Below are positions 1 through 64,000 of a stretch of DNA of 64,000 bases, piece after piece. The notes beneath the pieces were generated by a model, which made no database searches, was not told the origin of the DNA, and worked only from the letters and a program-made list of their open reading frames with translations. Where the stretch lies: the NCBI RefSeq assembly GCF_024139115.2, contig NW_026942880.1, forward strand, positions 213,328-277,327, in the 5' to 3' direction. A program made the translations under genes and the position numbers. Every line of letters begins with the position of its first letter. The stretch's first letter is position 1. Source of the stretch: Armigeres subalbatus. Its lineage: Eukaryota > Arthropoda > Insecta > Diptera > Culicidae.

Positions 1-470
1 AAGAAAATCCGAAAGAATTTCTGGAGAAATCTACGAGGGAATCTTGGAGGCTTTTCGAAGAAACTTCTAAAGAAATCTATTAAGAAATATCAGAAGGAAT
101 TCTTGGCGGATTTTTTTAGATTATTTAAGGAAAAACATCGTGAGGAGTTCTCGAATGAATTTTTGGAGGAGTTTTTGAAGAAATTCCTGGAGGGTGTAGG
201 AGTTTTCAAATGAATTTTTGAAGGCATTTTTAAAAGAGAGCCTGAATCGATTTTCAAAAATAATTTCCGTTGGAACTGCTAAAAAAGTTTTTGAAGGTAT
301 TTCTAAAAGACTTCCGCAAAGAATTCCCAAAGGAATTTCCAAAGAAATGTATAAAGGAATGTCTGAAGGTATTTTTGAAGAAATTTATGAATTTTAGAGG
401 AAATGCCTACTGGTATGTCTGAAATAATTCCTAGATAAATCCAGGAATTCCTTCGGAATTTTTCTTATAA
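1..470. repeat. Degenerate short repeat, GGAATTT/AAATTCC type
   Basis: AT-rich DNA built from imperfect, irregularly spaced copies of motifs such as GAAGGAATTTC and GAGGAATTTTTGAAG. No open frame here has a protein-like composition; the ORFs that cross it are by-products of the repeat. The same kind of sequence recurs at about 1797-2127, 2959-3350, 5400-5590 and 10550-10670, so it is a dispersed repeat and not a local satellite. It serves as target for later insertions, for example the RTE copy at 2142-2944. Confidence 0.7.
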
Positions 471-504
471 ATCGATTTGCAGTTTCACTCGGAATTTGCC
501 TCAG

Positions 505-1030
505 GGAGTTGCGTTGCGTTGCGTTGTAACGGAGTATTTCGTAGATTGCATACTGATAGCTGTCATGTATATTCTTTAACTTTCTTACTCCAATTGCTTA
601 TGGATTACTATTTGGGATTTAATAGCAGCCCAATTAGAGGTCCAAAACGATAAAGCATGAAAGCTACCATTGCTGGCCACGCCCATCTTCTCTGTTACTA
701 GGGAAAGGGAGGAAATGATGATATGACATCTACTTAGCGAGAGGCCAGCGACTCACCGACGCCCTCATAGATGTCAAGGAGTTGGATGGTTGGTAGGGGA
801 TATAGTTTAGGAATATCGTCATAGGCAAATGATATAATAAGTTTGAACATACGTTGGGAGTGACCATGCAAAGAAAATTATATCACTCCATTGATGGTTT
901 TCCTGGGATGGGACAAAGCTATTAAACTTGCCCTGGCTAAATAACCTAGGTTTAAGCGCCATTGTTCGTTCTCTGAAACGAAAAAGAAAAGAAAATATAT
1001 TAAATGCCCCTTCCCCCCTTATTTATTTTT
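505..1030 (+). repeat. Dispersed ~0.5-kb repeat, copy A
   Basis: Starts with a GTTGC pentamer run, then TAACGGAGTATTTCGTAGAT, and ends in CTCTGAAACGAAAAAG followed by a C-rich stretch. A closely similar copy in the same orientation lies at about 5745-6265. No coding capacity was found. It could be a solo LTR or a non-autonomous element; I could not find matching terminal repeats or a clear target duplication, so the class is open. Confidence 0.7.
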
Positions 1031-1796
1031 TTTCCAATTGAGAGCCCGTAAGTAATTTTTTAAAATAAATTTCTTCTCAATTAAAAGTGTTGATTAAAGA
1101 AGTGTGACAGATTGAGGCTTTATGTGCAACATTACTCAAATTTGATTTGATTCCACCTAGATATGTATTGATTCACACATATTTTGCACGCACTTCACGA
1201 AAAAATCGGGTGTACATGAAACGAAACGGGTGAAGGTTAGTTTGTAAATTGGTGTGAATGTAGCGTGAAATGTAAGACTGAGTAATGCATACATGCATAC
1301 AACATCACAATGCATCAAAACGGAATGTTTTAGTTATACATTAATAGCATGAAATGAGCTCACCAAATAATAAAATGATCCTCCAGTTGTGGATTCCAGA
1401 GGCCTATTCAATTGGACGTTCAAGCGGCTTAAGCGGGAACATCATACTCAGGAAACAGTTGAACCACGCACCGACCATTTCCGATAGCTACCTGATCTTC
1501 GTCTGAATTTGATTGGTGTTTGAACCGACCACAAATGAGAGCGATATACCGAAAAAAATTGGCTCGGAAACCACCACTTAGAGGATAGTTCCCATATTTT
1601 CACTACACCCGCGAAAATGTTTCGAGTTCGAACCATTTTTGGAATTTGCACTCTTGGACGGCGCACCCTTGATTAAGACAGAAACATCACGTTTCTCTGC
1701 ATCCTCGCGAAAAACTTTAACTCGCAATCCCAAATATAAAACTGATTCAGGACACAACATTCACGCACTCCGCGGAACTACAGAACCGTCAGCCGA
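1031..1796. other. No recognisable feature
   Basis: AT-rich DNA. Short ORFs at 1448-1760 and the start of a plus-strand ORF at 1639 have no family signature, and the latter runs into the degenerate GGAATTT repeat after about position 1797. I see no RNA gene or repeat boundary here. Confidence 0.5.
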
Positions 1797-2127
1797 AACA
1801 TTGCTTTTCCGCTCCCTCGGAATTTGCCTCAGGGAGTTCTACAAAAACTCATCCGGAAATGATTTCCAGAAAGTCTTTCGGATTATTTCGGATAGTCCTT
1901 GGAAATTCCCTCAGGAATTAGTTCGGAAATTCATCCACGCATTCTTTCAGAAATTTGTTGAGAAAAACCTTGGGAAAATCGTTGAGATATTCATCCGAAA
2001 ATTTCTTGATCAAGTTCCAGAAAAAATATCCAAGAAACTCCTGAAGGATTTTTCAAAGTAACTCCTGAATGAACTTCTGATAGTCTTAGCTTTCTCCGCA
2101 AACTCATTCATTCCGTCAAGATTTCGT
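1797..2127. repeat. Degenerate short repeat, GGAATTT/AAATTCC type
   Basis: Second block of the same AT-rich degenerate motif seen at the left end of the window. It continues at about 2959-3350 on the other side of the RTE insertion, so the two blocks were one stretch before that insertion. The open frame running through it is low-complexity and unlikely to be a gene. Confidence 0.65.
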
Positions 2128-2141
2128 TCAGAAACACGGAT

Positions 2142-2944
2142 TATTTATTTATTTATTCAGACTAAGGCCGAAGTGGCCTGTGCGGTATATAAGAGTCTCC
2201 TCCATTCGGCTCGGTCCATGGCTACACGTCGCCAACCACGCAGTCTACGGAGGGTCCGCAAGTCATCTTCCACCTGATCGATCCACCTTGCCCGCTGCGC
2301 ACCTCGCCTTCTTGTGCCCGTCGGATCGTTGTCGAGAACCATTTTCACCGGGTTACTGTCCGACATTCTGGCTACGTGCCCGGCCCATCGCATTCGTCCG
2401 ATTTTCGCGGTGTGAACGATGGATGGTTCTCCCAACAGCTGATGCAATTCGTGGTTCATTCGCCTCCTCCACGTACCGTCCGCCATCTGCACCCCACCAT
2501 AGATGGTACGCAACACTTTCCTTTCGAAAACTCCAAGTGCGCGTTGGTCCTCCACGAGCATCGTCCAGGTCTCGTGTCCGTAGAGGACTACCGGTCTAAT
2601 GAGCGTTTTGTAGATTGTCAGTTTGGTACGGCGGCGAACTCTATTCGATCGGAGCGTCTTGCGGAGTCCAAAGTACGTACGATTTCCAGCCACTATGCGT
2701 CTCCGAATTTCTCTGCTGGTGTCATTTTCGGCAGTCACCAGTGAGCCCAAGTACACAAATTCTTCTACCACCTCGATTTCGTCACCACCGATGCAAACTC
2801 GCGGTGGGTGGCTCACATTGTCTTCTCTTGAACCTCTCCCTATCATGTACTTCGTCCTCGACGTGTTGATGACTAGTCCGATCCGCTTAGCTTCCCTCTT
2901 CAGTCTGATGTGAGCTTCCTCCATCTTCTCAAAGTTATGTGCCG
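2142..2944 (-). mobile_element. 5'-truncated RTE-type non-LTR retrotransposon insertion
   Basis: A complete, datable insertion: the 14-bp sequence TCAGAAACACGGAT occurs at 2128-2141 and again at 2945-2958, directly flanking the element. On the minus strand it begins inside the reverse transcriptase coding region and ends in a short (AAAT)n tail at 2142-2160, as expected for target-primed reverse transcription with 5' truncation. It inserted into the degenerate GGAATTT repeat. A second, more decayed relative on the same strand lies at 31071-32348. Confidence 0.9.
2157..2944 (-). pseudogene. Reverse transcriptase C-terminal fragment, RTE-type LINE
   Basis: About 262 codons stay open to the end. 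The N-terminal part (KREAKRIGLVINTSRTKYM) matches the segment just after the catalytic YADD-type box of LINE reverse transcriptases; the middle has TLIRPVVLYGHETWTM and the C-terminal part KIGRMRWAGHVARM, both typical of the post-RT domain of insect RTE-like elements. The endonuclease and the catalytic RT boxes are absent because the copy is 5'-truncated, so it cannot mobilise itself. The open frame suggests a fairly recent insertion. The exact clade is inferred from memory of these motifs; another APE-type clade is possible. Confidence 0.85.
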
Positions 2945-2958
2945 TCAGAAACACGGAT

Positions 2959-3350
2959 ATACCTTCTGAAAATCCTTCACAAATTCTTTTTGAAATATCT
3001 ACGAAAAATGTTTGAGGAGTTCCTTAGGAAATTGTTTTAGAATTCCTCCAAAAACTCTTTAAAAACTCCTACAGAAATTTAATTACGGATTACTTTGGAA
3101 ATTTCATCAAGTTTTGAAAATTTGCTTAGGAATTTCTTCGAAAATTAATTGAGAAATTCCAGCGGAAGATACTTTTTTGGAAATTCCTCTAGGGGTTCCT
3201 TAGCAAGCTCCTTGTCAGTTATGCCTAAAATTACCTTAGGGATTCTTTCAAATATACTTTAAGCAATTTTTAGAGATGTTTTTTTCCGGATAATCCTTTG
3301 AAAATTCCTCCGGTAAATTCTTTGGTTACTTTAGGAAGCTACCTACAGAC
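2959..3350. repeat. Degenerate short repeat, GGAATTT/AAATTCC type
   Basis: Continuation of the degenerate repeat interrupted by the RTE insertion. It contains many imperfect dyads, for example AGGAATTTC paired with GAAATTCC around 3130-3165. Confidence 0.65.
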
Positions 3351-4442
3351 ACTGACAAAACTACCTCTGTAAGGGGAAAGGTCGTTTGGGCGAAACCCAT
3401 TTAGCCGAATGCCATTTGGCAGAATTCCACTCGGCCGAACAAACCATTAGGCCGAAACCAATCTGGCCTAAAGGGTCATTTGGACGAACGGGTCATTTGG
3501 TCGAACAAATAATTTGGCCGAAATGGTAATTTAGCCGAAAGGGTCATTTGGCCGAAAGAGTCGTTCGGTCTAAAGGGTCATTTGGTCAAAAGAGTCATTT
3601 GGCCTGAAGGGTCATTTGGCCGAATAGGGCACTTAGCCGTATAGGACTTTTAAAATGTGAGAATTTAGGAATGAGAAGAGAGACGTCTCACAGTGAGAAA
3701 AGAGAAATGAGGAGTGAGTAGTAAGACGTCTCACTTCTCACTAAAAAAATGAGAAGCGCGAAGTGAGTAGTGAGACGTCTCACTATTCACTTCGCGCTTC
3801 TCAATTTCTACAGTGAGAAGAGAAAAATTAAGAAAAAGAAGTGAGACGTCTCATTACTCACTTTCAATTCTTACTGTTCCGTGTAAAAAGTGAGAATTGA
3901 GACGTCTATTTTACACTCCTCATTTATCAGTTATTGTTGTAAAAAATGGGAAGCATGAAATGAATACTGAGATGTCTCATTACCCACATCGTACAACTCA
4001 CTTTTCACCATAAAGAGAATAGTGAGACGTCTCACTTCTCTCTCTTTATTTTTCTCTTTGTATTGTAGAAAGTGAGACGTGAGACGACTCACTTCCCATT
4101 TCTCACTTCTCCCTGTGAAAAGTTAGTAGTGCGAAGTGGGTAGTGAGACGTCTCACTACTAACCTCGTGCTTCTCACTTTTAACAGTGAGAAGTAAGAAA
4201 TGAGGAATGAGAATGGTGACGTCTCTCTTCTCATTCCTAATTTCTCACTTTTCAAATAACCTATTCGGCCAAATGTCCTATTCGGCCAAATGTCCTATTC
4301 AGCCAAATTACTCCTTTGGCCATACAACCTTTTCGGCCAAATGACCCTTTTGGCCTAAAGACCCATTTGCCCAAATTACCCTTTCGGCTAAACGACCCTT
4401 TCGGCCAAACAACCTTTTCGACCAAATGACCCTTTCGGCCAA

Positions 4443-4812
4443 TAGGGGCCCTCCTTAGCCGTGTGGTAAGACGCGCGGCTACAAAGCAAAACCATGCTTA
4501 GGATGGCTGGGTTCGATTCCCGGTGCCAGTCTAGACAATTTTCGGATTGGAAATTGTTTCGACTTCCCTGGGCATAAAAGTATCATCGTGTTTTAGTGAT
4601 GAACTTATAGATACATAAAAAATCACTTTAATAAAGACCAAAAAAAAATATCATCGTGTTAGCCTCATGATATACGAATGCAAAAATGGTAACTTGGCTT
4701 AGAAACCTTGCAGTTAATAACAGTGGAAGTGCTTAATGAACACTAAGCTGCGAGGTGGCTCTGTCCCAGTGTGGGGATGTAATGCCACTAAGAAGAAGAA
4801 GAAGAAGAAGAA
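4443..4812 (+). mobile_element. Feilai-like: tRNA-derived SINE (Feilai-like)
   Basis: The 5' part is tRNA-like, with a box A (TTAGCCGTGTGG, near 4454) and a perfect box B (GGTTCGATTCC, near 4511), the internal RNA polymerase III promoter. The tRNA-unrelated body ends in an (AAG)n tail at 4793-4812. It is flanked by CCCTTTCGGCCAA at 4430-4442 and 4813-4825, which fits a 13-bp target duplication, although the target is itself repetitive. It is interrupted at 4593-4648 by a second small insertion. The name rests on my recollection of the Aedes Feilai consensus. A 3' fragment of the same family is at about 13992-14046. Confidence 0.85.
4593..4648 (+). mobile_element. 56-bp 5'-truncated retroelement tail inside the SINE
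   Basis: The SINE motif TATCATCGTGTT is present at 4581-4592 and again at 4649-4660. Between them lies 56 bp ending in ATAAAGACC and a poly-A run. This is the signature of a severely 5'-truncated LINE 3' end, or a short retroposed RNA, inserted with a 12-bp target duplication. Too little is left to name the source. Confidence 0.8.
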
Positions 4813-4989
4813 CCCTTTCGGCCAAACAACCTTTTCGACCAAATGACCGTTTCGGACAAGCGACCCTTTCGCCCAAACGACCCTTTTCAGCCAAACGACC
4901 CTTTTGGCCAAATTATTTTCGGCCTCATGGTCTGTTCGGCAAAATGGTATATTCGGCCAAACAACTTTCGGCCAAATGACATTGGCAAA

Positions 4990-5400
4990 CAGATGCAGAC
5001 TATCGAATTCTCGGAGTGTTTTAGGAGAAAATACTGGGCGGTGGAGAATAGTAAATGACGCAGACGAACGAATGAATCACGATTGTACCAAGTTTATAAA
5101 ACTGCAGACAAAGGCAGGCTGATAAAATATGGCAGATTACAGTGGGCTGAACATGTACTGTGTATGCTGGAAGAGAGACCAGCAAAAAACTTTCCGAGAA
5201 CCTGGAAGAGGACATTGGCTCCGGGGTAGATCCCGCACTCGGTGGCTGAGTGCAATTGACGAAGATGCTCGTGCAGCCGGTGCGCAGGGAGACTGACGAC
5301 TGGCGGCCCAAGAACGAGCAACCTGGAATAGGAAATTTAATTCGGTTTTCCTCCGGACAACACGGAGTGTACGACCATCATAGGTATAGGTAATAGGTAA
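4990..5400 (+). pseudogene. Non-LTR retrotransposon 3' relic
   Basis: In shifting plus-strand frames one can read YGRLQWAEHVLCM and, further on, a segment resembling the Trp/Arg-rich post-RT tail of insect LINEs. Stop codons and frameshifts interrupt it (for example TAG near 5226). It ends at a short AGGTAATAGGTAAT tail around 5380-5400. It is related to, but clearly not the same subfamily as, the RTE copies at 2157 and 31113. No target duplication was found. Confidence 0.7.
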
Positions 5401-5590
5401 TGAAATTTTTGGACATTATCCCCAGGAATTCCTTCACGACATGCTCCATTGATTTTTTCTTAGGATCTCTTCAGATATTCATTCAAAGCTCCTTTAAAAA
5501 TTTATTCGGAATTTATTTGAAATTTTGTAAGGAATTACTTTGAAAATGTCTGTGATTTTTTCGAAATTTTGCTGAAGGGTTTGTTGTTCA
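5400..5590. repeat. Degenerate short repeat, GGAATTT type
   Basis: Another block of AT-rich GGAATT motifs directly after the LINE relic tail. No coding potential. Confidence 0.55.
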
Positions 5591-5744
5591 AAGATCTTGT
5601 AGTTTTCTCATGTATATTTTGTATTAATTTTATTATATTTTCTAGGAGTGTCAAAGGCACAAGATAAGGACGTATCTATAATGATTATGATCGTTGCTTA
5701 TATAAGAGTAAAGGAAATCTGAAACCAGACACTTGGATAAAATG

Positions 5745-6265
5745 ATTTGCGTTGCGTTGCGTTGCGTTGTAACGGAGTATTTCGTAGATTGCATACTGAT
5801 AGTTGTCATGTATATTCTTTACCTTTCTTACCCCAATTGCTTATGGATTTCCATTTGGGATTCAATGGAAATCCAATTGGGGGTCCAAAATGATAAAACA
5901 TGAAAGCTATCATTGCTGGCCACGCCCATCTTCTCCGTTACTAGGAAAGGGAGGAAATGATGATATGACATCTACTTAACGAGAGGCCAGCGACTCACCG
6001 ACGCCCTCATAGATGTCAAGGAATTTGATGGTGGGTAGGGTATGTGGTTTAGGAGTATCATTATAAGCAAATGATAGAAAATTTGTGGAAATACGTTGGG
6101 AGTGACTTTGCTAAGAAATTTATGTCACTCCATTATCCTTGCCGATGATTTTCCTCGGATGGGGCGAAGGTATTAGCCTTGCCCTGGCTAATAGCCTAGG
6201 TTTAAGCGCCTTTGCTCGCTCTCTGAAACGAAAAAAGAGCAAAAAGAAATTAAATTCCCCTTCCC
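5745..6265 (+). repeat. Dispersed ~0.5-kb repeat, copy B
   Basis: Second copy of the repeat at 505-1030, same orientation, with the same GTTGC run at the left, the shared block CGACTCACCGACGCCCTCAT in the middle and CTCTGAAACGAAAAAAG at the right. The two copies differ by scattered substitutions and small indels. No ORF is conserved between them. Confidence 0.7.
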
Positions 6266-6299
6266 CCTGATATGATAATGATTTTGATCATCAATTACT

Positions 6300-6450
6300 G
6301 ACCGCATTAAGTAGAACAAAAACTCCGCGATCTCGAGACCGTTCTGTATTAAAAAAAAAAACACATTCAAACGCACACTTTATGATTTAAATTACTTTCC
6401 GCACAAAACAGAACAAAAATCCGTGGTCTCGAAACCGTTCCACTTTTAAA
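6300..6450. repeat. Tandem duplication, ~96-bp unit
   Basis: The stretch with AGAACAAAAACTCCG and CTCGAGACCGTTC (about 6312-6348) is repeated in diverged form as AGAACAAAAATCCGTGG and CTCGAAACCGTTCC (about 6408-6445). Function unknown; it may be the remnant of a retroelement regulatory region. Confidence 0.5.
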
Positions 6451-7975
6451 CAAACACTTTCTATCGCGCACTAATTAATTAAAAAACACTCTTTCGCCTT
6501 CATAGTTCCGCGACGAAAAACAAAACTAACACAATGCAGGTCCTGTGGTCCTAGTCCTGGCTTCTGCATACTGAGCATTGCGCCTCTATGACCGAAACGA
6601 CGCGTACTTGTGAAACACGCTTTTTCAACTTTTATTTATTGGGCTGTTTCATGCACAAGAGAAAATCTTCCACAACGTAAGCTCAATGACCTTCCCATAC
6701 CGAGAAACGCGTAACATCGACCGAACCGACGCGCACTTTAACACGATCTTTCAAGCACTATCTCGATTATTACCAGGATTTTAGGAATGGAAATGATAGA
6801 CATATTTTTATACCATTCATTTTACAATGCAGTCAAAGAAATCAAATTCATATGTATATAATAATGAGCAGATTGAATGTTCATGTAATGAGTAGAATTA
6901 ATAAGATAAAAATAGCAAGTTTCAAAAATTTCAAAAAAAAGGTGGAATATAATAGATATTTAGAATTCAATTGATGTATTCAATAATATTACTAGGAACA
7001 TCAACATATTCGGATGGAAGAAGAGGCGCTGATCAACATGTGTTATAATGTTTATGGGGTGCTTGACAGTTTGTAAGTAAGTGTGACAGTAAGAATCGCC
7101 AAATGGAGCGGGCTGGTTCTGATTCAGTGACAAAATTTACGTAATTCCCTCTAACTAAAGTCATGTGCAATCTTCGACAGAAAACTATCCACCAAATGTG
7201 ATCACCCATTATTCATTACATTGATTTTCGCGTTTGTTTGTACTTTCCCTATTTCACATAAAATGTAGAAGGAAAGAGAGGCTTCTAATCTGGGAAGCAC
7301 GAATGCAAATGCAAATCTTTTTTCCTACAAACAGTGGGTTGTGCTTCCCGAGTCACCCCGAGTGAAATAATTAATGAACCCATACGAAATTCAGATAAAC
7401 AAATTTGTTACTTATCTTGAAATGCAGCCGTTCAGCTTTTGAAGTGCTCCAGCCATTTCATCACAACTTCGTGCTTTACGGTTTGATTGACGTTTGAAAA
7501 TGAAATCATCCTTCATCCGCAACATATTCGGGACTCTCCAAGATCTCCATGCTACGGTCATTCTTCTTTTTTATTCCTCATCCGGCCATCTTCCTTTACA
7601 TCTCCTCACATTAGTTATTCGGTTCAATTATTACATTTAAGTTTAGTAGCTTGAAATTCACGACAATTGACAATCCGGATGATTTTTTCGCGTCCGTTTT
7701 CAACCGCAACCTACTTCGATCCTCGTTTTTAATGCATTTCACCAGACACTTGGATAAAATGATACTCATAAAGTGGAAGCACTACGCTAGATACGCCAAG
7801 ACCAACTCCCTTTCTTGCTCCCTTTACACTAACCAGTTCCCTCTTACCTAGAAAATTATATCCAATGTGATTGTTCACTATGACCATTTTGGTCAACATG
7901 GAATCACTAAGCATAAGAATGTTCACAAACTTGCAGTTGATTTGATGCGCTTATTATTAGTCCGTAGTATACCTA
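6451..7975. other. No recognisable gene
   Basis: AT-rich intergenic DNA. Several ORFs of 60-70 codons on both strands lack any recognisable motif, and overlapping antisense ORFs of equal length argue against coding. A weak inverted pair, GGGAAGCAC and GTGCTTCCC, lies near 7298 and 7343. Confidence 0.5.
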
Positions 7976-9815
7976 TTAGAGTGGGGCGTCATGGTCATTT
8001 TTTCAAATCAATGGTTTTTCGAATCCATTCTGGGTACTGAACAACTGTGCAGAATTTGGGACCAATTGGTTGCTTCCTCGCTTTCCGCATCGCGTTTGAA
8101 GTTTGTATGGAAATTAGTATGGGAGAACGTATATTTTGCATTTCTACTACTAGAGGTTTCAGTTCATCGTAAACCAAGTGGAACATTGCGTTCAAGTATA
8201 ACCCAAAGGATGCTGAAAAACTTTGCTGAAGAACGCACGTTGCTGGAACGTCCACGAAAAAAGTTATAACGCTTCGAACATGGAGTGTTCAAACTGTATG
8301 CAAAAAATCGTTTATTCTGCCAGCACTGCCGTATTACGTAGACCAATAATTTAACTGAATGTTATTTCAAAATAATTGATTTTATACAAGATTTTATAGG
8401 GCTTTAAAGCCAATGGGAACTATCCGGAATTGGGTTGTTTAGAAAAGAAAAATATAAGGATTTTTATTGTTTAACATAAAGAGCATGCTTTGCTGATCTC
8501 CAACATATTTTTATTTTGTTTGTAAACCAGGCATTGAAAGCGTGAGTGAAGTGGACGAGCATTGATCTAATTGAATCATAGCATCCTATGCCAGTGAGTG
8601 AACAGCCTTGCTCAGATGGATACCAAACAATGATTATGAGCGATCGTTGCTGCGTAAACAATGAGCAACAGAGTTCGCCAAGCCAAACTTGGTATGGTAT
8701 CCAGGGAAGCTACGATTGGAGCATTTGTGTTACGCCCGCTCTACTAGAATAAAACCAAAACACATCAGGTGTTCTGCTTTATTCACTCTGTTTTCAAGCA
8801 GCTAGAATGGAGGAGAGAAAGTATCAAAGCCTCTCATGCAGTGTATCAGAGTTCCATTCTTATAGCGGACTTAATTTTCCTAATGTCTGAAAAGATTTTT
8901 CTAACAGCGTGTGGTAACAACACTCATTGTTAGGTTACCAAGTGATTTGCCTCACTCAGTTGTCTCCCATTGGTGAGCGATGAAGATCTTTAAACATTGA
9001 ATCAACGAACGCCAAATTTCAACGATCTAGAAAGCATCAGCGATTAGGCCGCAGTAGAGCATCAAGTTGGCATGAATTTAGCCGATTTTTACTCATGATC
9101 TGATTTTTTCAATGCCTGTTGTAAACCTTTTATTTACATTTCTATACAGCAAACAATAAGCCATTTCAATCGATAGAATGACACTAACATTCATAGAATG
9201 ACAGTTAGCCCATGCAGCATAAGAACAAATTTTTAGTCCCATATAAATTTAAAATGAAAATTAAAAATAGTTCCGGTGTTCCAAAAATTCTGAAAAATTG
9301 GGGTTAGGCTCAGTTTTTTATTCAGATTTAGAATATGTAAAAACATATATACCCCTAAACAACCCAATTATTTCACAAGGAAAAAAATCCGACAAGAAGG
9401 AAGATGGGTTTTGCACCTCGATAACCATAGGTTGCCCGGTAGTGCTGGCAGAAACATTGATTTCTTGCATATGGTTTGAACAATCAATTTTCGAAACGTA
9501 ATAACATTTTTTGTAGACCTTCCAGCTACGTACTTTCTTTGGCAAAGTCTTTCGGCATCTTCCAGACTATATGCTAACGTATTGAGTCACGTGATTGATG
9601 ATAAATTGAAGCCGCTAAGAGCAAAAATGTTGAAAAGTACGTTTTCCCATACTAATTTCCATGTAAATTTAAAACGCGATGCGGCATGCGAGGTTGCAAC
9701 CAATCGAGCCCATATTTTGCATGAATGATTGGGGTCCCAAAACGATTCAGAAAACCTTGATCTCACTTGATCGGACGAAGTTTGCGTTTTCCCATACAAC
9801 TGCGCCCCACTCTAA
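7976..9815. mobile_element. 1.84-kb non-autonomous element with ~210-bp imperfect inverted ends
   Basis: The left end TTAGAGTGGGGCG and the right end CGCCCCACTCTAA are inverted copies. The similarity extends inward for about 200 bp and includes CCAATTGGTTGC/GCAACCAATCG, GCCGCATCGCG-type blocks and ATGGAAATTAGTATGGGA at both ends in opposite orientation. The element is flanked by TACCTA at 7970-7975 and 9816-9821; this could be a 6-bp target duplication, or a TA duplication with chance extension. I found no transposase-like ORF: the ORFs at 7991-8269 and 9587-9799 lie in the inverted ends. Confidence 0.8.
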
Positions 9816-9821
9816 TACCTA

Positions 9822-11024
9822 TTGACATTGTCGCTAAGGATCAGTAAGTCTTACACAGTATAAGTAATCTGCTAAAGGTAGCAATATATTGGTAGTAAAA
9901 TGCCCTTAGTTTTGTAAGTTAACCTGCCCTCGAACCTGCCCATCAGCTGCGGACACTCCAGATGCCTGGTAGAGAAGCTGGTTTTGCGCACATGTGGTGC
10001 ATGGGAAGTACAAGAGCCGTTGATGTGCACGTTGTGCACGCAAAGCAGTGAGCGCAATGCTCAACAGTCACACGTGAATTATTAGCGGAGGAAATTGGCA
10101 AGGGCAAAGTACTTTGTAACTTTGTTTTGAGGGACTTCAGTGTGTCGAGCGTAGTGATTCCATCCGTACACTATCTGGGTATCGCTACATCGAGGTGCCT
10201 GGTTGCTGATTTCTTTTACTATTAAAAAGCACTGTCCACATTCGTTATAGATTTGTCCTTATTTTGTGGCTTTTATATTCCTATATTAAAATAAAATAAT
10301 ATACATAATTATTGCAAATGCTTGAGAAAACTAGCTGTACCAAACTCTTGCAACACGAAATGGAAAACATTTTGACTTTTCGTTTGTTTATAGATACCGG
10401 CGATAACGGATGAGTGCCAATTTTTCAATGCTTCAATGCCCACATTGCTTCAAAAGGGTAAATATTTTCTACATCTTGCATGTCAATAGGCACTCCCTCG
10501 GCCGCCACTATCGCGCGCAAAATCCTGGATACAAATATCTGTAGGCATTATTATGGAATTTTACGAAGGAATTCCTTATGAACTTTCTTAAGAAATGGCT
10601 GTAGGAGTTTCCTAAAAAAATCTAGTTTCCTCCAGAAATTTCTTCAGGACTACACCAAGAACTTTTGGCATATTGAACCAAATTTCAGGAAAAATATTAA
10701 ATTTGGTTGGTCATCCCCAGTCTTACTTAGCTAATATTTATTTTATTTATGTTGATCATAACATTTTAACATAAATAACATTTTGAAATCAGGTATTGAT
10801 TAGTGCTGCCGCCAATTTACTATTTTCAATGTTCTTCATGATCGGCAAACGTAGAATATTGCAATTTTAATCCACTGAAGTCAACCGTGTGAATCAAAAC
10901 CGCATGAATCCAAAAACCAGCATTAAAATTGATTTTTCCAGTCATTGATTTTTTCATCCACGCCGGTTCACGCCGCCGCCGGGGCAAAAGTGACCACCAC
11001 GCCGCCGCCGCCGATGACGACGTC
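9822..11024. other. No recognisable gene
   Basis: AT-rich DNA with a short block of degenerate GGAATT repeat at about 10550-10670 and a small GCC/CGC-rich patch near 10961-11015. No ORF carries a recognisable domain. Confidence 0.5.
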
Positions 11025-11255
11025 CTATTCGACCAAATGTCCTATTACGCTATATCCTATTCGGCCAAATGGCCTATGCAGTCAAATGTCCTATTCGGCC
11101 AAATAACATATTCGACCAAATGTCCTATTCGGCCAAATGTCCTTTTCGGTCAAATGGCTATTTGGCCAAATGACTTATTCGGCCAAATGGCCTATTCGGC
11201 CAAATGACATATTCGGCTATATGACCATTTCGCCCAAATGACTTTCAGCCAAACA
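11025..11255. repeat. GGCCAAAT short tandem repeat block
   Basis: About a dozen units of the type CCTATTCGGCCAAATG, the same unit as in the right arm of the foldback element at 3358-4985. The ORF that reads through it (10929-11207) is a product of the repeat period, not a gene. Confidence 0.7.
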
Positions 11256-12216
11256 AATTTCATAAACTTTTGGAATTACGTGGATAACCAGGAATGTTTT
11301 CCATACACAGATTCTGTTCAACGTACCTTAAAAGGCACATCATATAATCAAAACAGGCCACAACTAGAGTCGCTTATTTAGCATAAGTTAAAAAGCGATC
11401 TACCAATGTTTCCCTCCTATGCGCGTTATGGTTCTCACAATTCGTGCTTTTGAAAAATCAGCCGTTGTACGACTTTGTTGTATAATCACCATATATTAGT
11501 TTGCGAATGGCTAATCGTTAGCTGAAAATGTTTTCCAAATATTACATTTTCTCATTTATCACTAAAATAGATCGCATACAAATCCAACCAAGCGACATCG
11601 TCGAATTTCCTTGATTTTACGAGCAAACCGAAATTAGTGCTCGCATAAGCACTTGTTTCGGCGACATAGCATCGTAGGTGCTGATATTTCTACCCCCACG
11701 AAAGACCAACCATTTCCACCAGCAAGCAATTGAGCTTACAGAACTTTCGGGTTGATGTTCAATTTCCTCTTCCAGCAATAACAATAAATATCCTAATGAA
11801 AATTAATGACAGACAGTGACAGTCTGTCAGTCAGCGAAACCGGCACATGAGCAGACATTTGTGCGACAGACGGAGCGAGAAATCGCCATAAAGCAATTAC
11901 ATTCGTTTTGATGATCCTAGCAGTTCCCACCAAAAAAGACGAAACTAGGGCATCCGGTGTCGGGTTTTTCACACTGAAACCATGTTAATGGTTCATCGAT
12001 AATGTTTTATGTGGATTTCTCTTTGTCCTTTCGCCGTCACTGTCAGTGACTGTCAGGCCTGTGGAATTTGAGGCCCTTTGAGTGCTTGAACCAGCGCTGA
12101 CCTTCCTCGAGTTCAAAACTCCATTTAGCTGAATCAATAAATAAACATCAGCTCATTCCTGCTCGCACCCAGTCTTTCGCTGAAGCAGCGTGAAAGTAAA
12201 ATTGGCTTCCACTTAC
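11256..12216. other. Unannotated; probable intron or 3' flank of the minus-strand secreted-protein gene
   Basis: No ORF of note. Because the exon at 12217-12850 ends in a strong minus-strand splice donor, this stretch should be its first intron if the gene is functional. I could not identify an acceptor joined to a credible second exon. Confidence 0.4.
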
Positions 12217-12850
12217 CTCGATACACAACGCCCGGAACAATTCCATTAGCGGTGTCAAACACGTCATGAACGACGTGAACCTGCAGGTGCGTCCCGCCAT
12301 CATCCTTGTCCTTGTCAACCCGTACAATCTTATCGTCTGGCTTCAGATAATCCTCGATATTCCTCGAGCAAGGTCCAACCCCGACCGTCGGTGGTTGTCC
12401 TCCGTCCCCATCCCCATCACTTCCACCATCTTCCGCGGGTTGATTCTCATTTTGGATCTGTTCCCCACCACTTTCCCCGGAAGTAGCTAATGCACTGCCA
12501 CCGGACGATTCACTGCTGACGTCACCTACGGACTGTTCCACATCACCAGCCCCTCCAGCGTGGACCTGGTCCTCGTCCGGCGGTGAATCCAGAACGTCGT
12601 TCGACGTCAACGGTGAACGATTCTCACCTTCCCCTTCACCGGTATCATCTTTGGTAACTATGTAGGTCGGTGATTCCCCCGGCAATGGCTCTCCGTGCTC
12701 GGTGTTCGACAGCTCCATGATACCGGGCGGTCCCGGCGAGCGGCCCGGAGCCGGGTCCCCGCCTCCGTTGGCCGCGCTCTGGCCACCCGCAAAGGCAGCA
12801 GGGCCCAACACGGTGCAACCGATTACGAATAGAATCACCGTTTGCTTCAT
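12217..12850 (-). CDS. First coding exon of a secreted acidic protein
   Basis: The start at 12850 gives MKQTVILFVIGCTVLGPAAFA, a textbook signal peptide with likely cleavage after AFA. Residues ~22-155 are low-complexity, rich in Gly, Ser, Glu and Asp (runs such as DGGSDGDGDGG). From about residue 160 the protein looks ordered and more conserved (VGPCSRNIEDYLKPDD and HLQVHVVHDVFD). The open frame continues to 12134, but the sequence CGAG/GTAAGT at 12217/12216 is a near-perfect splice donor, so the last ~28 codons of the open frame are probably intronic. G+C is higher than in the flanks, as expected for a host gene. The partner exons were not found and may lie beyond the left edge. I do not recognise the family; a salivary or extracellular-matrix protein would be a guess. 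Confidence 0.65.
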
Positions 12851-13322
12851 TTTTTATGACAGGCCGCCACTCACTGTCCCTGGACGGTAGCAGTGGCTCG
12901 AGGGGGGATGGATTATTTCTTCTATTTCTTCTGCTGTGCTACACACGGCGAACCACTCACACGCGTGCACTAGCCGTGCACTTGGCCGGGTGTTTCGCTC
13001 TGCGCTCAAATAGGATTAGCGTCGGTTTCATGTCACATTTTTTCCCTAGTTCCGTTGGAGTCACACCGCGTTTCTGCAAGGAAAAGTCAGAGATAGTGGA
13101 AATTAAATAATTGTGTTACGTTGTTTATTAGATAAGGGTAAATCGGTATTAAATTGTTCCAAGAAATGTAATAAAAATAATTATTGTAATTTATGTGACA
13201 CATTCTTAGAAATGATGAATTCTTCATTTAATATTGATTCAGAAGGGTTGTGTACAAGACACGACCGTACGACGTAAACTCCGTAAAACAACTCGGTGCA
13301 TATAAAATTGAAGTACCTACTA

Positions 13323-13586
13323 TCAACCAATTACAAATTTCAGCTTCGAAAAGTTTATGTGGTGTTCATCGAATTTGATGTATCTTTGAAGATTGGTTGA
13401 TGCAAGTAAAAAGTGACCAACAATTTTCAAATTCATTGGTTTTTGCAAATCGTTACATATAGAACTAGGCATATTTTTCACTTGACGCTGCTGTTGCTGG
13501 CCGGTCACTCGATGATTTACTGCAAAACTGCAAGACTGCATCAGAAACGCTACCCACGCTATCACCGACAACCACCGAACAACCAT
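13323..13586 (-). CDS. Small signal-peptide ORF, uncertain
   Basis: An 87-codon ORF whose first ~22 residues (MVVRWLSVIAWVAFLMQSCS) form a good hydrophobic signal sequence, followed by a short Gln-rich stretch and an unremarkable tail. It may be a first exon that splices before the reading frame decays; weak donors occur near 13478 and 13460. A plus-strand ORF of similar length overlaps it, so coding status is open. It lies 0.5 kb upstream of the other signal-peptide exon on the same strand. No family recognised. Confidence 0.3.
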   Translation of the reverse strand: MVVRWLSVIAWVAFLMQSCSFAVNHRVTGQQQQRQVKNMPSSICNDLQKPMNLKIVGHFLLASTNLQRYIKFDEHHINFSKLKFVIG

Positions 13587-13991
13587 AGAATCACTCTCGT
13601 GTCTCCGCTAAATCTCGTACAAAATTACGCGCGCGCGAGATAGCAGTTTTCTTACATTCAATTGAGTAACAAAATTAGCTCCGCCCCTTTGGTAAACGTT
13701 ATTGGTACATTATCTGGGGGTTGACGACTGAAGTTTTGCTATAAGGATCGACTTCTCTCGGCGATAGCAGTCTTAACAAGTAGCAAACACTTTGTTGCTC
13801 CTACATTCGACGATTCGGTTAATTTAGTAAACCTTCTTCGAAGGGTTCTACAATAAAATGATTTGGAATTGAACATTTTTTTCCGATTTTACCTAGATTT
13901 TCCCACTTTTGCCCTACTTCCCTTACTTACAGGAGTTTGTATTTTCGTTGGTGTGTGCATATTTTGATTATTCATTCCACATTCACTTCTC

Positions 13992-14046
13992 TGGGCGAGT
14001 ATCATCATGTTAGCCTCATGATACATGAATGCTAAAACGGTAACTA
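13992..14046 (+). mobile_element. Feilai-like: Feilai-like SINE fragment
   Basis: CTGGGCGAGTATCATCATGT, then TAGCCTCATGATACATGAAT and AAAACGGTAAC match the body of the SINE at 4443-4812. Neither the tRNA-like head nor the AAG tail is present. A few bases of GGCCGAA-like sequence follow. Confidence 0.65.
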
Positions 14047-14730
14047 CCATTTAGCCGAAAAATGGAAAACATTTTTTTACATTGTGCGATGTGAGATATA
14101 AAAATTCAGAATTAGTGTTATAGAATGTTATCTGCATATAATTTTACTAATTTATCCAAAACCTTATTTAGAAGTCCAATTCAGTTTATAGTTTTTCATG
14201 CTTGAACGGTCCTATATTTTGATTTGTATGATATTAAGCCTTCCACGCCTCAGAATTCAAATTGGTCATCAAATTGATCATTTGGCTGGGCATATTGCCG
14301 TGAGTGTCGTTCGCCAAAAAGGTCATTTGAATGGCAATGATGTTTGGCCGAACAAATTATATGACCCAGTAAAACATTCGACAGATTAAGTGAAAAATGT
14401 GTAAAAAGGAAAGTGAAAACGTGAAATCACTACTGTGAGATGTAAAATCTAAAGGTAAACGATGCAAGCGCCTCTATGTGTAAAACCAGTAATCAATTTA
14501 AAACGACCGTTTAGAGCAGCAATTCTCAACCTTTTTCTTGAGAGGTATCCCTTCGAACTTTTGCATTTGATGAAGAACCCACTATTTTTTACGCTGTAAA
14601 TTAAAATAACTCTCAAGAAAAACGGATGTGAAAACTAACGGAATATACGACTCTCCAAAAAGTTGTCTGTGATGATCGTCATTCCGTGAAACTGACCAGT
14701 AAAAATTAAGTTTATGTATCCAGCTCCCTA

Positions 14731-15183
14731 CAAGACTTTAAACAAAGACAAACAGACGTAGCACTAGAGAAATTACCATCGACCATGACTTCAACGATCA
14801 ATTTGAATTTGATTGGTTGCGCGTTTCACAACAAGAGGCGCTAGCGCCGTAATCCTTCGAGTTTGACAGTTCACTCAAGCGCCTTCTGGTGACAATGTCT
14901 TACGAAACATTGTTTTGTGTAACATGCTCGCAAGATGGTGGTAGAGGAGTTGGGCGATGAATTTTTCAGAAAAATGTTCAAGCTGTTAGGGAAGATCCAT
15001 TAATTACGTAACGCAAAAATTGACCATTTTTAACCCCCCTTCCCCCTATGTCACACTTTTTGTATGAATCGTTTAAAATTTTTGTATAGATTGTCACATT
15101 TCGAGCAACCCCCTCCCCCTCTAAGCGTTACGTAATTTATGGATGCTCCCTTACGTCTGTTTGTCTGTGCTTTAAAGACTTTT
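14731..15183. mobile_element. Small inverted-repeat element with a nested MITE
   Basis: The left arm (14732-14760) reads AAGACTTTAAACAAAGACAA then ACAGACGTA; the right arm (15151-15182) is its imperfect reverse complement (ACGTCTGTTTGTCTGTGCTT then TAAAGACT). The body contains a short palindrome, GGCGCTAGCGCC, near 14830. A 162-bp MITE has inserted next to the right arm. No outer target duplication could be defined. Confidence 0.6.
14989..15150. mobile_element. 162-bp MITE, TTA target duplication (PIF/Harbinger-type)
   Basis: Inverted ends GGGAAGATCCATTAATTACG / CGTAATTTATGGATGCTCCC, both followed inward by TAACGC. It is flanked by TTA at 14986-14988 and 15151-15153. A 3-bp TTA/TAA duplication is the hallmark of PIF/Harbinger-type elements. 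The core has C-rich tracts (CCCCCCTTCCCCC). No coding capacity. Confidence 0.85.
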
Positions 15184-15312
15184 GGAGACACCTAAACCTC
15201 TTAAAAAAGGCTTATGAGCCTCTTTAAGGACACTCCTTATGGAATCCAGATTTTAAAGTACTCGCGTTTTCAAGGGCCCACTCGATACGGAAGTAACGCA
15301 CACCTGTCATTT
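15184..15312 (+). repeat. Repeat fragment shared with the right border of the second satellite
   Basis: The block AAGGACACTCC, GGAATCCAGATTTTAAAGTA, CGTTTTCAAGGG and ACTCGATACGGAAG is also present, slightly diverged, at 39362-39450. Here it is preceded by only one or two degenerate units containing CCTCTT and AAGGCTTATGAGCCTCTT. At 39.36 kb it is preceded by a 3.6-kb array of GCCTC-N7-GAGGC units. Confidence 0.75.
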
Positions 15313-15615
15313 TTATTATTTCACGCATGCTGCGACGTTGCAAAGCTGAATTGCTGGCAACACTGTTGAATAGTTGATATGTGTCTCTTAAGCATAGTTT
15401 TTATAATCGTTAAAATCAATGTTAATCAGTGATAATAAATTGTATCGAATATTTGTTGTGTGGGTGCTCACATCAGTTGATCGTTTGAAACCAAAGTTAC
15501 ATGCATTGTATACAATATCAGATAGTAATTTTACTAATTATTTTACATGTTGTATTACCATACTGCATTGAAAAAAAGGTGTGACTGTATTGGTGCCTGC
15601 CAGATATTTCGATTG

Positions 15616-15654
15616 ATTGCTGCTGCTGTTGTTGTTGTTGTTGCTCTTTCGCTG
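15616..15654. repeat. Trinucleotide microsatellite, GTT/GCT
   Basis: A run of GCTGCTGCTGTTGTTGTTGT units, encoding poly-Gln on the minus strand inside an ORF without other support. Confidence 0.8.
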
Positions 15655-16246
15655 CTCTCTTAGTGCTCAGTGGTCCCTGATGACACGAACGAATGTTTGG
15701 TGATTGGTACTGAAGTACGTTTATCAGTAGCACATGTAAATGGTTCTGTTCTGGCATGGGCTGTGTATGATTGCGTACGGCTAGCAAAAAGCTTGTAGGC
15801 AAAAAAACTGGCTGAGGTTGGAATTAACAGATTTGGCGAAAACATTTGTTAGTAGCACATTGTTAGTAGCTGAGGTTGGGGTTTACAGATTTGGCGAAAA
15901 TAAACCGAACGCGTGGCTAATATAACTCATACATCTAGTAGTATCGCTCGGCTACTGGTCCTGTTACTGAAAAGCTGAGGCAAAATAACACACTTCTATA
16001 TCGTCGATTGGTGAGTCCCTTGCAGCGCTCCTGAGTTCCTTGTTTTTTGGTAATAAAGTTTGTCACATCTTTGTATGTAGTAAACATTCGTATCTGTGCA
16101 TGTATTTGATTTTTAAGCTGTCAATTGTGTAGGTATTGAAGGTGTGTTAAAAACAGAAGAATTGTTTTTCCATTTAAAATTTCGATTTAAAAAAACATAA
16201 TTTGTCTTTTGAAACCTTTGTGATATTTTTTAAACTTACTATAAAT

Positions 16247-17248
16247 ATGGATGCGATATCATGTATAGTATGCAATATGATTGAAACGGACCGAAATAAG
16301 ATGATAACTTGCATGTATTGTTATTCGGAAGCACACTATAAGTGCCGTAAAACTACAGAAAATGCTGTTTTGCGAATGAAAGGAGCGTTGTATTTTTGCA
16401 CACCACGCTGTTCTACTATGTATCAGCGTATATTGGAAATGCACAATACCAAGCCATCTATAGTTGATCCTATTATTGCCGAGTTAAAGAACACAGTGGG
16501 GAAGGCTGTCATTTCTGAATTGCATGGTGTTAGAACTGAGATGAAGCAATTGATGAGCACGATTGAAAGCTCACAAAATTTTCTTTCTGACAAATTTGAT
16601 TTGATAGTTAATGAGTTCAATTAGCTAAGAGCCGGAAATACGCAATTGAAACAACAAATAAAATTATTAGAAAAATCGCTAACTACTTTGACAGAAACGG
16701 TCGATAAACTTGAAATCCAAGCAGGTAGATATACTAATTCAGCTAATGATCACACCGCTGTTCTCTTAGGACTTCCGTAATCGTCCCATAATAAATCTCG
16801 AAATCTTGTTACGCCTGTTTTGGATCATCTTCATGTAGAAAATAGCTCCTGTTTTATTCGTTCTGTCTCAAGGGTCTATGAAAATAAAAAGTTGTTGCAG
16901 CCACTTATTCCCATTAGAATCACTTTCCAAGACTTAAAAGCTAAAGACCAGGTTTTCATGAAGAAAAGAGAGTATGGGAAACTACTATCCACTTCAGTTG
17001 ATCCGCATTTGATGAGAAATGGTAAAACCACCACCATAATTCTAAGGGACGAATTAAACCCATTAGCACTTGAATTACTTAAACAAGCGAGAGAGTATCA
17101 GAAGGAAATGAATGTGAAATATGTTTGGTCCGGTAGAGGAGGAACTGTATGGATGAGGAAAGATGATAATGAGAAGCCAATAGCAGTTAGAACTAGGAAT
17201 GATTTAGAGAGAATCAGACTTTTACTTCATTCTCAAGATACAGTCTGA
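16247..17248 (+). pseudogene. LINE ORF1 protein with PHD-like finger, two premature stops
   Basis: The ATG at 16247 opens MDAISCIVCNMIETDRNKM. Cys pairs at residues 6/9 and 24/27, a following His and Cys, and FCTPRC around residue 60 fit a PHD-like zinc finger, as known in ORF1 of CR1-group LINEs. A coiled-coil stretch follows (LKQQIKLLEKSLTTLTETVD), then a conserved C-terminal domain to 17248. In-frame stops occur at 16622 (TAG) and near 16778 (TAA). Otherwise the frame is preserved over about 330 codons, so decay is mild. In life the protein would bind LINE RNA. The second copy on the minus strand near 49 kb lacks these two stops where it overlaps. Confidence 0.85.
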
Positions 17249-17289
17249 ACGGTTTTAAATATATTCTATTTGTCCAGTTTTATTTATTC

Positions 17290-18840
17290 ATTCAACAATG
17301 GCTAATAATCAAAATTATGGGACGATCCACGAAAAAAGACATAATTAAATTAAAAATAAATGGTGTTGAAACGTGTAACGATATTGAAGCTAGTGAAAAA
17401 CTTAATGAGTATTTTTCTACTATTGGAGCAAGCCTTGCTGCTACGATACCGAAACCCACCGATTGTAGTCCATCGAGTAACATAAATCAGTTGAGCCACT
17501 CAATTTTTCTCAGACCAGCAGATGCCAATGAAGTGTTTCTTATAATCAAAGATGAAAGATTAACAAAAGTAGTGGTCCGGATAATTTTCCTGCAAGTTTT
17601 CTAAAAGACAATATTCATAGGTTCTCAGTTATTCTTTCCCTTATGTTCAACCAAATTTTGTGTTCTAAGACCTGAAGGTGCCTGAAGGTGGCCAAAACCT
17701 ATCTACAAATCTGGTGATTCGAGTGATCATTGTAGCTATCGGCCAATATCTCATCTCTCTGTGTTCAACAAAGTGCTAGAAAAGTTGCGTGTTAACAGAA
17801 ATATAGATTTCTATAAACAAGCACAAAATATTATACAAATATCAGCACGGGTTTCGTAAAGGTTGCAGTACATCCAATGCAATAGTTGAATTGATAGATT
17901 TTTAATCGAAAAATTGACAGGAAATGTGTTGTCGGTGGACTATTTATTGATTTGAAGAAAGCTTTCGATACGCTTGACCATGAAATTGTCCTAAAAAAAT
18001 TAGAATTTAACGGAATGAGAGGTGTCGCAAACGATATTATTCGGAGTTACTTGCAAGATAGGCGGCAATATGTATCAATCGATAACGAGAAAAGTTCCTT
18101 GCGTACGGTCAACGTTGGTGTTCCACAGGGAAGTAACATAGGTCCTTTGCTGTTTTTAACGTATATCAATGATATAGGTAATTTGGCATTATTTGGAGTA
18201 CCTAGATTGTTTGCGGACGATACCGCTATCTTTTATCCACATTCGGATACTGAATGTATAATTTCCCACATAGAACATGATTTAAAAATATTAGTAAACT
18301 ATTTCAATTCCAACTTACTTTCTATAAATTTATCTAAAACAAAATATATGTTGTTCCATAGTCCTCGTAAGAAACTTGAAAGCCATAGACATCCCATTAC
18401 AAACTCATATATTATTGAAGAGGTATCCTCGATGAAATATCTTGGCCTTATGCTGGATTCGACATTATCATGGGACTGTCACATAAAAAGTATAGAAAGT
18501 AAGGTTGCCTCTATGTGTGGAATGATATATCGTGTCAGCTCGTTTGTACTCTTCGCTGACCAGGCTCTTCTGAAGTTTTACTATGCTTGTGTACATTCGC
18601 TGTCTCAGTATTTGATAATTGCATGGGGACATGCATGTAAGTCTCAAAGCTAAGAAAAACTTCCAAGTGCTACAAAATCGCTGCCTCAAAATAATTTTTA
18701 ACTTACCGTTGTTATATCCTACGCTCAATCTCTACTCTACCACAATGTATAGTAGGCGTTACCCATACGGTGCTTATGCGAAATACAGTCATCTCTACTC
18801 GTATATGATATACTTAAAAATCAAAATCTTTCATCATTAA
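17290..18840 (+). pseudogene. LINE ORF2 reverse transcriptase, frameshifted, endonuclease missing
   Basis: Begins in the endonuclease-RT linker (LNEYFSTIGASLAATIP), continues through frame shifts around 17560-17950 (RPISHLSVFNKVLEKL readable), then has a long intact stretch at 17952-18653. RT boxes seen: KKAFDTLDHEIVLKKL, VPQGSNIGPLLF, LFADDTAIF (catalytic FADD) and SMKYLGLMLDSTLSWDCH. The thumb continues in another frame to 18840 and is cut off. The domain order and the KAFDTLDHEIL-type box A fit the CR1/L2/Crack group. Confidence 0.85.
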
Positions 18841-19410
18841 TTTTGAATTTGGAATTTGGCACGACCTTAAATTGAAAGTGCCCTCTGGACGGTCAGTGAA
18901 AGCCGTTAACGTCTCGATGTTGGGTGTAGAGGTAGTTGCCAGAATGCGTCCTTCAGATCGATCGTGGAGATGTGAGCATCCCCAAGGTTACCTATGATCG
19001 CAGAAATTTGTGGGATCGGATAACCTTCATTCACTCTTCAAATTTATCGTGCATCCAGGCATACGCGCATTTTCCTGTTTTCTTTTTACTGCCACCAGTG
19101 GGTTGTTCCATGGTGAGAATACGGCTTCTTCAATCACGTCCATTGCAATCATCCTGTCGATTTCTCTGTTGACTCTATTACGTACTGTGACATTGGGTAG
19201 TATTTTTGTTTTTGGGTATCGTGTTTCCTACATCGATACGGTGCTCATAGATATTTGTCCTCAGTTGCTTGCTTTCGGAAACCGTCTACCACCTCGTTCA
19301 ATGATCTGCGCTCTTCCGGTGAAAGATCTTTCATCGGCTCGTCCTATCTGCTCTCATGTCTTCTTCTGTTGTCGTGGCCTGCTTGTGCACATATCGGCTT
19401 TACGCCGAAT

Positions 19411-19599
19411 TTATTCAAAATCCATGCCTAGAACTATACAATCCGGAATCGACGGAACAAGTAGAATTGATATCGTTTCGTGTTTATTGTTGTAGGCTAT
19501 TGGTAGCCTTACATAACTGCTGATGTGGTGATGCGTACCATCCGCTGTCATTATGCTGCCTCGTGTCGTCTCTTCCTTTAAACTTAGCTCTTCCGCCAA
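19411..19599 (-). pseudogene. Ty3/gypsy aspartic-protease-like region
   Basis: Reads GSIMTADGTHHHISSYVRLP, then ISILLVPSIPDCIVLGMDFE. The end, with hydrophobic residues followed by VLGMDF, matches the C-terminal part of retroviral-type proteases (LILGxDF), and it sits between gag and RT where the protease belongs. The active-site DTGA box is not intact. Confidence 0.65.
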
Positions 19600-19699
19600 T
19601 TTCGCGTTGTTTCCTCAAGTAAGAACAATTTGCGCCGCTGTCCAGTAACGCCGTGAGCTCTCGTCAAGAACGCTGATGATTGCATGTGGCCTGTTGTTC

Positions 19700-22019
19700 A
19701 TGCCGGGTTAATTATGATGGTATTGAAGTGTTGAAATTGGATGTTTTCGGAGGTTCTGTTGCGCAGCGGAGAATCATTCCCCTTATTGTTGGTTCCCGCC
19801 TGTTGGTTTCCCGCTTCCGTGCGCACGTGAAACAACTCCGAAAGAAAACCTTTCCTTCCACAGGGGTAACAAAATAGAACGGCAGGCTTCGGGCAATCCA
19901 TGAAGCGATGTCCTTCTTCGTCCAGTTCCAACATGTCATGGTTTGGCGGATGTTGTTCTCCTAGCTTGCTGAAGTTCATTTTGGTTGGTCTCTGGCTGAC
20001 ATTGTTGAAGCCATGCTGGCTGTTGATGTTCTGAAGTCCATATTTGTTGGCGCGGTGGAGCCTGACGCTGCTGCGTCGCCTGCATCGGATGACCAGGGTG
20101 TGACTGTACTTCGTCTTGTCGCCATCCATCCTGCTGTTGTCTTACATTTGATTGTTGGCGAACGAAACCGTTGATGGTGGCCCACTTGGATTTGGTTTTG
20201 TGTGGTGGATGCTGTTGACTGTCGTCCTGCAAGGTGATCTCCTGGTTCTGCGATGAATTACTATTTGTTTTCGAAGATCTTCGTCATGGCCTTTAGAGCA
20301 TTAACCTGTTGCACAATTGGTCCATTTTCGTCTGCAAATCCTCTTCTTCGTCGTAACCGACGCCTTCTTCACATTTATAGGGTATTGCATAGTGGATGAG
20401 ACATCATTCCTCTGGTGCGTTTCAATACATTCACCCTTGAATACCTTGGAGGTTGCGATTGGAGGGAGGGTTCGCAGGGTTACCTGGAGTTCAAAGTTCG
20501 TTCTAGTAGAGAGTTGTGCGGGACTGGATTCTTCGTTGTCGTTATGGCATCCTGGTTTCGTCTAACTCGTACACACCTCGACCATTTCTTGAAGATCTCT
20601 CGTCGCTGCCGTAACAATCGCTGCGTAGTCCGCGTTCTATTCTTTTAACTATGAAAATTTCTCCTCTTCTGACATCGGTGGTGATGAGACAGGAAAAGCG
20701 CTGCAATGTCTCGTAGTACTTAGCAAACGATTCATTTTGTCCCTGAAACGGAAACTGGCTTCCAGTCGAAGTATCTGTGCGTACCCACTCTTAGAAATTC
20801 TCTTTAGATCTGATATTTAAAGGCCTGCCATGAGTGCAACCAACGCTGGGAGAGGGCTCGAGCATACCAATCTAGAGCGTCGTCTTGTAGGAGATGCTTG
20901 ATGGAAGATAGTAGTGTTTCGTCGCTCATACCTTCGGATTTGGCAGATTTTCAACCCTGTCTAGAAAAATGTTTAATGTCGTAGTGTCCTTTTCTCCTCT
21001 GAACTTAAATGGCCAGTTGTACTGCCTTTGTCCAACGTCGTTCTTCTGCTCGTTCTGTAGCCGTGCTCTCGTGAGTTGTTCCCTCCGTGCTAACGTTCCA
21101 CCAAATCTGCAAGGCTCGCGTTATTGGTGATGATGTTTCTAAATGTTAAGTCGTTGTTGACATTCGTGTAATACTGGTTGTTGCTGACATTGCCGAGATT
21201 CAGCTGCATCCTGTGCTGCGTTATCGGTTGTTCTTCCTCTGCCGCTTGTGTTAGGATGAAGATCTTGTGTCCTCTCACCGCTAGGCTCTTCCCCGATGGA
21301 TGCCTAGGGGAACTGGTTCTGATGATAGTGGGTGATAAGTTTCTCTAACATTCGTGTTGTGGTGTCTGGTTGTTTCCTTCTGGAATTATGTCCTCCCTGG
21401 CGCACGTCGTTAGCGCTTCCTTCTTTGTGTTGCCACTCTTGTGTTCCTATTGCCGCAGTGTTTCTATCGTCTAGTTAGAACTGTTAATCCCAAGCGTGAG
21501 TATGCACCACATGTTGGGGTGCTCAGGCTGCTCACAGGTTTTCTTTATTATACTGCTGCCGTTTCGCCTGAAGAAATTGTGTTCACTACACTTTCACTAC
21601 GATCAATCGCTTCCCAAACCTCGCAATGGCACTTTCCACTTCTTCCAGTAGCACTTTGACAAGTGAGCACAATGTTTCCTTCGTGCTCAGAAGGTGAACA
21701 GAGGCTGAATCAATTCCAGTCTATTGCGATAATGAAGAAGTCGCGAGCGTAATTGCATTATGACAAAAGTCTTTAATTAGTATGCTTCATCTACCAACTC
21801 TGAAGCTCCTTGATCTTTGTTTGACATGTTTCTATGTTGGTAGTTGAGCTCATTACGTGATCTGAACTACTATGTATGGGTTCTTGTGGCGTGTCTTCTT
21901 TCGCTATCAAGTCCTTCAACTTCAGTACTTTGTTTCTGTGTGTTGAAGGTCCGAGATTTACTACGAAGCGAAGAGCTGGTTCGTAGTCGATCTCTTCGTT
22001 CGATAGTCGTCAAATCCAT
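19700..22019 (-). pseudogene. gag: Ty3/gypsy Gag, degraded, with two zinc knuckles
   Basis: A plausible start at 22019 gives MDLTTIERRDRLRTSSSLRS; the frame then breaks repeatedly. A Gln/Pro/His-rich region lies at 20232-19936. Downstream, DEEGHRFMDCPKP and FCYPCGRKGF are recognisable as two CCHC-type knuckles, the first broken by a frameshift (around 19925). These knuckles bind genomic RNA during particle assembly in functional elements. Confidence 0.7.
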
Positions 22020-22127
22020 CGCGATTTGATAAACAGATTAAGAACACCAAGCCAACTAAGCTGCAATCGAGCTAAATAAACTATCAAAACAAAATTAAAA
22101 GCCGTGGCAATAACAAAGCTAATGCGG

Positions 22128-22145
22128 ATATTCAGTTGGGCGCCA
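22128..22145 (-). other. Primer-binding site of gypsy relic 2
   Basis: On the minus strand: TGGCGCCCAACTGAATAT. TGGCGCCCAAC is the complement of a tRNA-Lys 3' end and is used by several Ty3/gypsy groups. An LTR end (TTTGTTTCA) is expected immediately upstream at 22147; the other LTR edge was not found. Confidence 0.7.
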
Positions 22146-22146
22146 G

Positions 22147-23279
22147 TGAAACAAAGGTCTACCGGAATATCAGACCGAAGTCCCGAGTAGCTGAAGGAAT
22201 GCGCACAAAACTGAATCAAGACAATGTTGTTTGAAATTTTACATTATTTATTGACACTTTACTTCCCCATACTTCCTTCCTTCTCTTCCTGCACTCTACT
22301 TTCCTACCTCTTTCTTTTCATCTTTGTCTTACATCTGCGTAATACTACTCACGTTGAACCACGAACCCCGTTTGCCTCGGCGCCGTCGTCCCCTAGTCGA
22401 CGCGAACAGTGTCGCGTTGGTACAGCTACCGCATTGTTTCACTTCGCGCCGCATGCTCGACGCGAATGTCATCAGCGGGTCAAAGCTCGTCAGCTCCGGC
22501 TCGTTGTTGTTCCAGCGATATTCACACGGCCACTTGTCGCGCCGCCAGGACCGTTGGCCGATGCTGCGATTTCTTGCCCCTCGAGAACGATGAACCTACG
22601 AGTGCCTTCACGCCCTGATCGAGAGAACAGGTCAAAGAAAAAGCCCCTATCGCGGGGCTTTCGCTTCTCATGAAATCGCGTACTTCGTTGCGTGACCAGT
22701 GTTCTGCCTAAAACGTATCTCGGAAGACTTTGGTTGATGGACCGAACGTCCACCGGCACAAGGATTGTCGACAAAGAGCGTGGTTTGCGTCAACTGCAAA
22801 ATGGCGGAAAATCCAGTTAGGGTGGTTCGCATAATCGTCTAGAAACTCGAACTCACCTTTTAACAGCTTTCTAACTCTTGACGCCAAACTCCTTTCCAAT
22901 TGTTGTTTAATCAATTTACTATCGTGCAGTTATTGAGAATGTTCACGCTTCACTCGTGCTGCTTACGTTGTAGGTTCACAATTTCGTTCAGACGATCCGA
23001 GATCAATTGCAGAGTGTCTCTCGAACTAAGACGAACTGATTTTCACCAGTTTTGTTCCTCGCTCGTATCTGACCGTGCAACGTTTTGGAGCGAGTGGCGG
23101 CAACCGATGAGACCACTATCTTCCCTCTCACCTCGGCGGCGTCGATCTCTCCGATCAATTCGTCTGGGTTTGATGTCGTGCCTCAAGTGGCCGTCGGTGC
23201 ATATCTCCTAGCTGTGTGTGTGTGTGAGTGTGGCGCTTCTCTCAACACGCTTTCTTTTCTCTTCTCGTCTATCAGTCTA
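22147..23279 (-). other. Probable LTR and flank of gypsy relic 2, edges unresolved
   Basis: This lies between the primer-binding site of relic 2 and the pol end of relic 1, so it should contain the 5' LTR of relic 2 and perhaps the remains of the 3' LTR of relic 1. It holds pyrimidine-rich and CGC-rich tracts and a GTGTGTGTG run near 23215. I could not find a repeated LTR pair. Confidence 0.4.
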
Positions 23280-23499
23280 TCATCAAGATCGTCGGGCTAT
23301 GTTGGTGAATCGCTGTTTCATTGATTATCTGCTTGAGGCGTGATGGGTTCGAGGTGGCGTAGATGAACAGGGTTTACTATTGGCTCGCAGAGCTTTTTTA
23401 ATTTAGGTTTCAACGTTGGTATTTTGACTATCAATATAATTTCAAACAACCATATTCGTTAAAAACAAACGTATACTAACACCACCCAAGTTCTCATTG

Positions 23500-24250
23500 C
23501 TCTTACCTCACTTTTGTACCATACCAGATCACCTAGAGTACCTACTCCCGATTTTCTCTTGCTTCTCCGCGCTATCTTCTTTAGCTTGCCCTGTCATATC
23601 GAAATGAACTCTTCTACCACCTTCTTTACAGGTTTCAGGTTGCTCTCTAAATCGGTTCTTGGTACAAAATTGAATATTCTACTTGAGGAGTACAGCCTAT
23701 CGCCTGACTGTAACTTGCGATAGCTGTATAGGAACATCTCTACAATCTGAGAAAGTTTCATTTGACTAAACTTTGGATCGATCAAAAGCTTTTAATTCCA
23801 TTTTGACGTTTGTACTGCTCTTTCCGGAGACCATTACTCTCCGGCGAGTATGGTGGACTTTTACTAATTTTATCTTTAACGAATTGCGTATTTGAGAAAA
23901 GCATGACTATTAAACGGTGGACCGTTGTCCGTTGCAATCGTATCACATTTACCGAAAATTCTGAAAATCGAGTTCAACAGTCAATCAAAGCATCAGAATC
24001 CGTTCGATTCATTATTTTAGCATCAATCCATTTAGAATATGCATCGACCAAGATCAAGAATGTATTCCCATTCATGTGAAAGAAATCGTAATGCTCTCAA
24101 ACGGCCTGCCGGCCATGACGAATATTCTTTTTAACCGCTCTACCGGTACTACTACACACTGAACATCTCTTAACAAATTCCTCAATATTTCTATCCAGGC
24201 CTTGCCAAAACACATATCTACGAGCTGCCTGTTTCATTCGAACAACTCCG
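23500..24250 (-). pseudogene. Ty3/gypsy integrase, broken
   Basis: Readable across frames: the zinc-binding end (RYVFWQGLDRNIEEFVKRCS then VC), the catalytic core boxes LVDAYSKWIDAK, TDNGPPFNSHAF and SPPYSPESNG (the DDE acids), and the downstream FNFVPRTDLESNLKPVKK and GDLVWYKSE. The frame changes several times and at least one stop occurs, so no enzyme can be made. Confidence 0.8.
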
Positions 24251-24483
24251 AGATGACCCCATCAACAACTCTAAGACACCAACTGACTACTTGGAACAAC
24301 TATCTTTTCAGAGAATAGTATGCAGTCTTCATACAACGACATTGATCATTGGTTTTGAAGTAAAATTTCAATTCAACGCACCACACCTCATTCCATCCAT
24401 CTCTCACGCAACTAAAAGCTTTCTCATGAACGGATCTTGTTGAGTTTCTGTACCAATCGTTTCAAGATCTACTTGGTAACTCC

Positions 24484-24672
24484 TCAGTCCTCACTTACAC
24501 ACAATAGTTCAGCTACATCTGAATCGACCTCTGTTTCACCAATAACTGGTAATCGGCTCAATGCATCTGCATTTGGAATTTTCGTTCCTTTCCGATACAG
24601 TATATCAAAGATTGATATGATATACGCGTACTTTGAATCTAGCTGCTGCGAGTGGAAGATGCCTTTCTTCAA
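24484..24672 (-). pseudogene. Ty3/gypsy RNase H / connection fragment
   Basis: LYRKGTKIPNADALSRLP is the diagnostic segment between RNase H and integrase in Ty3/gypsy Pol. It lies correctly between RT and integrase of relic 1. Confidence 0.8.
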
Positions 24673-24899
24673 ATTGAAAATACTAGCTAACGCTATTATC
24701 AGTCACCACAGTGAACTTTTTCCATATATGTCTTGAAAACCTAGTCAATCCAAACACAACAGCCAAAGCCTCCCGATGGATGTTTGGTGCTTCTTCTCCG
24801 CCACAGAAGAGTACTAGACACGTAAAATACTGCTTTCCTTACATTGAACGTGGCACAACACTTCCAACCCTTCTGAACGAGTCACACACTATGACAATC

Positions 24900-25560
24900 G
24901 GTAAGTCCGGATTGTATAGTTCCAACAAATTGTAACTCAACAAAGCTTACACTCAGTGAACACTCGCTCACACTCATCGTTCCATACGTATCGATTTCTT
25001 CTTCAATAACCATCATGGACTGAGTCTCACAGAGATTAGTACGAACTTTGAGTAGTAATTAATCATTCCCAGAAAAGATTTCAATTGAGTATCATTCTTT
25101 GGTCTGGGTGCGTCAACTATCGCGCGAATTTTTCCTTCTGATGGTCTCAACCTGCTTCGGACACTTCATGTCCGAGATACTGAATATTCATAACAAGAAA
25201 CTCACTCTTGGATTTTAGCAATTAATCCTTCGATGGAATTACTACCAAGCAAAATATCATCTAAATAGAACAACATATCTACCCTTGCAAAATCTCATCC
25301 ATCACTCTCGGAATGTGGATGCTGCACTAGTACCTAAACGGCAATCTCTGAATGCATAATCCTATGTGTATTAATCACTAAATACCCTCGATTCCTTCGA
25401 GATCTTATTTGCATGTATGCGCCCTGCAAATCTATTTTCAAATACCGATAGCCACCATCAACTGTGCAAACACATCATTAATATTCGGTAACGGATAATG
25501 TTCATGCATATCATTTTGTTCGCTGTTACCTTACAATCCATACATATACGTACACTACCA
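24900..25560 (-). pseudogene. Ty3/gypsy reverse transcriptase, heavily decayed
   Basis: The catalytic box FYLDDILLGSN is readable on the minus strand at about 25283-25245. Flanking RT boxes are present only as short in-frame scraps separated by indels. Confidence 0.7.
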
Positions 25561-25848
25561 TCTGCTTTGGGTAAACCACTATAGGTGATGCCCACTCACT
25601 GTGCTTCACCGGCACTAGTATATTCTCTCGCGAGCCTGTCGATCTCCTCCGAAACCTTCTCACGTAAAATGTGGCACCTCATAGGGTTTATAGAAAGTAG
25701 GCCTTGCATCTTCTTTCAAATGTATGTTCGCTTCAAATTTACTCATTGGCTGCTCAAGGTTCTGTGAAAACACATCCTGATACTTTGATTTTAACTCTGT
25801 TATCAACGTATTTCACACTTTCAACCGTTTATCTGCCCGCATACAGAA

Positions 25849-26043
25849 TCACTCACGCCATTCACGATCAAATGTCGCCATCCGGATACGGCATCCAACC
25901 AGTCCCTCCCATGAGAGGAAAAACTTTCTTTCACTATCGACTACTATGACGCTCAGCGAATACAAACTACCATCATCATCTAACATGAGCTCGAATGAAC
26001 CCACAATCTTCAGAATGTTACCCGATATTACACTCAGTTTCAC
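25849..26043 (-). pseudogene. Ty3/gypsy protease C-terminal region
   Basis: SLYSLSVIVVDSERKFFLSW, then EGLVGCRIRM. The LLGRDWL-type motif expected at the end of the protease is recognisable but altered. It lies between gag and RT of relic 1. Confidence 0.6.
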
Positions 26044-26199
26044 TACACTTTTCTCTAACGCAAATTCGAAAAATACTTTTGATAATCAATTTTATTTATA
26101 ACCGTACACAGCTCCTGAGTCTACCTCAAAGTTTAGCCACTTACCTTCTAGTCAGATCTTTTAAATAGAGGCAAACTGGTCACCAGGTTGAGGTTGTTC

Positions 26200-27060
26200 C
26201 CATGGTTTGCGTCGTCACGCCGTTCTCGTCGCTTCGTCCTCGTCACTGTTAGCGCCGTTCATATTGGGTTTGCTCCAGCGTTTCTCGCGATGTGTCCTTT
26301 TTCGAGCAATTGAAACACCGGATGGTGCGTCGTCCACGTCCCCGTGTTTTCTTGAATTGATCTTTCTCTCAGGCTTCCTTGTCTGCCTTGCTGTTGTTCT
26401 CGGCCACGTGATTTTGATCTGCTTCCTCGGATAACACTTCTCTGTGATGCGGTTTGCAAACTCCTGTTTTCCTTCATCTTCATCTGGTCTGTTCGATTTG
26501 TTCCAGATTCTTGTCTCGTGACAGCTTCATCGAATATCATTCGTCGGCACTATTCATTAGCTCACCTTGGATTTTGGCATTTCGGAGACAGCGATGAATT
26601 TGTCTCTCAGTGCCTTGTCCAGATACACTCCAAAAATACGGTATTTCGAGTGCTTGCAACTCGACAGCATAATCGCCACCTTTTCCTTTTCCCTCTGGTT
26701 TCGTTTGAAGAACTCGACAGATTGCGCTATGCGTTCTTCTTTGGGCTAAAGTACGATTTCAGCTTTCGATGACCACGTGGTACGTCACGTCCTTATGAGT
26801 CTGCGGATACAACAACTGTTGCAATTTTTGGCACGCAGGCAATCCAATAAATCAATGAGCTTCCGCTTGTAAACGTCGTCTTTGATGTCGTTTAGCTCGA
26901 AAAACTCAGCTCGTTCCAGGTAATCATCAAAGTCGGCACGGAACGAAATTTTCCAGTGTACCGATGAGTTTCGCGCTTGCATTTCCTGTTGCAGGCGTAC
27001 CAGCACTCGGCGTGCCAGCACTCACTTCTCGATCACGTGTTTGTTAACCACTATCGGCAC
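26200..27060 (-). pseudogene. gag: Ty3/gypsy Gag of relic 1
   Basis: The N-terminal part (27021-26785) reads FRADFDDYLERAEFFELNDI, similar to the start of gypsy Gag. Near 26320-26260 a zinc knuckle, CFNCSKKGHIARN, is visible, but the fourth ligand Cys is replaced. Frames are broken between the two. Confidence 0.7.
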
Positions 27061-27091
27061 TCACTGACGGTAACTCACGCGTTCAACACAA

Positions 27092-27111
27092 CTTTTTCAC
27101 TCTCGTCGCCA
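27092..27111 (-). other. Primer-binding site of gypsy relic 1
   Basis: On the minus strand: TGGCGACGAGAGTGAAAAAG, two bases downstream of the LTR end (TTTGACA). TGGCGAC-type sites are used by Ty3/gypsy elements primed by a non-Lys tRNA, so relics 1 and 2 belong to different lineages. Confidence 0.65.
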
Positions 27112-27112
27112 A

Positions 27113-27342
27113 TGTCAAATTGGTAGTGGATCCAAGCTTCTCCACAGATCCTTTAACTACAATCTTTATTGGGTGACGTCCAAACAGGAAAGGATATCGT
27201 ACATATCTTCGCTATTTATACAAATACAAACGGATATCAATATTCATAATAATTTACGACTATCAAGATACTTATCCCATACCTATGTTATCTAGAGCAA
27301 TTGACGGGGATACAACTATTTAACAGTCACTTGAGTCCAACA
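27113..27342 (-). repeat. 5' LTR of gypsy relic 1
   Basis: About 230 bp, starting TGTTGGACTCAAG and ending TTTGACA on the minus strand, so TG...CA ends. It contains a promoter-like TATAAATAGC (reverse complement at 27211-27220) and a polyadenylation signal AATAAAGATT (reverse complement at 27161-27170) in the correct order. The left edge adjoins the primer-binding site; the right edge adjoins the satellite without any unique spacer. Confidence 0.75.
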
Positions 27343-30300
27343 AGTCTCGTAGAAACAATTATGCTTCGAAATCAACAAGTCTGTAGACACCAACAAGTCT
27401 CATGCTTCGAGACCAACAAATCTCTTGCTTCGAGACCAACAATCTCGTAGCAACCCAACAAGTCTCATGCTTGAGACCAACAAGTCTCATGCTTGCATCA
27501 CAAGTCTCATGCTTCGAGACCAACAAGTCTCATGCTTCAGAAACCAACAAGTCTCTAGCTTTGAGACCACAAGTCTCATGTAGACACCTAGTCTCATGCT
27601 TAGACACCAACAAGTCTCATGCTTCGAGACCAACAAGTCTCATGCTTCGAGACCAACAAGTCTCATGCTTCGAGACCAACAAGTCTGATGCTTCGAGACC
27701 AACAAGTCTCATGCTTCGAGACCAACAAGTCTCATGCTTCAGACCAACAAGTCTCATCTTGAGACCAACAAGTCTCATGCTTCAGAAACCAACAAGTCTC
27801 ATGCTTGGGAAAACAAGTCTCATGCTTGACACCAACAAGTCTCATGCTTAGACACCAAAAGTCTCATGCTTGAGATCAACAAGTCTCATGCTTCGAGATC
27901 AACAAGTCTCATGCTTCGAGACCAACAAGTCTCATGCTTCGAGACCAACAGTCTCATGCTTCGAGACCAACAAGTCCCATGCTTGACACCAACAAGTCTG
28001 ATGCTTCGAGACCAACAAGTTTCATTAGCACACCAACAGTCTCATGCTTCGAGACCAACAAGTCTCATGCTTCGAGACCAACAAGTCTCATGCTTAGACA
28101 CCAACAAGTCTCTTGCTTCGAGACCAACAAGTCTCATGCTTAGACAACAACAAGTCTCATGCTTCGAGACCAACAAGTCTCATGCTTAGACACCAGCAAG
28201 TCTCATGCAGACACCAACAAGTCTCATGCTTAGACACCAACAAGTCTCATGCTTCGAGGCCAACAAGTCTCATGCTTCGAGATCATCAAGTCTCATGTAA
28301 CACCAACAAGTCTCATGCTTCGAGACCAACAAGTCTCATGCTTAGACACCAACAAGTCTCATGCTTCGAGACCAACAAGTCTCATGCTTCGAGACCAACA
28401 AGTCTAATGCTTAGACACCAACAGATCTCATGCTTCAGGACCAACAAGTCTCATGCTTAGACACCAACAAGTCTCATGTTTCGAGACCAACAAGTCTCAT
28501 GCTTCGAGACCAACAAGTCTCATGCTTCGAGACCAACAAGTCTCGTGCTTCGAGACCAACAAGTCTCATGCTTAGACACCAATAAGTCTCATGCCTAAAC
28601 ACCAACAAGTCTCATGCTTAGACATCAACAATTCTCATGCTTCGAGACCAACAAGTCTCATGCTTCGACACCAAGTCTCTTAACCGACACAAGTCTCATG
28701 CTTAGACACCAACAAGTCTCATGCTTCGAGACCAACAGTCTCATGCTTAGACCAACAAGTATCATGCTTCGAGACCAACAATTATAATGCTTAGACACCA
28801 ACAAGTCTCATGCTTCGAGACCAGCAGTCTCATGCTTCGAGACCAATAAGTCTCATGCTTCGAGAAACAAGTCTCATGCTTGACATCAACAAGTCTCATG
28901 CTTCGAGACCAACAAGTCTCATGCTTAGACACCAACAAGTCTCATGCGAGAACCAACAAGTCTCATCCTTCGAGACCATTAAGTCTGATGCTTCAGACCA
29001 ACAAGTCTCATGCTTCGAGACCAACAAGTCTCATGCTTAGACATAACAAGTCTCATGCTTCGAGACCAACAAGTCTCATGCTTAGACACCAACAAGTCTC
29101 ATGCTTCGAGACCAACAAGTCTCATGCTTAGACACCAACAAGTCTCATGCTTCGAGACCAACAAGTCTCATGCATCGAGACCAACAAGTCTTATGCTTAG
29201 ACACCGACAAGTCTCATGCTTCGAGACCAGCAAGTCTCATGCTTAGACACCAACAAGTCTCATGCTTCGAGACCAACAAGTCTAATGCTTAGACACCAAC
29301 AAGTCTCATGCATCGAGACCAACAAGTCTCATGCTTGAGACAAACAAGTCTCATGCTTAGACACCAACAAGTCTCTGCTGAGACCAACAAGTCTCATGCT
29401 TAGACAACAAAGTCTCTAGCAGGAGACCAACAAGTCTCATGCTTCGAGACCAACAAGTCTTATGCTTCTACACCAACAAGTCTCATGCTTAGACACCAAC
29501 AAGTCTCATGCTTCAGACCAAATCTCATGCTGAGACCAACAAGTCTCATGCTTGAGACCAACAAGTCTCATGCTTCAGAGACCAACAAGTCTCATGCTTG
29601 AGACACAAACAATCTCATGCTTCAGACCAACAAATCTCATGCTTAGACACCAACAAGTCTCATGCTTCGAGACCAACAAGTCTCATACTTCGAGACCAAC
29701 AAGTCTCATGTCTTAGACACCAAGTCTCATGCTTAGACAGAACAAGTCTCATGCTTGAACACCAACAAGTCTCATGCTTCAGACCAACAAGTCCAATGCC
29801 AGAGACCAACAAGTCTGATGCTTCGAGACCAACAAACCTCATGCTTCAGAACCAACAAGCCTCATGCTTCAGACCAACAAGTCTCATGCTTCAGACCAAC
29901 AAGTCTCTAGCTGAGACCAACAAGTCTGATGCTTCGAGACCAACAAGTCTCATGCTTGAGACCTACAAGTCTCCATGCTTCGAGACCAACAAGTCTCTTC
30001 TTGAGACCAACAAGTCTCATGCTTGAGACCAAAAGTCTGATGCTTCTGGACCAACAAGTCTCATGCTTCGAGATCAATAGTCTCATGCTTCGAGACCAAC
30101 AAGTCTCATGCTTGACAAACAAGTCTCATGCTTCGAGACCAACAAGTCTCATGCTTCGAGACCATCAAGTCTCATGCTTCGAGACCACAAGTCTCATGCT
30201 TCAGTCCAACAAGTCTCATGCTTCAGAGACCAACAAGTCTCATGCTTAGACACCAACAAGTCTCATGCTTGAGACACCAACAAGTCTCATGCTGAGACAC

Positions 30301-30890
30301 CACAAGTCTCATGCTTCGAGACCAACGATCTCATGCTTCGAGACCAACAAGTCTCATGCTGCAATCTCGAGACCTAAGTCTATGCTTGAGACCAACAAGT
30401 CTGATGCTTCGAGACCAACAAGTCTCATCTTCGAGACCAACAAGTCTCATGCTTCAGACCAACAAGTCTGCTTAGCAACATCTCATGCTTGGACCAACAA
30501 GTCTCATGCTTGAGACCAACAAGTCTCATGCTTCGAGACCAACAAGTCTCATGCTTCAGGACCAACAAGTCTCATGCTTCGAGACCAACAAGTCTCATGC
30601 TTCGAGACCAACGTCTCGCTTCAGATAACACGTCTACTTGAGACCAACAGCTCATGCTTGAGACTAACAGTTCAGTCTCATGCTTGAGACCACATCATGC
30701 TTCGAGACCAACAAGTCTCATGCTTAGACAGTCATGCTCAGACCAAAATCTCATGCTTGAGACCAACAAGTCTCATGCTTGAGACTGTAAAGTCTCATGC
30801 TTCGAGACCAACAAGTCTCATGCTTCGAGACCAACAAGTCTCATGCATAGACACCAACAAGTCTCATGCTTCGAGACCAACAAGTCTAAT
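27343..30890. repeat. Satellite array 1: 23-bp unit, GTCTC-N7-GAGAC
   Basis: About 3.5 kb, or roughly 150 units, of a 23-bp monomer: AAGTCTCATGCTTCGAGACC then AAC. A second variant has AGACACC in place of CGAGACC and also keeps a 23-bp period. Each monomer is an interrupted dyad (GTCTC, 7-nt spacer, GAGAC); the second variant keeps a shorter dyad (GTCT...AGAC). Both variants are interspersed, and the edges are more degenerate. Because 3 x 23 = 69, the array creates long pseudo-ORFs with a 23-residue period; these are not genes. Confidence 0.95.
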
Positions 30891-31070
30891 TGTTTCGACT
30901 GAATTTTCTAGAAGCGGAACTACGAATGCTGCAGTTTCAGGGCAACTTTAACTAGAATATATTTTAAATTAGTTTTACATTTAGCGCATGAATAGGTATA
31001 GTTACTTACAAATCTTCAGTATTTGCTTCACCTGAATCCTCTCTTAGCTGGTAGCTTCTAGGTTATTCAT
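30891..31070. other. Short unique spacer
   Basis: Nothing recognised between the satellite and the tail of the RTE relic. Confidence 0.5.
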
Positions 31071-32348
31071 TCATTCATTTATTTAGTCTACATCTATACA
31101 GATAACACTGAATCAACAATGACAACATACACGTTCGAGGCCGCATCTCTCCATCCTCGAATACGCCCCACGCTCGCCAAGTCGTTCTGCACCTGTCGCC
31201 CATCTCGCTCGCTGCGCTCCACGTCGTCTCGTACCTGCCGGATCGCAAGCGAACACCATCTTCAGGGTTGCTGTCGCATTCTGCAACATGCCCTGCCCAT
31301 CGTACCTTCCGGCTTTAGCTACCTTCTGGATACTGGGTTCGCCGTAGAGCTGGCAGAGCTCATGGTTCATTCTTCGCCACCACACGTCTTCTTGTACACC
31401 GCCAAAGTGGTCCTGCACCCGTCTCTCAATACTCGGAGTGCTTGAAGTCCTCCTCGAGCATTGTCCATGTTTCATGTCCGTGAGGGACTACCGGTCTTAT
31501 TAACGTCTTGTACATGACACATTTGGTGCGGTGGGAATCTTTTCGACCGCAGTTTCTTCTGGAGCCCGTAGTAGGCCCGACTTACAGATGATGCGCCTTC
31601 GTTTTCACGACTAACGTTGTTGTCAGCCGTTAGCAGGATCCGAGGTAGACGAATTCCTCGACCACCTCGAAGGTATCCCCGTCTATCGAACGCTGCTTCC
31701 CAGGCGGACCCTGTCGCGCTCGGTTCCACCCACAAGCATGTACTTTGTCTTTGACGCATTCACCACCAGTCCAACTTTTGTTGCTTCACTTTCAGGCGGT
31801 GTACAGTTCTGCCACCTTTGCAAATTTCGACAATGTCCTGTCATCCGCGAAGCAAATATTGACTGGATCTGTTATCATTCCCCGGCTGTTAAACCCGGCT
31901 CTCCGCATGACACCTTCTGGCGCAATGTTGAACAACAGACACGAAAGTCCATCACCTTGTCCCGCGGCGATTCGAACTGGAGTTTCGCCCGAGATCTTCA
32001 CGTTTTGCACACCATCCACCGTTGCTTTGATCAGTCTAGTAAGCTTTCCAGGGAAGCTGTTCTCGTCCATAATTTTCCATAGCTCTACGCGGTCTATACT
32101 GTCGTATTCCGCCTTGAAATCAACGAACAGATGGTGCGTTGGGACCTGGTATTCACGGCATTTTTGAAGGATTTGCCAGTAAAGATCTGGTCCGTTGTCA
32201 GCGGCCGTCAAGCAAGCCGGCTGATAACTTCCCACGAACTCGTTCACTAATGGTGACAGACGACGGAAGATGATCGGATATCACTTTGTAGGCGGCATTA
32301 GGATGGTGATCGCTCGAAAGTTCTCACCTCCAAACGGCGTAACTTCCG
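31071..32348 (-). pseudogene. RTE-type LINE reverse transcriptase, frameshifted, ends at assembly gap
   Basis: Same family type as 2157-2944 but longer and more decayed. From the gap toward lower coordinates one reads the RT start (NEFVGSYQPA), box A (THHLFVDFKAEYDSIDRVEL, 32247-31792 region), AAGQGDGLSCLLFNIA and FADDRTLSKFA (the catalytic box with an altered third position). After frame shifts the C-terminal WRRMNHELCQLYGEPSI region follows (31475-31113). An (AATG)n/(AAAT)n tail is at 31071-31090. Several frameshifts make it inactive. The 5' portion runs into the N gap. Confidence 0.85.
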
Positions 32349-32373
32349 NNNNNNNNNNNNNNNNNNNNNNNNN
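32349..32373. other. Assembly gap (25 N)
   Basis: Twenty-five consecutive N. The length may be nominal. It lies inside the RTE relic, so sequence continuity between 32348 and 32374 is not guaranteed. Confidence 1.
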
Positions 32374-35300
32374 GGCTACGTATTGCTATTCCCATATTTT
32401 CATCACACCATCTGATACTATTGCCATCAACTGGTGTAGTACCTGCCTATTATCATCCGTTTGTTTTCTCACCATCTTGTTATATTTCGTTTTGTTTGCA
32501 TTGTCGCCGTGTACATCCGACGACAATCAAGCTCTTGTTGGCGTGGGAGCACCATACCTAGGTATACGTCCTTCTACCTTCGGAATTGTGAAATCAGCAG
32601 AAACGATTTGCGGAAACTTTTCGCTCTGGGAGATGATGCCATTGTTTGCATCTGTAATATGGATGCAAGCGAACCCATTCTGTGAATGCACTACCATCCA
32701 CAGTTTGGAGGCTGTTGCTTCTGGTCTGGTGTGCTAAGAGTGTTCCTTTGTTGGAGGTAATAGTGGCGTTGCTTGTGTTACTTATATTACAATAGGGAAA
32801 CAGTGAAAATTCAACAAAATTATAAAACTCACATTCAGTACTTCTCCAGTCTGCGTGAAACTCGATTAGCCCAAAAATTTTCATCGGTTATAAGTTTAAT
32901 ATTCTACGTTTAGTAATCATCAAGCAATGCTATGCTATTGTGCAAAATGCATAAACTGGTAAATGGCATGTACATCGTAAACAGTGTTTATGGGCTATGA
33001 ATAGATCTTTTTATATTTTTCCAATGCCGTAACTGGTGAATTTTGACTTGATATTCTTGACGCTCCCATTGTGCATTTTTGGCCAAACTGCAGTCTCGAT
33101 TTTCCTGCGGTAAGTTTTATATGCATCCTGCTTGAGAAATGGGAAAGAAAGCTACAGCAGCAGAGCTTGGATGTTATCCGGTGGAAAAGCATCGAGAAGC
33201 ATTTTTGGGTGACAATTTAAGAATTTATTTTTTCGTTTTAAATGTCGGTTTGTGTCAGCAGATTGCATGACTGCAGTTCAGGTTTGAAAATAAGGCATGG
33301 ATATCACTTTTCTTTTTGATTCAGGATAAACTTTATTGTAAGAAAACAGATTGCTTTTTGTTTTTTTTATTTCCTCAATTCTGTCCGACTGTACACATTT
33401 AGCCAAAAACTGTTTATTTGAACACCTAATGCAATATATTTAATAAATTCCGATTTCTAAAATATCAATAATTATTCCCTCTTAAGGCAGAGCAATTTTA
33501 TAAAAAAAATGTTAAATAAGCAATCAACCTGAAACAGTGTCCCAGTTCAACCAATCGAACATTATATCCATTAAACGCGTTAGTAATAAAAACCGATTTC
33601 ATCGAGTAGCGGAACGCTTAACAAGCAAAGCAATTATATCCATCGGAGGCGAATAAAAAATGATGTTGCTAATGAGCGTATTTTTCACCAATCTACCAGC
33701 GACAAATTTGTTTCGATGATGCTCGCCTTTCTCGTACAACAAACTTGTACGAAAGGCTTTCGTTTCACTCTATAGAGCGGGTCGAGCAAAATATCTGTCG
33801 AAGCATAGTTGGTCATTATTGAATGAAACACGTCTGACCAGTATTCGGAAAAGAGCTCGAAAAGCTCGTACGTTGGTAAGTTCGAGAAAGATAGTATCAA
33901 ATAGGTGAATTAACTTGGTCTGTTAGCTTTGCTTTATTCAAACTGCCATTACGCTGATTGGATCAACGAAATGGAAATTATTGGTGAATTTCATGGAACT
34001 GAAAAGGTTGGCGGTGTTAATCTTGTGGTTGACAGCGGCTCATCGTTTATGGAAATTTGATTTTTTTTCGGCTGCTTTGAAGCTTTACAGTGATTGACAA
34101 TGTTAATAAATGTAACGAAATACTGAAATATAAAATATTTTTGAAGTGAGCTTTAAAAAAATGTGTTCATGAATATTTAACCTTTCGGGCTCGCATCAAT
34201 TATATTTGTGACGTTTTAAAAAGCAAATATGAGAGCCTGGATTTTCCGGAAATTATTTACGGATTGATATATCTTAGTATACCTTGGTTAATGAGAAGTG
34301 TTGTTTGTTGGAAGTTATTCAATTGAATACCAGTTGGTCAATTGTCACATGTTAAATGACATGTTGAGGGTTAGTGTACATTATTACATAAGTAATTTTT
34401 CTGTATCCAAACCGTCTCCTACTTATAAGGTCAAATTTTTTTATTATATGGAGCGTAAAATGGCATACCCTCTTTCCCCATAAGTGCTTAAGTAATAATG
34501 TACGTACCCTGGACCGAAATTCATCCAACCGAATTCCATTTTACTGAAATATGCTGAATGGAAATAAAATTGCTTCACGAGTAAGAAAAGAGTGTAATTT
34601 AGCTTACCAAAAACGTCACACTCGCGCGAACTTACTGTGCGGCCTAATTCCGCTGAACGAGCTGTCCGTTGGTTGATCGCTTGTGTGCTGCCTTATCGAG
34701 CGTGCGCCGTGCAACTCCGTTCGTTGCCCGACGAGGAAAGAGGGACAGTCATGGCCTGCTATTCAATAGTCAATGTTCTACCGAACTGTTATAGAGGAGA
34801 TATTTGGAGCACTTTATTTCGTCCGCAACGTTAATTGCACGACCGCGTTCCAACCAAATGACTTGATTGTTTGTACATCACTAGATATCGACAGAAACTA
34901 ACCATGTACTAAAAAACAAGTAATTCAGTTGTAATGCGCTTGAGTAATGAACGTTGCTGGCGGGAATAGGTGGTACTGCCCAAATGGTTCTCTACCCTAC
35001 GGATGATATTTGCATATCTGTCATCAATGCACGCTGGAAGTGGATTGCCCAATTTCATTATATCCTACGCTACATTCTTCTTCTTCTAAAAAGAGAAAAA
35101 AAATTGACTTGGGATTTTCATAAACAACTATTTACATCCCATTTTTTTTTTTTCAAATTACAGCCAAGTCTTATTTTACAATCCAATTTTATCCATACTC
35201 AGATTTTATTTAAATATTTCAATTCTACGTTCAATACGATTTTCCAATCCGATACTCAAATCCAATGTATGAACCCAAAATGAAAATCTATTGTTCCTAT

Positions 35301-35740
35301 TTTATGAACAAAGGGGATTAAACCAACCAACATTGGAACGTTTTCATAATGGACTACAAAAATCATACATTCATATAAATCATTCAAGTTTTTTCTTCAA
35401 TCTCTTCATCTTTAATGGCTCTGCATTGCAACTGGATATTGGTCTACTCTTTACGTGTTCTATAGCAATTCCACAGTAATTCTTATATTCATATCCAATT
35501 TCTCAACTTATATTCCAATCCATGTCCATCTTTTAAATACAATCTCTAGCTTACAATCAAAAGTTGATTCTAATTTAATATTAATTTCAATATTTGCAAT
35601 CAAGCCATTTCCAATTTTCAAATCTATATAAAACATGCACTCACCCATTATCAAAATCATATGTTTCATTTCAAACAAATATCAAGAACAATCCAAATTT
35701 TTTTTTAATTCAAATACGCAAATACGCAAATGCATATTTA
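32374..35740. other. No recognisable gene
   Basis: AT-rich DNA with ORFs of 60-110 codons that carry no motif I know. The minus-strand region 32884-32594 is partly open but mirrored by plus-strand ORFs. Homopolymer runs occur near 33360 and 35130-35160. From about 35150 the plus strand becomes rich in TTCAA and CCAAT words ahead of the second satellite. Confidence 0.5.
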
Positions 35741-38700
35741 CTAAAAAGCCCTTCAAGATCAAGCCCTTCAAAGCTAGCCTTCAAGACTCGAAGCCTTCAG
35801 GCTAGCCTTCAAGAGCAGCCTCCTAACAGCCTTCAAGACGAGCTCCTCAGAGTCAGCCTCCTTCAAGAGGCTCCGAAGCCCTTCAAGAGCCAGCCTCCTT
35901 CAAGAGCCTCAGAGCCTGAGCCCTTCAAGAGGCCTCGGCCCTTCAGAGCCGAAGCCTCCTTCAGAGCTGAAGCCCTTCAGAGCTGTTCAGAGCCAGCCTC
36001 CTTCAAAGCCTGAAGCCTCCTCAAGAGGCCTCGAAGCCCTTCAAGAGGTCCTAAGCCCTTCAGAGCCTCGGCCTCCTTCAGAGCCTGGAAGCCTCCCTTC
36101 AAGAGGCTCCAGCTCAAGAGCCAGCCTCCTTCAAGAGCCTGGAAGCCTTCAAGACCTGAGCCCTTCAGAGCCGGCCTCAAGAGGCCTGAAGCCCTTCAAG
36201 AGGCTCGAAGCCTCCTTCAAGACCGGCTCCTCAAGCCGAAGCCTCCCTTCAAGAGGCCCGGCCTCCTTCAAGAGCAGCTCCTTCAAGAGGCCCAGCCTCC
36301 TTCAAGAGGCCCGGAAGCCCTTCCAAGAGGCCCCAGCCTCCTCAAGAGGCCTGGAAGCCTCCTTCAAGAGGCCCGAAGCCCCTTCAAGAGGCCCGGAAGC
36401 CCCTTCAAGAGCCGCCTTCAGGCTCAGCCTCCTCAAGAGGCCCGAAGCTCCTTCAAGAGGCCTGGAAGCCTCCTTCAAGAGGCCCGAGCCCTTCAAGAGC
36501 CTGGAAGCCCCTTCAAGAGGCCCGGAAGCCTCCTTCAAGAGGCCTGGAAGCCTCCTTCAAGAGGCCCGAAGCCTCCTTCAAGAGGCCGCCTCAGAGCAGC
36601 TCCTTCAAGAGGCTCAGCCCCTTCAAGAGGCCTCGAAGCCTCCTCAAGGGGCTCAGCCTCCTCAAGGCCGAAGCTCCCTTCAAGAGGCCCAAGCCTCCTT
36701 CAAGAGGGCTCGAGCCTCCTTCAAGAGGGCTGGCCTCCCTTCAAGAGGCCTCAGCCTCCTTCAAGAGGCCCAGCCTCCTCTGAGGCCCGGAAGCCTCCTT
36801 CAAGAGGCCCAGCCTCCTCCCAGAGGCCCAGCCCTTCAAGAGGCCTCAGCCCCTTCAAGAGGCCCGGAAGCCTCCTTCAAGAGGCCTCGAAGCCCCTTCA
36901 AGACCAGCTCTTCAAGAGGCTCAGCCTCCTTCAAGAGGCCCGGAAGCCTCCTTCAAGAGGCCAGCCTCCTCAAGAGGCTCAGCCTCCTTCAAGAGGCCCG
37001 GAAGCCTCCCTTCCAGAGGGCTCGGAGCCCTTCAAGAGGCCCGGAAGCCTCCTCCAAGAGGCCTGAAGCCCTTCAAGAGGCCTGGAAGCCTTCCAAGAGG
37101 CCTCAGCCTCCTCCAAGAGGCCCAGCTCCTTCAAGAGGCCTCGGAAGCCTCCTTCCAAGAGGCCCAGCCTCCTCAAGAGGCAGGCCTGAAGCCCTTCCAA
37201 GAGGCTCCTGGAAGCCTCCTTCCAAGAGGCCTCAAGCCCTCCAAGAGGCCCGGAAGCCTCCCTTCCAAGAGGCCCGGAGCCTCCAAGAGGCCTCAGCTCC
37301 TTCCAAGAGGGCCCGGAAGCCTCCTTCCAAGAGGGCCTGGAAGCCTCCTCCAAGAGGCCTGGAGCCCTTCAAGAGGCCTGAGCCCTCCAAGAGGCCCGGC
37401 CCCTCCAGGCTCAGCCTCCTCCAAGAGGCCTGGCCTCCTCCAAGAGGCTGGAAGCCTCCTCCAAGAGGCCCAGCCCCTCCAAGAGGCCCGGAAGCCTCCT
37501 CCAAGAGGCTCGGAGCCTCCTTCCAAGAGGCCCGGAAGCCTCCCAAGAGGCCTGGAAGCCTCCTTCAAGAGGCTCGAAGCCCCTTCCAAGAGGCTCAGCC
37601 TCCTCCAAGAGGCCCAGCCTCCAAGAGGCCCGGGCCTCCTCCAAGAGGCCTGGAAGCCTCCTTCCAAGAGGCCGGAAGCCTCTTCCAAGAGGGCTCAAGC
37701 CTCCTTCCAAGAGGCCTGGAAGCCTCCTCCAAGAGGCCTGGAAGCCTCCTTCCAAGAGGCCTGGAAGCCTCCTCCAAGAGGGCTCGCCCCCAAGAGGCCC
37801 GGAAGCCTCCTCCAAGAGGCCCGGCTCCTCCAAGAGGCCCGGCCTCCTTCCAAGAGGCCCAAGCCCCTCGAGGGCTCGGAAGCCTCCTTCCAAGAGGAGG
37901 CCCAGCCCCTCCAAGAGGCCCGGAAGCCTCCTCCAAGAGGCCCGGAAGCCTCCTTCCAAGAGGCCCCGGAAGCCTCCTCCAAGAGGCTCCGGAAGCCCTC
38001 CAAGAGGCCCGGAAGCCTCCTCCAAGAGGCCCAGCCTCCTTCCAAGAGGGCTCGGAAGCCCTCCAAGAGGCTCAGGCCTCCTCCAAGAGGCCCGCTCCTT
38101 CCAAGAGGGCTCGGAAGCCCTCCAAGAGGCCTGGAAGCCCAAGAGGCCTCGGGCCTCCTCCAAGAGGGCTCGAGCCCCTTCCAAGAGGCTCAGCCTCCTT
38201 CCAAGAGGCCCCGGCTCCTCCAAGAGGCCTGGAAGCCTCCTCCAAGAGGCCTCGAAGCCTCCTCCAAGAGGCCTCGGAAGCCTTCCTTCAAGAGGCCTCG
38301 GAAGTCCTCCAAGAGGCCCGGAAGCCCCTCCAAGAGGGCTCGGAAGCCTCCTCCAAGAGGCCCGCAGCCTCCTCCAAGAGGCCTCGAAGCCCTCCAAGAG
38401 GCCCGGAAGCCTCCTCCAAGAGCTCCAAGAGGCCTGGAAGCCCTTCCAAGAGGCTCGCCCCTCCAAGAGGCCCGGAAGCCTCCTCCAAGAGGCCTCAGCT
38501 CCCTTCCAAGAGGCCGCCCCCCAAGAGGCTCGGCTCCTCCAAGAGGCCTGGCCTCCTCCAAGAGGCCCGGAAGCCTCCAAGAGGCCCGGAAGCCCTCCAA
38601 GAGGCCTGAAGCCTCCTCCAAGAGGCCGGCCTCCTTCCAAGAGGCCCGGCCTCCTCCAAGAGGCCTGGAAGCCCTTCCAAGAGGCTCCAGCCCTTCCAAG

Positions 38701-39361
38701 AGGCCTCGGAAGCCTCCTCCAAGAGGCTCAGCCTTCCAAGAGGCCTCGGGCCTCCTTCCAAGAGGCCAGCTCCTTCCAAGAGGCCTGCCTCCAAGAGGCC
38801 AAGCCCCTTCCAAGAGGCCTGGAAGCCTTCCAGAGGCCTGGAAGCCTCCTTCCAAGAGGCTCGGAAGTCCTCCAAGAGGCCTGGAAGCCTCCTTCCAAGA
38901 GGCCTCGGAAGCCTCCTTCCAAGAGGCTCGGAAGCCTCCTTCCAAGAGGCCTCGAAGCCTCCTTCCAAGAGGGCTCGAAGCCTTCCAAGAGGCCCGGAAG
39001 CCTCCTTCCAAGAGGCTCGAAGCCTTTTCAAGGATCTCGAAATCCTTCACGAGGCTCGGAAGCCTTGTAGAGGCACAAAGCCTTCTTCAAGAGACTTGAA
39101 GCCTTTTTCAAGAGGCTAAAGCCCTTGCGAGGTTGAATTTTCAAGAGGCTTGAAAGCCTCCTTGCAAGAGGCTTGAAAGCCTCCTTGCAAGAGGCTTGAA
39201 AGCTTCCGTTCAAGAGGCTTGAAAGCCTCCTTTCGATAACCTTTATTTAAGAGGCACGGAAGCCTTTTTTAAAGACGCACGGAGTTAGTATTTTAAGAGG
39301 CTTGAAAGCTTTATTTTCAAGAGACTGAGAAGATTCCTTTCAAGATTCTCAGAAGCCTTCT
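35741..39361. repeat. Satellite array 2: 22-23-bp unit, GCCTC-N7-GAGGC
   Basis: About 3.6 kb, or roughly 160 units, typified by AAGCCTCCTTCCAAGAGGCC then TGG, with 22-bp variants lacking one T. Each unit is an interrupted dyad, GCCTC-N7-GAGGC. Three zones are visible: 35741 to about 37000 with CTTCAAGAGG, about 37000 to 39000 with CCAAGAGG, and about 39040 to 39361 with diverged AT-richer units (GCAAGAGGCTTGAAAGCC). The array is strongly G+C rich against an AT-rich background. Very long minus-strand ORFs here (such as 37411-38640) are repeat by-products. Confidence 0.95.
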
Positions 39362-39475
39362 ACAAGGACACTTCCCACGGAATCCAAATTTCAAAGTACT
39401 CACGTTTTCAAGGGAACACCACTCGATACAGAAGCAACGCACAACAGTAATTTATTTTTTTTTTTTTTTTTTTTA
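39362..39475 (+). repeat. Repeat bordering satellite 2, followed by poly-T
   Basis: AAGGACACTTCC, GGAATCCAAATTTCAAAGTA, CGTTTTCAAGGG and ACTCGATACAGAAG match the block at 15224-15312. A run of about 22 T follows at 39451-39473. Confidence 0.75.
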
Positions 39476-39956
39476 TAATATGCGGCCCGCTACTCACCCC
39501 CACACCAAAGAGCTCGAGATTTCTCTGAGCTCCCTGGTAATGGTCGCATCTAATTGCCATTAGCAAACATGTTGATATTTATAATTATAAAAAAAAAACA
39601 AAACTTATGGTGGAGTGTGACGATACTAAAAAAGAAACTAAACATTAAAACTTTGGAATCCAGTGGAAATTAACTTTCCTTTTAAGGATTCAAACGTGAT
39701 TTAAAAGGACAAAAGATATGTCCTACAAAGAGAAAAAAAACTAATAAACCAAAAAAGATAAATATGATATGTGCGATTAAAAACCTAATTTTACCTTTGT
39801 AATATTCTTTTATGGATTTTAAATGTGGTGCGGTTATCGATCTGTTTCAAGTATGTTGAAGCGAGTAATATTTGAGCGGACCGAAATAAGATAATTTTGT
39901 TTGACCAAGATCTGTCGAGCTCTAGATTGTAATAAATTGTTGGCTTGTCTAGTAGC

Positions 39957-40078
39957 ATGACCATGATTAATTTTGGACTTTGTACTGCCAGCCAAGCTCT
40001 TTCCAGAGTCATGACGCATCTGTTTGCAGACATGGAGCCATTTGTTTTCCACTATCTCGACGACATCGTAATATCATA
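39957..40078 (+). pseudogene. Ty3/gypsy reverse transcriptase fragment with YLDDIVIS
   Basis: Plus-strand translation gives INFGLCTASQALSRVMTHLF, then ADMEPFVFHYLDDIVIS. This is the segment from the FGL box to the catalytic YLDD box of Ty3/gypsy RT. The fragment is about 40 codons long and ends in a stop. Only overlapping antisense ORFs reach 60 codons at this position, and those are shadows. Confidence 0.8.
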
Positions 40079-40415
40079 GATATAATTATCAAGATGTTGG
40101 GGTCCGAACAAATTAGTACTGATTTTATGGTTCCAATGTACTAAGTTACGGTACCCAAAACATTTTGAAAATTGACCTTCCCCTTGTATTGTTATCATTA
40201 CATTGCTCATTTTTCCTTCTTTCGAGCCCCTTGATTTTCTTGTCGCATGGTAACGAGAACTGAACTATCAACAAACAAAAATATTCGCGTGCCAGTGCAA
40301 ATTTCAATTTTTCCCGGTGACGAGAAATTATTATAAATTTGAAACTATGATTTCAGAACTGTAAATGGAGTGGACGCTGTGCTTATGAAGTAATAGATCA
40401 TTGCAAGAATCCTCG

Positions 40416-40527
40416 CTATCTCTTTCCCACTTGTTAAAAATTAGAAAACAACAGGACCACTACCTGTCAAATTTGACAAGTACTGGTCCTGTTGTTTTCT
40501 AATTTTCAACAGGTGGAAAAGAGATAG
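40416..40527. repeat. 112-bp near-palindrome
   Basis: Arms of 56 bp centred on GTCAAATTTGAC at 40466-40477. The left arm reads CTATCTCTTTCCCACTTGTT and so on; the right arm is its reverse complement with about six mismatches. There is virtually no loop. It could be a very small foldback MITE or the source of a hairpin RNA; no target duplication is evident. Confidence 0.8.
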
Positions 40528-41999
40528 ACGATGTGATGACGTCAGCGTGCAATGGAGTATTCTCGGCTGAGTGAACCATAATCTTCAGAAAACTATACAC
40601 AGCAAAAATGAATTAACTGAATTGTAAAAACTGAATCACCACAGGTCGAGTGCATTGGAATTCGCGGTTTCGCTGAAGCTTTTGTTTGACCTCTTTCAGA
40701 TTCCAGCGTTAGATGATATCAAAACACAAAACTTTAACAAATATTTAACAGATATATTCAGTATCTTCTTAACAAACGATGCTCTAAAAACTAAATGAGA
40801 TCATTTTTTTTTTCAGATGATCGTTGGATCACACATCTACATTTGTGTTGAAGGATTTCTGAGTGATTATTGTGTAACCTTCCAGCTATGGTTATACTGG
40901 ATTCTATTTGCAAGAATAACGACGAACCTTGCTTAAATGTCTGAAACCGTCTCCGTCATAGTTTCAAAAATATTTCTGTGCAAAGCCAAAATGTAAATCA
41001 GAAAAGATATTGTGTATTATCTTTTAGCAGTTTGTCTCCAACACGCTTTGTGTTCTTTAGCATGAAACGCCTCGGGGAGACTAAAACAAACCGCTTTTCA
41101 GCCCGAATTTCAACCGGAAAATAAACGTAAAGACAAAGAATTGAATATGCGTTAATTCCGGGTTCTGTGTTTCTTTCACTTCGCCTTCTTTATCATTTAG
41201 AGTTCCCCTAAAAGCCACGAAGAACCAAAATCATCGGTCCTATCCGTTAGTTTCTTACCATGTTTTACTCCTCGGGAAGTTTTCCAATACAGAAGTAGTA
41301 TAAAATTTCATCTGCACACAAAATTATAGAAAAACGAATCTCACTCTGGGCAAGAATTATTTTCTCGATTTTTGGCCACCTGATTTGCGCACATCAGTGC
41401 CACTTTTAGTAAGTTCATTCGTATACTCACTATGAAGCAAATAGCCGTTAATTTCAAATGTTGTTGGGAAAATTTCATACAGCGCTTGATGCCACCACAA
41501 TCGCCCTGTATATGACGGGCAGGTATTGGGCGAAAATAAGAGAGTGACAACCCCATTTGCTCACCCACCCGGTATTTTTTTGTATCCTCTATTATAGAGG
41601 ATTATAGAGGATTTATTATTATAAATCTTCTTCTCTTATATATAAAAATGAAATGGTCTGTGTTCGTATCCGCATAACTCAAAAACGGCTGGATGGATTT
41701 TTTTCATTTCTTCAGCAGAAACATTCGTTATAGTTTCCGACGGGTTAATAGGGTATTCTCCCATGTGGAAACCAAGACTAAAGCTAAGAAAATTGTGAAA
41801 AACTAAAACTTGAGTTTGTATGGGAATCTTTGCATGGGCAGTTGAAAACGGACATTTCCGGAATCTTTTAAAATGATTTCAACAACCCTTAATAACATTC
41901 CAAGCTTCTGAGAGTTTCGTAATGCAATCCTGAATTAGCACCATGAGTATGTGAAGCGAAGACATTTCAGTAAATTATACTGCGATACTAGATCTGAAT
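40528..41999. other. No recognisable gene
   Basis: AT-rich DNA. A small tandem repeat, ATTATAGAGG, lies at 41590-41612. The following ATATATAAAAATGAAATGG segment is discussed under rejected items. Confidence 0.5.
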
Positions 42000-42700
42000 C
42001 CAATTGATCTCTCAAGTTTCTTTCATCTGTTTAATTATCGTCTTGATGTCCAGTCTTTATTGATCAAACTCAAACGACTCTCGCTGCGCCGGTAACGATG
42101 ACCTTCAATCGCTCGCTGGATAGTGGTATTTTCCCAACTGCATGGAAGATCGCCTCAATTATTCCTTTTCACAAATCCGGTAATATCCACAATGTAGAAA
42201 ACTATCGTGGGAATTCCATCCAAAGCTGCCTCCAACAAATGTTCGAGAAGATGGTTTATGAAGTTGTGTATCAAGCGGTTCCCCCTATAATCTCCGAAAA
42301 TCAACACGCCTTTGTTCGGAAACGGTCGACAACGAGAATCCTGATGGTTTTTACCAACTCACTAATTAACTCCATAGAAAGAAAATGTCAAGTTGGTGCC
42401 ATATACCTCCACCCCATCACCCCGAATGCCATTACCCCGAAGGCCACTACCGCGAATGGGACAGTACCCCGAAAACCATCACCCCGAATAGGACACTACC
42501 CCGAAATCCATTACTAAATGTAGTTCCATAACATTCTGCCGTTTGCGCGAGCCATGCTGACTGATTACATCAATGAGTCATTATTTGAAAAGTCAGATTT
42601 AACGACCACATCAACATGATTACAGCCAAAGCTTTGGCCATGCTGGGATTCTTGAAAAGAAACACGAATTCCACAAATTTCTACATATCTAACCTAGCAA
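42000..42700 (+). pseudogene. Jockey-like LINE reverse transcriptase relic, split by a CCCCGAA repeat
   Basis: The plus strand reads FNRSLDSGIFPTAWKIASII, then SGNIHNVENYRGNSIQSCL and ISENQHAFVRKRSTTRILMV (42098-42405): the N-terminal RT boxes of Jockey-group LINEs. At about 42410 the frame runs into a tandem CCCCGAA repeat. After it, FNDHINMITAKALAMLGFLK-like sequence (around 42600-42660) is the downstream RT region. The central catalytic part is missing, so this is an internally deleted relic. Confidence 0.75.
42410..42515. repeat. ACCCCGAA short tandem repeat
   Basis: Units such as CATCACCCCGAATGCCATTA and CACTACCCCGAAATCC. The period and style resemble the GGCCGAA arrays elsewhere in the window, with CCCC in place of GGCC. 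It replaces the catalytic part of the Jockey-like RT. Confidence 0.7.
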
Positions 42701-42744
42701 GTTATTCCACATATACTATTACTTTCAAGCAGTTGAATGCATAA

Positions 42745-43480
42745 TCAAAACTGTCTCTATACTGGCTTTTACCACCCGAACAACTTTGTGAAAGACGGCA
42801 ACTCTCTAAATGCCACAGATTGCTATTTATTTAGCATTAAAAGTATTTCCTCATACACTAGCGCCACTACGAATTTCAAAACAAGCTTGCCTCCATCACA
42901 ATGGCTCATACCTTTCAACGACGATAACTTAACTAGTATAGCGCCACAAAGCAGACTAATTTCTGAATAAACCTGCTTTTACATGACTTTTACTGACCGA
43001 GCAACTTTGTAGAAGATGGTTATTTTCTAAATCTAACAGATTGCGATTTATGTCACCTAACAAGCAATTCCCCATTTACTAGCGCCGCCAAGCGAATGAG
43101 CTCTAAAGTAATTCTGTATCCTTATTGGATATTACCACCTGAACAACTTTGTAGAAGACGGCAACATCCTCAATCTCACAGATTACGAGATATCTCACCT
43201 TAGGGTGAAGCCAGAGTAAACGCGACTTGCGATGCGACGCGACGCGACAGTGCAATTTGACAGCCTGTTGATAATGATTGTTATTCTTTTACGTGAGTCG
43301 CGTCGCGTCGCATCGCACGTCGCGTCTACTCTGGCGGGCCCCTTACTAGTGAAATATTTCCCCATCCATTGGCGCCGCCAAGCGGATGAATTCCAAACTA
43401 AACTCACCTCTGTCATGATAGCTCTGACCACTTGAACGACATGTAGAAGACGGCAATTTTCTAAATCTTACATTTTTCGA
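42745..43480. repeat. Imperfect ~0.2-kb tandem repeat, about four units
   Basis: Each unit contains GAACAACTTTGTAGAAGACG, an ACAGATTGCGATTTAT-like block, a TTCCCCAT block and TAGCGCCGCCAAGCGGATGA. Starts are near 42776, 42996, 43138 and 43425. Unit three is interrupted by the MITE at 43203-43342. No coding signature was recognised. The units may derive from one transposon-internal repeat. Confidence 0.75.
43203..43342. mobile_element. 140-bp MITE, TTA target duplication
   Basis: Inverted ends GGGTGAAGCCAGAGTAAACG / GTCTACTCTGGCGGGCCCC, continuing inward as GCGATGCGACGCGACGCGAC against GTCGCGTCGCGTCGCATCGC. Flanked by TTA at 43200-43202 and 43343-43345. The sequence on both sides joins to restore a unit of the host tandem repeat, which confirms the insertion. 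PIF/Harbinger-type by target duplication. Confidence 0.88.
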
Positions 43481-45643
43481 AGTATTTTGCTAAACATTTG
43501 GCATAAAAGTTTCAATTATCACTCTGTATCATCGGATTCCCGGAGGTTGCTTCAGTTAACTGCCCGTGGTCACCCAATTATGGCCAAAAATGACCGAAAA
43601 TCATTTTGAGGGCAGCAGGGTTAGTGATTTGATGAATGCACGTTGGTTTAATGACGATATTTGACATAGATAAAAAAATGGCAGCAGAAAATTTACATGT
43701 TGTACAAAATACAACAGCGCGCGTGCTCGAGTGTCAAAGCTACAACCATCAAATCACAATTGTATTGATTTGAATTTTGAAATATTTACATGATTATTTA
43801 TTCGGAGTACCAAGTACGTATATTTTTGTATTAATAAGTTCTTTTAATTCGTCACAGGAAAACAATTGAAAGTCAGCCTGAGCTATCTAGTTAAAATTAT
43901 TTGCAATTCTTCTCCTCGATACCGTGTAATTGGATGTCCGAAGTTAGAAACAATCAAATGCCGGACATTTTCATTAATCACAAATATTATACGCAACAAT
44001 ATGGATCTATTTAACCCGTAGTTCAAAGAAGAATAGTATATGTTATGGTTGCAATGTTAATTTGAACTGAGTGACTTAAAATGTGTGACTGCAGATTGAT
44101 TTTCAACCAGAAAGTGCTTAAGTGTCCGAGGTTTGAGTTTGCACGAAATCAAGAAGTCTATTTTTCAATCTGTGAACCAGAAGGATGAATATTCCTAGAT
44201 TTAAACCAGAACATTCCTGGACGAACTATTGGTATCTCTGAAAACAGCAATCATCAAAAACTAGTTGGTGTTGAAGAAAGGTCCTCCCTCATCCAGGACA
44301 TGCGAATTGAAACTTGGTGAGAGAATTCCATTATATACATATATTTACCAAATTATATTGAAACTATATTATATACCATAAAAAATAACCATCAGGGCAC
44401 CCGATTGAAGCGATTTGGATAGGAAGAGTGGAATCGCCAACTTCCTGTTGTTAACATCTCGTGGATAAAGGGCGGGCTCTTCTCCCCATCTATTGGGTCA
44501 ATCTGGGAAACGAGGGCTAGATAATATTATTGTATGTACTAACTTTCTTCTGGAAGGAGATTATCTATTCATCCCGTGGATTCGCATAAGTGTTTCTGCT
44601 TATGGAACCACCCCACCCATTTTTGGCCCTTCATACAGGAGTTTGATGAAATACAAACAATAATATAATCATGATCAAATCGTTTGTCAGATATGGCCAG
44701 TGCTATCGGCAGGTGCCTTGCTACAATAGATGGTAGTATCATCATCATCATCATCATCAATAAGTTCTTTTAATTCGTTCCTATAAAACTTTATTCAAAA
44801 ATCTATTTTCATTAATAAAAAAAACTAATTTAACGATAAATTTACATAATTCATACCACTCGCTATTCCATATCTATTCTAGAAATTACTTATTAATTTT
44901 TTCAAGTTACATAAATAATATTTAAAGCTTTTTTGCAGACTGGTATTATTATTTCTGAAAAAATATTTGTATTTAATGAAAGCGTTTGTAGAACTTACAA
45001 TCCTATCTTGATGAAACCAGATTTTAAAGAGATATATTTTCTTCGATGAAACCGTTTCTTTGCATAATAAGCACCACATCTATTCGCTGCTTAAGTATGG
45101 AGTCTAATTACAAATAAATTTCCGTAACGTTATTATCCAATTACGTGGAAAGACTTCGTTACTTGGGGGCGAAAAATTATGCTCAATCTAAATAACATCT
45201 TCACCCTTAGAAAAAGAAGATTCCGGCGTGTGTCATACCGACGATTGGGTGGTTTTGAAGTTTTCAACAAGTTTTGAAGTTTTGAGCAAATTTTCACAGT
45301 TATTTTGGTCCAGAAATCCAGTATGGGTTGCTCGGAAGAAAAAAAAAATTTCGATTTACATGCATCGTTCTCTATCTGCACTGCGTACAACAACATCGTG
45401 ATTTGTGGACGGCCATGGTGCTAGTGGGGTTCCAAGTCGTTTGTTAAGGCGGAAAATTAGTACGTGAAATTGTACAAAATTCACTAAGCAGAGTGTATCT
45501 TTTTTCCCAGTTTCTTATATTAGTGCTTCTGGTTGGCGAGTCCGATGACCCTCATTTCCTCCTTGGTCAAAAAATAACCTAAAAATAAAGGAAGATTGGT
45601 AATAAATGGCCGAGAGCCTTCGGCGTCAAAAAGGAATGCATTC
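43481..45643. other. No recognisable gene
   Basis: AT-rich DNA. A (CAT)n microsatellite lies at about 44738-44758. Minus-strand ORFs at 44879-45079 and 45133-45396 have no known motif. Confidence 0.5.
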
Positions 45644-45907
45644 CTACTCAAGCTGAGGGCCTAACCATAAAGCTACCTTCACGGTTTGATAAAGGACAAC
45701 CTTGCCATGGCCACTGGCACCGCCCAGAGGAAGCACTTCCGCATCCGAACAGATTTCACATCGCTGAAAAGCGTTCTTCCTTTCCACCATACACCCATCT
45801 AATAGGTCTATCTCTATTGGACAATGTCGTTTTATAAGGAAAGTGCAATCTGAAACCACCGGATTGGATCCAGTAATACACAGCGAGAGCTCGCAAAGTT
45901 TTTTCAA
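45644..45907 (-). other. Unrecognised 87-codon ORF
   Basis: Starts MKKLCELSLCITGSNPVVSD and contains FQRCEICSDAEVLPLGGASG, with a CxxC pair. The composition is more protein-like than in neighbouring ORFs, and no long antisense ORF mirrors it. It might be an exon or a remnant of a captured gene. I do not recognise a family. Confidence 0.3.
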
Positions 45908-46064
45908 GCCGAAAAATCTTTAAACATCGTCACTTCTCGCAAACAAGATGGTCCCTCTTCTTTGCGGAATATGCCGCTTTTTCGTATTTTTTTGCCTTGA
46001 AAAAACGTGTGTAATTTCTCTCGGTGAAATCCACACCGTACTATTGCAAAAACACAAGTTAGTG

Positions 46065-46152
46065 TCCACAATCTTCAATGTTTGGCTCCGGCACAATAGA
46101 AATTTTTGGCTTCAGTTTGACAACCAAATCGATTCTATCCGCACCACCCAGG
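46065..46152 (-). mobile_element. Terminal fragment of the 480-bp hAT-type element (copy 3)
   Basis: The reverse complement starts CTGGGTGGTGCGGATAGAAT and continues through CCAAACATTGAAGATTGTGG, matching the first ~90 bp of the elements at 55315-55793 and 61874-62353. The rest of the element is absent. Confidence 0.85.
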
Positions 46153-46236
46153 TGTCCACGAAGCCCAATATGTAGTGCACAAATCCTCTGAATGGCTCCG
46201 AGTGTCGCGCTGTTGATTTCTCATCGGGTAAATAAT

Positions 46237-46368
46237 AGTGCTGTCCAATGAGCAGCTCGAAGTAGCTCGAAGTTGTTCCCGTCCTGCTGATGCCCATTTG
46301 TTGACAAAAAAGAACGAGCAGGACGGGAACAACTTCGAGCTACTTCGAGCTGCTCATTGGACAGCACT
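46237..46368. repeat. Perfect 52-bp inverted repeat with 28-nt loop
   Basis: The left arm (46237-46288) begins AGTGCTGTCCAATGAGCAGC; the right arm (46317-46368) ends GCTGCTCATTGGACAGCACT. I compared the arms base by base and they are exact reverse complements over 52 bp. The arms contain a GAAGTAGCTCGAAG internal repeat. The lack of mismatches implies recent formation, gene conversion or constraint. Confidence 0.93.
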
Positions 46369-46473
46369 AATCAGATTCAATTTCCAGAATTCAAGAATCC
46401 AGAGACCTTGCTTGCGCTAAAAAAAGAACAGTGAAGTTAAAACATTTCGGCAAGAAGGATGATAACATCATAT

Positions 46474-46524
46474 TTTCTCTTGCAAGTGCATAGAAGGGAT
46501 ATTTTCGTGCACTTGCAAGAGAAA
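46474..46524. repeat. 17-bp perfect inverted repeat, hairpin
   Basis: TTTCTCTTGCAAGTGCA (46474-46490) and TGCACTTGCAAGAGAAA (46508-46524) are exact reverse complements separated by 17 nt. Confidence 0.85.
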
Positions 46525-47835
46525 GATTATTAAACGCCAGATACGGTTGATACTTTGGAGACCATTTGTTTCATGCGGGTGAAAAGAGATGGCAAAAACT
46601 ACAAAGATTTTTTTTAATTGACTGCTGGGAATGCAATTTTTTAACGGAAATGAAGAGTACAGTTTGCTTTGATGTAAAAAAAGTGTTCGTACTAAAAACG
46701 TTCCTAAATTACGTAATGATTACCGATTACATTACTGGGTACCGAGGATGTTTCATAGCATGCGCAACTGGAACCACGAAATAATCGTCAGTTTCATATT
46801 GATTGTTGATATTTCTAAACTTCCACTGGAGCCCATCCCGACTAGAAGAACATAACAAAAATTGAACACAATTTTAACATATTGTGATATTTATAACTTA
46901 TGTTGATACAATTTTGTTCTCAGTAGCCATTATCTTTCAAATGTTGTAACAGGATTATATCATAATATGATTTGAAAAATGCTTAACACCGAATTGCCCA
47001 ATAGTAGGCAATTAAAATAGATGTAGCAAAGTCTCCCAGCCTACGCTGATATAATCAGGGGGGGAGTAAGCCTGTCATCCACGAACAAATCAAGCCTACC
47101 TAAGATGTATTATCCGGGCCTCGCCGCTTGGGAAAGGCGGGCCACTCTGGGCCACCCCGCTTGGCAAGTGTAACATTTTTCGAACTGGAATCTTGTAGGA
47201 TATTGGTTAACCTACACTACTGCTGACTAACGAAAAAATTGTGGGATTGTTTGTTTACATTTGCTTCATACTACATGCAGAGGAGGCGCGATGCACCGCA
47301 TATTACCCCCCTGGATATAATTTGAGAAGGTTGCCTTATTTGTTATGTTGTTAATTTCATGTTCTCGAAAAATATTCTTGTTCAGACAAAAACAAAAAAA
47401 AATATGATTGTTGATCACAATCTGGCGACCTATCACGACCTGTAAAAATTCCAACTGCACAGAAACAATATATTTTGTATCTGATCCTGTTATAAATTTC
47501 TAACAGAATATGTTATTTTTATGATAAAATTGTAACAAAATTTGATAGTTTTTTGTTTCCAGTAGTGCAGTTTTTGATAAAAATTTAGTTATTTCAACAA
47601 CATCCTGCACCATGTGTCTAACAAATTTTGTTATAAAAATTTAGAATAACATAATAACATAGTATGATATCATTTTGATATGACCTTCTAGTCGGACCTG
47701 TTGGCGGACAAGTGTAGCAGTGGGACAACAGTTTTCCTTCGGGAAATAACACACGCGATTTTAGTGTGAAAGAGTTAACAGGCTTTGAAAGAAAACTTTA
47801 TTGATGACTGTAACGTTACACTGTCGAGTATAAAC
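46525..47835. other. No recognisable gene
   Basis: AT-rich DNA with many TTGTTACAAAAT-type words (about 46860-46990 and 47460-47660). A short G+C-rich island lies at 47050-47165. No domain was recognised. Confidence 0.5.
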
Positions 47836-47838
47836 TAA

Positions 47839-48068
47839 GGGTCTGTCTCAATTGGATAATTAAACTAAAATTAAACTTAAAAGTGACATTTCAATAATTA
47901 TCAAATAACCCTGCTCGCAGAGCAAGATTACTTTTGACAGATATCGAATCATTTTCCATCGATGTCCTATTGGAATTGCTGGGTAGCACCAGCCATTCTT
48001 ATAACGGGGTGATTTTTTAATTCTCGGACTGTCACTTTTAAGTTTAATTCTCCAAATGAGACAGATCC
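47839..48068. mobile_element. 230-bp MITE, TAA target duplication
   Basis: Inverted ends GGGTCTGTCTCAATTGGATA / CTCCAAATGAGACAGATCC, with shared inner AATTAAACT and AACTTAAAAGTGACA blocks. Flanked by TAA at 47836-47838 and 48069-48071. Its core (ATAACCCTGCTC, then GAGCAAGATTA and TTTGACAG) resembles the core of the 300-bp MITE at 63127-63426. Confidence 0.85.
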
Positions 48069-48148
48069 TAAAAATAAAAATTGCCGCCCGAATCTGGTGA
48101 CAGCATCAGTGGTGGTGACTGACAAGGTGTTGCACGACACAGCCTCGT

Positions 48149-48562
48149 TCATTCACTCGTGACGTATGGGTTGTGCATGATGACGTTTGGGGATTGTACT
48201 TTCTTCCACAGGCTACCTCGCACTAACGCGTCGTAACAGTATGCTAGAACGGGTGGGGTTATCATAAGATGCTTGATTTTCAAAAACGCGTCTTCTTGAT
48301 CATTACCCCAAAACCATTCTACGTCTTTCACCAAAGGCCTTCTCAATGGCTCAGTTACCGACGAAAGATTTTCAATAAATTTTCCCAGGTAGGTAATTGT
48401 TCCTGGCACTCTTTGCAGCTGCAGTCTATTTGTCGGACGTTTTAATTTTTGCACTACTTCGAACTTTTCAGGATCAGCTTTCAGACCAACATCGGTTACT
48501 AAGTGCCCCAAAAATTTGACGGTTGATTGATTAAAAATACATTTTTCCTTATTAAGCTTCAA
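48149..48562 (-). pseudogene. Ty3/gypsy RT palm/RNase H fragment
   Basis: LNKEKCIFNQSTVKFLGHLV, then LPGTITYLGKFIENLS-like and VEWFWGNDQEDAFLKIKHLM. This is the stretch from after the YLDD box to the RNase H start in Ty3/gypsy Pol. It stays open for over 130 codons. Toward the 5' side it joins the LINE ORF1 fragment at about 48563; no LTR is nearby. Confidence 0.8.
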
Positions 48563-48724
48563 CCTCTCGCTTGTTTAAGTAATTCAAGTGCTAATGGGTT
48601 TAATTCGTCCCTTAGAATTATGGTGGTGGTTTTACCATTTCTCATCAAATGCGGATCAACTGAAGTGGATAGTAGTTTCCCATACTCTCTTTTCTTCATG
48701 AAAACCTGGTCTTTAGCTTTTAAA

Positions 48725-48834
48725 GCCCCAAACGCAATACAACGGAACGGAAACGGAAAATTTGACAGTTAGCCCATATATTTTCTGTCAAATTTGCCGT
48801 TTCCGTCGCCGTTCCGTTATATTGCGTTTGGGGC
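48725..48834. mobile_element. 110-bp MITE, TAAA target duplication
   Basis: Inverted ends GCCCCAAACGCAATACAACG / TATTGCGTTTGGGGC; the inner parts are ACGGAACGGAAACGG against CCGTTTCCGTCGCCGTTCCG. Flanked by TAAA at 48721-48724 and 48835-48838. It interrupts the LINE ORF1 copy. A diverged relative lies at 60743-60818. Confidence 0.87.
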
Positions 48835-49621
48835 TAAAGTCTTGGAAAGTGATTCTAATGGGAATAAGTGGCTGCAACAACTTTTTATTTTCATAGACCC
48901 TTGAGACAGAACGAATAGAACAGGAGCTATTTTCTACTCCAAGACAATCCAAAACACGCGTAACAAGATTTCGAGTATTTTCATGGGACGAGTATGGAAG
49001 TCCTAAGAGAACAGCGGTGTGATCATTAGCTGAATTAGTATATCTACCTGCTTGGATTTCAAGTTTATCGACCGTTTCTGTCAAAGTAGTTAGCGATTTT
49101 TCTAATAATTTTATTTGTTGTTTCAATTGCGTATTTTCGGTTTTTAGCTCATTGAACTCATTAACTATCAAATCAAATTTGTCAGAAAGAAAATTTTGTG
49201 AGCTTTCAATCGTGCTCATCAATTGCTTCATCTCAGTTCTAACACCATGCAATTCAGAAATGACAGCCTTCCCCACTGTGTTCTTTAACTCGGCAAAAAT
49301 AGGATCAACTATAGATGGCTTGGTATTGTGCATTTCCAATATACGCTGATATTGCAGTTTGCGTTGAGTTCGCCAAATGCACGAAGTTGCAGCAAACATG
49401 CAAAAGATCTTGCATACAGTGTTGCTGACTATTTTATCTTTCAAGAAGATTATGTTATAATCGAAGTCGTAATGATTTCTAGAGAAATATTTCATATGGT
49501 CCTATCTAACAAAAGTAAACAAATCGAGTTGTTAGTTTATAAACGTTACTTACCTTTAAAATTTTATGTTAAATTTGAATCCGATCGATTTTTACTTTTT
49601 TTTACTAAAAAAATATAGTAG

Positions 49622-49739
49622 TGCAAAACGGCCAATCTGACTTTTCAAAAATATCGCACAGATCTGTCGACTGGCCGTTTTGCAATGTGACAGTCCAATC
49701 TGATATTTACCAAAACATTGTCAAATTATCAGATTGGAC
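49622..49739. repeat. Two adjacent hairpins upstream of the lin-9-like copy
   Basis: TGCAAAACGGCCA (49622-49634) pairs with TGGCCGTTTTGCA (49672-49684), and GTCCAATCTGATA (49693-49705) pairs with TATCAGATTGGAC (49727-49739). Both pairs are exact. They end 49 bp before the first ATG of the pseudogene and could be remnants of its promoter or of another small insertion. Confidence 0.8.
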
Positions 49740-49788
49740 CTTCGGTTGTCCATTTGTTTAAATAATTAATTTAAATTTATTTAAAACA

Positions 49789-50720
49789 ATGTCTAAGTTA
49801 TCCGACACGAAAAGACCCGCTGCTATTAAGGTAAGTTTTTACGAGCATAGAGTGAAGTTTTGGTATATTCAGCAAATTAATAATAGGATCCTCTTCAAAA
49901 ACAGCACTAGTTGTCCATCGTCCCGGAATGCTAAGAAACGATCGGATCCTGCCAAAGTGAAGCCTACGGAAGGGTGACAAACCCGGGGGACGGGGTCGGT
50001 GACTCTTCGTCTCAACAGAAGGGAATGATATCTGCGGGGAAACATTTGACCTGTTCTGTTCAAAAAAAGAAGATGCTATCGCGGTGCGTCAAGATGAAGA
50101 ATAGTTCGAAGAACGCAATGAAAATCCGGATGAAGGGACGAAGGCACTGCGGGTGATCAATCCAGTGGCCCTGTTGGTCAAAAAAGCTAGCCAACGAATT
50201 GGATTCCGGTTGAGGAATCTGCTGAAGTGAAGCTGCCGAAGGCGCACAAATTTGTCGGCTTCGAATGGTTTTACAGCAATATCGACCAAGCGCTGTTCGA
50301 GGGTTTGGATGACTTCCAGTTGTACCTGAGGGAAATACACCAGGATTTGAAAACAATACATTTGATAAGGTGCGAGGAATTAGATTCGGGGTTGAATGCA
50401 AGTTTAAACAAATCTATCTTTTAATTTCAGCGCTGAGTGGATCCGATTTCGGAGGACTATGGGAAAACCGAGATGTTGTTTGGTAGTCTTTTAAGAGGAT
50501 GAATGTCGTGAGTTGGAACGAAAGCGGCGTAAGAATCGGCTACTGCTGACCAAGTGATTGGGAGATTTTTCCTTTGTCCATATCGGTTATTCTTCTATTG
50601 ACCCGGTTTGGGTGCCCATACGATTCCAGACTTCGAGGTTGTAGCCAACGATAATCCTGATTGCTCTGAATATGATCACGCAGGACATCCGACCTAAGTA
50701 TCAGAATGCTTCATTATATG
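49789..50720 (+). pseudogene. lin-9-like: lin-9 / always early / mip130-like pseudogene, introns retained
   Basis: Across three frames one reads SQRIGFRLRNLLK, LPKAHKFVGFEWFYSNIDQA, FEGLDDFQLYLREIHQDLKT, RFRRTMGKPRCC, ECRELERKRRKNRLLL and HTIPDFEVVANDNPD. These follow the order of the DIRP domain and the downstream chromodomain-like segment of LIN-9, a subunit of the MuvB/dREAM transcription complex. Intron-like segments remain, with donor AAG/GTAAGT at 49829 and acceptor TTCAG near 49875, and donor AAG/GTGCGA at about 50369 and acceptor TTTCAG near 50431. It is therefore not a processed copy. A 2-nt insertion after RNLLK (about 50233) and in-frame stops (about 50492 and 50553) disable it. 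It sits wholly inside a TA-flanked element. Confidence 0.78.
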
Positions 50721-51957
50721 TCGCTTCACTTGCCGTAAAAATCCCATCTTATCTGATTAGATTACTCGAACAAGAAAGATATCCGTTGTCCCGAAACGCT
50801 ACTGTTGGCGGGTAGAAAAGTCGGAAACCGGAATGTTCAGCACCGACATTTTATAAGTATCCTATCAGCAGTTATCATGATTCAATTTATTGACGATATT
50901 CTTACTTTTATGTTATGTTATATGCATGGTTCAGTGGCGTAGGTTTGAACTTGAAGATAAAGCTTTCAGAAGAAAAAATTTGTTCGAAGCCTTCTGAATA
51001 AAACAAAATGTTCAGAAAACCCTCCCCAGACCAATTTTCTGGCTACGTCACTGGCATGATGACTTAAGTTTTGATGATTATTGTATTGGAGATTCACTTG
51101 CCATAAACTAATGCTAAATTCAGATTAGGCAAGTGAATTTAATAAGTCGTTTGCGAAGTGAATATGTGTGCAACAAGTTATTGTTGAAGAATATGAATAT
51201 TCGCTTAATTATGCATGATCCTCTGTACTATCCCTCTAAAACTGGCCTCCTTTTGCAAATTTTGAGTAATTTTCATTCAAGGTCCTATGTGAATTTGATT
51301 TGAGTATAATGTCCAATATAACAGGTCCCATCTGATTGATCAAATGCAAAAGGTCCAAAGTAACAAAAGTGTCTTAAAATCCAAGAAAAATTACCTGAAC
51401 TAGAAAACCATTACTTTTATTCAGTTCTACGACTATTATTTTGGCTGACAACGATTTAAAAATTGTTGAACGAAGTTGGAATTTTAATTCAAATTTATTT
51501 TATTCTACCAAATTTTTCTCAGATCATGGTAGACGTTAGGTAGGACCATTTGAAATGTTTATCTAGATTTGTCATTCTATTTAAGCCAAATATAATGAGC
51601 TCTTATTCCACATTTAAGATATTGTGATAGAAAGTTATTTTTTTACAGGAAAGTATGATAAAACTAATAAATAAAGTGCCAATGTTTAACATACCTCCCC
51701 TGAAAAGTAAGTAAAATATGTTAGCACCACTGCTCCGATGTACACATCAAACTAAAACTAACGTGAATCCAATGAATAACACACCTAAAACAGACGAATC
51801 AGCACAAATTTTGACAGCTCGTTCCTGTGCAAGTTGCTTGCATGTTGTCTGCAATGCTAATTTTATTTGCAAATCGCAATACATAGTAGAACAGCGTGGT
51901 GTGCAAAAATACAACGCTCCTTTCATTCGCAAAACAGCATTTTCTGTAGTTTTACGT

Positions 51958-52205
51958 AGACTTCTTGGCGTAGACGGCTGCTCCAAACTTCCTTTGCCGT
52001 CTCCTTGTCCCGGACAAGATCCAGCAGATCGTCATGGATAAATGAGATCAGCAGGTACGCCGCTTTACCGTCTTCTTCCTGGAACTTCGCAAGCTCAGCC
52101 GGTTCCGCTGGAGGATCCTTCTTGATGACATCCAATAGCTTCACGGACTTCAAATACTTCTCCACTCGAAAACGCCAATTGTCAAAGCCGGTGCCCGAGA
52201 ACAAC
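51958..52205 (-). pseudogene. gag: Copia Gag N-terminal fragment
   Basis: FSGTGFDNWRFRVEKYLKSV, then AYLLISFIHDDLLDLVRDKE and TAKEVW. This matches the N-terminal half of Ty1/copia Gag (F-G-x-N-W ... L...i....W). It is about 80 codons, open in this stretch. Upstream codons continue on the other side of the 52206-52401 MITE. Confidence 0.8.
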
Positions 52206-52401
52206 TATAGATAGTAGAATCTATAGATGAGCGAAAGCATGGCTGAGTCGATTTTTTTGCCCGTGCACACGCGCATATGACGTCACAGCCCTTAACGTTT
52301 CCATTGAAATCGTGACGTCATGCTCGTTTGGAGACACGTTTGACAGTTCGTTTGGAGACAGAGGATTTATCTTCGCTCATCTATATATTCCACTATCTAT
52401 A
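52206..52401. mobile_element. 196-bp hAT-type MITE
   Basis: Ends TATAGATAGTAGAATCTATA / TATATATTCCACTATCTATA, extending inward to GATGAGCGAA/TTCGCTCATC. An exact 8-bp duplication, AGAACAAC, lies at 52198-52205 and 52402-52409. An 8-bp duplication is typical of hAT transposases. It interrupts copia gag; removing it with one AGAACAAC restores the gag frame. An inverted relative starts at 53151. Confidence 0.9.
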
Positions 52402-52602
52402 AGAACAACGGGATCCCGTGGACCCCGTGGACCGAATCCTTGCGTGAGTCGCCCATAACCTCTTGATGGTCGGAATAAAATAGAACAGCAGTTTAACAGC
52501 AGAAAACTATTTATTCAACTTGTTCGGTGGAGAGCTTGAACATGGAGGCCTTCGGTCTCCAAGGAGGTCATCAGTATACTTTGTTGCCGATTTACTCTAA
52601 CA

Positions 52603-52722
52603 TGAGTGGTTTTGCTCTTCATTTTATGACAACAAAGAGAAGAGAGAGGGAGATGCAAGAGAAAAAAAGTACTCAAAATTAGGTACTTTTTTCTAACCGT
52701 GTAAGAGAAAAAAGGTATTTAC
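52603..52722. other. Short spacer between copia LTR and next element
   Basis: AGAGA-rich stretch (52636-52660) and an inverted pair AGTACTCAAAATTAGGTACT near 52668-52688. No gene. Confidence 0.5.
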
Positions 52723-53142
52723 TAGGGATCCTATATTAAGAGATGTGCGAATACTTTTCCAGACAATTTAGCAACGCTGTTACTTTCGTAAACAAACGCT
52801 GCCAGCACTTGCCGTGGCGCAAAATGTTGGAGCTCGAACATGACTTTGCGCATAATGGCATTTTCAGATTTCGTTATCTAACGTCCAACAGTGCATTATC
52901 ACTAGAATAAAAGTACAATACAAATGAACAAAGTACCATGCATAAACTAGACGACTTCATCTTGCCAATGTAAAACAAATTGTTTATTCGACAAAACTTT
53001 TCGTATTTTTTTTTCATTATAATCGCAATACCTTTCAATCCGCAGCAATAACAATGTTCATTTGGCTCAGCTTCTGACAGCTCTCAATGTTCGATTGGCT
53101 CAAGATGGCCGCTTTCGCATATCTCTGAATGTAGGATCCCTA
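52723..53142. mobile_element. 420-bp hAT-type non-autonomous element
   Basis: Terminal inverted repeat TAGGGATCCTA / TAGGATCCCTA, flanked by the exact 8-bp duplication GTATTTAC at 52715-52722 and 53143-53150. The body has no ORF of note. Confidence 0.88.
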
Positions 53143-53150
53143 GTATTTAC

Positions 53151-53326
53151 TATAGATAGTGGAATATATAGATGAGCGAAGATAAATCCTCTGTCTCCAA
53201 ACGAACTGTCAAACGTGTCTCCAAACGAGCATGAAGTCACGATTTCAATGGAAACGTTAAGGGCTGTGACGTAATTTGCGCGCGCACGGGCAAAAAAATC
53301 GACTCAGCCATGCTTTCGCTCATCTA
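53151..53326. mobile_element. Inverted, truncated relative of the 196-bp MITE
   Basis: TATAGATAGTGGAATATATA, GATGAGCGAAGATAAATCCT and the whole body match the reverse complement of 52206-52401. The far end is interrupted at 53326 by the next element; TAGATTCTACT at 55300-55310 could be the displaced remainder of its terminus. Confidence 0.82.
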
Positions 53327-55299
53327 CACGCTTAGATTGGTTTACTTATTTATGGGTACTTCATTCACTCATATATGGGTAAATGCAATTATACTAATAT
53401 TATTAGTAAAACTTACTCAAAAAATCGGTAAAGTTTACTGATATTCCGACAAAAACGACTTTACCTATTTTTGAGTAATTGCATTTACCCATATTTGGGT
53501 GAAAAATTGAACATAAACAAATCCAAACTGATGGTCGCCGCGTCAACGTCGTCGTCGCAAGTATTTATTTTTCCCTATTTTATTCATTTACCGGGCAGTC
53601 AAAATTGATAATCTCGATAATCTTTCTTCCGAATATATTCAAGGTAACTATTTTTGATAATATTGGTTTTCGATACACAACGTATAGGTTGCAACTTCTT
53701 GAACATTTTTTCCAGCACCGGTCGGTAACACCATATCGGCTTCCTCGAAAATTTACCTGGCGATGGCGATCAACGATAATAGGAAACAGAATAGTTCCCG
53801 AACCATCGGCGGAGAGAAGCATCTCTGCTCGAATAGCTGACAATAGCTGACCACAAACGGGACAATATGTTGTTTCATGCACCTGGTGTCACGGCGATCA
53901 ACGATTATAGGAAACAGAATAGTTCCCGAACCATCGGCGGAGAGAACCATCTCTGCTCAGATAGCTGACAATTTCTGACCACAAACGGCACAATACGTTG
54001 CTTCGGTATCAATCAGTCATACAGCACCTGCTTTGATTTTGTCATTGGGCACTCAACACATCAATGGATCGCAAGGCCGGCTGTTACTAAAAGCTCCAAT
54101 GGATTACATTTCCGGACAACTCTAATCAGGAGCTATGAGGAGAGCTACGATGTTCGTTGTTAAAATTTTTGTCCTGCCGGTGCTACATGTTATCCCCCCT
54201 CATTCGCTGTCTGTCCCGGTGCTACAATTCCTGCTCGTAGTGAAACTCATTCATTCGCTTCTCCAGAAGCAACTCCAAACGATAGATAATGAAGAAGATC
54301 TTGATTTAATGGTAAGCTATTCATTCGTATAACATAATTTAGATTTTATTTTGATTTAGAATAAATTTTCAGGTCTTTGCACATGTGGTGGTGACGGAAC
54401 GGGTTTTTTTTTTACCGTACTTCTTCTAGCCAAGCGTCCAGCATCCTAATAGATCAAGTTTTGAGATTATATACCATCAGATTCTTACACGGCGACTGCG
54501 GAGCAGGCTAGCAGGTGACCCGGTACCTGCTGCGGTTAACGCTTACTGACCCCAAGCTGCTGCGGATCATCCAGCCGTCGCCAGCTCTGGTATCGTCGAT
54601 CGGGTGATTTTAATCTTTCGTTCATCAGTTTTGTTAATGCAACCAAAGCCCAACATCCAACACTCACAAAAAACTCCGCATTATATTCATGAGTTTACAC
54701 ATGGATTTTTGCAATGGGGGTAGCGAAATGGATTCCATATGTTCGACACATATATTTCATGCGCCCACATGCATTCTATGGGTGTTCACACATACTATCC
54801 ATGTGGGTCATAGTATCCATGTGTGAATTTGTATGGAAATAAGTATGTGCCGACGCATGATATGCATATTTCAAAATACATGGATTTTTGCCATAAAGTA
54901 TGTGTCGATTTTCCTGAGTGAACAACTGTACATTGTAAATATATTTGTTTTAAAATTTGATTAAGAAGCCAGGCCAAAAAGCTGCCAGCTGCTAATAAAT
55001 ATAAAACGACGCAAATTTGCACTATTGGCTTATTTATTATTTATTGATTGGTTTACTGCGAAATATTGATTTGTTTATCCAATGCGATTTTTAATTCCAA
55101 AACAAAAAAAATTCACCCATATGTGAGTAAATTTCACCTATAATAAAGTACCCATAAATAGGTAAACATTACCAATATTTCTGAGATTGGCATGTACTCA
55201 AATATGGGTAAATTCTGTTTCACCCATAAATACGTATGTGCACTTTTTGGCGATTATAGGTACTCTTCACCCATATTTGGGTGAACTGAACTAAGCGTG
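53327..55299. mobile_element. 1.97-kb element with CACGCTTAG ends and ~200-bp imperfect inverted repeats
   Basis: Starts CACGCTTAG and ends CTAAGCGTG, flanked by TA at 53325-53326 and 55300-55301. Both ends carry several ACCCATATTTGGGT-type palindromes in inverted order. The interior includes a 129-bp tandem duplication (53768-53878 and 53897-54006) and smaller repeats related to ACACATACTATCCATGTGGG. No transposase was recognised. Confidence 0.78.
53768..54006. repeat. Two-copy tandem duplication, 129-bp period
   Basis: CGATCAACGATAATAGGAAA / CGATCAACGATTATAGGAAA and the following ~110 bp are repeated with a few differences. On the minus strand the left unit encodes YCPVCGQLLS, and the second unit has lost one of the two Cys. 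The parent ORF (53882-53580, minus) is unrecognised. Confidence 0.85.
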
Positions 55300-55314
55300 T
55301 AGATTCTACTACAC

Positions 55315-55793
55315 CTGGGTGGTGCGGATAGAATCGATTTGGTTGTCAAACTGAAGCCAAAAATTTCTATTGTGCCGGAGCCAAACATTGAAGATTGTGG
55401 TTATGTTCGTTTCTGATTTAATATTGAGAAGTATTGTTATTATTTGGAGAAAAAATAAAAATAAACTTTGTTTGAGTTTTGTATTCTTTGTAACAAATAT
55501 TCTCACATTATATTTCGAGTGGAAAATTAGTAGGAATGCAACTAAAAAGCACTCGTTACGAAATTTCTTGAGATTCAGCAGCTGATTGGAGCATGAATGT
55601 ATGTAAACAATCGTTAAGTCATGTAGAGTCTAGCGCATTTGTGCGCCCTCATGCAGCGTGGAAAGAGAAACTCGAAGAGCGGGAAATGTTTGACAGCCAA
55701 GTAACTGCAAAATAATTTTGTTTATGGGAGCGATTTCAAAATTTCCCTTTACTCACTTGAGCGCAGAAAAGCGGCTCTATCCGCAGCACCCAG
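55315..55793 (+). mobile_element. 479-bp hAT-type non-autonomous element, copy 1
   Basis: Ends CTGGGTGGTGCGGATAGA / TCTATCCGCAGCACCCAG (one mismatch in the core). Exact 8-bp duplication TACTACAC at 55307-55314 and 55794-55801. No coding capacity. Copy 2, almost identical in length and layout, is at 61874-62353, and a fragment is at 46065-46152. Confidence 0.93.
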
Positions 55794-56109
55794 TACTACA
55801 CTAATAAAAATCCACACATTTTTATTGCGATTTTTTTCACCATTTAGACTCTTATGATAAAAATTTCGTCTTACTCAGATTTCGCTTTCGATTTCGCTGC
55901 TGGCTACCGTGCGCATTTCACTTGAAGATCGTGACAGCTGCCACAAGCCCCCTCATGTTTACATATTTTTTCATAGTTCTCAGCTCTCCAGCTGCACTGA
56001 TACAAAGCGTATAGTAAATTCAACCATGGTGCTGTAGTAAAAATAACAAATTCTAGTGTTGTCAAAATAAATACAAAGATCGTTGAAATAACAACATTGT
56101 TTTTAAAAA

Positions 56110-56148
56110 CACTATGCTAACACGGTATATTTTACCGTGTACATAGTA
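56110..56148. repeat. Subterminal hairpin in the CACTA-like element
   Basis: ACTATGCTAACACGGTA and TACCGTGTACATAGT are near-perfect inverted copies around a TATTT loop. It lies about 120 bp inside the left end. It could be a transposase-binding or regulatory site, or a tiny insertion. Confidence 0.75.
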
Positions 56149-56268
56149 AAAACAACAACATCTGCTCCTGGTTCACTTGACTGACATTTTTCATCATTAC
56201 ACGTCATCTTAACCGCCAGAACGTATTAACGATTTAAGTTCTTGTGTTATTTTAAATCTAATGTAAAA

Positions 56269-58229
56269 ATGAATGCGCAAAACGAAAACCAAATGGTTAA
56301 AATCCCTGTTGATGGTATAATTGAGGAAGAAGAGCTAGCTGATGGTTTGTATGGCTATGTTTTAGAAGACATTTATCGTAAAACCTTGTTTCTTCCTACA
56401 GCCTGTGATGAAAACCCAGAGCTACGTAAACTGATCGTCGATAATTGGCAAATGGATTCATCAATCTATTCTATTTTGATCGGTAAGATTATTTTGTGTT
56501 AGTTTTTGCTGAATTCGTATAAGTTTTTCAATATAGGACATGGTGTGACGGTGGAATATCTTGCACTCATTGACGAAGTGGCCTTGGCAGATATTTTCTC
56601 AGTCGCGAAGTGGACAGGCCATAAGCACGCTCTCAGGAGAAAGTTACAGCTGTGGGAAAAAAGTGCTATGTTTCAGGTAGATCCGGTGATCAAAAATTCA
56701 CCCATCGTTAGCAACCCTGGTCCATCTCAAACACAAGTTCTCGCATCAGCACCCCAATATCCTCTTCTGCCTACATCAGTTACTCTGAATCTTCTGGAGG
56801 ACATTCTCGGAAGGAACGAAAAAGGGAAGATTGTGACACAGTTTTATAAAACTCATCAGCGACTAGACACTCAACATAGGAAGTACTTGGCACACACCGT
56901 AGTCGACTATTACATTGCGAATGGCAATTATTTCCCGATACCAGATATGGCACGATTTTCACAATGCATCGCAGAGAAATTTCCACCAGAGCTACCAGTA
57001 ATTAACCACATTATGTAGTAACCCAACCCTCATTACATTTTTTTCCTCCACAGGAAGTGTACTTCAATCCACGGAACGTAGCGATAAACAAAAAGCATCC
57101 AACTGGGATTCTCTATGATCGGTTCCACAACCGGAACAAAAAGCATCAGCTGCTAAGCAAACTGGAGCAGAAAAATACCACCGTCGATTATTGGAAAATC
57201 TTCAAGGCCAAGGCTTTGACTTTGACAAGTGAAGGTATTATTGTTGTCTGTTGATTGTTTTTTTTATTAATAATGTAATCTTTGATTTCAGAAATCAAAA
57301 AACAAAATTCGTTTAAATCATGGCTCCGAAATAATCAACAACCCTCCGAAAAAGTAGTAGATCATTGGCGAGAATCGTTTTTACTGCGCGTTAGAGAAAT
57401 TGTGGGAGAGACAGATCCAGATAAGGGGCAGCTGGTGGCTGAATGGCCAAGATTGGCTGATGAAAACGGTTACCTACTGGTAAGCGCGACTTTTTTAAAT
57501 TTGTATACTTTATTTCTAAGTACGTTTAATTCATTCATAGATTGATGCCGACTTCGAGGCTATCTACCGAAACTCAACCGGGTCTTCTATTTTCGAGGAA
57601 TGGGATGGTTTTATTCCTCGCTTTCTGGAATACGTTCAACTGAATGGCTTGAAGGATGACTATTCTCGTCAACTGCTGATACAACTGGAGGAGGAAGTTG
57701 TCCCTAAAGGTTTGTTATTAGCCATGAATAAATTTTGGGGAAAGTAACTCAATAATTGATTATTTCAGATACTCGTGACTTCATTTGCTGTACTATTTTT
57801 CATGGTCTTGTTAAGCCCGTACGGACATCATTGCGAAAGTTACCAAGCATCCTTCAAGCACAAACTGACATGTGCTATGCATGTGCAACTTACGAAGAGT
57901 TTCTCGAAGCAGTGAGCTCATTGCGTAACGAGCTTTTCTCGGATAAAATTCCTTTCACTCCTCGCATATATGTTGTTGGTCAAGTTGGTGAGTTCACTGG
58001 ATTCTACGTAGTTACTTCAAAACTTCAGTACCAGCTGCCGACATTCCTCCGGTGCGTCGATCTAATAGTTAAAATTAAATTTACCCTCAACTACGAATTT
58101 CCCGAGAGCTGCGAGTTGTTTTGGTGTTTCATCGCCAAACACTTCTACAAGCTTGATTTCTCGCGTAAGGCGAAGAATAGCCAACTGCTCCAGCTCTTTG
58201 CGCACTTGGGAAACAACTTGCCATCATGA
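56269..58229 (+). CDS. ORF1 of the CACTA-like element: six-exon SAM-like protein, 557 aa
   Basis: Exons by consensus splice sites: 56269-56482, 56537-56997, 57054-57234, 57292-57479, 57541-57709 and 57769-58229. Every junction has GT...AG and preserves frame, giving 1,674 nt (557 codons and TGA). The start is the ATG at 56269 (context AAAAATGAA). Residues ~60-112 (HGVTVEYLALIDEVALADIF, then WTGHKHALRRKLQLWE) resemble a sterile alpha motif, an oligomerisation or binding fold. Residues ~150-225 (LEDILGRNEKGKIVTQFYKT onward) and the C-terminal part (YQLPTFLRCVDLIVKIKF) recall large SAM-domain proteins annotated as SAMD3-like in animals. Introns are short (52-62 nt), typical of dipterans. An extra donor-like GTGAGT at 57987 could allow alternative splicing. 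Its role is inferred: accessory factor for the adjacent transposase, or a captured host gene. Confidence 0.72.
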
Positions 58230-60670
58230 ATTGTCATCTGTGTCAAGCCTCTTACGAATCAGTTCAACACATTTTCGACCACCTGACAATATACCACAGT
58301 ACTCCGACAGTCTTCAAGTACATGTGCACAGCATGTGTACCATCAGCATCGTTCCAGAACCTCCATCGTTTTAAACGTCACGTCAACATGAAACATCTCG
58401 ATTTATTCAAACCGGTCGCTGCTGAGCGAAATCCCAATCAAACAACATCGAGTATCGCTAACCACGATCTGGTGGAACTCGATATCGATATGGAAGAGTG
58501 CCGTGAAATGCCGCATACAAACAAGGACCCTGAAATACAGAATATGGGAGACCAAAAGAAAAATCAAATATGTGATAAAGATATACTAGATATAAGAAAT
58601 ACTCTAAGAGAAAAGTTTTTAAATTTTACTTTAAGCCTACATGATAAGTCCAATTACACAAGGAAAGATGTAATCATTTTACAAAAAGCCATTACTGAAG
58701 AAGTTGTTAAACCTATATGTGATGCATTGCTGAAAGTTGCTTCTATAAATGACAGTAAAGTTTGTGTCAAAGAGTTGATTAATGATATCTATCAACCTTT
58801 TCAATTCATAGCTACTGAACAAAAATTCAATGCTACGTTACAGAGAATTAATCTTAACGATGAATTACACGTGATCAATTTTAGGGACGATGAAGAAAGC
58901 ATAGTTTCTAAAGGATGCTTGATGCCCATCAAACAACAGTTCAAACGCTATTTTGAAAGTGGAAACGTATTTAAGGAGACAATCGAGCATATGAGAGTGT
59001 TAGATAACAGTGAAGAAATTGCAAATCTCGTTAATGGTACACTATGGAAAAACGTTCGAAAAGAGTATGAAGGTAGCATAGTCGTTCCCTATTTTTTGTA
59101 CTCAGATGAAGTTGAATTGAACGATGCAATAGGAGCTCACTCTGGTACTCATAAAGTAACAGGTCTTTATTACAATTTCCCCACGATACCATCACATTTT
59201 TTATCACGCTTGGAGAACATCTTTGTAGCAGGTTTCATAAAAGCATCCGATTTGGCCCGTCTTGGTCCGTCTAAGGCATTAGAAGAATTAATTGATATTT
59301 TGATTGAGTTAGAGCAAGTTGGAATAAATTTGATAATAGATGGCGATGACGTTCGTGTATATTTCGTATTGATGGGTATCCTGGGTGATAATCTAGGAAT
59401 CAACACACTTATGGGCTTCGCAACATCCTTTAGCTCACTACTGTATTGCAGATTTTGTACGCAAAATAAATACGATTCGCAAACCGCTATAAGTCTAGAT
59501 CCTAATCGTAATCGAACAAGGCAAAAGTATGAAATTGATGTACAGAAAAGTTTCAAAGAATCAGGGATAAAGGAAGCTTCTGCCTTTAATAAAATGAAGC
59601 ATTATCATGTAGCTGATTTTGCTATCGTTGACATTATGCATGATTTCTATTCCCACGGTATTTGCAGCTATGATTTATCTCTGGTTTTGTCATACATGAT
59701 ACAAACTTTACAAATATCTTTGCAGACTATCAATTATCGAATACAACAGTTTGATTTTAAGGAGACAGAAAACAGAAACACATTCAAAGTAATATCGCGA
59801 GACCATATAAAATCAGCCAGTTTTAAAATGACTGCCAGAGAAATGATGCTATTTGTTCATTACTTCCCTTTATTGTTTGGCGATGTGATACCAGAAAACG
59901 ACAAAGTTTGGAATTTTATTCTTTCTCTTATTGAGTTAACTTCTCTTGTGTTGTTACCTAAATTTAATAACGAATTGCTGAAAACTCTAGAAGATCAAAT
60001 TGAATATCATCACTTTCATTATAGGCAGCTTTTTGCAGAGCCACTCAAACCTAAATATCACATTTTATTGCATTATGTTCAAACCATTAGGAAAATTGGA
60101 CCTCCGCGTTACACTTGGAGTTTTCGCTTTGAAGCATTCCACCAAATTTTCAAAAAGTATTGTAGGAATATTACTTCTAGACGAAACATATGTTTTACGT
60201 TATGCACTAAGGCTAAGTTGATATTCATGAACGACATAAAACATCTGAATCATTTTAAAGATCCCTTAACATATAAAAATCCAATAAGTTTACGATCTAT
60301 CGATTTGCCATACTTTTCAAAGTTAAATTTAACAAATGAACTGCTGACATTAAACTTTAAGACAGTTTGCGCTTTGACATATAAGGGTACTGAGTATAAG
60401 GTTGGACAATTTCTCACGAAGTCCCTCTCTAATCTAAGATCAGTAGAGTTGTATGAAATTAAAGACATATTGATCTCAAATAACACGGTAAGAATCGCAT
60501 GCCAACAATGGGAGGTGGAAGAATACTGTTATCATTTTGCAGCATTTAAAGTTAATATGGCTAAGTCAGTGTACGATATAATGACCATTGATGTGTTTGA
60601 TGGACCTCCTATTCATGTATATAATGTTCAAGATGTTAGTTATATAAGGCTTAAAAAATACTTTCTGTAA
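58226..60670 (+). CDS. ORF2: CACTA/EnSpm-like transposase, 814 aa
   Basis: Single uninterrupted ORF; the ATG at 58226 overlaps the ORF1 stop (ATGA). Two C2H2 fingers are at residues 3-24 (CHLCQASYESVQHIFDH) and 34-57. Residues ~80-270 are charged and linker-like. The catalytic region includes LYSDEVELNDAIGAHSG (D294), LGDNLGINTLMGF (D388), YCRFC (C408/C411), VDIMHDFYSHG (H472-D473) and WSFRFEAFHQIFKKY (E636). This series of boxes is what I know from animal EnSpm/CACTA-type transposases, where a DD...E triad cuts the ends. Assignment of the three acids is a proposal: D388, D473, E636, with D294 as an alternative. PKYHILLHYV upstream of the RFE box fits the same family. Expected role: nuclear transposase acting on the CACTG ends. 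No internal stop or frameshift. A captured, domesticated host protein is the alternative, less likely given the intact element ends. Confidence 0.8.
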   Translation: MNCHLCQASYESVQHIFDHLTIYHSTPTVFKYMCTACVPSASFQNLHRFKRHVNMKHLDLFKPVAAERNPNQTTSSIANHDLVELDIDMEECREMPHTNKDPEIQNMGDQKKNQICDKDILDIRNTLREKFLNFTLSLHDKSNYTRKDVIILQKAITEEVVKPICDALLKVASINDSKVCVKELINDIYQPFQFIATEQKFNATLQRINLNDELHVINFRDDEESIVSKGCLMPIKQQFKRYFESGNVFKETIEHMRVLDNSEEIANLVNGTLWKNVRKEYEGSIVVPYFLYSDEVELNDAIGAHSGTHKVTGLYYNFPTIPSHFLSRLENIFVAGFIKASDLARLGPSKALEELIDILIELEQVGINLIIDGDDVRVYFVLMGILGDNLGINTLMGFATSFSSLLYCRFCTQNKYDSQTAISLDPNRNRTRQKYEIDVQKSFKESGIKEASAFNKMKHYHVADFAIVDIMHDFYSHGICSYDLSLVLSYMIQTLQISLQTINYRIQQFDFKETENRNTFKVISRDHIKSASFKMTAREMMLFVHYFPLLFGDVIPENDKVWNFILSLIELTSLVLLPKFNNELLKTLEDQIEYHHFHYRQLFAEPLKPKYHILLHYVQTIRKIGPPRYTWSFRFEAFHQIFKKYCRNITSRRNICFTLCTKAKLIFMNDIKHLNHFKDPLTYKNPISLRSIDLPYFSKLNLTNELLTLNFKTVCALTYKGTEYKVGQFLTKSLSNLRSVELYEIKDILISNNTVRIACQQWEVEEYCYHFAAFKVNMAKSVYDIMTIDVFDGPPIHVYNVQDVSYIRLKKYFL

Positions 60671-60742
60671 AGTTTTATCAGAAAAAATATAATGTAAAAT
60701 ATATGCATAATCAAATCAATAATGTATTTTAAAGACTCGAAC

Positions 60743-60818
60743 GCAATATATCGGAACGGAGAAGGTAACGGCAAGACCTAGCGGCCCTAGCGTTAGCGGT
60801 GCCGTTCCGAATAATTGC
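60743..60818. mobile_element. 76-bp palindromic MITE-like insertion
   Basis: GCAATATATCGGAACGG (60743-60759) and CCGTTCCGAATAATTGC (60802-60818) are inverted with two mismatches. The core is rich in CTAGCG words. The GCAATAT-CGGAACGG signature relates it to the 110-bp MITE at 48725-48834. It lies between ORF2 and the right end of the CACTA-like element. Confidence 0.65.
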
Positions 60819-61190
60819 TATGAAGGCTTAATTATTGCTAAATTTGCGGAATATAGGTCCTATATTCTGATTTTTCACGATTCCAAAGCATCAAAGACAA
60901 AAAAGAATATTCATTTTGAAAAAATACTATATAATGCAGTTAAGTTTACTACATGATTGTAATTTTAAATGCAAAAAATCGTTGTTTTTTTGACATTTTA
61001 TTTCGCTTAAAATAACTATATTTTATGGTATTTTTGACATTTGTTTGTTTATTATGCAACCATGGTAAAAAATACTACACAATTCATTTGAAATGAATGC
61101 GGTATGTAGTCTGCACAAATCAATTGGTGTTGTGCATTTAATTTAAACTATCAATATGGTATTTCTTACCACAATGCTGTTTTCAGTGTG

Positions 61191-61664
61191 ATCATGTTTA
61201 CACACTCACGTAAATAAAATATGGAAATCCATAAGTTTTGCCCTATGAAACAGCAGAAGTTCATTCCATAATTGATTCATAAGGCTTCTATGTAAGTCAT
61301 AGTCATTCGAATAAATTACATAATTATGCCTTATGAAATTCAATATGTTGCCTCATGAATAAAAATCATAAGGTAAGCTTATGGACCAACATGTCATTGA
61401 TGGTGTTCATTCAAAGAAAACAATCAACGTCATTACTTTTTTCTGCAACCCGATTGACCACGATTTTTCTTCAACATTCAGTTAATTTGCAGATAATTAA
61501 CACGATATTACCAGTAGCGCGATTTGGACAAACTTTTGGCAGCGAATGCAGGTAAGATATTGCTCAAAATACTACAAACATATCATGGAATAATTCCGAA
61601 CGAATCCGCTGACTGCTTCCGCTCATGAACAAAAATTCTGATCTCCCATGTTAAAGATCTGTTA
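61191..61664. other. No recognisable gene
   Basis: AT-rich spacer with repeated TTATGAATC/CATAAG words (about 61225-61385). Confidence 0.5.
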
Positions 61665-62403
61665 CACTGCCAAAAATATCTATATAAGATATATGTGTCG
61701 CCGTTATAAATTTTTGCAATAGCTCCACCCTAATATAGTCGATATAAAACCACACATAAAATAAATAATTGTTAATTCGAGACCACACATAAAGTTTATT
61801 TGGACATATATTTTATTAGTAGTTCGCGTGGAGAATGGTTATGTGTGCGCTGATATACATCATAAGTTAAATCCTGGGTGGTGCGGATAGAATCGATTTG
61901 GTTGTCAAACTGAAGCCAAAATTTTCTATTGTGCCGGAGCCAAACATTGAAGATTGTGGTTATGTTCGTTTTAGATCTTATATTGAGAAGTATTGTTATT
62001 ATTTGGGGAAAGAAATAAAAATAAACTTATTTTGAGTTGTGCATTCTTTGTAACAAATATATTCACATTATATTTCGAGTGGAAAATTAGTAGGAATGCA
62101 GCTAAAAAGCACTCGTTACGAGATTTCACGAGATTCAGCAGCTTGTTGGTGCCGGAATGTATGTAAACCACCGTAAAGTCATGTATAGTCTCGCGCATTT
62201 TTGCGCCTTCATGCAGCGTGGAAAGAGAAATTCGAAGAGCGGGAAATGTTTGACAGCCAAGAAACTGCAAAATAATTTTGCTTATGAGATTGATTTCAAA
62301 ATATCCCGCTACTCGCTTGAGAGCAGAAAAGCGGCTCTATCCGCAGCACCCAGGTTAAATCTATGGATTTTTGCCAATAAATATGTGTGGATTTTTAGTA
62401 GTG
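61665..62403. mobile_element. TA-flanked element (CACTGCCAAAAAT ends) with nested hAT-type copy
   Basis: The left end CACTGCCAAAAAT and the right end ATTTTTAGTAGTG are imperfect inverted repeats, flanked by TA (61663-61664 and 62404-62405). Inside are several TATGTGTG/CACACATA words. After removal of the 480-bp hAT-type insertion the element is about 250 bp. Tc1/mariner-type by TA duplication. A related terminus lies at 55799-55825 beside hAT copy 1. Confidence 0.65.
61874..62353 (+). mobile_element. 480-bp hAT-type non-autonomous element, copy 2
   Basis: Same ends as copy 1 (CTGGGTGGTGCGGATAGA / TCTATCCGCAGCACCCAG). Exact 8-bp duplication GTTAAATC at 61866-61873 and 62354-62361. It lies inside a TA-flanked MITE. 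Confidence 0.93.
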
Positions 62404-62523
62404 TACAGTTCTTCCACGGTTGTCCAGTCCAGTTGCTTCCATGGTTGCGTGTTTTAAAAATATTTAACCTTCAATAAGACTTTCGGTTCTTCCAGATTTG
62501 ACGGGTGCGACAACGGCACGTGG

Positions 62524-62962
62524 ATGGAGGCCTTAAATAAGAAGCTGTTGACCCGTTGCTTCCTGTCCAATGAAGCAGAACGTCAGCTTACCTGGTTTGT
62601 CCAACACCAGCATACCTTGTGCCCTGTTAATACTGCTCCACATGCGTCTCGGTATCATAGGCAAGGCTGGAATTTCTCGACACGGACGTGCATCCCCAGA
62701 ACTATAGTAGAGCTGCCCATCCAGAGTGACTGGGCAATAGGGCACTTTGGATTTTCAGCACATTCTGGTGGTAAATACCTCCATAGTGGTCCGGCTGCAG
62801 CTCCCGTTAAGGAAACGAAATGAGTTTTCCGTAAAGCTAAAACTGGACATGGGCCGCTCGATTGATATCTTTCAGGAGGAGAAGTGGGTGATCACGGACA
62901 GCAATGGAGAAGACTGTTCCAGATATGACTGCATATCCAAGTCCATATCCGACTTGAAGGCT
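62524..62962 (+). other. Unrecognised ORF pair, possible host exon remnants
   Basis: A 99-codon ORF (62524-62823, MEALNKKLLTRCFLSNEAER ...) overlaps a second frame (62747-62977, with VKLKLDMGRSIDIFQEEKWV). An antisense ORF of 70 codons also exists. The amino-acid content is protein-like and free of repeats, so this may be a frame-shifted exon of a host or transposon gene. I do not recognise it. The right end runs into the MITE at 62963. Confidence 0.3.
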
Positions 62963-63117
62963 GGTTTACAGTTCTGAAAACTTGTCACGAGATTTGATTC
63001 CCCAATGCATTTTTAGAGGGCGGGATTTATGGGAATTGGGCACGGAAAATCGAAATTTCCGCCCTTTTGAAAATACATGGGGATCAAATCCGTGACACGT
63101 TTTCCGAACTGTAAACC
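62963..63117. mobile_element. 155-bp MITE
   Basis: Inverted ends GGTTTACAGTTCTGAAAACT / GTTTTCCGAACTGTAAACC and shared TGTCAC, TTTGAT and CCCC blocks. Flanking target duplication not clear. Confidence 0.75.
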
Positions 63118-63126
63118 ATCTATTAA

Positions 63127-63426
63127 GGCTGTGAACCATTCCACCGATTCGTTTAACTTTTAGTTAAAATTTGACAGTTCGATGGTTATTTCGCCGTGGT
63201 TAAAAATAACCCTGCTCCGGAGCATGGTTAGATTTGACAGTTCGATAGTTAAACTTTGTTCGCGAGAAAATTGGCGCCAAATCCATTTCGTTCTAAATAA
63301 CTATCAATCTGTCAAAACTCAAATGAGTCGGCTTCGGAGTAAAATTTTAACCACGATGGGAAAATAACCATCGGAATGTCAAATTTTAACTAAAAGTTAA
63401 ACGAATCGGTGGAATGGTTCACAGCC
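63127..63426. mobile_element. 300-bp MITE, TAA target duplication, ~55-bp near-perfect inverted ends
   Basis: Ends GGCTGTGAACCATTCCACCG / CGGTGGAATGGTTCACAGCC; identity of the arms extends about 50 bp through TTAACTTTTAGTTAAAATTT. Flanked by TAA at 63124-63126 and 63427-63429. The centre contains ATAACCCTGCTCCGGAGCAT, a partial palindrome shared with the 230-bp MITE at 47839. Confidence 0.9.
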
Positions 63427-63675
63427 TAAGGAGGCGTACTATTTAGCGAAGTTTTTCGCGCCTGGAAGAAGGTTGATTGGAAGTCTAAGATTTGATGAAG
63501 TATCTCATCTTAGAGGAACGCATCTATTGTGGTCGATCGCGTTCAGAAATGTATTCGTGCAGTTGTTGCATGGAGACTGGGTTAATAACACGATGCAGAT
63601 CGAGATCCACAGTTCCCCGAAAGATTGGCATGACTAATGAAGCACACCGTATACTATGTGAGTGATTTGTATAGG

Positions 63676-63785
63676 ATCCCAAGTAACCAAAAGTTCCATT
63701 AAAAGTACGTTTTTCGCATAATCAGCTTGACTGAGCTAATTACGCCAAAAACGTACTTTTAAAGGAACTTTTGGTTACTTGGGAT
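63676..63785. mobile_element. 110-bp MITE / near-palindrome
   Basis: ATCCCAAGTAACCAAAAGTT at the left and AACTTTTGGTTACTTGGGAT at the right are exact inverted copies. The arms continue through TTAAAAGTACGTTTTT / AAAAACGTACTTTTAA with one mismatch between. The target duplication is ambiguous. It interrupts an otherwise partly open plus-strand stretch. Confidence 0.83.
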
Positions 63786-63962
63786 ATTGCTGAAGCAGTC
63801 GAGGGTAATCCACGTAGTGGTGAATACCTACAAAAGCGCAGGAAATTGTTTGGGATATGGTTTGTTAAGTGGTACGTGTCGCGCGGTACATCTTTCGATC
63901 GCGAAGATCAGTGCGTGGCAATACTTGGCAGCTTGCTTGGCAGGGTTCCTACTATAGACTAA
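63786..63962 (+). other. Unrecognised ORF at window end
   Basis: DIAEAVEGNPRSGEYLQKRR, then KLFGIWFVKWYVSRGTSFDR and so on, ending in TAG at 63960, followed by AATAAATAAATA, which could serve as a polyadenylation signal. The composition is protein-like and the upstream open frame is cut by the 110-bp MITE. It might be the last exon of a gene or pseudogene. Family not recognised. Confidence 0.3.
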
Positions 63963-64000
63963 TGGAAAAATGAAATAAATAAATATTTGCTTCCAAAAAT

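Follow-up and report, generated by a model that had tools for sequence, protein, structure and literature searches.

Does this 64,000-nucleotide window of the Armigeres subalbatus genome (the whole stretch of DNA analyzed here) hold a complete transposon of the CACTA/EnSpm kind, and might that transposon still be able to move? The initial annotation, made from the sequence alone, had proposed such an element with CACTG inverted ends and a TG on either flank. Both are present, with CACTG at positions 55995 to 55999 and CAGTG at 61184 to 61188, and the terminal inverted repeats are short (Table 1).

To place these ends, we searched the 1.336-Gb assembly, in which the window is C1147:213328-277327, for further copies; the copy numbers are lower bounds. 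Both kinds of ends were taken from the fetched loci, with 5' ends counted where alignments began ≤12 bases from the end and 3' ends kept where matches reached ≤15 bases from the query end. All 19 distinct 5' ends started exactly at CACTGA, and 17 of them read CACTGAAA; the window copy, which reads CACTGATA as does one other, differs from these 17 at position 7. The two bases outside the 19 ends were TA (12), CA (5), TG (1), and AA (1). Both ends could be read in 12 copies (the window copy, C2:286080808-286085293, and ten shorter elements). Further copies with the same ends and 2- or 3-bp duplications had been expected, and they exist: the 2-bp flanks were equal in 11 of the 12 (TA 8, TG 1, CA 1, and AA 1), the exception being L032, which has a degraded 3' end, and equal 3-bp flanks were found in none. 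Permuting the 3' flanks among the 12 copies gave a mean of 6.25 matches, versus 11 observed (P 0.0007). Since the 19 5' ends start at the same CACTGA and 11 of 12 pairs of flanks are equal, chance is excluded as the source of these ends. At C3:182107203-182107319, the flanks of the window element are found joined by one TG, in a match of 119 bp (89.9% identity) that covers only about 14 bases to the right of the joint; the site is a related repeat copy (90% identical), not an orthologous allele. Because this related empty site carries a single TG across the joint, the breakpoints are 55995 and 61188, in agreement with the boundaries first proposed.

Two of the 5' ends flanked by CA, L022 (C3:182113199) and L041 (C1394:407801), have the same flanking sequence and are probably one insertion. 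They are 99% versus 92% identical to the window element, which would fit a duplication of that insertion or an alternative haplotype assembled as a contig of its own. The motif CAACCATGGT occurs in the same orientation near both ends of the window element (56018 to 56030 and 61054 to 61066), and many of the 5' ends examined carry similar CCATGG motifs; these motifs are possible subterminal binding sites.

TABLE 1 Coordinates of the transposon and its features in the window
Feature	Position	Strand	Remark
Complete transposon, 5194 bp	55995..61188	+	Empty site; copies with the same ends
Left target-site duplication TG	55993..55994	.	
Right target-site duplication TG	61189..61190	.	
Left terminal inverted repeat CACTGATA	55995..56002	+	
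Right terminal inverted repeat, CACTGAAA on the minus strand	61181..61188	-	
ORF1 exon 1	56269..56482	+	SAM-like stretch starts at about 56407
ORF1 exon 2	56537..56997	+	SAM-like stretch ends at about 56676
ORF1 exon 3	57054..57234	+	
ORF1 exon 4	57292..57479	+	
ORF1 exon 5	57541..57709	+	
ORF1 exon 6	57769..58229	+	Ends with TGA, 58227-58229
ATGA, ORF2 start overlapping ORF1 stop	58226..58229	+	
ORF2, transposase, 814 aa	58226..60670	+	
Two C2H2-type zinc fingers, residues 1-60	58226..58405	+	Profile match to TFIIIA fingers, E 2.5e-6
RAG1/Transib-like recombinase core, residues 127-682	58604..60271	+	Predicted
D294 codon, proposed catalytic acid 1	59105..59107	+	Invariant in 27 aligned proteins
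D388 (GDN) codon, proposed catalytic acid 2	59387..59389	+	Invariant in 27
C408xxC411, proposed zinc half-site	59447..59458	+	Invariant in 27
H612xxxH616, proposed zinc half-site	60059..60073	+	Invariant in 27
E636 codon, proposed catalytic acid 3	60131..60133	+	In 90% or more of 27
BAH-like C-terminal domain, residues 680-808	60263..60649	+	Predicted

Within these ends lie two genes. The first had been described as a six-exon gene with splice junctions that keep the frame, and the description holds: all introns are GT-AG, the exons join into 557 codons with no internal stop, and NCBI model LOC134219850 (P0030), built from another copy, has identical junctions over the region of overlap. Its product, ORF1, is conserved and appears to be an accessory protein; support for its SAM-like domain is weak, with a SAM-like match found in the relative P0031.

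The second gene, ORF2, is uninterrupted over its length, as had been noted, and its C2H2 fingers, which matched the TFIIIA finger profile, gave a match below the cut-off in a single-sequence Pfam search. The boxes singled out by the initial annotation are conserved among the 27 aligned proteins, H472 and D473 being invariant like the two proposed catalytic aspartates, and the predicted core has the RAG1-like RNase H fold of a DDE recombinase in the structure model, as had been anticipated. RAG1 itself is the enzyme that cuts human antibody genes. Its identity to RAG1, BbRAGL, and HzTransib (PDB) is about 10% over the aligned core, and it differs from them in having C2H2 fingers before the core and a BAH-like domain after it. 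RAG1 and Transib make 5-bp target duplications, versus 2 bp here. The C-terminal tail takes a BAH fold in the predicted structure and resembles the BAH domains of DNMT1, BAHCC1, and ZMET2, but no Pfam BAH match was found among the 27 members. In Pfam, ORF2 matched neither RAG1 (at an E value of 1 or less) nor Transposase_21 (tnp2); the relative P0029 reached these models at 0.25 and 0.0012 (below the cut-off), respectively, and DUF4218 appeared below the cut-off, at 0.1 or better, in 12 of the 27 members. RAG1 was absent from the 60 of 96 matches listed in the ORF2 profile search, and a PDB sequence search with ORF2 gave no transposase relative.

Very probably, the locus is a structurally complete cut-and-paste transposon of the CACTA-related (CMC) type, with ORF2 as its transposase. 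Its ends, duplication, empty site, open frames, copies, and apparent deletion derivatives can be read from the assembly, and the fold and BAH-like tail of ORF2 are model predictions. The C2H2 fingers and RAG1/Transib-like DDE core of ORF2 would bind the CACTG ends, and ORF2 would excise the element and join it to a new site, where insertion would leave a 2-bp duplication, mostly TA and also CA, TG, or AA. The modeled BAH-like tail could tether the complex to chromatin, and ORF1 would probably serve as an assembly or end-binding partner of the transposase.

The overlap of the two frames bears on how ORF2 is expressed. We located the first in-frame ORF1 stop at every readable junction, in four families; at six other loci no junction could be read. 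The window family has AUGA in all four copies. The L049/L051 family has AUGA in one copy, and the other, which is short of one base, stops 17 nt downstream. In the C2020 family, both copies (L052 and L064) have UAAUG, and in the L046-L048 family, ORF1 stops 38 and 14 nt upstream of the ORF2 AUG in all three copies. Stop and start thus overlap in three of the four families, always with the same relative frame. An overlap in every family is ruled out by the earlier ORF1 stops in L046-L048, and a frame change between AUGA and UAAUG is likewise ruled out, since the two differ by a 3-nt shift within one frame. L046, L047, and L048 lie at three places and carry the same two early stops, so this family has spread with a shorter ORF1. 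No consistent RNA structure was found at the junctions (eight folds, four families, z from −1.93 to 1.24).

According to the available text of PMC5972666, AUGA and UAAUG are two of the ways in which stop and start overlap in coupled termination-reinitiation, and similar coupling is seen in the retrotransposon SART1. The likeness to SART1 and to viral coupling lies in the UAAUG or AUGA at which the stop of one ORF overlaps the start of the next within a single element (PMC5972666); the difference is that we are dealing with a DNA transposon with a spliced ORF1, in which coupling is hypothetical. We suggest only tentatively that both ORFs may be translated from one spliced mRNA, ORF2 by reinitiation at the overlapping AUGA; alternative transcripts, as for SmTRC1, are likelier a priori than coupling. 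The element would then be as described, with ORF2 made from a transcript of its own (through alternative splicing or an internal promoter, as in SmTRC1 and in maize Spm) and with AUGA reflecting compact packing, an account to which we give slightly better than an even chance. It is favored by the several spliced transcripts of SmTRC1 and Spm (PMC1636069, as far as available), by an ORF2-only NCBI model in Malaya genurostris (P0014), by the early ORF1 stops in L046-L048, and by the lack of a consistent RNA structure around the junctions, whereas the finding that stop and start overlap in three of the four families, and do so in forms that PMC5972666 gives for coupled reinitiation, argues against it.

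Three long matches, lying on C3 at 182.11 Mb, on C2 at 286.08 Mb, and on C803, were 92 to 100% identical to the window element piece by piece, and none of these copies is intact. In the C3 copy, ORF1 is interrupted by two stops and ORF2 by insertions of about 6.7 and 10.9 kb, and no 3' end turned up within the stretch read. ORF1 exon 6 of the C2 copy is, on balance, 17 bases longer; this copy also lacks about 1 kb of ORF2 and carries a short insertion further along. In the C803 copy, ORF2 is broken by three insertions, and the contig contains none of the 5' part. Partial copies were found on C1394, C1910, C3:41 Mb, and C1:80.77 Mb. Among the copies read, both frames are open in the window copy only. 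The ten short elements (982 to 1,313 bp) retain portions of the initial 1 kb and of the final 0.3 kb and are ∼61 to 87% identical to the window element piece by piece and up to 97.4% identical among themselves; we interpret them as deletion derivatives that were mobilized in trans.

Judged by its integrity and open frames, the window element may be autonomous and possibly still active. It could also be a recently dead relic, immobile and with frames open by chance because the insertion is young, and we regard this as a serious possibility that falls somewhat short of an even chance. The other long copies read are broken, the window copy has CACTGATA at its 5' end, and it lies on an unplaced contig, all of which would suit a relic; yet both ORFs and every splice site are intact, and the identity of 99.2% to the C3 copy over 2,953 bp points to recent movement of the family. 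In a sister element (L055, L046, and L056 at C1:30.64 Mb), ORF2 is open over 815 codons despite an altered MHD box, and an open frame is therefore no proof of function. The ORF1 of this sister element matches only from exon 6 onward in the stretch read.

As to its class, the element had been called CACTA/EnSpm-like, and a CACTA-related identity agrees with its ends, 2-bp duplication, catalytic order, and RAG1-like predicted fold; the 3-bp duplication of EnSpm/CACTA in the narrow sense was seen in 0 of 12 copies. In the available part of PMC12730594, CMC/CMCT transposases are defined by the order D, D, C(2)C, H(3-4)H, E, and CMC-type lineages have CA..TG ends and 2- to 5-bp duplications in common. 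ORF2 has this order, the termini CACTG...CAGTG conform to 5'-CA..TG-3', and 11 of 12 copies show a 2-bp duplication, so that the element resembles EnSpm/CACTA, Mirage, Chapaev, Plavaka, and Transib (the CMCT clade) in its ends and short target duplication. It differs from the 3-bp duplications given there for EnSpm and from the clade in that ORF2 has no curated Pfam transposase match above the cut-off.

Animal TRC elements (transposons related to CACTA), including those of Aedes aegypti and Tribolium, were described in 2006 (PMC1636069). Like the present element, they encode several proteins each and are bounded by 2-bp direct repeats, and their transposase, likewise CACTA-related, conserves two aspartates, a glutamate, and CxxC; the length given for Tribolium is about 5.2 kb versus 5194 bp here; the Aedes aegypti element is 9.2 kb with 2-bp flanking repeats (PMC1636069). 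TRC ends, however, begin with CCC (Aedes CCCAGTCAAC), whereas all 19 5' ends here begin with CACTGA, and the available sections of PMC1636069 mention neither an ORF1-ORF2 stop-start overlap nor a BAH-like tail. Compared by published description, animal TRC elements are the most similar in the 2-bp duplication, but the ends here are CACTG. Given the CMC signature, the RAG1-like predicted core is no surprise, unlike the BAH-like tail and the overlap of stop and start.

It is unlikely that the element belongs not to CACTA proper but to another CMC-type lineage with the same catalytic order, e.g., Mirage, ESTA, or Plavaka. The 2-bp duplication, the CA..TG ends and 2- to 5-bp duplications common to CMC types (PMC12730594, in part), and a weak Plavaka match of the relative P0028 (0.092) lean that way, but the CACTG ends and the Transposase_21 and DUF4218 hints speak for CACTA, and the CACTA-type animal TRC elements likewise have 2-bp flanking repeats. 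That ORF1 and ORF2 are host genes merely resembling a transposon, or a domesticated copy, is hardly credible: the frames are under constraint between families, as such genes would be, but the empty site, the target duplications, the copies at many places, and the deletion derivatives speak against this reading, which we reject.

CACTA-related mosquito elements are already in print, and the present one, complete and with exact boundaries, is a CMC-type transposon that belongs to a known kind. Our literature search was of open-access work, without Repbase or most subscription journals, and the family may already have a name in Repbase. A term search of the main text of the host genome paper (PMC12333114) found no CACTA, CMC, or "DNA transposon." The open-access literature yielded neither a reinitiation-made transposase nor a BAH reader in DNA transposons, and no BAH domain together with CACTA; among the matches listed, none of those on BAH domains and transposases had DDE, one of them treating transposable elements of fungi, and of the 12 shown among 72 on CACTA-type elements, DNA transposons, and bicistronic expression or reinitiation, a single one, on DENR, mentioned reinitiation. 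It is doubtful that the lineage as a whole makes a RAG1-like transposase by termination-reinitiation on a bicistronic spliced mRNA, with its dose tied to a SAM-like protein and its action steered by a BAH histone reader.

Structures of RAG1, RAG-like, and Transib transposases have been solved; none is known for a CACTA transposase. With a complete copy whose ends are exact, whose 2-bp target choice is known, and whose two proteins are both at hand, the mechanism of this widespread superfamily would become testable in an animal. If ORF2 is made by reinitiation, control of transposase dose would be directly measurable in a eukaryote. Some retrotransposons carry chromodomains, and a BAH-like tail, if it reads a histone mark, would be their DNA-transposon counterpart.

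A minor observation concerns the surroundings of the element. Its left flank contains a 299-bp repeat (window 55495 to 55793) that is 90% identical to window positions 62055 to 62353, to the right of the element, and 92% identical to L056 positions 2769 to 3067, beyond the sister element on C1.
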